DNA of 33,515 nt from Halodesulfovibrio sp. (GTDB lineage: Bacteria > Desulfobacterota > Desulfovibrionia > Desulfovibrionales > Desulfovibrionaceae): assembly GCA_003252375.1 (NCBI GenBank), contig QKEJ01000170.1, positions 1 to 33,515 on the forward strand, given 5' to 3'. The stretch's first letter is position 1. The number at the start of each line of letters is the position of its first letter. The translations under genes and the position numbers were made by a program. The notes beneath the pieces were generated by a model, which was not told where the DNA came from, did no database searches, and saw only the letters and a list, made by a program, of their open reading frames with translations. Positions 1-33,515 of the stretch are shown in pieces.

Positions 1-413
1 GTCCGCTGCGCTGTGGCGGCATGACGTCCCTGGTTTGCGCGTCGGTAGGGCGGGTTGCTTACCACAAGGTCAACGGATTCTGCGGGCAGGGTGGCGCGCG
101 TGTCCGCAAGGTCGAGGGTGGTGGCGGAAAAGCGGTCTGCAAGGCCGAGGCGGAGGGCATTCGTCATGGCAGCATCGGTAAGTGTCCGGTCAATGTCCAC
201 ACCCATGGCATGGGAATACGGGCCGTCCAGCAGCAGGGTCAGGGCGATGATGCCGCAGCCTGTGCCAAGGTCGGCAAGGGTGCGCTCCCTCGGCGTTTCC
301 GACAGGGCGAAGCGCGCCAGCAGCAGGGCGTCCGCGGCAAACCGGAACGTGTTCTCCGGCTGGAAAAGGCCCCGTGGAAAGAGCGCGCGTGCGTCCTGTT
401 CGTCGTGGATCAT
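1..413 (-). CDS. TrmN6-like SAM-dependent methyltransferase, 3' part beyond window
   Basis: Partial gene read from the ATG at 413 down to the window edge, about 137 codons. A glycine-rich SAM-binding motif (DLGTGCGIIALTL) is followed by an acidic motif (GVDID) and the NPPY motif of N6-adenine methyltransferases. The N-terminal RGLFQPENTFRFAADALLLA resembles the tRNA1(Val) adenine-37 N6-methyltransferase (TrmN6/YfiC) family. The start codon overlaps the stop of the upstream gene as ATGA, so the two are probably translationally coupled. The substrate is inferred from family resemblance; it could be another N6-adenine or N5-glutamine methyltransferase with the same NPPY motif. Confidence 0.75.
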   Translation of the reverse strand, partial: MIHDEQDARALFPRGLFQPENTFRFAADALLLARFALSETPRERTLADLGTGCGIIALTLLLDGPYSHAMGVDIDRTLTDAAMTNALRLGLADRFSATTLDLADTRATLPAESVDLVVSNPPYRRANQGRHAATAQR

Positions 414-1120
414 TTCGGCTGCCCCACAAGGGTGGAATCGATGTCGTTGTGGGGGGCTGGCGGCCCGAACGTGACATGCATGGCGGCAGTGCGCCCGGGA
501 GCTTCCCGCAGCAGTGCGCGCAGGGGAGCGTAGTCCCGGGGAGCGAGCGTGCCGGAGGCCTTTTCAAGAAGGCGCAGGATGTCCGGGTGGATGTCTATGG
601 AAAGCACTTGGGCATGGGGCTGGCTGACAAGCGTGTGCAGCATGCCGAGTGTGGCTGCTGGGTCGATGGTCTGGGGCGTGAGCCCGTCCGAAACGCCCTC
701 CCGGTCGTAGTGCAGGTGTGCGCCGAGGGTCAGCAGGGCGGGGTGCGCATATGCGGGGGCACCGTTGGGTGTGCGGGTCACGTAGTCGAGCTCCGCGGTC
801 CATCCGGTGTTGCGGCTGTCGGCCCGGCGGGAGGAAAGGGTCTGTACCACAACGGGAACGCCCTGTTCCCGCATGGTCGTTGCCGTTGCCTGCAGGGCGG
901 CAAGCACGTCCTTGTGGGCATAGCAGTCGCCCATGAGCCAGGGGAGCGGGTGTTGCACGAGCAGGTTGTCCCGGCTGGGGGCCATGAGCTGCCAGTCCGG
1001 TTCCGTGGGGAGCTGCGCACGCAGGGCAAAGACGCCCAGAACGCAGACGCCCAGCAGAATGACGAGCAGATTCAGGTGTCTGAACGCATGTGGCTCGGGG
1101 GAGTGATCTGTCTGTTCCAT
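410..1120 (-). CDS. Unrecognised single-pass membrane protein
   Basis: 236 residues. I do not recognise the family. There is a short charged N-terminus, then one hydrophobic segment at about residues 17-33 (LNLLVILLGVCVLGVFA), and the rest is soluble. This suggests an inner-membrane anchor with a periplasmic domain. The periplasmic part has several histidines and short motifs such as GDCYAHKD and LGAHLHYDREG, but no catalytic signature I can name. It is transcribed with the methyltransferase, sharing an ATGA overlap, and is divergent from the nuclease-helicase gene at 1344. The 223-base gap to that gene should hold both promoters; I could not fix either one. Confidence 0.6.
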   Translation of the reverse strand: MEQTDHSPEPHAFRHLNLLVILLGVCVLGVFALRAQLPTEPDWQLMAPSRDNLLVQHPLPWLMGDCYAHKDVLAALQATATTMREQGVPVVVQTLSSRRADSRNTGWTAELDYVTRTPNGAPAYAHPALLTLGAHLHYDREGVSDGLTPQTIDPAATLGMLHTLVSQPHAQVLSIDIHPDILRLLEKASGTLAPRDYAPLRALLREAPGRTAAMHVTFGPPAPHNDIDSTLVGQPK

Positions 1121-1343
1121 CCGCCTGTTGTACCGTGTCTGGACGCGGCGTCAAGCCGTGGGGCTGCGGGGGCAAGTGGTGGTGCGTCCGGTGTGCGCAG
1201 GCTTGGACGTGCGAGGGTAAACTGCGTCTATGGGGCTGTAACTGTTTGTGTCTTGGGGTGACATTTGGTACATCAGGAGAGATGCAGGCCCTGTCGCGTA
1301 TTGCGGCGGGAGACCCATACGAGGATACTTCGAGGATTCCCGC

Positions 1344-4300
1344 ATGAAGCAGTTTCGAGCTGATCTCCACATTCATTCCCGGTTTTCGCGTGCCACCAGC
1401 AAAAAGCTGACGCCCCGGTATCTGGCGGCGTGGGCCCGCGTGAAGGGGCTGGATGTTCTGGGTACGGGTGACTTTACGCACCCGGAATGGCTGGACGAAC
1501 TGGAAGAACAGATGGAGCAGGACAGCGCAACGGGGCTGTACCGCCTGAAGGACGACCGCAGGCTGGATCACGAGATTCCAGAATTTGCGGGCACGCCCCT
1601 GTCCGGGCGCACGCTGTTCATGTTGCAGGGTGAAATCAGCTCCATCTACAAGCGCGGCGGCAAGGTGCGCAAGGTGCACAACCTCGTGTTCATGCCTACG
1701 CTGGACGCCGCGCGCCGCTTCAGCAGCAAGCTGGCCGAGGTGGGCAACATCGCCTCTGACGGCCGCCCCATTCTGGGCCTGGATTCCCGCAATCTTCTGG
1801 AAATGGTGCTGGAAACGCATCCGCTGGCTTTTCTGGTGCCGGCGCATATCTGGACGCCGTGGTTCTCGCTGTTCGGCTCGAAGTCCGGATTCGATTCCAT
1901 CGAGGAGTGCTTCGGCGATCTGTCCTCCGAAATCTTTGCCATGGAAACAGGCCTGTCCTCGGACCCGGAAATGAACTGGCTGTGGAGCCACCTGGACCGC
2001 ATCCGCCTCATCTCCAACTCCGATGCCCATTCGGGTGACAACCTCGGGCGCGAATGCAACCTCTTCAGTGGCGAGATGTCCTATGAAGGCATCTACCGCA
2101 GCCTGCGTGGCGAAGCCCTGGGCCACAAGTTCCTCGGAACCATGGAATTTTTCCCCGAGGAGGGGAAGTATCACCTCGACGGGCACCGAAAGTGCGGCGT
2201 GGTGATGGAGCCGGGCGAAACCCGTGCGCGGGACGGTAAGTGCCCGGTATGCGGCAAGCCGTTGACCGTGGGCGTGCTGAACCGCGTGCTGGAGCTTGCC
2301 GACAGGCAGGTGCCCAAGCAGCCCGCCTCGCAGCCCGGGTTTGCCTCGCTGGTGCCGCTTCCGGAACTCATAAGCGAGATTCTGGACACGGGCTCCAAGA
2401 GCAAGAAGGTCATGGCCATGTACAGCCGTGCGATCCGCACGCTGGGGCCGGAACTGACCATCCTGCGGGATGCTCCCGAAGAGGAGCTGCGCAAGGTGCA
2501 TCCGCTGCTGGCGGAAGGCGTGCTGCGCATGCGCCGCGGCGAGGTCATGCGTCAGCCGGGCTACGACGGGGAGTACGGCGTTGTCCGCGTATTCTCGCGC
2601 AAGGAGCGGGATGCCTTTTTGAAGGGCGGGGTGTTGATGGACCTGTCCTCACGTGGCGCGGGGGGCATGCAGGGCATGACGCCCGAAGAGGCCGCCGCGC
2701 GCATTCCGGTGCTGGAGTCCGCACTGCACGGCGCTGTGCTGCCGGAATCGCCTGTCTCCGCGCCGGAAGACGCCATGCCGAATCCCCCCCAGCCTGCGAA
2801 TATCGTCTATAATGAGGCGCAGGCGCGGGCCATTGCGGCCGGGCCTGCGCCCGTGCTCGTGCTGGCCGGTCCGGGAACAGGCAAGACGCGTACCCTTGTG
2901 GGACGAATTCTGCACCTGATCGAGAGCGGCGTGAGCGTACGCCATCTGCTGGCTCTGACCTTTACGCGGCGCGCCGCCCGGGAAATGGAGGAGCGGCTCG
3001 TGGTTGCCCTTGGCGGTGCCGAGGCGACGCCCCGCTCGGATACCCTGCACGCGCTGGCCTTCGAATTCTGGCAGAAATCGTACGATGATGCGCCGACCCT
3101 GCTCGCAGAGGAGGGCGCCCGGCGCGTCTTTGCCGAAGCCAATCCCGAAGAATCCGCCCAGCGCATACGGGATGGCTGGGACGCCGTGAACCTGTGCCGC
3201 GAACGCATGGAGCAGTGCTCCCTCGAATACCGTGACATGTTCACCAATTATTCCACGCTCAAGGATTCCTGGAATCTTGCCGACTACACCGACCTGCTGG
3301 AGTTCTGGCTGGAACAGGTGGAGGCCGGTGTCTATACCTGCCCGTGGACCCACGTGCTGGTGGACGAGGTGCAGGACCTTTCGCCGCTGCAGCTGGCGTT
3401 GATACGTCGGCTGGTTCCCGAAGGCGGACAGGGCTTCTTCGGCATCGGTGACCCGGACCAGTCCATCTACGGCTTCCGTGGGGCGCACGGGGCCGTGGCG
3501 GAATTTTTCGGACAGGCGTGGCCCGAACTGCAGTGCATCCGGCTGGATCAGTGCTACCGTTCGGCCCAGCCCGTGCTGGACGTGGCTGCGGCGCTCATGG
3601 CCGGGGATGCCGGGCCCCAGCCGTTGTCCGCCATGCGTGCCCTGCGTTCCGACCTGCGCATCTTCGAGGCGCCTTCACCGGAGGGAGAGGCCTCGTGGAT
3701 AGGTGAGCAGATTCGCGGCCTCATCGGAGCCACGAGCCATTCGTTGCGTGATGCGGAGGGAGGCGAGCGGCTTTTCGGCGGCGAGCTTTCGCCCGGCGAC
3801 GTGGCCGTGCTGGTGCGTTTCAAGGCCCTGGCCGGTCCCATTCAGCGTACCCTGTCGCGGCTGGGCATTCCCTGTTCCGTTCCCGAGAACGAGGCCTTCT
3901 GGGTAGAGCCGCGTATCCGGCTTATTCTGGACGCCGCTGGGCGGTTCCTCGGCATTGCGGGGACATCGGACGAAGAGCCGCTGTCCTGTCCGGACTCCAT
4001 GCTGGCCAAGGGACCTCTTGGTGTGGCCGCCTATCTGGAGGATATGCCGCCCTTTGACCGGTTGTTCTGGAAGTCCACGGCGTTCCGTGAACTGGTCCGC
4101 CGTCATGATGAGCATGGAGGATGGGCCGGGCTGCTCAACTGGATACACTTGCAGACGGAACTGGAACAGGTCCGCCGCAAGAGCGAGAAGGTCCAGATAA
4201 TGTCGCTGCACGCCGCCAAGGGGCTGGAGTTCAAGGCCGTGTTTCTGCCCGCTCTGGAGGATGGCATCCTGCCCTTTGCAGGGACGGGGGTGCTGACCGG

Positions 4301-4541
4301 AAAGGCCGACCGGAACGAAGGCAGCTACGATGTGGAAGAAGAACGCAGACTTTTCTACGTGGGGATAACGCGGGCGGAACAGGCGCTCTTCCTGAGCTGG
4401 TCAGGAAAGCGGAATCTCTACGGGCACGAGCTGCGGCTCAAGGCCTCCCGTTTTCTGGCGGCGTTGCCGCTGGACACACTCAAGCGTTCCACGCTCAAGG
4501 CGCACACCAAACGGAAGGAAAAGCAGTTGTCTCTCATGTGA
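1344..4541 (+). CDS. Endonuclease Q-type PHP nuclease fused to UvrD/Rep helicase
   Basis: 1065 residues from the ATG at 1344, which has GAGG eight bases upstream. The frame is open to a GTG at 1248, but that extension resembles nothing. The N-terminal third is a PHP domain of the endonuclease Q kind: DLHIHSRFSRATSK (residues 7-20), GTGDFTHPEW, FGSKSGFDSIEECFGD and SNSDAHSG. A zinc ribbon follows, with C284, C300 and C303 and nearby histidines. EndoQ nicks DNA 5' of deaminated bases such as uracil and hypoxanthine. The second half is a superfamily 1 helicase: Walker A GPGTGKT (509-515), DEVQD (674-678), GDPDQSIYGFRG (from 702), HAAKGLEF (from 956) and EEERRLFYVGITRA (from 998). The whole looks intact. 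A role in repair of deaminated DNA, with nicking and unwinding in one chain, is inference. Confidence 0.88.
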   Translation: MKQFRADLHIHSRFSRATSKKLTPRYLAAWARVKGLDVLGTGDFTHPEWLDELEEQMEQDSATGLYRLKDDRRLDHEIPEFAGTPLSGRTLFMLQGEISSIYKRGGKVRKVHNLVFMPTLDAARRFSSKLAEVGNIASDGRPILGLDSRNLLEMVLETHPLAFLVPAHIWTPWFSLFGSKSGFDSIEECFGDLSSEIFAMETGLSSDPEMNWLWSHLDRIRLISNSDAHSGDNLGRECNLFSGEMSYEGIYRSLRGEALGHKFLGTMEFFPEEGKYHLDGHRKCGVVMEPGETRARDGKCPVCGKPLTVGVLNRVLELADRQVPKQPASQPGFASLVPLPELISEILDTGSKSKKVMAMYSRAIRTLGPELTILRDAPEEELRKVHPLLAEGVLRMRRGEVMRQPGYDGEYGVVRVFSRKERDAFLKGGVLMDLSSRGAGGMQGMTPEEAAARIPVLESALHGAVLPESPVSAPEDAMPNPPQPANIVYNEAQARAIAAGPAPVLVLAGPGTGKTRTLVGRILHLIESGVSVRHLLALTFTRRAAREMEERLVVALGGAEATPRSDTLHALAFEFWQKSYDDAPTLLAEEGARRVFAEANPEESAQRIRDGWDAVNLCRERMEQCSLEYRDMFTNYSTLKDSWNLADYTDLLEFWLEQVEAGVYTCPWTHVLVDEVQDLSPLQLALIRRLVPEGGQGFFGIGDPDQSIYGFRGAHGAVAEFFGQAWPELQCIRLDQCYRSAQPVLDVAAALMAGDAGPQPLSAMRALRSDLRIFEAPSPEGEASWIGEQIRGLIGATSHSLRDAEGGERLFGGELSPGDVAVLVRFKALAGPIQRTLSRLGIPCSVPENEAFWVEPRIRLILDAAGRFLGIAGTSDEEPLSCPDSMLAKGPLGVAAYLEDMPPFDRLFWKSTAFRELVRRHDEHGGWAGLLNWIHLQTELEQVRRKSEKVQIMSLHAAKGLEFKAVFLPALEDGILPFAGTGVLTGKADRNEGSYDVEEERRLFYVGITRAEQALFLSWSGKRNLYGHELRLKASRFLAALPLDTLKRSTLKAHTKRKEKQLSLM

Positions 4542-4553
4542 CGCATGGGCAGA

Positions 4554-4706
4554 TCAGGCTCCTGACGTGGTGATGCGATACACCCACCGTTCATAGATTC
4601 CCGACAGACGCGAGGCAACTTTGCGGCTGACGCCGTAATCCAGAAGCCTGCAGTATATGTGCAGGGGGTTGAACCTGTGCTGGAGATAATTTTTCATGAT
4701 TGCCAT
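4554..4706 (-). CDS. Small basic protein of 50 residues, unknown function
   Basis: A short gene in the gap between the helicase and cbiR. The ATG at 4706 has GAGG six bases upstream; a second ATG at 4697 would give 47 residues. The protein has the pattern MKNYLQHRFNPLHIYCRL, then GVSRKVASRLSGIYERWVY, so it looks like two short amphipathic helices rich in Arg, Tyr and His. I have an impression of similar tiny proteins in other Desulfovibrio genomes but cannot confirm this. It reads towards the helicase gene (convergent, 12 bases apart). No domain is recognisable. Confidence 0.5.
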   Translation of the reverse strand: MAIMKNYLQHRFNPLHIYCRLLDYGVSRKVASRLSGIYERWVYRITTSGA

Positions 4707-4887
4707 GGTGGACCTCGTCGCGTGCTGAATGATTGCATGTCTCGTTTGGTGCAATCCCCGTACCCGTGCACTGTTTCGCCAATGTTGAAGGCAGATACGG
4801 ATGACGCTTCCTCCTGCACCATTCCGGTTGCAGGGGGATGTATGCCTCCTTATCGGCAAAACCGGACTGTAACTGTAGGGTTTGCAC

Positions 4888-5742
4888 ATGACTGAGCGCC
4901 GTTTGATTGACACCAAGTCTGATCCGTTTCCCGGGGTGTCAATGGCCGGACACCGCGTGGCTGCGCCTTCCTGGGTCATGCATGGAGCGCTTGCGGAGAA
5001 TTGTCGTTTCCTTGCGGGCCGGGTGCAGGAGGTCGGGCTGCTGTTCTTCGAATCTGCGGCGTGTCTTGCCTATGACGGGAAGGATCTTCCTGCCGATCTG
5101 GCGGAACTGCCGCTGTCGTGGCATGTGCACCTGCCGCTGGACCTGCCGTGGGATACCCCGGGCGCGGTGGCCGATACCTGTCTTGCCCTGATGGAGAAAA
5201 TTGCCTATCTGGGCGTCCGGCGGGTCGTGCTGCATCCGCCTCAGCCCGGTCTGACGATGCACGAGGGGGCGTCTGTCCAGGCTGTGGAAGATGCCTTGAC
5301 GCATTTTGCCGGACGGTGGCGTGATGCCGGATTCTCCCCGCGGGATTGCATGCTTGAAAATGTGCGGCATGCGGACCTTGTGGATATCTGGCCCGTCGTG
5401 CAGGCGCTTGATTTCTCCGTATGTCTGGACACAGGGCACGTGATGGCCTACCGTCAGGAGAGGCTCCTTGGCCTGTCCGGCTTGGCGCAGCGGGTACGCA
5501 TGGTGCACCTGAATGCGCCGGGACCGGGTGGCAGGCATCTGCCTCTGACGTCCCTTTCCGACACCGGAAAGGCGCAGCTTGCCGACATGGTTCGGCTGGT
5601 TGCCAAGGGCGCGCCGGACGCCGTCTTCATGATGGAGATTTTTGATTGGGCGGGTATAGAGGCATCCGTGCCTGTGGTGCGCGGGATGCTGCCGTTGTGC
5701 CCGTGTCCGGATGCGGTGGCAGAACAGGGAGAGGGACGATGA
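4888..5742 (+). CDS. cbiR: Cobamide-remodelling phosphodiesterase CbiR
   Basis: 284 residues from the ATG at 4888, with a weak AGGG about eight bases upstream; a TTG at 4882 is also in frame. The protein belongs to the AP-endonuclease-2-like TIM-barrel superfamily and shows the CbiR pattern: APSWVMHGALAEN near the N-terminus, WHVHLPLDLPW (H79, H81), LHPP (H116), LEN (E157), CLDTGHVMAY (D181, H184), MVHLNAPG (H207) and MEIFDWAG (E250). These are the likely metal ligands. CbiR cleaves the phosphodiester of the nucleotide loop of a cobamide, releasing a cobinamide product that can be rebuilt with another lower ligand. It overlaps cobU by ATGA, which fits salvage and remodelling of B12. I searched upstream for a cobalamin riboswitch and did not find one. 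Confidence 0.82.
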   Translation: MTERRLIDTKSDPFPGVSMAGHRVAAPSWVMHGALAENCRFLAGRVQEVGLLFFESAACLAYDGKDLPADLAELPLSWHVHLPLDLPWDTPGAVADTCLALMEKIAYLGVRRVVLHPPQPGLTMHEGASVQAVEDALTHFAGRWRDAGFSPRDCMLENVRHADLVDIWPVVQALDFSVCLDTGHVMAYRQERLLGLSGLAQRVRMVHLNAPGPGGRHLPLTSLSDTGKAQLADMVRLVAKGAPDAVFMMEIFDWAGIEASVPVVRGMLPLCPCPDAVAEQGEGR

Positions 5743-6263
5743 TTCGGTTGGTTCTTGGCGGCGACAAGTCGGGGAAGTCCGCATACGGGCTTCAGGTATT
5801 TGAGCAGGGTGGCGGTCCCCGGTTGCTGCTGGCAACGGGGCAGGCGCAGGACCTTGCCTTCCGCCGTCAGATTCTGGACCATCGCCTTGCCCGCAAGCCG
5901 GAGATCCAGGTGCGTGAAACCGGAGCGGATCTGGTGTCCGCACTGTCTGCTGTGGCCGGAACTGTCCGGTCGGTACTGGTGGACAGCCTTGATTTCTGGC
6001 TGTTCGCCTGTCAGACACGCCCTGTCGGGGGGGCTGACGACGTGTCTCCAGCAGGGCAGCTTGTTGCCTGTCTGCAGAATCTGCCGCAGGATATCGACGT
6101 GACGCTGGTCTCCTGCGAAGCCGGATTGGGGGCAATTCCGGCCAGTGCCGAGGTTCGCCGTTTCGTGCGGGAACTGGGTGCGCTTAATCAGGCGGTGGCG
6201 GCGGTGAGTGATGAGGTCTGCCTCATGGTTGCCGGGCTGCCGTTGTATCTGAAGAGGTCTTGA
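5739..6263 (+). CDS. cobU: Adenosylcobinamide kinase / adenosylcobinamide-phosphate guanylyltransferase
   Basis: 174 residues, the usual CobU length. The start ATG at 5739 overlaps the cbiR stop. The P-loop GGDKSGKS is at residues 7-14. H48 in ILDHRLARKP sits where CobU carries its guanylylated histidine. Also typical are DSLDFWL and, near the end, SCEAGLGAIPASAEVRRF, LNQAVAAVSDEV and VAGLPLYLK. CobU phosphorylates adenosylcobinamide and then transfers GMP to make AdoCbi-GDP for nucleotide-loop assembly. Next to CbiR it would re-activate the cobinamide that CbiR produces. The P-loop begins GGDKS where the commonest form is GGxRS, a mild deviation. Confidence 0.88.
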   Translation: MIRLVLGGDKSGKSAYGLQVFEQGGGPRLLLATGQAQDLAFRRQILDHRLARKPEIQVRETGADLVSALSAVAGTVRSVLVDSLDFWLFACQTRPVGGADDVSPAGQLVACLQNLPQDIDVTLVSCEAGLGAIPASAEVRRFVRELGALNQAVAAVSDEVCLMVAGLPLYLKRS

Positions 6264-6266
6264 CGC

Positions 6267-7361
6267 ATGTCCTATTTCAGAAAGCTGGAGCCGGGGCTCT
6301 CCAATATGCTGGAGCTGTTTTCCCGCGATGAGCGGTGGCTTATCTGCGTGAACGCGGACCCGGATGCCATGGCGTCTGCCATGGCGCTCAAGCGCATCAT
6401 GATCCACCGCGTGGCGGATGTGGGCATTGCCCGCGTCAACGAGGTGACCCGGCCCGATAATCTGGCCATGATCCGCTATCTGCGTATTCCCATGATGAAG
6501 CTGACCCCTGCCGTCACCGCGCAGTACGACCGTTTCGCCCTGGTGGATTCCCAGCCCCACCACCATCCCCTGTTCAAGGAAATCAATTTTTCCATTGTGT
6601 TCGACCACCATCCGCTCTCCGAAGAACATCACGTGGTGGCGGACTTCAAGGATATCCGGCCCGAGTACGGAGCAAACTCCACACTCATGACCGAGTATCT
6701 CTACAATCTGGGCATCCGCCCCGGCAATCGGCTGGCAACCGCGCTGGTGTACGGCATCAAGACGGACACCTCCAGCTTTGAGCGCGAGTTCTGCGATGTG
6801 GACGTGCGGGCCTTCCGTTATCTATCCAAGCTTTCCAGTCAGACGCTCCTGTCACGCATTTCGCGCAGTGAATTCCACCTCAGCTGGCTCGATTATTTTT
6901 CACGGGCCGTTTCCGGCATGCACAAGGTGCGCTCGGGCTTCTACTGCTATATCGGAGAAGTCCCCAACCCGGATGCCCTGGTGGTGATCGCCGATTTCTT
7001 CATGCGGGTGCATGAAATCCGCTGGGTGGCCGTGGCCGGTGTGAGCGGAGACAACCTTGTGGTCATTTTCCGGGGGGACGGCGTAACCCGGGATCTGGGC
7101 TCCTTCGCCAACCAGCAGTTTGGCGCCATCGGTTCCGCGGGTGGTCACAAGGCCATGGCCCGGGCTGAAATTCCCCTTGAAAAACTGGCCGGCAAGGACC
7201 TGGAAATGTGGGTGCTCAAGCGCCTGCTTTCACCGCGCAAGAAGCCCAAGGTCATGCCCCCGGCTGCCGGTGGAGCGGAGAAGGCCGTCTCCGGCGGTGC
7301 GGCCGCTGAGAGCGTGCCCGACGCACCGGTTGTTGATTCCAAGGAGCAGGCCCCGGCCTGA
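6267..7361 (+). CDS. DHH-family phosphoesterase (NrnA/RecJ-like)
   Basis: 364 residues, starting three bases after the cobU stop, so in the same operon. It shows the DHH metal-binding motifs: NADPDAMASAMA (D31, D33), ALVDSQP (D94), VFDHHP (D113, H114, H115) and a C-terminal DHHA1 motif SAGGHKAMA. This is the architecture of the NrnA-type oligoribonuclease / pAp phosphatase and c-di-nucleotide phosphodiesterase group. The exact substrate cannot be told from sequence. The last 40 or so residues after KKPKV are an Ala/Gly/Pro-rich tail that looks disordered. A strong terminator follows 20 bases after the stop. Confidence 0.85.
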   Translation: MSYFRKLEPGLSNMLELFSRDERWLICVNADPDAMASAMALKRIMIHRVADVGIARVNEVTRPDNLAMIRYLRIPMMKLTPAVTAQYDRFALVDSQPHHHPLFKEINFSIVFDHHPLSEEHHVVADFKDIRPEYGANSTLMTEYLYNLGIRPGNRLATALVYGIKTDTSSFEREFCDVDVRAFRYLSKLSSQTLLSRISRSEFHLSWLDYFSRAVSGMHKVRSGFYCYIGEVPNPDALVVIADFFMRVHEIRWVAVAGVSGDNLVVIFRGDGVTRDLGSFANQQFGAIGSAGGHKAMARAEIPLEKLAGKDLEMWVLKRLLSPRKKPKVMPPAAGGAEKAVSGGAAAESVPDAPVVDSKEQAPA

Positions 7362-7380
7362 CCGGGCACTGTGAGTGCAC

Positions 7381-7423
7381 ACGCAAAAAACCCCGCCAGA
7401 CCGGAAGGCGGGTTTTTTTGCGT
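7381..7423. terminator. Rho-independent terminator after the cbiR-cobU-DHH operon
   Basis: The core stem is CCCGCC (7392-7397) with GGCGGG (7407-7412), followed by a run of seven T. The flanks AAAAAA and TTTTTT, and then ACGC and GCGT, extend it into a long near-symmetrical hairpin that could work from both sides. Confidence 0.85.
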
Positions 7424-7464
7424 GGTCTGCCATGTGTGGAGCATGGTGACGGTACTGAAAGGGA

Positions 7465-7606
7465 GCAGGCCGGAGGTGCTGCGTATTCCGTGTGTTCCAC
7501 GAGGAACACGGAAGGTAGCCTCAACGATACGGATCTTCGGAGCGTCTCCGCCTGACAGGAAGAGCCTCCGGCCTGCCGTGAAAGGCCGTTCCCAGTAGCG
7601 GCCTTT
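7465..7606. repeat. Nested inverted repeats between convergent genes
   Basis: A perfect 12-bp inverted repeat, GCAGGCCGGAGG at 7465-7476 and CCTCCGGCCTGC at 7565-7576, encloses two smaller hairpins. These are GTGTTCC-ACGA-GGAACAC (7492-7509, flanked by TTCCG and CGGAA) and CGGAG-CGT-CTCCG (7538-7550). A further hairpin, AAAGGCCG / CGGCCTTT, lies at 7581-7606. The whole could fold as a three-way junction plus one hairpin. The last hairpin could terminate the EAL gene on the minus strand, although no long T run follows it. I found no convincing protein in this gap. Confidence 0.6.
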
Positions 7607-7640
7607 CATTCATTGGAAATACTCGGGCATTGCCGCGTGA

Positions 7641-8897
7641 TCAGCACGCGCATGCCATGGTTTGGCCCTCTTCCATGGCGTCCGGTTCGGTTACATCAAG
7701 GCACAGGACATAGCCTTCGCCGTCCATGCTGGTGTACCTGGAGGCCAGCGTCAGGCAGCGGTTGCCGGAGGCCAGCGAAATGTAGGGAGCGGTAACGCAT
7801 TCCTCCAGCCCTGCCTGGATGGGCATGAAGTATTCCTTGAGGGAATGGTCGGTTCCCTTGCGGGCCGGCTGGTAGACAAAGCGCTTGTTCTCGTCCAGCC
7901 GGAAGGGGTTGCACACGGTTTCGGAAATCTGCATGCCCGTGGCGTCCAGCACATACAGGCATTCGAGATGCGGGTAGGTCAGCAGCTGCTCGTGCAGGAC
8001 GTCGGAGAGCTTTTCCACGGCAACATGCCGGATGTGGTCGCGCACCCGGCGTATGATCTCCCGGTGCTGGGCCTGCTGGGCTTTCCGGTGCTCGAACATG
8101 CGCAGTGAGTGGCCGCGGTAGGCGGTGGCCACATTGCGTATGGTGTCGGACGTGTCGGGCAGGTCCTCCATGAGGGCCGGCCGGGCAAAGTGGAAGCCCT
8201 GCAGTACGTCGGCGCCCGCTCCCATGAGGTAGACGGCCTCCTCCTCGCACTCCACGCCCTCGGCCACGGTCATGGCGCCAATGCGCCGGGCAAGTGCGGT
8301 CAGGGCGTTCACCACTTCCTGCTTGTAGAATTCCTGGTGGATGTTGCTGATGAGGAACCGGTCTATCTTGATGACCTCCGGCTTGATGGAGGCAATCCGT
8401 TCCAGATTGGAGTGACCGGCACCCACGTCGTCAAGGGCGATGAGGAACCCGAGCTGGCGGTAGCGGTGGATGAACCGCATGAGCGAAGCGGTGTCCTGCA
8501 CGTGGGATTCGATGATCTCGATGACCACGTTGCCGGGGTGCACGTTCAGCGTGTTGGAAAGGGCCTCTATGTGCCCGGATCCAACCACGTTGCTCGTGAG
8601 GAGCGATGCATCCACGTTGACGAACAGCAGCATATCCTTGTTCCGTGCGTGCAGAGGCGCGAAGTTGGCAAATGCCCGTTCGCGGCAGGCCCTGTCCAGC
8701 TCGAGGCTCATGTCATACCGTTCAGCCAGGGTGAAGAGCGTATCCGGCGGTATGACAATCTCGTTGTCACCGGCAAGACCTCTGCTGAGCGCTTCGTATC
8801 CGATCACCATCCCCCGGCGTATCGATACAAGCGGCTGAAAATGCGTGGCCAACTGCTTTTTTCTGATGATGGCCTCAATGTCGAGTGTGTAGCTCAT
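7641..8897 (-). CDS. EAL-domain c-di-GMP phosphodiesterase with C-terminal sensor-like domain
   Basis: 418 residues. The EAL domain fills about residues 8-245 and keeps the residues needed for c-di-GMP hydrolysis: E35 in YEALSR, N94 in VNVD, E127 in IEIIE, D156-D157 in DDVGAGHS, K177 in IKID, E213 in AEGVE and Q233 in QGFHFARP. After a charged helical linker (about 255-290) comes a domain of about 120 residues (YPHLECLYVLDATG, then LASGNRCLTLASRYTS) that resembles a PDC/Cache or PAS-type sensor. There is no signal peptide or membrane segment, so it should sense something in the cytoplasm. No clear ribosome binding site precedes the ATG. It stands alone on its strand, 257 bases after glnB. Confidence 0.88.
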   Translation of the reverse strand: MSYTLDIEAIIRKKQLATHFQPLVSIRRGMVIGYEALSRGLAGDNEIVIPPDTLFTLAERYDMSLELDRACRERAFANFAPLHARNKDMLLFVNVDASLLTSNVVGSGHIEALSNTLNVHPGNVVIEIIESHVQDTASLMRFIHRYRQLGFLIALDDVGAGHSNLERIASIKPEVIKIDRFLISNIHQEFYKQEVVNALTALARRIGAMTVAEGVECEEEAVYLMGAGADVLQGFHFARPALMEDLPDTSDTIRNVATAYRGHSLRMFEHRKAQQAQHREIIRRVRDHIRHVAVEKLSDVLHEQLLTYPHLECLYVLDATGMQISETVCNPFRLDENKRFVYQPARKGTDHSLKEYFMPIQAGLEECVTAPYISLASGNRCLTLASRYTSMDGEGYVLCLDVTEPDAMEEGQTMACAC

Positions 8898-8980
8898 TGG
8901 CAGTCCGATTGTGCTTCATGACGCCGCCGTACATGTCTGCCTGAGGCCTTGCACGAGCTGTGCGTCACCCCCCTGTACTT

Positions 8981-9143
8981 CGAAAGGGCTCTGCCTTACC
9001 GCGCGTGGCAGAGCCCTTTCGGAGGGGCCGGATCGGTTCTAGGGGTGGCGGAGCGAACCGATCCGGCGTCTGTGTGTGGAGCGCGCTGTCTTTCGCTGGA
9101 AGCGAAAACAGGAGTGCCGGAGGGTGGGGTGGCACCCTCCGGC
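8981..9143. repeat. Cluster of four consecutive perfect hairpins
   Basis: Four separate inverted repeats lie in 163 bases between glnB and the EAL gene: CGAAAGGGCTCTGCC (8981-8995) with its complement at 9007-9021; GCCGGATCGGTTC (9027-9039) with 9055-9067; TTTCGCT (9091-9097) with 9101-9107, extended by CTGT/ACAG; and GCCGGAGGGTG (9116-9126) with 9133-9143. None carries a long T tract. The one nearest glnB (9116-9143) probably acts as its terminator; the others are unexplained. Confidence 0.75.
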
Positions 9144-9154
9144 TAGCGTGCTAT

Positions 9155-9481
9155 CTACTTAACTTCACCCGTGCGGACACGGACGACCTTGGCGATGTCC
9201 TGCACGAAGATGATGCCGTCGCCTTCCTTGCCGGTCTTGGCACCGGCCTGAATGGCAGCAAGGGCGTCTTCGAGCTTTTCTTCCGGTACGCCCACTTCCA
9301 GGCGGACCTTCTTGAGCAGGTTCACTTCCATGACCACACCACGGTAGGTCTCGGTGAAGCCTTTCTGCTGTCCGCTGCCGAGGATGTTGGTAACGGAGAG
9401 GCCGTATACGCCCTTGGCGTACAGGGACTGCTTAACCGGGGTAAGCATTTCGGGTCTGATGTATGCGATGATGAGTTTCAT
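9155..9481 (-). CDS. glnB: PII-family nitrogen regulatory protein, Tyr51 absent
   Basis: 108 residues, close to the usual 112. The fold signatures are all present: MKLIIAYIRPE at the start, the T-loop GQQKGFTETYRG (37-48), and the ATP-binding block TGKEGDGIIFV followed by VVRVRTGE. In the T-loop, Tyr46 is kept, but position 51, the tyrosine that GlnD uridylylates in enterobacteria, is Met (YRGVVMEV). The protein is therefore probably controlled only by ATP/ADP and 2-oxoglutarate binding. It lies 18 bases after amtB, the classic GlnK-AmtB pairing in which PII plugs the ammonium channel. GGGAGG precedes the start. GlnK would be an equally good name. Confidence 0.9.
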   Translation of the reverse strand: MKLIIAYIRPEMLTPVKQSLYAKGVYGLSVTNILGSGQQKGFTETYRGVVMEVNLLKKVRLEVGVPEEKLEDALAAIQAGAKTGKEGDGIIFVQDIAKVVRVRTGEVK

Positions 9482-9499
9482 TGATGTATTCCTCCCTGC

Positions 9500-10866
9500 C
9501 TATTCCACGGTGAAGATCTGGAAGCCGTTGTAAGCTTCGGAACCATGTTCGCAGATGTCCAGACCCTTGAGTTCTTCTTCGCGGCTTACACGCAGACCCA
9601 TGACGGCCTTGATGCTTGCGAAGACGATGTAGCCCATGCCGAATGCCCATACGAAGACTGCGCCTACGCCGATGCACTGGGTGATGACCTGGCCGAAGCC
9701 GCCGCCGTAGAACAGACCGGAAATGGAGCCGTAATCGGGGGATGCAAGGAAGCCGACCATGATGGTGCCGAAGGCACCGCACACGCCGTGGACGGAGACA
9801 GCACCGACCGGATCGTCGATCTTGAGGACCTTGTCGATGAAGTCGACGGACAGGACGACCAGGATACCGGCGAGGAAGCCGATGATGATCGCGCCAACCG
9901 GGGACACTTCGTAGCAGCCGGCGGTGATGCCGACGAGGCCGGCAAGGGAGCCGTTCAGGGTCATGGAGGTGTCAGGCTTGCCGTAGCGCATCCAGACCAT
10001 GATCATGGCGCCGAGGGTGCCTGCGCAACCGGCAAGGCTGGTGTTCACGGCGATGTAACCGATGGTGCCGTCAGCAACGGTGGTGGAGCCGGGGTTGAAC
10101 CCGAACCAGCCGAACCACAGGATGAACACGCCGAGGGCTGCCAGGGGAATGTTGTGACCGGGAATGGCCTTGGGGGTGCCGTCTGCAGCGTACTTGCCGG
10201 TACGGGGACCGACGAGCATGGCGCCTGCAAGGGCGATCCAGCCGCCTACGGAGTGAACAACGGTGGAGCCGGCGAAGTCGGCAAAGCCCATGTCGCCGAG
10301 CCAGCCGCCGTTACCGGTCAGGCTGCCCCATGCCCAGTGGCCGGAAACGGGGTAGATGATGGCCGTAACCAGAACGCTGGCTACAATGTAGGAAGGGAAC
10401 TTCGTGCGTTCTGCAATGCCGCCGGACACGATGGTGGCTGCGGTGGCCGCGAACACGGACTGGAAGAACCAGAAGGTCAGGTTCCACTGGCCGCCGGCGT
10501 CAATGCCGCTGCCGGAGCCCATGGCGAAGTCGCTCATGCCGATGAAGCCGCCTACGTCGGTGCCGAACATCAGGCCGTAACCGACCAGGAAGAAGAGCCG
10601 GCCGCGAAGTCGAGCACGTTCTTCATAAGAATGTTGCTTGCGTTCTTGGCGCGGGTGAAGCCGCATTCCACCAGGGCGAAACCGGCCTGCATGAACATGA
10701 CCAGAATGGCCGCAATGAGCGTCCAAAGAATGTTTGCGTTATCCTGCGTCAGCATTGCAGGAGCGTCCTCGGCAAAGGCAGTCGAGGCAAGTGCCAGGGT
10801 CAGCGCCGCAGTCCCGCCCAGTGCGGGGAGCAGCTTCCTCATTGCGGAAAGGTTTTTTGAAAGCAT
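9500..10866 (-). pseudogene. amtB: Ammonium transporter AmtB, interrupted by a frameshift
   Basis: Start ATG at 10866 with AGGAGG five bases upstream. A signal peptide (MLSKNLSAMRKLLPAL, then an Ala-rich stretch ending AFA before EDAPA) leads into AmtB sequence: GFALVECGFTRAKNASNILM, then NVLDFAAG. Near 10596-10597 the frame breaks. The homology continues in another frame as LFFLVGYGLMFG and runs intact to 9500, including the twin histidines (STVVHSVGGW and VSVHGVCGAFG) and the C-terminal GLRVSREEELKGLD, which binds PII. One missing base would restore one frame. It may be a real mutation, a sequencing error in the GC-rich stretch, or (less likely) a programmed shift. The first frame alone would stop soon after the break, leaving no working channel. 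Confidence 0.85.
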
Positions 10867-10924
10867 GGATTCCTCCTTGTCGTGGGTAAACACCCCAGTT
10901 CCCGTATCGTTTGGCTGGATAAGA

Positions 10925-10940
10925 GCATCTTGTGTGCCAA
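10925..10940 (-). promoter_or_regulatory. Sigma-54-like promoter for amtB-glnB
   Basis: On the minus strand the sequence reads TTGGCACACAAGATGC. It matches the -24 GG and -12 GC elements with the required ten bases between them, and TGGCAC is the full -24 consensus. The -12 part is ATGC rather than TTGC. It lies about 60 bases before the amtB start, fitting NtrC-type nitrogen control. The repeats at 10946-10975 or 11050-11104 could be activator sites; this is inference. Confidence 0.5.
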
Positions 10941-11049
10941 ATATGTCATCAAGCTGAAATTATTGATTTTGATGATTGGGTGGTGTTGGAGGAGGGGTGA
11001 GTGACGTGTCTAAATTAACAATTTTGTGTAACTATCAATGCTATACAAT

Positions 11050-11104
11050 AACATTTTTGTAAAAAATGACGGATTGTGCAAAAAATGTAGTTTGCAAAAA
11101 TGTT
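11050..11104. repeat. Inverted and direct AT-rich repeats upstream of the aromatic operon promoter
   Basis: AACATTTTTG (11050-11059) and CAAAAATGTT (11095-11104) form a perfect 10-bp inverted repeat. A third, near-identical copy, CAAAAAATGT, sits between them at 11079-11088. The last copy ends 11 bases before the -35 box, a usual place for an operator or activator site. Confidence 0.5.
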
Positions 11105-11115
11105 GAATATTTGTG

Positions 11116-11144
11116 TTGACAGGGAATCGGCACTTTTCTATCGT
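11116..11144 (+). promoter_or_regulatory. Sigma-70 promoter of the aromatic supraoperon
   Basis: TTGACA (11116-11121) is a perfect -35 box. A spacer of 17 bases leads to TATCGT (11139-11144) as the -10 box. Transcription should begin near 11151, placing the leader peptide about 40 bases into the transcript. Confidence 0.7.
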
Positions 11145-11153
11145 GCCCGAAAC

Positions 11154-11170
11154 TGATCCACAGCGGATCA
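11154..11170 (+). promoter_or_regulatory. Hairpin at the 5' end of the aromatic operon transcript
   Basis: TGATCC (11154-11159) and GGATCA (11165-11170) form a six-base-pair stem with a five-base loop at the predicted transcript start. It ends just before the AAGGA that could serve the leader peptide. It may stabilise the transcript or tune leader translation. Confidence 0.45.
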
Positions 11171-11189
11171 AAAGGAACTGTCTTTTCGT

Positions 11190-11294
11190 ATGAACAACTT
11201 CACCAACAGTGCATTCTTCAGCTTTAATACCGAGTTCTACTTTTGGTATTACTTTAGCTATGGGAAAGCCCGTGGTGAGCTTGCTCGTGCCTAA
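11190..11294 (+). CDS. Aromatic leader peptide of the aro-phe-tyr-trp operon
   Basis: A 34-residue reading frame too short for normal gene calling: ATG at 11190, TAA at 11292-11294. Twelve of the 34 residues are aromatic (seven Phe, four Tyr, one Trp). Eight of them lie in the nine-residue stretch FYFWYYFSY at residues 16-24. The remainder is ordinary (MNNFTNSAFFSFNTE before, GKARGELARA after). AAGGA lies upstream, but at a long 13-base spacing. The frame stands between a strong promoter and a terminator hairpin and precedes genes for Phe, Tyr and Trp synthesis. It should therefore act as the ribosome-stalling leader of an attenuator sensing charged aromatic tRNAs. The protein itself probably has no other role. 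Confidence 0.85.
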   Translation: MNNFTNSAFFSFNTEFYFWYYFSYGKARGELARA

Positions 11295-11365
11295 CTAGCT
11301 GAAAGACAGACTGGAAAAGGGTACAAGACAAGGGCCGCGGGCGAAAGCCGGCGGCCCTTTTTGTT
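11268..11365 (+). promoter_or_regulatory. Attenuator: competing antiterminator and terminator
   Basis: GCCCGTGGT (11268-11276, leader codons 27-29) can pair over nine bases, two of them G-U, with GCCGCGGGC (11334-11342). That is the left arm of the terminator, so the two folds exclude each other. A ribosome stalled on the aromatic codons at 11235-11261 would leave 11268-11276 free and favour read-through. A third helix, TTTAGCTA (11253-11260) with TAGCTGAA (11296-11303), could sequester this region when the leader is not being translated. Confidence 0.75.
11332..11362 (+). terminator. Leader terminator with GAAA tetraloop
   Basis: GGGCCGC (11332-11338) pairs with GCGGCCC (11351-11357). After one G-G mismatch, GGC (11340-11342) pairs with GCC (11347-11349) around a GAAA loop. 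TTTTT follows at once (11358-11362). It lies 37 bases after the leader stop and 44 bases before the first enzyme gene. Confidence 0.85.
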
Positions 11366-11406
11366 TGCCGCCATGCCGGCGGCCAGAACAAATCAGGAGG
11401 CTTCGT

Positions 11407-12207
11407 ATGTTGCTTGGAAAGAGTGTTCGCTTGGAGCGTATCTTCAACCGCAATACAGGCAGAACCATTATTGTACCCATGGACCATGGCGTGACCGTCG
11501 GTCCCATCTATGGACTCGTGGACCTGCCCGGCACCGTCAACAAGGTTGCGGATGGCGGCGCCAACGCGGTGCTCATGCACAAGGGCCTGCCCCGGTGCAC
11601 GCACCGTGGCTACGGCAAGGATGTGGGGCTTATCGTCCACCTTTCGGCCAGCACGTCCATTGCCACGCTGCCCAACGCCAAGTCGTTGGTGGGCACCGTG
11701 GAGGACGCTCTGCGTCTTGGTGCGGACGCGGTCTCCGTGCACGTGAACCTGGGTGACGAGACGGAACGCTACATGCTGGAGGATCTGGGCAAGGTGACAT
11801 CGCGCGCCGTGGAATGGGGCATGCCTGTTCTGGCCATGATGTATGCCCGCGGCCCCAAGGTGCAGAACGAGTTTGCACCGGAGATTGTCGGCCACTGTGC
11901 CCGCGTGGGCATGGAGCTGGGGGCTGATGTTGTTAAGGTGAATTATACCGGGGATATGGACTCTTTCGCTGACGTGTGCGAAGCTTGCTGCGTTCCGGTT
12001 GTCATAGCCGGTGGCCCCAAGATGGATTCGGACCGCGCCCTTGTGGAAATGGTGCACGACTCCGTCAAGGCAGGCGGCTCGGGGCTTTCCATGGGACGCA
12101 ACGTGTTCCAGCACGCCCGTCCCGACCTGCTCGTCACTGCGCTGCATGGCGTGGTGCATAGCGAGTGGACCGTCGATCAGGCCATGGAAGTGCTGAACGC
12201 CATCTAG
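11407..12207 (+). CDS. 2-amino-3,7-dideoxy-D-threo-hept-6-ulosonate synthase, copy 1
   Basis: 266 residues, first enzyme of the supraoperon. The ATG at 11407 has AGGAGG six bases upstream. It belongs to the DeoC/class I fructose-bisphosphate aldolase family of ADTH synthases (the MJ0400 type), which condense a 6-deoxy-5-ketofructose phosphate with aspartate semialdehyde. This is the archaeal entry to 3-dehydroquinate and replaces DAHP synthase. Active-site candidates are D26 and H27 (PMDHG), Y146 (MMYARGP) and the Schiff-base lysine K177 (VVKVNYTGD). The next gene is a full-length paralogue aligned without gaps, and the 3-dehydroquinate synthase II after that takes the product. The start is 45 bases past the leader T tract. 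Confidence 0.88.
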
Positions 12208-12247
12208 CGCGCCAGCCTCAGAACATACTTATTGCGAGGAAAATCCC

Positions 12248-13048
12248 ATGCATATTGGCAAGAATATCAGAATGGAACGTATCTTCAACCGGCTGACGGG
12301 GCGAACCATCATTGTTCCCCTGGACCACGGCGTGAGCGTGGGGCCCATCGACGGCCTTGTGGACATGCGTGAAACCGTGAACAGCATTGCCGAGGGCGGA
12401 GCGGACGCCGTGCTCATGCACAAGGGGCTTGTCCGCTGCGGGCACCGCGAGGGCGGAAAGGATGTCGGGCTCATCGTGCATCTGTCCAGCTCCACGTCCA
12501 TGTCTCCTTCTCCCAACGCCAAGTCGCTTACCGCGTCCGTTGAAGACGCCATCAAGCATGGTGCGGATGGCGTGTCCGTGCATGTGAACCTGGGTGACGA
12601 GACCGAGCGGGAGATGCTGGCCGACCTGGGCAGAATGGCCGCCAAGGCCTCGGACTGGGGCATTCCCCTTCTGGCCATGATGTATGCGCGCGGTCCCAAG
12701 ATTCAGAACCAGTTCGACCCCTCCGTTGTGGCTCACTGCGCCCGCGTGGCCGTGGAACTGGGGGCGGATATCGTGAAGGTTCCCTACACCGGTGACATGG
12801 ACACCTTCTCCCACGTGGTTGACGCCACCTGCGTGCCCGTGGTCATCGCCGGCGGTCCCAAGATGGATTCCACCCGCGAATTCATCCAGATGGTGCATGA
12901 CTCGGTACGTGCCGGTGGCGCAGGGCTCTCCGTGGGCCGGAACATTTTCCAGCATAAGCGTACCCCGCAGTTGGTCAAGGCGCTTCGTGGCGTGGTGCAC
13001 GAAGATTGGGACGTTGAACAGGCCATTGAAATAGTTGGCGAAGACTAG
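12248..13048 (+). CDS. 2-amino-3,7-dideoxy-D-threo-hept-6-ulosonate synthase, copy 2
   Basis: 266 residues, the same length as copy 1 and roughly two-thirds identical to it by eye. It keeps all the candidate active-site residues at the same positions (D26, H27, Y146, K177 in IVKVPYTGD). GAGG precedes the start; the gap to copy 1 is 40 bases. Differences cluster around residues 61-70 and 83-97 and at the C-terminus, so the two may differ in substrate preference or feedback control. Both look active. One could instead be a related class I aldolase, for example one that makes the deoxy-ketohexose phosphate precursor. Confidence 0.85.
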
Positions 13049-13070
13049 TTTTTACAAATTTGGAAATACT

Positions 13071-14042
13071 ATGAAAAAGGTACTGTTCAAGAGCGTCCCG
13101 TTTAATAAGGAACACATCACGCTGGCTCTCGAATCCGGTGTGGATGCCATTCTCGTTGCCAAGGGTGACGTCAAGAAGGTTGAATCGCTCGCCCGTTGCA
13201 CCGTCATTGCGGACGAGGCCATGCCGGTGATTGCATTCCACACCAAGCAGGACGAGGAAGAGGCCGTGAGCCGTCTCGTCAAGGGTGAGGATGTGGTCAT
13301 TGCGCGCGGGTGGGAGATCATTCCCATCGAGAATCTGCTGGCGCAGTCGGACAACGTGACCGTGGAAGTGGCAACGCTGGATGAGGCCAAGCTGGCAGCG
13401 GGTATTCTTGAACGAGGGGTCAACGCCGTGGTGGTCCTGCCCGAAGGCGTGGAGGAGTTGAAGCAGATCGTGGCAGAACTCAAGCTTTCGCAGGGCACGC
13501 TGGACCTGATGCCCGCCACCGTGACCAGTGTGGAGAATGTGGGCCTCGGCCACCGCGTCTGCGTGGATACCATGTCCGTGCTGAAGACCGGGCAGGGCAT
13601 GCTGGTGGGCAATTCCAGCGCCTTCACCTTCCTTGTAAACGCCGAGACGGAGCGGAATGAATACGTTGCGGCCCGTCCTTTCCGGGTCAATGCCGGAGCC
13701 GTGCACGCCTATGCGGTAATGCCCGGAGACAGGACCACCTATCTCGAAGAACTTTCTTCGGGGGACGAGGTGCTCATCGTCAACCATGACGGCTCCACCT
13801 CGCTGGCCACCATCGGCCGCTGCAAGGTCGAGGTCCGGCCCATGCTGCTCATCAAGGCCGTGGTCAACGGTGTGGAAGGCGCCGTGTTCCTGCAGAACGC
13901 GGAGACCATCCGCGTGGTGCGCAAGGACGGCTCCCCGGTGAGCGTTGTGGCCCTGAAGGAAGGGGACGAGATTCTTGTCCGCACCGACGCGGCCGGCCGC
14001 CATTTCGGCATGCGCATCAACGAAGAGATCAAGGAAGGGTAG
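13071..14042 (+). CDS. 3-dehydroquinate synthase II (archaeal-type AroB')
   Basis: 323 residues from the ATG at 13071. A TTG at 13035 is in frame but overlaps the preceding gene and adds only 12 unmatched residues. Family features are MKKVLFKSVPFNKEHITLALESG-type start, VARGWEIIPIENLLA, GLGHRVCVDTMSVLKTGQGMLVG-like central block and the C-terminal NGVEGAVFLQNAETIRVV. The enzyme oxidatively deaminates and cyclises ADTH to 3-dehydroquinate using NAD, bypassing classical AroB. It lies 22 bases after the second ADTH synthase and supplies the shikimate pathway. The ribosome binding site is weak. Confidence 0.9.
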   Translation: MKKVLFKSVPFNKEHITLALESGVDAILVAKGDVKKVESLARCTVIADEAMPVIAFHTKQDEEEAVSRLVKGEDVVIARGWEIIPIENLLAQSDNVTVEVATLDEAKLAAGILERGVNAVVVLPEGVEELKQIVAELKLSQGTLDLMPATVTSVENVGLGHRVCVDTMSVLKTGQGMLVGNSSAFTFLVNAETERNEYVAARPFRVNAGAVHAYAVMPGDRTTYLEELSSGDEVLIVNHDGSTSLATIGRCKVEVRPMLLIKAVVNGVEGAVFLQNAETIRVVRKDGSPVSVVALKEGDEILVRTDAAGRHFGMRINEEIKEG

Positions 14043-14044
14043 TC

Positions 14045-15202
14045 ATGTCCGATTCGGTAGACGACAACCCGCGCATCCACGAGGTGCGCAGCGAGATCGA
14101 TGCGACCGATCAGGAAATCCTGAAGCTGCTGAACCATCGCGCGTCGCTCAGTCTGGAGGTCGGGCAACTCAAACGCGGTACGCAGGACGTGATCTTCAAA
14201 CCCTTCCGCGAGAAGGAAGTGATGGAGAACCTGCGGCGCGGCAACGAGGGACCCATTCCCTTCGAGCACCTGCAGTCCATCTATCGCGAGGTCTTTTCCT
14301 CGTCCCGGGCCCTGCAGCGTCCGCAGCGCGTGGCGTACCTCGGCCCGGAAGGCACCTTCTCCTATTTTGCCGGGGTCGAGTTTCTCGGCAAGGCCGTGGA
14401 ATACCTGCCGCAGAAGAATCTGCATGAGGTCTTCCGCGCCGTGCATTCGCGTGAATGCGAGCTGGGGGTCATCCCGCTGGAGAATTCCCTTGAGGGAACG
14501 GTGGGCCAGAGTCTCGACCTGTTCATGGATTATGAACTGTACATTCAGGCGGAGCTCTACTGTCGCATCAGCCACAGCCTGCTGACCCGTGAGCGGTCGC
14601 TGGCCGCCATCCGCACGGTCTATTCGCATCCCCAGCCTCTGGGGCAGTGCGGCAGCTGGCTGCGCGCCAACCTGCCCAACGCCACCATTGTGCCCACCGA
14701 GAGCACGGCTGCTGCCGCCCGCCGCGTGCGGGAGGAAGAAGGTGCCGCCGCCATCGGACATGGCAAGCTGGCGGACCTGCTGGATCTGAAGGTGCTGGCG
14801 CGCGGCATTGAGAACATGCCCGACAACTGGACCCGCTTCGTCATTGTCGGACCCAGCCCGTCGGACGGGGAAGGCCGGGACAAGACCTCGCTGCTGTTCT
14901 CCATTCCGGACAAGTCCGGTTCGCTGGTGGACGTGCTGCAGGTGATGGCCGTGGAAGGCCTGAACATGAAGAAGCTGGAGTCGCGGCCCATGCGCGGCGA
15001 GAAATGGCGCTACGTGTTTTTTGTGGATGTGGAGTCCGACCTGTCCGGAGAGAAGTATGACGCCCTGATCAAGGACGTGCGCTCCCACTGCCAGAGCCTG
15101 CGGATTCTGGGCAGTTACCCCACCGGGCCCTACATAGACGTGTCTTCGCGGGTTGATGACAAAAATGTCCAATCCGTACCGGAAAGCGGAACCATCAAAT
15201 AG
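14045..15202 (+). CDS. pheA: Bifunctional chorismate mutase / prephenate dehydratase
   Basis: 385 residues, P-protein architecture. An AroQ-type chorismate mutase domain (about 10-90, IDATDQEILKLLNHRASL) is followed by prephenate dehydratase (from LGPEGTFSYFAG at about 98, with the TRF motif at 263-265) and a C-terminal ACT domain. The ACT domain carries the ESRP motif (from E312), the phenylalanine-binding site for feedback inhibition. It converts chorismate to prephenate and then to phenylpyruvate. The start is two bases after the preceding stop. About 20 residues after the ACT domain are a non-conserved tail. Confidence 0.95.
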   Translation: MSDSVDDNPRIHEVRSEIDATDQEILKLLNHRASLSLEVGQLKRGTQDVIFKPFREKEVMENLRRGNEGPIPFEHLQSIYREVFSSSRALQRPQRVAYLGPEGTFSYFAGVEFLGKAVEYLPQKNLHEVFRAVHSRECELGVIPLENSLEGTVGQSLDLFMDYELYIQAELYCRISHSLLTRERSLAAIRTVYSHPQPLGQCGSWLRANLPNATIVPTESTAAAARRVREEEGAAAIGHGKLADLLDLKVLARGIENMPDNWTRFVIVGPSPSDGEGRDKTSLLFSIPDKSGSLVDVLQVMAVEGLNMKKLESRPMRGEKWRYVFFVDVESDLSGEKYDALIKDVRSHCQSLRILGSYPTGPYIDVSSRVDDKNVQSVPESGTIK

Positions 15203-15261
15203 CGTGTCCGTGTTCCGGTGCTGCAGGGCGGATGCCGGAGAAGGCGGACAGAGGAATCGAC

Positions 15262-16587
15262 ATGAGCAAGGTGAGAGAGGTGGAAGCACCACCGTCCAAA
15301 TCGGTTTCACACCGAATGGTGATCGGGGCGGCTCTTGGGGTAGGCGAATCGCGGCTGGCCAACGTGCTGGAAAGCGATGATCTGAAGCGAACCATGGATA
15401 TCATGCAGGCCTGCGGGGCCCGCATCGAACGCCTGGGCGAGGGCCTGTACGCCATCAGCGGCGTTGCCGGAACTCCTGCAGGCGGATTCGAAGAGCCTGT
15501 CTCGTGCTATGTGGCCGAGTCGGGCACCACCTGCCGTCTCATTACCGCCGTGCTGGCCGCAGGGCTCGGACGCTTCCGGGTGCACGGCGCGCCGCGCATG
15601 CATGAACGGCCCATCGGCGATCTGGTCATGGCCCTGCGCATGCTCAATGTGGGCGTGGAGTGGGACGGCAAGACCGGGTATCCTCCCATCATAATAGATA
15701 CCAACGGCATGCCCGGCGGAGAGGTGAACATCGGCATGGACGAGTCCAGCCAGTACCTTTCCGGCCTGCTGCTGGCCGGTCCGCTGGGCAAGACCCTAAC
15801 CATCAACGTGACCGGCAACAAGGTGGTCAGCTGGCCCTATGTGGGGCTGACCCTGAAGGCCATGGAAGACTTCGGGCATCGGTTCCGCGTGGAAATGCTG
15901 GAAGACGAGGCCTGGGTGGAAAAGGATTGGCGCACCATCCGCAACGTGGTGCCCGGCAAGACCCGGTTTGTGGTCAAGCCCGGCATCTACCACGCCGGTG
16001 ACTACAAGGTGGAGGGCGATTGGTCCAATGCCTCCTATTTCCTCGGCGCGGGCGCCATCGGCCCCGACCCGGTGCGCATCTCCGGCCTGCGGAGCGATTC
16101 CCTGCAGGGTGACCGGGCCATGCTGCGCATTCTGCAGGACATGGGCGCCAAGGTGGAGGTGGAAGCCGACGCCGTGACCGTACATCCTTCCAAACTGCGG
16201 GGCATTACGGTGGACATGGGTGATTGCCCGGACATCGTGCCCACCGTGGCCGTGGTGGCCGCCTTTGCCGAGGGGCCCACAACCGTGACCAACGTGGCCC
16301 ATCTGCGCATCAAGGAATGTGACCGTCTGGCCGGACCTGCGGCACAGCTGGCCAAGGCCGGTGTGCGGGTGGAGGTGCATGATGACGGTCTGACCGTGCA
16401 TCCCGCCGGGCGCGAGTCCATTCAGGCCGCCGCCGGTACGGTGTTCGAGACCTACGGAGACCACCGCATGGCCATGAGTCTGGCCCTGCTCGGGTTCGCC
16501 GGGGTGGCGGTGGAACTGGACGATCCGAAATGTGTCGGCAAGTCCTTCCCCGGCTTCTGGCGCAAGTGGGCACGGGTGACGGCATGA
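15262..16587 (+). CDS. aroA: 3-phosphoshikimate 1-carboxyvinyltransferase (EPSP synthase)
   Basis: 441 residues from the ATG at 15262, with GAGG upstream. An in-frame ATG at 15232 would add ten residues and leave a shorter gap to pheA, but the homology starts at the later one. The shikimate-phosphate site is PPSKSVSHR (S12-K13-S14); others are ESDDLKRT, LNVGVEWDG, DIVPTVAVVAAFA, RIKECDRL and TYGDHRMAMSLAL. It joins PEP to shikimate-3-phosphate to give EPSP. The phosphate-binding loop reads AESGTTCRL where many bacterial enzymes have GNAGTAMR, so it belongs to a divergent class. Its stop overlaps the tyrA start. Confidence 0.93.
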   Translation: MSKVREVEAPPSKSVSHRMVIGAALGVGESRLANVLESDDLKRTMDIMQACGARIERLGEGLYAISGVAGTPAGGFEEPVSCYVAESGTTCRLITAVLAAGLGRFRVHGAPRMHERPIGDLVMALRMLNVGVEWDGKTGYPPIIIDTNGMPGGEVNIGMDESSQYLSGLLLAGPLGKTLTINVTGNKVVSWPYVGLTLKAMEDFGHRFRVEMLEDEAWVEKDWRTIRNVVPGKTRFVVKPGIYHAGDYKVEGDWSNASYFLGAGAIGPDPVRISGLRSDSLQGDRAMLRILQDMGAKVEVEADAVTVHPSKLRGITVDMGDCPDIVPTVAVVAAFAEGPTTVTNVAHLRIKECDRLAGPAAQLAKAGVRVEVHDDGLTVHPAGRESIQAAAGTVFETYGDHRMAMSLALLGFAGVAVELDDPKCVGKSFPGFWRKWARVTA

Positions 16588-17378
16588 GTCCGGAAGGGGA
16601 GTTTCGCTCCGACCGGGTGGCCGTCATCGGCGCGCACGGTCGCATGGGGCGCATGTTCTGCACCCGTTTCCGGGCCGCAGGCCTGGATGTGGTGGAGCTT
16701 GACCAGCCATTGACGGAATTGTCACTTCGGGCTGGACTGTCAGAGGCTGGTGTGATACTGCTGTGCATCCCTGCCGCAGTATTCGATTCGGTACTGCAGC
16801 AGATTCGGGACATCATCCGTCCACCACAGGTGTTGGTGGACATAACGTCGGTCAAGGTACAACCCATGCATCAGATGCAGCGCACATACGCGGGCCCCAT
16901 TGTGGGAACGCATCCGCTCTTCGGCCCCGAGCCGAAGAAGGATGAGGTGCGCGTGGCTGTCACCCCCGCCGACGGAACGGACGAAGCCTGCGTGGCCATG
17001 GTGGAGAACCTGTTCTCCCGCATCGGCTGCGAGCCGTTCCGTACCACGGCGGAGGAGCACGATGAGGCCGCCGCCCTGATTCAGGGCCTGAACTTCATCA
17101 CCACTGTTTCCTACCTTGCCACCTTGGCGCACAAGGATGAGATCACCCCGTATCTCACGCCTTCCTTCCAGCGTCGTCTGGATGCCGCCAGGAAGATGCT
17201 GACCGAGGACGCCGAGTTGTTCGAAGGGCTTTTCGAAGCCAACCCCAGCTCGCAGAATGTCGTCCGTTCCTTCCGTAACATGTTGAACATTGCCGCCGGC
17301 GGTGACGTGAACGTGCTCGTAGAGCGCGCTCTTTGGTGGTGGCGTGAGGACAATGATACGGGAGGGGTGCGTCAGTAG
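16584..17378 (+). CDS. tyrA: Prephenate dehydrogenase; 3' end doubles as trp leader
   Basis: 264 residues; the ATG at 16584 overlaps the aroA stop (ATGA). The nucleotide-binding loop is GAHGRMG (16-22). GTHPLFGPEP and EEHDEAAALIQGLNF are the prephenate-binding and helical-domain motifs of TyrA. The enzyme makes 4-hydroxyphenylpyruvate. It has no chorismate mutase domain; PheA supplies that step. The C-terminus reads LWWWRE then ten ordinary residues. W251-W253 are encoded by three successive TGG codons at 17334-17342, only 33 bases before the stop and 64 bases before a strong terminator ahead of trpE. This looks like a trp leader embedded in an enzyme gene. Confidence 0.9.
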   Translation: MSPEGEFRSDRVAVIGAHGRMGRMFCTRFRAAGLDVVELDQPLTELSLRAGLSEAGVILLCIPAAVFDSVLQQIRDIIRPPQVLVDITSVKVQPMHQMQRTYAGPIVGTHPLFGPEPKKDEVRVAVTPADGTDEACVAMVENLFSRIGCEPFRTTAEEHDEAAALIQGLNFITTVSYLATLAHKDEITPYLTPSFQRRLDAARKMLTEDAELFEGLFEANPSSQNVVRSFRNMLNIAAGGDVNVLVERALWWWREDNDTGGVRQ

Positions 17379-17442
17379 CTGACCACCAGGCAGAGTATGA
17401 GTTCTCAACGCCGCGTTCCTCCCGGAACGCGGCGTTTTTTTT
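17332..17442 (+). promoter_or_regulatory. trp attenuator using the tyrA 3' end as leader
   Basis: Three TGG codons (17334-17342) are followed by GGGAGGGGTGCG (17360-17371, still inside tyrA). That segment can pair over 12 consecutive bases, three of them G-U, with CGCGTTCCTCCC (17412-17423), the left arm and loop of the terminator. A ribosome stalled at the Trp codons should leave 17360-17371 free and allow read-through; one at the tyrA stop (17376-17378) would cover it. The Trp codons themselves (17332-17340) can also pair with 17382-17390 over nine bases, like helix 1:2 of the E. coli trp leader. Confidence 0.75.
17407..17442 (+). terminator. Strong terminator between tyrA and trpE
   Basis: AACGCCGCGTTCC (17407-17419) and GGAACGCGGCGTT (17424-17436) form a perfect 13-bp stem with a TCCC loop, running into a tract of eight T (17435-17442). 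It lies inside the supraoperon, so trp expression must depend on read-through unless there is a promoter at 17443-17601. I see no good one there. Confidence 0.92.
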
Positions 17443-17601
17443 GATGCGCGCCCCTGCATGGAGCAGGCGCAGGATGATGCAAGAACGGTTTCCCGCCCTC
17501 CCCGCGTAGAGGTGGAGACGGGAACGGAAAACGGCACAAACGCTCTCGTGCGGAACCGGTCCGCAGGGACAACATACCAACGACGTCAGGGAGACAACCG
17601 A

Positions 17602-19017
17602 ATGAACGTACTACTCAAGCAGACTGGCCAATGGCTGGCGGCGGACATCCAGACGCCCATCAGCCTCTTCCTCGGATTGGTGGGCTCGGGGCAGGGATTC
17701 CTGCTCGAAAGCGCCGAGGTGGATGGCCGGTGGGGCCGCTACAGTGTGATCGGGTTCAACTTCCTGCTTCGTCTCGGCTGCAAGGAAGGCAAACTGGAGG
17801 TCGCATCGCGCGACAAGCGTCTAGATTTTCTGAAACAATTTGAAGGGATGGATTACGTGAGCGGCGTGCGCGCGGTGAACGGAGCCATCACTGTGCAGGC
17901 GGCGGAAGGGTTTGAGAATCTGCCCCCCATCGCCCGCGGGCTGTTCGGCTATTTCGGCTACGGCACCGCCGGGATGTTCGAACCCAAGCTGCGCAACGTG
18001 CTGCCGCCGGAAAACGCGGAAGCCTGCCTGGTGTTGCCCGGAACCATCGTGCTTTTCGACCACCTGTACAACAAGCTGTGTCTGCTCAATCTGGCTGAGG
18101 GGCTCAATGTACGCATGGACCGCTCCGCCGTGGAGCGCAAGGCCGAGCCACCGGACGTGGGGCCCATCACCACCATTCCGGACCGGGGCACCTACATCCG
18201 CAACGTGGAACGCGTGAAGGAGCTCATCCGGCAGGGCGAGGCCATTCAGGTGGTCATCTCCACCCGGTTCCAGGCCTCCTTTGCAGGCGAACCGTTCGTG
18301 CTGTACCGGCGGCTGCGGCAGATCAACCCCTCGCCGTACATGTTCTTCATGCGTCTGCCCGGCGTGAGCCTTATCGGTTCCTCCCCCGAGGTGCTGGTGC
18401 GCAGCAGCAAGGGCGAAGTGGAGGTCTGCCCCATTGCCGGAACGCGTCCCCGCGGCGCTTCCGAGGCGGAAGACCTGACTCTGGCCGAGGACCTCAAGGC
18501 CGATCCCAAGGAACAGGCCGAGCATGTCATGCTGGTGGATCTTGGCCGGAACGACGTGGGCCGCGTGTCCGCACCGGGGACCGTGTCCGTGGACAAGTAC
18601 ATGCAGGTGGAAAAGTTCAGCCACGTCATGCACATGACCTCGTACGTGAAGGGAACCCTGCAGGAGGGGCGTGACGCGCTGGACGTGCTTGCCGCCACCT
18701 TCCCCGCGGGCACCGTGAGCGGCGCGCCCAAGGTGCGGGCCATGGAGATCATTGCAGACATGGAAGCCCTGCAGCGCGGACCCTATGCAGGCGCCGTGGG
18801 CTGGATGAGCCTTGATGAGGGCAATGCGGACATGGATACCGGCATCCTCATCCGGACCATGTGGGTGCGTGACGGCCTGGTGCAGTGGCAGTGCGGCGCC
18901 GGCATCGTGCACGATTCCGTACCGGAAAAGGAATGGGAAGAATGCCACAACAAGGCGCGCGTGCTGAAGATCACCATTAACGGAACGGGAGACGGCGATG
19001 TTTTTGCTTATAGATAA
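17602..19017 (+). CDS. trpE: Anthranilate synthase component I
   Basis: 471 residues from the ATG at 17602, with GGGAG eight bases upstream. The frame is open to 17458, but the extra 48 codons resemble nothing. The LLES motif (34-37) is the tryptophan feedback site. Chorismate-binding motifs follow: NPSPYMFFMRLPG, GSSPEVLVR, CPIAGTRPRG, LVDLGRNDVGRV, GTVSGAPKVRAMEI and the C-terminal QCGAGIVHDS. With TrpG it makes anthranilate from chorismate and glutamine. The 160 bases upstream hold only a small hairpin near the ribosome binding site (17550-17564) after the attenuator. It overlaps trpG by 20 bases. Confidence 0.95.
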   Translation: MNVLLKQTGQWLAADIQTPISLFLGLVGSGQGFLLESAEVDGRWGRYSVIGFNFLLRLGCKEGKLEVASRDKRLDFLKQFEGMDYVSGVRAVNGAITVQAAEGFENLPPIARGLFGYFGYGTAGMFEPKLRNVLPPENAEACLVLPGTIVLFDHLYNKLCLLNLAEGLNVRMDRSAVERKAEPPDVGPITTIPDRGTYIRNVERVKELIRQGEAIQVVISTRFQASFAGEPFVLYRRLRQINPSPYMFFMRLPGVSLIGSSPEVLVRSSKGEVEVCPIAGTRPRGASEAEDLTLAEDLKADPKEQAEHVMLVDLGRNDVGRVSAPGTVSVDKYMQVEKFSHVMHMTSYVKGTLQEGRDALDVLAATFPAGTVSGAPKVRAMEIIADMEALQRGPYAGAVGWMSLDEGNADMDTGILIRTMWVRDGLVQWQCGAGIVHDSVPEKEWEECHNKARVLKITINGTGDGDVFAYR

Positions 19018-19582
19018 TTACGACTCCTTCACCTTCAATCTGGTGCAGGCGTTTCAGAAGACCGGCAAGGATCCCGTGGTCTACAAGAACGACGATCCGC
19101 GCATTCTGGAATTGGCCGAAAGCGGCACGCTGGACATGGTGTGCATCTCTCCCGGTCCCAGCAACCCGGTGAACGCCGGTCTGTGCCTTGAGTTCCTTGC
19201 CCGCCTGCCCAAGACCGTGCCCGTGCTGGGCGTGTGCCTGGGACACCAGATTCTTGGCCATTTTGCCGGAGCCAGCGTGGTCATCGGGCCGCGCATCATG
19301 CACGGCAAGTCGTCCATGCTGGAGCACGACGGCACCGGGCTGTTCCAGGGCGTCGCCTCGCCCATGCAGATCGGCCGGTACCATTCGCTCATCGTGAACG
19401 TGCACGAGGCGCCGGAACTGCTGGAGGCCACCTCGGCCGTGCAGTCCGAGGACGGGCAGACCGAGGTCATGTCGCTGCGGTACGTCGACCGCCCCTGGGT
19501 GGGTGTGCAGTTCCATCCGGAATCCGTTCTGACGCCGGAAGGGGAGATCCTGCTGGCCAACTTTCCCGAAACCATCGCGTAG
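18998..19582 (+). CDS. trpG: Anthranilate synthase component II (glutamine amidotransferase)
   Basis: 194 residues, class I glutamine amidotransferase. LLIDNYDSFTFNL opens the protein. The oxyanion motif is SPGPSNP, the nucleophile is C80 in GVCLGHQ, and the catalytic pair is H173 and E175 in QFHPES. It releases ammonia from glutamine for TrpE. Its ATG lies inside the last codons of trpE (20-base overlap), a usual arrangement for equal synthesis of two subunits. It is a separate gene, not fused to trpD as in enterobacteria. Confidence 0.95.
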   Translation: MFLLIDNYDSFTFNLVQAFQKTGKDPVVYKNDDPRILELAESGTLDMVCISPGPSNPVNAGLCLEFLARLPKTVPVLGVCLGHQILGHFAGASVVIGPRIMHGKSSMLEHDGTGLFQGVASPMQIGRYHSLIVNVHEAPELLEATSAVQSEDGQTEVMSLRYVDRPWVGVQFHPESVLTPEGEILLANFPETIA

Positions 19583-19591
19583 GAGGCTGCT

Positions 19592-20587
19592 GTGAAAACT
19601 GTTGAGATTCTGGAGACGCTGGCTGCAGGGCAGGACCTTTCCGCCGAGATGGCCGAAGTGGCCTTTACCCGCATGATGGATGGCGAGATGAGTCCGGTGC
19701 AGGCCGGTTCGGTCCTCATGGGCCTGCGTCAGAAAGGGGAGACCGCACAGGAGATGGCCACGGCTGTCGCCGTGTGCCTGGAGCGGGCCCGCAAGGTGAC
19801 AGGCCTTTCCGGCAAGCGCATTGATCCGGTGGGCACGGGGGGGGACGGCAAGAACAGCTTCAACTGCTCCACGGCCACGGCCCTGACCCTGGCGGGCATG
19901 GGCTATCAGGTTACCAAGCACGGCAACAGGGCGGTATCCTCTTCGTGCGGCAGCGCCGATGCCGTGGACGGTCTGGGTCTGCCCATGCTGCAGGAGGTGC
20001 CGGACATCCTTGAGGAGCTTTCCCGGCGCAACTTCGTGTTCCTGTTCGCCCCGTACTTCCATCCGGCGTTCAAGCACATCATGCCCGTGCGGCAGGAGCT
20101 GGGCATGCGGACCCTCTTCAACATGCTGGGGCCGCTGCTGAACCCTGCCCGGCCCACGCATCAGCTGCTGGGCGTCGCCCGGCCGGAACACCTGCAGCTC
20201 ATGGCGGATTCGCTTGCTCTTTCGGGCATAGAGCGCGCCGCCGTGGTGCACGGTGCAGGCGGGTATGACGAACTGACCCCCATGGGGCCGGCACAGGTGA
20301 TCATGGTGGAGGGAACCGAAACCCGGGCCACCACCATAGATCCTGCGCAGTTCGGCATTGCCCCGTGCAAGCCGGAGGAACTGGCCGTCTCCGGCAAGGA
20401 GCAGGGACTGGCCGTGCTCGGCGAGTTGCTGGCGGGCAAGGGCTCCGCCCCCATGCGCGAGATGCTCGTCTTCAACGTGGGCGTGGCCGTGCATCTTCTG
20501 GAGGATGGCCGGGACATGCAGGCGTGCATGGACATGGCGCGTGAGGCTGTCATGGCCGGAGCCGGCGGGAAGGTGCTGCATGCTTGA
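19592..20587 (+). CDS. trpD: Anthranilate phosphoribosyltransferase
   Basis: 331 residues, starting with GTG at 19592; AGGAGG overlaps the trpG stop six bases upstream. The PRPP-binding loop GTGGDGKNSFNCST (from residue 81), KHGNRAVSSSCGSADA (from 109) and the DE motif region (GGYDELTPMGP) are typical. It attaches phosphoribosyl to anthranilate. The length is normal and the 3' end overlaps trpC by eight bases. Confidence 0.95.
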   Translation: MKTVEILETLAAGQDLSAEMAEVAFTRMMDGEMSPVQAGSVLMGLRQKGETAQEMATAVAVCLERARKVTGLSGKRIDPVGTGGDGKNSFNCSTATALTLAGMGYQVTKHGNRAVSSSCGSADAVDGLGLPMLQEVPDILEELSRRNFVFLFAPYFHPAFKHIMPVRQELGMRTLFNMLGPLLNPARPTHQLLGVARPEHLQLMADSLALSGIERAAVVHGAGGYDELTPMGPAQVIMVEGTETRATTIDPAQFGIAPCKPEELAVSGKEQGLAVLGELLAGKGSAPMREMLVFNVGVAVHLLEDGRDMQACMDMAREAVMAGAGGKVLHA

Positions 20588-21350
20588 GCGCTTCCGCAAG
20601 GCCAAGGCCGACGAGATTGCGGCGCTTGAATCCCTTGCCGCGCAGGGAGCCATGCCAGCGCCCCTGCGGGGTATGCGCCCCTCGTTCAGCAATGCGTTAC
20701 GACAGCCCGGACTGTCGGCCATCTGCGAGTACAAGCGCGCCTCGCCCTCCAAGGGGGAGATCAACCTCGCGCTGACGCCCGAGGACGTGGCCGGCCAGTA
20801 TCGTGACGGCGGCGCGGCCGCGCTGTCCATTCTGACGGAGGAGGTCTACTTCAAGGGAGAGCTGTCCTTTCTGGATCGCGTTACCTTCACGGGCCTGCCG
20901 TTGCTGCGCAAGGACTTCCTCTTCCATCCGCTGCAGGTGGAGCGGACGGCGGCGACACCGGCCTCGGCCCTGCTGCTTATCGTGCGCATGTTCGACAGCG
21001 TAACGCCCCTCCGGGCGCTGCTGGACAGGACGCACGCCCTCGGCATGGAGGCCGTGGTGGAGGTGTTTGACGAGCGTGATCTGGATATGGCCCGCGAGGC
21101 CGGGTCCCGGATCATACAGGTGAACAACCGGAACCTTGATACATTGCAAACGGACCTTGCCATTTGTGAGCGACTGGTGCACGACCGTAGCAACGCTGAA
21201 GTATGGATTGCCGCCAGCGGCATATCCACCCCCGAACACGTGCGCCATGTGGCGTCCCTGGGATACGACGCAATGCTTGTGGGAACCGCGCTCATGCAGG
21301 ACGGCGCCCCCGGCAGGGCACTGCAGGCACTCTTGGCCCCGCCTGCATAG
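20580..21350 (+). CDS. trpC: Indole-3-glycerol phosphate synthase
   Basis: 256 residues from the ATG at 20580, inside the end of trpD. The (beta/alpha)8-barrel signature ICEYKRASPSKGEIN supplies E50, K52 and K58. PLLRKDFLFHPLQV holds the next catalytic lysine, followed by EVFDERDL, VNNRNLDTLQTD and AASGIST for the phosphate site. It closes the indole ring of CdRP. It is monofunctional, since trpF is a separate gene 21 bases downstream. Confidence 0.94.
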   Translation: MLERFRKAKADEIAALESLAAQGAMPAPLRGMRPSFSNALRQPGLSAICEYKRASPSKGEINLALTPEDVAGQYRDGGAAALSILTEEVYFKGELSFLDRVTFTGLPLLRKDFLFHPLQVERTAATPASALLLIVRMFDSVTPLRALLDRTHALGMEAVVEVFDERDLDMAREAGSRIIQVNNRNLDTLQTDLAICERLVHDRSNAEVWIAASGISTPEHVRHVASLGYDAMLVGTALMQDGAPGRALQALLAPPA

Positions 21351-21371
21351 TCGGCAAGGAGAAAGAGAGAC

Positions 21372-22010
21372 ATGTTGGACAAGGAAATCTTCGTCAAGGT
21401 ATGCGGCATCACCAACCAGAAGGATGCCGATCTGTGCGTGCAGTACGATGCCGATCTCATCGGCTTCATCTTCCATGAAAAAAGCCCCCGCAACATGACC
21501 GTGGAAAAGGTCCGGGCCATCGAGACGGATGGCCTGATGCGCACGGGGGTCTTCGTGGATCAGAGCGTGGATGAGATCAAGCACATCATGCAGCACGCCC
21601 GCCTCAACCTTGCGCAACTGCACGGTGACCAGGACCTCGAGTTCTGTAAGGCGCTGGGCAAGACGCGGGTGATGAAGGTTTTCTGGCCGGAGCGCTATGC
21701 CACGAGGGAGGCGCTGGAAGAGGACATGGAACGCTTTGCTCCCTATTCCCGGTTCTACCTCTTCGACGCGGGCAGCAAGGGAGGCGGCCATGGCGTGCAG
21801 CAGGACTGGTCTTTCCTTGCAGGAACACGCGGCATCAAGACGTGGTTCATCGCCGGCGGTCTGGGACCGGATACCCTGAAGCAGGCCATCATGGGCTGCA
21901 ATCCCTGCGGCATTGACCTGAATTCCGGTGTGGAGAGCGCTCCCGGCGTCAAGAGCGAGGAAAAGCTCAAGGCCGTGTTCAACATGATTCATACCTCGCT
22001 GGTGGGCTGA
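21372..22010 (+). CDS. trpF: Phosphoribosylanthranilate isomerase
   Basis: 212 residues. VKVCGITNQKDAD holds the catalytic Cys (C11). DLIGFIFHEKSPRN, LNLAQLHGDQD, the phosphate-binding AGGLGPDT and GIDLNSGVES complete the family pattern. It performs the Amadori rearrangement of PRA to CdRP. The start codon follows a purine-rich GGAGAAAGAGAGA stretch. It lies between trpC and trpB as in many proteobacteria that keep the steps unfused. Confidence 0.94.
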   Translation: MLDKEIFVKVCGITNQKDADLCVQYDADLIGFIFHEKSPRNMTVEKVRAIETDGLMRTGVFVDQSVDEIKHIMQHARLNLAQLHGDQDLEFCKALGKTRVMKVFWPERYATREALEEDMERFAPYSRFYLFDAGSKGGGHGVQQDWSFLAGTRGIKTWFIAGGLGPDTLKQAIMGCNPCGIDLNSGVESAPGVKSEEKLKAVFNMIHTSLVG

Positions 22011-22086
22011 CCCGCCTGCGATAACGGTCTTCGGAGAGCGCCCTGCGGTGTCTCTGATCATCCATACTTTAGCGAACGAGCAGACA

Positions 22087-23283
22087 ATGAAAAAAGGATA
22101 CTTCGGCGACTTCGGTGGTCAGTTCGTGGCGGAATTGCTTATTCCCCCGCTGCGCGAGCTGGAGCACGCCCTTAAAACCATAGTTCCCTCTCCCGAGTTT
22201 CAGGCCGAATTCACGGCCCTTCTCAAGGATTACGTGGGCCGCAAGAGTCCGCTGACCCTGTGTCCCTCCCTGTCCAAGGAATTGGGCTTCAACCTGTGGC
22301 TGAAGCGGGAAGACCTGAACCACACCGGTTCGCACAAGATCAACAATACCCTCGGGCAGGCCCTGCTGACCAAGTACATGGGCAAGCCCGCCCTGCTGAC
22401 GGAAACCGGTGCCGGCATGAACGGCGTGGCAACCGCCACGGCGGCCCGTGCGCTGGACCTTGACTGCATCGTCTTCATGGGTGCCACGGACGTGGCGCGC
22501 CAGTCGCACAACGTACGGCGCATGCAGCTGCTGGGCGCGGAGATCGTGCCCGTGCAGAACGGCACCAAGACGCTCAAGGATGCCATCAACGAGGCCCTGC
22601 GCTACTGGATTGCCGAGCAGCGCACCCACCACTACTGCTTCGGAACGGCCGCAGGACCGCACCCCTTCCCCACGCTGGTGCGGGAGTTTCAGGCCGTTGT
22701 GGGCCGGGAAGCCCGTGAGCAGATGCTGGAGAAGACCGGCGAACTGCCCTATGCGGTGGTGGCCTGCGTGGGGGGCGGCTCAAACGCCATCGGCGCCTTC
22801 CATGCCTTTGTTCCGGACGCAGGCGTCAGGCTCATCGGTGTCGAGGCTGCCGGGACCGGTGAGAAGGGCTGCTTCAATTCCGCCCCGCTCAACCTTGGCT
22901 CCCCCGGCGTGCTGCATGGCCAGATGACCATGCTGCTGCAGGACGATGACGGGCAGATTCTGCCCTCGCATTCCGTGGCCGCCGGTTTGGATTACCCCGG
23001 CGTCGGGCCCGAGCATGCTCACCTGCATGCCAGCGGACGCGCCACCTACGGGACGGTGAACGACGCACAGGCGCTGAACGCCTTCATGCGACTGACCCGT
23101 GCCGAGGGCATCATGCCCGCGCTGGAAAGCTCCCATGCCGTGGCGTGGGTGCTGGAGAACCGGGACCAGATTCCCAGGGGCGCCAACGTCATCGTCAATC
23201 TGTCGGGACGCGGCGACAAGGACATGGACATCATCGAGGAGAGCCTCGGTTCACTTCTCGGCCAGCAGGGCAGCAAAGGGTAG
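22087..23283 (+). CDS. trpB: Tryptophan synthase beta chain
   Basis: 398 residues from the ATG at 22087, chosen because homology starts at MKKGYFGDFGGQFVAE. A GTG at 22048 would add 13 residues with no better ribosome site. The PLP lysine is K84 in NHTGSHKINN. The catalytic glutamate lies in LTETGAGMNG. The PLP-phosphate loop is GGGSNAIG, and the C-terminal NLSGRGDKD is typical. It condenses indole with serine. It belongs to the TrpB1 class that works with TrpA, encoded eight bases downstream. Confidence 0.94.
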   Translation: MKKGYFGDFGGQFVAELLIPPLRELEHALKTIVPSPEFQAEFTALLKDYVGRKSPLTLCPSLSKELGFNLWLKREDLNHTGSHKINNTLGQALLTKYMGKPALLTETGAGMNGVATATAARALDLDCIVFMGATDVARQSHNVRRMQLLGAEIVPVQNGTKTLKDAINEALRYWIAEQRTHHYCFGTAAGPHPFPTLVREFQAVVGREAREQMLEKTGELPYAVVACVGGGSNAIGAFHAFVPDAGVRLIGVEAAGTGEKGCFNSAPLNLGSPGVLHGQMTMLLQDDDGQILPSHSVAAGLDYPGVGPEHAHLHASGRATYGTVNDAQALNAFMRLTRAEGIMPALESSHAVAWVLENRDQIPRGANVIVNLSGRGDKDMDIIEESLGSLLGQQGSKG

Positions 23284-23291
23284 GTGGCATC

Positions 23292-24071
23292 ATGACGACT
23301 TCAAGCCAGACATCTCGGTTGACGGACCGCATTTGTGCGGCCAACAAGGCGGGCCGCAAGGCTCTTATCCCCTTCCTTCCCGGCGGTTTTCCGGACAGGG
23401 AGAGCTTCTGGACCCATCTTGCCGCGCTTGATGCGGGCGGGGCGGACATCATAGAAGTGGGGGTTCCCTTCTCCGATCCCTGCGCCGACGGCCCCGTGGT
23501 GGAAAAAGCCTCCATTCAGGCGCTGGAGATGGGCACCACCCTCAAGTGGTTGCTGGAAGGCCTGCGTGAGCGGGCGGGACAGTATCAGGCAGAACTGGTG
23601 CTCATGGGCTACCTGAATCCCTTCCTGCAGTACGGCTTTGAAAAACTGGCGGACGACGCCGTGGCCGCGGGCGTTTCCGGGTTCATCATCCCGGACCTGC
23701 CTCTGGACGAGGATGCGCCCTACCGTGCAATCCTGCAGGGCAGGGGCATGTCGCTGGTGCCGCTGGTGGGCCTGAACACTGATCTGGAACGCATGCAGGC
23801 CTACGCTGCCGTGTCCACGGGATACGTGTACGTGGTCTCCGTGCTGGGCACTACCGGGGCCCGCGAATCCTTCCCGGCGGAACTTGCCGACGCGCTGGCG
23901 AGGGCTCGCAAGGCCTTTGATCTGCCCATCGCCCTCGGGTTCGGCATCAAGGAACCCGCACAGCTTGCGGTATTCGGAGACACCATCGATGCGGTCATCT
24001 TCGGCAGCGCCCTGATTACGCACGTGCGCGAAAAGGGCAGCGTGGACGCGTTCATGGCCCGCTGGGCATAA
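23292..24071 (+). CDS. trpA: Tryptophan synthase alpha chain
   Basis: 259 residues. The catalytic pair is E55 (DIIEVGVPFSDP) and D66 (CADGPVV), spaced as in E. coli E49 and D60. LVPLVGLNTD, YVYVVSVLGTTGARE (loop 6) and GFGIKEPAQ (phosphate site) follow. It cleaves indole glycerol phosphate and channels indole to TrpB. It is the last gene of the supraoperon, followed by a terminator. Confidence 0.95.
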   Translation: MTTSSQTSRLTDRICAANKAGRKALIPFLPGGFPDRESFWTHLAALDAGGADIIEVGVPFSDPCADGPVVEKASIQALEMGTTLKWLLEGLRERAGQYQAELVLMGYLNPFLQYGFEKLADDAVAAGVSGFIIPDLPLDEDAPYRAILQGRGMSLVPLVGLNTDLERMQAYAAVSTGYVYVVSVLGTTGARESFPAELADALARARKAFDLPIALGFGIKEPAQLAVFGDTIDAVIFGSALITHVREKGSVDAFMARWA

Positions 24072-24094
24072 GCGCGACGGACAAGACACTTCTG

Positions 24095-24130
24095 ACACCG
24101 GGGCCCTTGCGGGCTCCGGTGTTATTTTTT
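24095..24130 (+). terminator. Terminator of the aromatic supraoperon
   Basis: A 12-bp stem, ACACCGGGGCCC (24095-24106) with GGGCTCCGGTGT (24111-24122, one G-U pair), with a TTGC loop, followed by TATTTTTT. It starts 24 bases after the trpA stop. Confidence 0.88.
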
Positions 24131-24231
24131 GGGCTGCTGTCCGGGAACGGAGGGTTTTCTGTGCTACAGTTGCGGAACGTCCGCCTGTCATGTGGCAGGA
24201 GTGTTGATGGGTACAACAGGCAGGGTATGCA

Positions 24232-25050
24232 ATGTTCCGTACCACGATTCATGTCGGCACCCTTTGGCTTCTCACCCTGGCGGTATATCTGCTGGCGGGA
24301 GGATTGCTGGTGGCCGATGATGCCGTGCCGGGCAGGCGGGTGCTGATGCCTGTGGATGATTGGCCGCCTTTCAGGGTTGTGACGGACAGGAGCATGCACG
24401 GGCTGGATTTTGATCTCATGCACGAGCTGGAAAAACGCATGTCCATCGACGTGCGCTTTGAACGCATGCCATGGAACCGCAGCCTGATCCAGATGCAGCA
24501 GGGAAAGGCGGACGCCATGACCGGGCTTGCCCGAAAGCCGGAGCGCGAGGCGTTCATCTATTACATCGAGCCTCCATACTCCTTCTGTTCCACGGTGTTC
24601 TATACGCATGCGGGAAAGGGGGAGAAAATCCGCAGGTATGAAGACCTGTACGGAAAACGGGTCGGCTTCGTGCTGGGGTCGGCCTATTTCTCGCGTTTTG
24701 ACGAGGATACGCAGATGAACAAGTTCGGCGTCGCCACAGAGGATCAGCTGCTCAGGATGATTGCCGTGGGCAGGCTGGATGCGTTTGTGGGCACCGACTG
24801 TCAGGTCGACTATGAGATCAGGGAAAAGGGGCTGGACGGTGCGCTGGACAAGGCCGCTTACAGGCCCGGCAACCGGGTCGACCTGTATCTCGGCATCTCG
24901 CGGTACTCCATATTGTTCGACCGGATTGCGGATGTTGAGCATGCCATGCGTGACATGGCCCGAGACGGCACGCTGGACCGCATCAATGCGGCCTACTTCC
25001 CTGCCCGCAAGGCAGGGGGCGGAAGGTCCGGCGGCGCCGCGAGGAAGTGA
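24232..25050 (+). CDS. Periplasmic solute-binding protein, family 3 type
   Basis: 272 residues. A signal peptide (about residues 1-28, hydrophobic LWLLTLAVYLLAGGLL) precedes a domain like bacterial extracellular solute-binding protein family 3: DDWPPFRV, GLDFDLMHELEKRM, MPWNRSLIQMQQGKADAMTGLARKPE-type block and GKRVGFVLGS. Such proteins bind amino acids or other small polar ligands. No permease or ATPase gene is next to it, so it may be an orphan receptor or work with a distant transporter. Its position just past the aromatic operon does not show that it binds aromatic compounds. The C-terminus is a Gly/Arg/Lys-rich tail. Confidence 0.8.
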   Translation: MFRTTIHVGTLWLLTLAVYLLAGGLLVADDAVPGRRVLMPVDDWPPFRVVTDRSMHGLDFDLMHELEKRMSIDVRFERMPWNRSLIQMQQGKADAMTGLARKPEREAFIYYIEPPYSFCSTVFYTHAGKGEKIRRYEDLYGKRVGFVLGSAYFSRFDEDTQMNKFGVATEDQLLRMIAVGRLDAFVGTDCQVDYEIREKGLDGALDKAAYRPGNRVDLYLGISRYSILFDRIADVEHAMRDMARDGTLDRINAAYFPARKAGGGRSGGAARK

Positions 25051-25140
25051 GTGCCGGGATGGAAAAAGTGCGGTTTGTCGATGGGTTGATACCAAACTGT
25101 GACTTCCCACCGGGTACGGAATAGGCTATCGTCCCGGCAT

Positions 25141-27492
25141 ATGACCATCATGATACGCCGCAGGTATGTCATTCAGGGGCAGGTGCAGGGGGTGGGGTTC
25201 AGACCCTTTGTCTATCGCATCGCGTTGGATAACACCGTGACCGGGACGGTCAGCAACACCTCCAATGGAGTGTTCATTGAGGTGCAGGGCCCTCCTGCGT
25301 CCGTGGATGTTTTCGGGCGGGATCTGGCAGAAAAGCTGCCCCCGCTGGCCGAGGTTGTCTCCCGTACGGAGGAGGATCTGCCTCCGGTGGACGGAGAGGA
25401 GGCCTTTGTCATCGTGGCGAGCGAGGGCGGTGACGGCAATACGGTGCTTGTCAGCGCCGATGTGGCCACCTGCGACGACTGCCTCGCCGACATGTTCGAC
25501 CCCGCGGACCGGCGTCATCTCTACCCCTTCACCAACTGCACCAACTGCGGGCCCCGCTACACCATCACCCGTTCCATTCCCTACGACCGGGACAAGACCT
25601 CCATGGCCTGTTTTCCGCTGTGCGATGCCTGTCGGGAGGAATACGAGAATCCGCTGGATCGTCGTTTCCACGCCCAGCCCAACGCCTGCCCCGTATGCGG
25701 GCCCCGCGTCTGGGTGGCAGAGCCGCAGGCCAGGGAGAGCGGCGAACCGCAGGCCCGTTACCGGGATACCGAGGCCATCCGGCAGATTGCGGCAGCCCTG
25801 TGTGCTGGCCGTATTGCCGCCATCAAGGGGCTTGGCGGATTCCACCTTGCCTGCGACGCGACCAGTGAGGATGCCGTGACGGCATTGCGTACCCGGAAGA
25901 ACCGGTGGGGCAAGCCGTTGGGCGTCATGGTGGCGGACCTGGCCGCGGCCCGGCTGCTGGCCGAGGTGACTGAAGCGGAGGCGGAACAGCTGGTCAGTCG
26001 CGAACGGCCCATTGTACTGTGCCGGGCGCGTGCGGACGGCCCTCTGGCTCCGGCCGTCAAACCGGATACGGATTACGTGGGCATCATGCTGCCGTACACC
26101 CCGCTGCACCATGTGCTCTTCCATATTCTGGGCGAGCATGCTCGGGAGCGGGCGCATGCGCTGGTCATGACCAGCGGCAACATGAGCAGCGAGCCCATAG
26201 CCTTGGGCAACCGCGAGGCCGTGAAGCGTCTTTCGGGCATTGCCGACATTTTTCTGCTGCATAACCGCGACATCCTCATCCGTACCGACGACTCGGTCGT
26301 CCGGGTGCATCCGGAAACGGGGGATCGCCAGTTCTTCCGCCGTGCCCGAGGCTTCACGCCGCGCCCCGTGTTTCTGGATGGTGAGGGCCCCTGCGTGCTC
26401 GGCGTGGGGCCGGAACTGAAGAACACCCTGTGCTACACGCGCGGGGCGCAGGCCTTCGTGTCGCAGCATATCGGCGACATGCAGAATCTGGAAACCTACG
26501 GGTTCTATCGCGAGATCGCCGCGCATCTGGCGGATATCCTGCAGGTCACGCCGCAGGCCGTGGTGCGCGATCTGCATCCGGACTATCTTTCCACCCGGTT
26601 TGCCGAAGGGTATGCGGACAAGCGGTCCATTCCCGTGCTGACCCTGCAGCACCACTTTGCCCATATCCACAGCGTGCTCGCCGAGAATCGGTACGAGGGC
26701 GCGGCCCTCGGCCTCGCCCTGGACGGTACGGGCTACGGCGAGGATGGCACCATCTGGGGCGGGGAACTGCTCTACGTGGATACCACGACCCTTGACCATG
26801 AGCGTATCGGGCAGCTGGCCCCCATGCCCCTGCCCGGCGGCGAGGCCGCCATCCGCGAGCCATGGCGCATTGCGCAGGGGCTGTTGTGGGAGCTGGGGGT
26901 CTTTGAGCCGGATACGCGCGTCTGGACGTGGTGGGAACCTTTCGCCAAGGCCGCGGCCTTCCTGCCGCAGATCATGGAACGGCGTATCAATACGCCCATG
27001 ACGTCGTCGTGCGGCAGGCTCTTCGATGCGGTCGCAGCCATGCTGGGCGTGTGCCATACCGTGACCTACGAGGGGCAGGCCGCCATCATGCTGGAAAAGG
27101 TGCAGGACATGTCAGAGACCGGGGGGTACGAGTGTCCCGTGCTGCCGGACGCCCAGCCCGCCGTGCTGGATACGCACACCCTGTTCATGCAGGCCTACCT
27201 TGACTGGTGCATGGAGGTGCCGGTGCCGGTCATCGCCCGGCGGTTCCATGTGGGGCTCATCAATGGCGTGACCGAACTGACGGCTGCTGCGGCAGGCGTC
27301 ATGGGCATGGATGTGGTGGGGCTTTCCGGCGGGGTGATGCAGAACCGGACCATGAGCATCGAGCTGCCCAGGGCCTTGCGGGAGCGGGGGCTGGCGCCGC
27401 TTGTGCATACGCAGCTGCCCCCCAATGACGGGTGCATTTCCCTCGGGCAGGCGGCCTGGGGACGTCGGATGCTGATGCGGGGCCTAGGCTAG
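25141..27492 (+). CDS. hypF: [NiFe]-hydrogenase maturation carbamoyltransferase HypF
   Basis: 783 residues from the ATG at 25141; a start at 25150 is also possible, and neither has a good ribosome site. Domains in order: acylphosphatase (about 4-95, GQVQGVGFRPFVYRIA), two zinc fingers (C111, C114, C133, C136 and the later CDAC and CPVC pairs), a YrdC-like domain (about 210-400, KGLGGFHLAC), and a Kae1-like domain (RDLHPDYLST, LQHHFAHIHSVLAE, ALDGTGYGEDGTIWGGE). HypF turns carbamoyl phosphate and ATP into a carbamoyl adenylate and transfers it to HypE, the source of the cyanide ligands of [NiFe] hydrogenase. No other hyp gene is nearby. Confidence 0.95.
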   Translation: MTIMIRRRYVIQGQVQGVGFRPFVYRIALDNTVTGTVSNTSNGVFIEVQGPPASVDVFGRDLAEKLPPLAEVVSRTEEDLPPVDGEEAFVIVASEGGDGNTVLVSADVATCDDCLADMFDPADRRHLYPFTNCTNCGPRYTITRSIPYDRDKTSMACFPLCDACREEYENPLDRRFHAQPNACPVCGPRVWVAEPQARESGEPQARYRDTEAIRQIAAALCAGRIAAIKGLGGFHLACDATSEDAVTALRTRKNRWGKPLGVMVADLAAARLLAEVTEAEAEQLVSRERPIVLCRARADGPLAPAVKPDTDYVGIMLPYTPLHHVLFHILGEHARERAHALVMTSGNMSSEPIALGNREAVKRLSGIADIFLLHNRDILIRTDDSVVRVHPETGDRQFFRRARGFTPRPVFLDGEGPCVLGVGPELKNTLCYTRGAQAFVSQHIGDMQNLETYGFYREIAAHLADILQVTPQAVVRDLHPDYLSTRFAEGYADKRSIPVLTLQHHFAHIHSVLAENRYEGAALGLALDGTGYGEDGTIWGGELLYVDTTTLDHERIGQLAPMPLPGGEAAIREPWRIAQGLLWELGVFEPDTRVWTWWEPFAKAAAFLPQIMERRINTPMTSSCGRLFDAVAAMLGVCHTVTYEGQAAIMLEKVQDMSETGGYECPVLPDAQPAVLDTHTLFMQAYLDWCMEVPVPVIARRFHVGLINGVTELTAAAAGVMGMDVVGLSGGVMQNRTMSIELPRALRERGLAPLVHTQLPPNDGCISLGQAAWGRRMLMRGLG

Positions 27493-28334
27493 CGCTGGCA
27501 TTTCGTGCAGAACACGGTTGTCCGCCCCGCCACCTTGGCCGTGGCGAGCTTCCTGCCGCAAACCGTGCATTTTTCGCCGCCTTTGCCATACACCAGGAAA
27601 TTGTTCTGAAAGGCCCCGGCGTCGCCGTGGGCGTCCCGGTAGTCCCTGATGGATGAGCCGCACTCGCGAATGGCCTGTTGCAGCACGGCCTGCAGTATTC
27701 CGTGCAGGGAGCGCAGCCGGGCCTCCGATACGGCATTGCAGGCGGTGTCCGGTCGGATGCCCGCCCGGAACAGGGATTCGTCCGCATAGATGTTCCCTAT
27801 GCCCGCAATTACGGTCTGGTCCAGCAGGGCGGCCTTGATGCGGGTACGCCGGTGGCGCAGCAGGGCCACGAAATCCTCTTCCCCAATCTCCAGCGGCTCA
27901 GGCCCCAGGGTGTTCCAGAAGGCCCATTCCCCGAAATCCTGCTCGGCGAGCGCCCGGCAGTAGCCGAACTTGCGCATGTCGTCGAAGAACAGGCGGTTGC
28001 CGTCCGACAGGTCGAGGATGAGCCGTGTGTGCGCCTCCGGCGGCGTCTCCTTCCCATAGACGAAGAGGCGCCCGGACATCTTGAGGTGGAAGGCGAGATT
28101 GACCGGCAGGTCGCCCGCCGGGGGGGTGGCGTCCGGTGCGGTCAGGTCCATGAGCAGCAGCTTGCCCCGCCTGTGCACCCGGCGGATGAGCATGCCCGGC
28201 GCACCCGTTTCCAGCAGGGGACGTCGCCCCTCCACGCTGGTCGCGTTCAGCACGTGCACGGCCGTGATGCTGCGGCCCTCTGTCTGCGGGGCAAGACCCC
28301 GCGCTATGGTTTCCACTTCCGGCAGTTCCGGCAT
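27489..28334 (-). CDS. mutM: Formamidopyrimidine-DNA glycosylase
   Basis: 281 residues. The start is fixed by MPELPEVETIARGL: Pro2 becomes the N-terminal nucleophile and Glu3 is catalytic. FHLKMSGRL supplies the beta-hairpin region, the helix-two-turn-helix contains GIGNIYADESLFRAGI, and a C-terminal zinc finger (CTVCGRKL, then FCTKCQR) closes the protein. It excises 8-oxoguanine and other oxidised purines and cleaves the AP site. It is convergent with hypF: the two stop codons share the palindrome CTAG at 27489-27492. Confidence 0.95.
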   Translation of the reverse strand: MPELPEVETIARGLAPQTEGRSITAVHVLNATSVEGRRPLLETGAPGMLIRRVHRRGKLLLMDLTAPDATPPAGDLPVNLAFHLKMSGRLFVYGKETPPEAHTRLILDLSDGNRLFFDDMRKFGYCRALAEQDFGEWAFWNTLGPEPLEIGEEDFVALLRHRRTRIKAALLDQTVIAGIGNIYADESLFRAGIRPDTACNAVSEARLRSLHGILQAVLQQAIRECGSSIRDYRDAHGDAGAFQNNFLVYGKGGEKCTVCGRKLATAKVAGRTTVFCTKCQR

Positions 28335-28362
28335 GCTGTGTCCTCGTATGGGGAAAAGATGG

Positions 28363-29664
28363 TCAGTTCGCGGGGGCGGCGGCCGGAGAGACCGCCTGCA
28401 CGGGCATGGACAGTTCCAGTTCCGTTTTGCCGCGTTGTACGGTGAAAACCATATTCTTGCCGGACATGGAGGCGCGTATGGCCTCCGTATGCAGCACCCA
28501 CATGGAGTCCACCGCAACGCCGTTGGCAAGGATGATCCGGTCGTCCTTCAGGAAGCCGGCGCGTTCGGCACGGGAGCCGGGAACGAGTGCCAGCACCGTG
28601 GCTCCCGAAGGCTCCTGCAGCAGGGTGAAGCCCAGCCTGCTCTGGTGGGTCTGGCGGCAGTAGTAGCGGAGGTCGGCCTCAAGCTGATCCACGGGGTCCG
28701 TTCCGCGCCACGGGGAGACCATCAGGATGGTGGAGCCGGGGCGCAGGGTGCGGATGCGATGGGCAAGACCCCAGCCGAATTCCACATGGCCCGAACCGAT
28801 AAGCACCACAACGGGCATGTTGCCGGTATCGCGCGCCCGGACAGCCTGCTGCGCCATGGCCGTATCCCAGAGCGCCTGAATGAGGAAGAACCGGTCCATG
28901 CGCCCGGTCATAGGCGATTTGGGGGGCGCTGGTGCGGCTGTCGTTCCCATGGTCCCATTCTGCACATGCATGCCCATGGTTCCGTTGGCCATGGCCCTGT
29001 GCGCGTCGAACATGGGCTGCAGGGCGGCCTTCTGGTCCTCGGAAGCAGGGATGATAGCGTCGGGAAGCAGGGCGCGCTCCGTGTCGGTCAGGGCATCCAG
29101 TCCGTCGCGGCTTACCTTTTTGACGATGGGCTGGGGTACGTTCAGGGCCCGCAGCGGCAGGCGGTGGGCGTACACCGCTTCAAAGACCGGGCGGTACAGG
29201 TCAAAGTCATAGCCCCATGCCGTTTTCCAGTCCGTGGCGTTGGCAAAGGAAGCCAGCGGTACGGCCCCGGCATTCACCTTGTCCAGCAGGGGCTGATGGT
29301 CCACGGGGAACATTTCCAGTCCCACGGTGAAGCGGATGCCCGCATCGGCAAGGGCGGTGATGAGCCGCGACTGGACGAGATGGTCGCAGGGGACGGTGTG
29401 GCCTTCGCCGATGAGGATGAAGTCGGCGTTGCGGGCGCGTGCAAGGATGTCCGCTGTGGCAAGCGGGGTGAGGAGCGATGCGTTCGTGGGCTGGCTGGAA
29501 GTGGGGGGCAGGAACAGGGAGCCTTCCGTCAGGCCGGAGGCCGGAGCCTCATGGGCGGAAGGGGAAACAGGCGGCTGCGCCTGAAAAGCGCAGCCGCCCG
29601 GAATGAACAGGAAAGCGAGAATACAGAGTGTCGAAAGACGGCGTATTCCTGTGGCTAATCCCAT
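28363..29664 (-). CDS. ChaN-family haem-binding-type lipoprotein with PDZ domain
   Basis: 433 residues. A lipoprotein signal peptide (hydrophobic LCILAFLFIPGGC, lipobox Cys at about 25) is followed by a ChaN/DUF399 domain of the Tiki/EreA superfamily: DFILIGEGHTVPCDH, TVGLEMFPVDHQPLLDK and VVVLIGSGHVEFGWGLA. ChaN-like proteins have been linked to haem binding and iron uptake. After about residue 325 comes a PDZ-like domain (GATVLALVPGSRAERAGFLKDDRIILANG). Residues about 230-250 hold a low-complexity insert with NGTMG twice. The start overlaps the end of the upstream ligase gene by ten bases, so the two are coupled. Confidence 0.8.
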   Translation of the reverse strand: MGLATGIRRLSTLCILAFLFIPGGCAFQAQPPVSPSAHEAPASGLTEGSLFLPPTSSQPTNASLLTPLATADILARARNADFILIGEGHTVPCDHLVQSRLITALADAGIRFTVGLEMFPVDHQPLLDKVNAGAVPLASFANATDWKTAWGYDFDLYRPVFEAVYAHRLPLRALNVPQPIVKKVSRDGLDALTDTERALLPDAIIPASEDQKAALQPMFDAHRAMANGTMGMHVQNGTMGTTAAPAPPKSPMTGRMDRFFLIQALWDTAMAQQAVRARDTGNMPVVVLIGSGHVEFGWGLAHRIRTLRPGSTILMVSPWRGTDPVDQLEADLRYYCRQTHQSRLGFTLLQEPSGATVLALVPGSRAERAGFLKDDRIILANGVAVDSMWVLHTEAIRASMSGKNMVFTVQRGKTELELSMPVQAVSPAAAPAN

Positions 29665-30920
29665 ATCCTCTTGTCCTCGATGGGACGAATCTGCGGGGGC
29701 AGAGAACCGGGAGTAAGCACCTTCAGCGCGGGGCGCAGTTTGATCTTCTCGCGGAACTGGTGCAGCAGCTCGTCCTCGCGCTTGAAGTTGCTGGCTTCGA
29801 TGAACAGGGTCATTTCGTCGATGCCGCCGGGGTTGGTGACCTCGATCTGCCAACGCTTGACCTCGTCGAAACGGGCCATGACCTGTTCGACCTGATGCGG
29901 GTACACGAACATGCCCTTGATGCGCGCCGTGGTGTCCACGCGGCCCACAATGGAGCCGATGCGGGGCGAGGTGCGGCCGCAGGCGCAGGGAGAACGGTCG
30001 ATGTAGCCGAGGTCGCCGGTGGCGAGGCGGATGAGCGGGTAGGTCTTGTTGAAGGCCGTGACCACGATTTCGCCCACTTCACCATCCTTGAGCGGGATGC
30101 CGGTGTCCGGATGGCAGATTTCCACGAAGGCGCGGTTGGCGATGTGCAGACCGGTCTTGTGGAAGCACTCGTAGCCGATGCAGCCCACGTCTGCCGTACC
30201 ATAGCCCTGTCGCATGATCAGGTCGAACTTTTTCTCCAGCTGCGAGCGCATCTTTTCGGAGATCTTTTCGCCGGTCACGAAGGCCACTTCCAGGAACATG
30301 TCCTTGCGCAGGTTCAGGCCCTTTTCCTCGGCCTTCTGGGCAAGGTGCATCAGGTAGCTGGGCGTGCCGACGTAGCCGGTGACGCGCAGCTTCTGCATGA
30401 TTTCCAGCTGGGTGGCGGCGTTGCCGGGACCGGCCGGGATGGTGGCGCAGCCGAGGTTGCGCAGGGGCTCTTCAAACATCAGACCTGCCGGGGCAAGGTG
30501 ATAGTTGAAGGTGATCTGCGCCACGTCCCCGGAGCGGAAGCCGGCGGAATAGAAGCCTTCGGTGTATCCCCAGTAGTCATCGGCGCGATCTTCGGGGTCG
30601 AAGATGGGGCCGGGGGAAAGGAAGATGCGCTTCAGTTCGCCGAGGTCCTTGGTCAGCAGCCCGCCGAGGCGGGGGCCCATGGACTGCAGGAAGATGAGTT
30701 CCTTCTTCTTGAGGATGGGAATATGCTTGAGGTCGGAGAGCGTCTTGAACTTTTCCACCTGAAACTGGGCGCGGTCGAAGCGCTTCTTCACGTCCTCGGA
30801 ATAGCGGTAGGCATAGGAAAGCAGATCCTTGAGCTGGATCAGGTAATATTGGCGGCGCTCGCTTTCGTCGAGCACCTCGCGACGGCTGTAAATACCTTCT
30901 GTGCGATCTTTACGGGTCAT
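29655..30920 (-). CDS. Phenylacetate-CoA ligase family protein (PaaK-like)
   Basis: 421 residues, the normal length for PaaK-like AMP-forming acyl-CoA ligases. Conserved parts are VAFVTGEKISEKMR, the GYGTADVG block, TGDLGYID and GRVDTTARIKGMFVYPHQVEQV. It differs from PaaK where the phosphate-binding SSGTTGKP motif is expected: around residues 101-110 it reads LSPGPIFDPE. The substrate may therefore not be phenylacetate, or the mechanism may be altered. In anaerobes such ligases often accompany indolepyruvate:ferredoxin oxidoreductase in aromatic amino acid breakdown, but no such genes are in view. It is followed by the ChaN-like lipoprotein with a ten-base overlap. Confidence 0.78.
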   Translation of the reverse strand: MTRKDRTEGIYSRREVLDESERRQYYLIQLKDLLSYAYRYSEDVKKRFDRAQFQVEKFKTLSDLKHIPILKKKELIFLQSMGPRLGGLLTKDLGELKRIFLSPGPIFDPEDRADDYWGYTEGFYSAGFRSGDVAQITFNYHLAPAGLMFEEPLRNLGCATIPAGPGNAATQLEIMQKLRVTGYVGTPSYLMHLAQKAEEKGLNLRKDMFLEVAFVTGEKISEKMRSQLEKKFDLIMRQGYGTADVGCIGYECFHKTGLHIANRAFVEICHPDTGIPLKDGEVGEIVVTAFNKTYPLIRLATGDLGYIDRSPCACGRTSPRIGSIVGRVDTTARIKGMFVYPHQVEQVMARFDEVKRWQIEVTNPGGIDEMTLFIEASNFKREDELLHQFREKIKLRPALKVLTPGSLPPQIRPIEDKRIWD

Positions 30921-31033
30921 CGTTGTTCTCCATAGAGGAAATTGTTGGGTACGATACGAAGGGTACGCCTATCAGAACCCGAAAGAGTATTGCAAGGATT
31001 ATTTTTTTTATTGTATTATTTCAGCATTTTATT

Positions 31034-31474
31034 TCACACTTCCGAAGTGTCTGCCTCGTTGTCGGCGGGAGTGTTTTCCCCGTTTACGCTGGGGATGCGG
31101 TAGAGGTTGGTCTCTATCCAGTCCTTGAGGGCGTAGACACGCTCCGCCACTTCCGTACCGAGCGGGGTAAGGGTGTACTCCACGCGCGGGGGCACCTCCG
31201 GGTAGGCGTGCCGTTCGACAAAGCCGTCCCCCTCCAGCCATTTCAGGGTCTGGGCAAGCATCTTTTCGCTGACGCCGCCAATGCGGCGCCGCAGGTCGCT
31301 GAACCGGTGGGTGCCGTCCAGAAGGGAGATGAGCACCAGCACGCCCCAGCGGCTGGAGACATGGTTCAGTACCGTGCGGGAGGGGCATTTGCCCGCATAG
31401 AGATTTCCCCGCAGATGGTCCGGGCAAAGCCCGTCCTTCCAGTTGGTCATGCCATTGGGGGTGGTGTCCGACAT
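31034..31474 (-). CDS. HxlR-family winged-helix transcriptional regulator
   Basis: 146 residues from the ATG at 31474. The HxlR signature is clear: CPSRTVLNHVSSRWGVLVL, then RFSDLRRRIGGVSEKMLAQTL (recognition helix) and VPPRVEYTLTPLG (wing). The single Cys before the helix-turn-helix (in GKCPSRTV) is the redox-sensing position of QorR/YodB-type members. It is divergent from a QorB-like oxidoreductase gene 130 bases away, the classic pairing for quinone or electrophile response. It probably represses that gene and itself. Confidence 0.9.
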   Translation of the reverse strand: MSDTTPNGMTNWKDGLCPDHLRGNLYAGKCPSRTVLNHVSSRWGVLVLISLLDGTHRFSDLRRRIGGVSEKMLAQTLKWLEGDGFVERHAYPEVPPRVEYTLTPLGTEVAERVYALKDWIETNLYRIPSVNGENTPADNEADTSEV

Positions 31475-31509
31475 GTGCGCGTCCTTGGGTTGTGATGCAG
31501 GTGCGAGGG

Positions 31510-31555
31510 GCAAACTTCATACTTACTTTAAGGTAGGTACTTACAAAAAGTTTGC
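31510..31555. promoter_or_regulatory. Operator-like palindrome in the hxlR-oxidoreductase gap
   Basis: GCAAACTT (31510-31517) and AAGTTTGC (31548-31555) form a perfect 8-bp inverted repeat. Inside it TACTTAC occurs twice in direct orientation (31520-31526 and 31538-31544). The block sits midway between the two divergent starts and is AT-rich, so it is the best place for the HxlR-type regulator to bind. Confidence 0.55.
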
Positions 31556-31604
31556 AATGGATATATCCTGCCTCAAAATCATCCCCGAGAAAAGGAGAAA
31601 CATC

Positions 31605-32453
31605 ATGATTACCATAACCGGAGCCTCTGGCCAGCTTGGCCGTCTTGTCATCGATGCCCTGTTGAAGACCGTGGAACCCGCCCGCATCGTGGCGGCGGTG
31701 CGCACCCCGGAAAAGGTGCAGGATCTTGCCGCACGCGGCGTGGTGGTGCGGCGGGCGGATTATGATGCGCCCGACACCCTGGCGGCCGCTCTTGCGGGCA
31801 CGGAGCGGCTGCTGCTTATTTCCTCCAGCGAGGTCGGCCAGCGGGCCCGCCAGCACAAGGCCGTTATTGATGCGGCCGTGAAGGCGGGCGTCGGATTCGT
31901 GGCCTACACAAGCATCCTGCACGCGGATACCTCCCCTCTGGGACTGGCGGAAGAGCACCGCCAGACCGAGGCCATGCTCAAGGCATCGGGCCTTCCCTTC
32001 GCGCTGCTGCGCAACGGATGGTACACGGAGAATTTCGCACTGCGCATCCCGGCAGCCCTGGAATACGGCGTGCTTGCGGGAGCCGCCGGAGACGGTCGCA
32101 TTGCCTCGGCAGCCCGTGCGGACTACGCCGCAGCCGCTGCTGCAGTGCTGACACGTGAAGGGCAGGCTGGACTGGTGTATGAACTTGCCGGTGACAGCGC
32201 ATTCACCCTCACCGATCTGGCGGCGGTCATTGCCCGTCAGTCGGGAAAGTCCGTGGCCTACAGCAACATGCCCGAAGTCGAGTATCGCGGCCTTCTGGAA
32301 GGGGCCGGCCTGCCCGGATGGCTGGCAGCCATGCTGGCGGATTCGGACGCAGGCATGGCCAGGGGGGGGCTCTTTGACGAAGGCGGCCAGCTTGGCGCGC
32401 TTATCGGCCGCCCCAGCACGCCCATGGCGGAGACGGTGCGGGCCGCGCTCTAG
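31605..32453 (+). CDS. NmrA-like NAD(P)-binding oxidoreductase (QorB/YtfG type)
   Basis: 282 residues; AAGGAG seven bases before the ATG at 31605. The Rossmann loop ITGASGQLG opens the protein. ARIVAAVRTPEKV, ADYDAPDTLAAAL, TERLLLISSSEVGQR and the YTSILHADTSPLGLAEEH block match the E. coli YtfG/QorB group of NADPH:quinone reductases. The atypical SDR fold lacks the usual Tyr-x3-Lys pair, as in NmrA relatives. It is divergent from the HxlR regulator. A role in reducing quinones or disposing of electrophiles is inferred from this pairing. Confidence 0.87.
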   Translation: MITITGASGQLGRLVIDALLKTVEPARIVAAVRTPEKVQDLAARGVVVRRADYDAPDTLAAALAGTERLLLISSSEVGQRARQHKAVIDAAVKAGVGFVAYTSILHADTSPLGLAEEHRQTEAMLKASGLPFALLRNGWYTENFALRIPAALEYGVLAGAAGDGRIASAARADYAAAAAAVLTREGQAGLVYELAGDSAFTLTDLAAVIARQSGKSVAYSNMPEVEYRGLLEGAGLPGWLAAMLADSDAGMARGGLFDEGGQLGALIGRPSTPMAETVRAAL

Positions 32454-32477
32454 GCAGACGATGTCCAGTGACGCTTT

Positions 32478-32508
32478 GACAGGCCGGGCCCGACGGGTTC
32501 GGCCTGTC
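32478..32508. terminator. Hairpin between convergent oxidoreductase and MocR genes
   Basis: GACAGGCCG (32478-32486) pairs with CGGCCTGTC (32500-32508) around an inner CCCG/CGGG pairing. No long T run follows on either side, so it is a weak or bidirectional terminator at best. Confidence 0.5.
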
Positions 32509-32535
32509 GTGTTGTCCGGGACGGGCGCGGGTTGG

Positions 32536-33515
32536 CTACAGTCTGAGCAGGTCTGCCAGTACCGAGAGTCCGGTGCGCAGCTGCTCCCTGTCCTGCGCGC
32601 CGCACAGCGAGACGCGCACGGCCTGTTCCGGCTGGGCGTAGCCCACGGCAAAATGCTCCATGTGCGCCACGGATACGCCGCGCTCCGCAGCAGTCTCGGC
32701 GAACTCCACCGAGCGCCAGCGTCGGGGAAGTCTGAGCCACAGGTAGTAGCCAGTGGGCCTGGCGGAAAAGGACCATTCCTGCAGGATCTCTGTGGCAATG
32801 CGGTTGCGCGCTGCGGCTTCGGCGCGCTTGGCGGTAAGCACTTGGGCGGCGGTGCCGTCGTCCAGCCAGAGGGTGGCGAGCTCGGCCATGAGGGAGGCCC
32901 CCATCCAGATGGACGCCTCTATGGCCGCCTCTATGCGGCGCACGGATTCCGGCGGTGCGCAGACAAATCCCGTGCGCAGGCCGCCCGTGAGCGCCTTGGA
33001 GGTGGAGGCGATGAAGTGCCCCAGCTCCGGAGCCAGGGCGGAGAGGGGCGGCAGCACGGTATCGAGGGTCAGGGCGTACATGTCGTCTTCGATGATGCGC
33101 ACGCCATGGCGGCGGCACACGGCCGCGATCTCGTGGCGGCGATATTCCGGCATGTGGGCCAGCGTGGGATTCTGGCAGCCCGGCATGATGTACAACCCGC
33201 GCACGGTTTCCTGCTGGCAGGCGGCGGCAAGCGCGTCGGGCAGCATGCCCTGTTCGTCAAGGGGGACGGGTACCAACTGCAGACGCAACCGCTTGGCCAG
33301 CGGCTTGATGAGCGGATAGGTCAGGCTCTCCACGGCGATGCGGTCTCCGGGGGAAAAGAGCGCTGCCAGGGTCACGGCCATGCCGTGCTGTGCGCCGGAG
33401 CAGACCAGCACGTTCTCCGGGGAGGCCTCGTACCGGTGCAGGGCGGCCCAGCGTACGCCGGTTTCCCTGTGGCGGAGCAGGCCGCGCGGCTGGTGGTAGT
33501 GCAGCAGGGGCTGCA
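32536..33515 (-). CDS. MocR-type regulator or PLP-dependent aminotransferase, 5' part beyond window
   Basis: Partial; the frame continues past the right edge (LLHYHQPRG precedes the part in the window). It is a fold-type I aminotransferase domain: SGAQHGMAVTLAALFSPGD, ESLTYP, GLYIMPGCQNPTL, IIEDDMYA and the PLP lysine in ASTSKAL. The sequence style (SGAQHG, QNPT, STSKAL..LRTG) is that of MocR regulators, which carry an N-terminal GntR-type winged helix before this domain. That helix would lie outside the window, so a free aminotransferase cannot be excluded. Convergent with the oxidoreductase gene. Confidence 0.8.
   Translation of the reverse strand, partial: QPLLHYHQPRGLLRHRETGVRWAALHRYEASPENVLVCSGAQHGMAVTLAALFSPGDRIAVESLTYPLIKPLAKRLRLQLVPVPLDEQGMLPDALAAACQQETVRGLYIMPGCQNPTLAHMPEYRRHEIAAVCRRHGVRIIEDDMYALTLDTVLPPLSALAPELGHFIASTSKALTGGLRTGFVCAPPESVRRIEAAIEASIWMGASLMAELATLWLDDGTAAQVLTAKRAEAAARNRIATEILQEWSFSARPTGYYLWLRLPRRWRSVEFAETAAERGVSVAHMEHFAVGYAQPEQAVRVSLCGAQDREQLRTGLSVLADLLRL

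Follow-up and report, generated by a model that had tools for sequence, protein, structure and literature searches.

The window analysed here is a 33,515-nucleotide stretch of Halodesulfovibrio sp. DNA (contig QKEJ01000170.1, positions 1 to 33,515), and all the features described below lie on its plus strand. Matches to Pfam families reveal an upstream supraoperon at 12248..16587, comprising a DeoC/LacD aldolase, DHQ synthase II, pheA and aroA. Next comes the would-be leader cistron tyrA, which encodes prephenate dehydrogenase (16584..17378; PDH_N, 6.7e-15, and translation). Its ATG start at 16584 is a guess, the reading frame being open from 16530. Beyond the junction lie trpE (17602..19017; Chorismate_bind, 1e-86, and Anth_synt_I_N), the first gene under putative control, with its reading frame open from 17458, then trpG (18998-19582; GATase), trpD (19592-20587; Glycos_transf_3) and trpC (to 21350; IGPS).

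The 3' end of tyrA carries three successive Trp codons (TGG TGG TGG, 17334..17342), a putative sensor, corresponding to TyrA residues 251-253 when numbered from 16584. Reading the sequence back confirmed the position that an earlier note on this DNA had given them, with 11 further codons separating the run from the TAG stop codon at 17376..17378. Within this coding tail lies the left antiterminator arm GGGAGGGGTGCG (17360..17371), which codes for part of ..TGGVRQ and would be covered by a ribosome terminating at the stop codon. It pairs with the right arm CGCGTTCCTCCC (17412..17423), made up of the 5' arm and loop of a terminator hairpin at 17407..17436 (13 bp, loop of 4), which leads into a T run at 17435..17442. 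The earlier note had described a 13-bp terminator with eight T and a 12-bp antiterminator. The stem is as described but two of the T close it, leaving six to follow, and the antiterminator, though present, consists of nine Watson-Crick and three G-U pairs. A segment overlapping the Trp codons (segment 1, 17332..17340) can, as had been suggested, pair with 17382..17390, and this possible 1:2 protector helix is visible in the sequence and in an alignment of the window's genus, g1.

A terminator scan of positions 14,000-24,000 returned five sites, a number no higher than in shuffled sequences (mean 6.0), among which that at 17407-17436 has by far the longest stem. The antiterminator duplex, at -19.7 kcal/mol, is equalled by 8 of 200 dinucleotide shuffles. 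Judged from the window sequence alone the antiterminator is suggestive only; the case for it is strong because of its conservation across loci, described below. The Rfam search of the window gave no match at a family's gathering score, neither to Trp_leader (RF00513) nor to T-box (RF00230). The 159 nt between the T run and trpE (17443-17601) contain no clear promoter and exceed the relatives' median distance, 58 nt from the end of the stem.

These elements very probably constitute a ribosome-mediated transcription attenuator of the trp genes in which the leader peptide is TyrA itself. The polymerase would traverse aro, pheA, aroA and tyrA, followed by the ribosome translating tyrA. With ample Trp-tRNA, the ribosome would reach the tyrA stop and cover the left antiterminator arm, so that the terminator would fold and transcription would stop before trpE. 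With scarce Trp-tRNA, it would stall on the Trp run, and the arm, starting some 16 nt past the last Trp codon, would stay free to pair with the 5' side of the terminator, allowing the polymerase to enter trpEGDC. The codons, arms and terminator, with their geometry, covariation and phylogenetic spread, can be read from sequence; a transcript shared by tyrA and trp, stalling, termination and a response to tryptophan are inferred.

The phylogenetic spread of the arrangement was assessed in two sets of loci. TyrA was sought in 297 genomes of the Desulfovibrionales and matched in 278. The first set comprises 150 loci fetched from the best matches listed, and is therefore biased towards relatives of the window. 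In 91 of them trpE lies behind tyrA on the fetched stretch, and 58 show no trpE there, counting among the latter L104, whose sequence ends 77 nt beyond the stop. The attenuator (Trp run, left arm and terminator) is present in 62 of the 150, from 19 genera: 61 of the 91 trpE-linked loci plus L038, where the contig ends before trpE. All were found by a scan except L120, recognised by reading its sequence, and in the 61 scanned loci the terminator lies 17-49 nt past the tyrA stop. Thirty trpE-linked loci (11 genera), overlapping gene pairs included, lack it. The later set consists of 30 more genomes, 24 of them from genera outside the first set. Here 18 loci are trpE-linked and 17 of these have run, arm and terminator, or 12 of 13 when only the previously unsampled genera are considered; the lone linked locus without the attenuator, in g30, reads KWW. 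Both sets combined, the attenuator is found in 25 genera of families f1-f6, and trpE follows tyrA without it in the 11 first-set genera and g30. A search of genome contigs with a single TyrA protein returned just one locus, L031 of D. cuneatus, which lacks the Trp run.

The linked loci without an attenuator are themselves varied. Inspection by eye of junctions in g18, g36, g12 and g19 found no T-run terminator of the attenuator type. Four of these loci (L024, L037 of g36; L082, L148 of g18) keep WWWR and have gaps of 95-214 nt; they may represent recent loss or another mode of control. In g19, three loci (L066, L070, L075) have at the attenuator's place a common hairpin, approximately CCAAAGGG...CCCTTTGG followed by GCCGCCGGAGGC, with no T run, and two others (L073, L089) have a very long, near-perfect inverted repeat right behind tyrA. 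Elsewhere tyrA and trpE overlap, leaving no space for an intercistronic terminator (L107, L108, L060 and L088, from g4, g6, g10 and g34); the first Trp of the run is gone in g4, g6 and g34 and retained in g10.

Both terminator and antiterminator sequences vary between genera. When left arms were exchanged between 18 genera, own arms paired better than foreign ones (0 of 5000 permutations, in three draws; z of -5.9 to -6.9 for the pairing sums). This effect is graded: among the 17 foreign arms tried for each genus a median of 3, and in g31 as many as 12, equal the own arm, which seldom comes out best of all. Covariation in the antiterminator, put forward in the earlier note as a check, is thus borne out by the exchange. 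Duplex energies point in the same direction, being matched by no more than 10 of 200 shuffles in 55 of the 61 scanned loci and by 28 of 200 in the worst, L058.

Within g1, the alignment covers the eight plus-strand loci of ten. The antiterminator positions are paired in 90.6% of cells, compared with 40-64% when the arms are slid against each other. One double change and four one-sided changes are seen, and three of the 12 pairs vary solely by breaking in some loci; in the terminator, four pairs show double changes. The core seven pairs of the 1:2 helix remain intact in 92.9% of cells and show one-sided changes only, which is what immovable Trp codons would produce. The same immobility renders a shuffle control of this helix uninformative. 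In other genera the helix is not evident in most single folds. A protector helix is a possible, not an established, part of the attenuator.

The left arm keeps its place relative to the Trp codons. Its first paired base comes 16.1 ± 2.2 nt after the final Trp codon ends, as measured over 78 loci (16.3, SD 2.0, in the 61 scanned loci; 15.5, SD 2.6, in 17 later ones). Over genus medians the SD of this distance is 1.78, compared with 7.65 for Trp-to-stop and 7.30 for stop-to-arm, and the SD of 2.0 among genus representatives compares with a mean of 13.8 and a minimum of 8.4 in 200 sets of mononucleotide shuffles. The tyrA stop meanwhile wanders over a range of 9-39 nt, and it is the fixed spacing of the arm against this moving stop that ties it to the codons. 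In genera with long tails (g1, g9, g44, g51) the arm is mostly within the coding tail; in those with short tails (g2, g7, g28) it extends past the stop or sits behind it. With an assumed ribosome footprint, a ribosome standing on the last Trp codon would leave the arm exposed in 60 of 61 loci, and one that has reached the stop would hide half or more of it, again in 60 of 61. The spacing thus agrees with the earlier claim that stalling frees the arm and termination of translation covers it.

The same geometry bears on a simpler mechanism, in which translation of tyrA would be coupled to the terminator with no amino-acid specificity. A ribosome following closely on the polymerase would then keep the hairpin from forming. 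There is a precedent in rph-pyrE of E. coli (PMC2784333). With the same assumed footprint, however, the leading edge of a ribosome at the stop falls short of the terminator in all 61 loci, and a specific, covarying antiterminator with Trp codons at a fixed distance would be needless for such coupling, which we regard as the least credible of the alternatives considered here.

An attenuator embedded in tyrA requires transcription of trpE from upstream. In 22 of 60 loci (8 genera), the inferred trpE start comes within 40 nt of the terminator stem, a distance that also has to hold the T run and the ribosome-binding site, leaving little promoter space. Upstream of the Trp run, the best promoter scores of 18 genus representatives average 6.8, compared with 6.6 in shuffles; for the dedicated leaders described below the corresponding means are 9.3 and 7.5. 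Given the scarce space and the shuffle-level scores, transcription of trpE probably starts upstream and passes through the terminator. An alternative explanation would be that the hairpin is an ordinary terminator of an aro-tyrA operon, that trpE has its own promoter downstream and that the Trp run is simply a feature of the protein. The 159 nt available in the window would suit this explanation, as would a promoter-like site scoring 9.5 behind the terminator of L112, the run of TyrAs with no trpE behind them and the ordered Trp helix of the structure model (see below). A simple promoter scan of 14,000-24,000 in the window found none. In the other 17 of 18 representatives the region behind the terminator scores 8.0 or less or has no site, these scores having no shuffle control. 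Since the short junctions, the exchange of arms, the locking of arm to codons and the weak promoter signal ahead of the run also stand against it, we consider a separate promoter for trpE very unlikely.

It might also be argued that the leader is a short in-frame peptide initiated within tyrA, rather than TyrA itself. Of 62 loci, 34 (that of the window among them) have an in-frame Met in the 35 residues preceding the run, and some relatives do have dedicated leaders of 25-37 residues. The other 28 loci have no such Met (GTG and TTG starts not counted), ten genera include loci that lack one, and no ribosome-binding sequence is seen by eye before the ATG of the window; the promoter signal there is, on average, not above that of shuffles. 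Internal initiation earns less credence than the separate promoter, and full-length TyrA remains the preferred leader.

The Trp run itself has a more complex distribution than the other elements. WWW is found in 60 of the 62 TyrAs with an attenuator. One relative in g1, L010, has LWW, and g50 has WWF. WWW is also seen in 51 of the 58 TyrAs whose fetched stretch has no trpE (g3 accounts for 43 of them) and in 9 of the 30 linked ones that lack the attenuator, so attenuation by itself does not explain why the run is kept. Counted by genus, WWW occurs in 24 of the 25 genera that have the attenuator and in 11 of the 27 that lack it (Fisher 1.8e-5, although genera are not phylogenetically independent). 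The Arg that follows the run is more discriminating, being present in 59 of 62 TyrAs with the attenuator, 8 of 58 without trpE and 7 of 30 linked but without the attenuator (15 of 88 for all first-set loci lacking it). The GG tail is found in 5 of the 58 without trpE. Twelve loci of the later set lack trpE within around 1,500 bases downstream: WWW is seen in g22 and g14, and the remaining ten loci, which represent seven genera, read WF, WY, WW or YF, so that the run is eroded in seven of eight further unlinked genera of that set. Outside the order, it is absent from 27 TyrAs (L154-L180, the best of 62 matching genomes).

The earlier note held that equal conservation of the run in TyrAs without trpE would count against attenuation. 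Such conservation is indeed seen in g3 and a few other genera, but not in the remainder. The persistence in g3 is not taken as a refutation, since a stand-alone Trp leader precedes trpE in 10 of the 10 g3 genomes examined, and since in unlinked TyrAs the Arg and GG tail are mostly lost and the run is eroded in the seven genera mentioned. It does show that in g3 the run is maintained by something other than the attenuator. Across 61 aligned TyrAs the second Trp never varies, and the third is present in 58. In a predicted structure of TyrA, the run falls within the confidently modelled last helix (242-257), and residues 260-264 are predicted to be disordered (pLDDT<50). A Trp pair so well conserved, in a confident helix, makes a role in the protein likely, in which case attenuation may have recruited the pair and extended it. 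Two curiosities may be recorded: four loci (L207, L209, L215 and L218, from g47 and g49) have four successive Trp codons rather than three, and in two g3 loci (L032, L034) the TyrA frame continues into a long Pro/Arg-rich tail, the last 80 residues being without the Trp run.

In 18 genomes with an unlinked tyrA, trpE was sought and 15 instances were found (L191-L205), ten of them in g3. All 15 are preceded by a short leader with Trp then Arg, and by a terminator. The leaders are 25-37 residues long (L194 being counted from the farther of two Met); 14 have tandem Trp, L202 reading Trp-Arg-Trp, and in four of the others the tandem is a pair and not a triplet. The left arm lies 14.5 nt (SD 3.1) past the last Trp, beginning in L191 only 5 nt after it, and in L195, L203 and L204 the pairing is equalled by 26, 25 and 29 of 200 shuffles. 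The best promoter match in 12 of the 15 is of TTGACA type, around 92-114 nt ahead of the Trp run.

The origin of these leaders was explored with a TyrA tree from which the tail columns were removed, made by a quick method and containing long branches. Genera g3, g11, g14, g21, g38 and g39 group together in a clade (SH-aLRT 96) nested within another (SH-aLRT 98) containing g1 and g9, both of the embedded form; g17 falls separately. Among embedded TyrA tails, the motif GG(D/E)VR is seen in g1 (4 of 10) and g9 (7 of 7) only, and it or a close variant is present in 10 of the 15 leaders. Comparison of leader and TyrA-tail DNA does not single out the sister genera g1 and g9, and the N-terminal halves of the leaders bear no resemblance to TyrA by eye. 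The tree, the shared geometry and the motif nevertheless favour detachment of the leaders from an embedded ancestor, and leaders and tree together suggest that the Trp run of unlinked TyrAs is inherited. One might go further and suppose, tentatively and with some doubt, that the TyrA tail was the ancestral trp sensor of the order, that the stand-alone leaders (those of the g3/g11/g14/g21 clade and, separately, of g17) are detached descendants that gained a start codon and a promoter, that the run left in TyrA is a relic, and that in linked species stalling also holds back the completion of TyrA. The 3' end of an enzyme gene would then have given rise to a leader peptide gene, and a lack of Trp in linked species would open the tryptophan branch and at the same time slow its tyrosine competitor.

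In most descriptions, leader peptides are short ORFs whose sole purpose is to be translated. The TyrA tail would instead be a single coding sequence under protein, codon and RNA-folding constraints together, and the attenuator would make a single junction the meeting point of the tyrosine and tryptophan branches. The linked, overlapped and detached arrangements offer a natural series for tracing the origin and loss of leader peptides. It may be, too, that other attenuators hide at ordinary gene ends, where searches for short leader ORFs or in 5' UTRs would miss them.

The gene order of the window, aroA'-aroB'-pheA-aroF-tyrA-trp, is that of the D. vulgaris supraoperon (Song et al. 2005, PMC1173090), for which a putative attenuator is given with Merino's website as source. 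In the available part of that paper the attenuator is marked (by a blank superscript) before aroA', not between tyrA and trp, and the TyrA tail is not mentioned. A full-text literature search, covering mostly open-access papers, yielded no description that we recognised of a trp attenuator embedded in TyrA. Nearest to hand are the dedicated leaders of the Desulfovibrionales themselves, which share the Trp-Arg, left arm and terminator with the TyrA tail but differ in having their own start codon and, in the 12 cases noted, a promoter match.

The rph-pyrE system of E. coli is not known to have regulatory amino-acid codons or an antiterminator, whereas a conserved antiterminator is found at the tyrA-trpE junction. 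In rph-pyrE, nucleotides are sensed by polymerase pausing. According to PMC2784333, attenuation ahead of the downstream gene depends in that system on translation of the enzyme gene before it, and it responds to pyrimidine (uracil/UTP) levels; the likeness to tyrA is that the upstream enzyme gene ends shortly ahead of the terminator. The earlier note knew of no described case: as regards an enzyme gene serving as leader cistron, rph-pyrE provides one, but for a Trp-codon sensor within an enzyme none was found in the literature searched. The closer functional parallel is trpL of E. coli, represented by RF00513, although the cut-off of that family was reached in none of 20 genomes (120 candidates scored per genome), and its lone low match (G042, E 0.64) sits at a tyrA-trpE junction. 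As in trpL, tandem Trp codons, conserved and in frame just upstream, are followed by Arg, an intrinsic terminator with a T run precedes trpE, the first structural gene, and the arm of a mutually exclusive antiterminator would be exposed or covered by the ribosome (again with an assumed footprint); in trpL a similar script places the arm 14 nt past the last Trp codon. Where trpL is a dedicated ORF of 14 residues, however, the codons here reside in full-length tyrA, encoding a full enzyme of the sister branch, with no conserved internal Met. As read from its sequence and geometry, the TyrA attenuator would work like trpL while departing from it in the short leader ORF by which trpL is defined.
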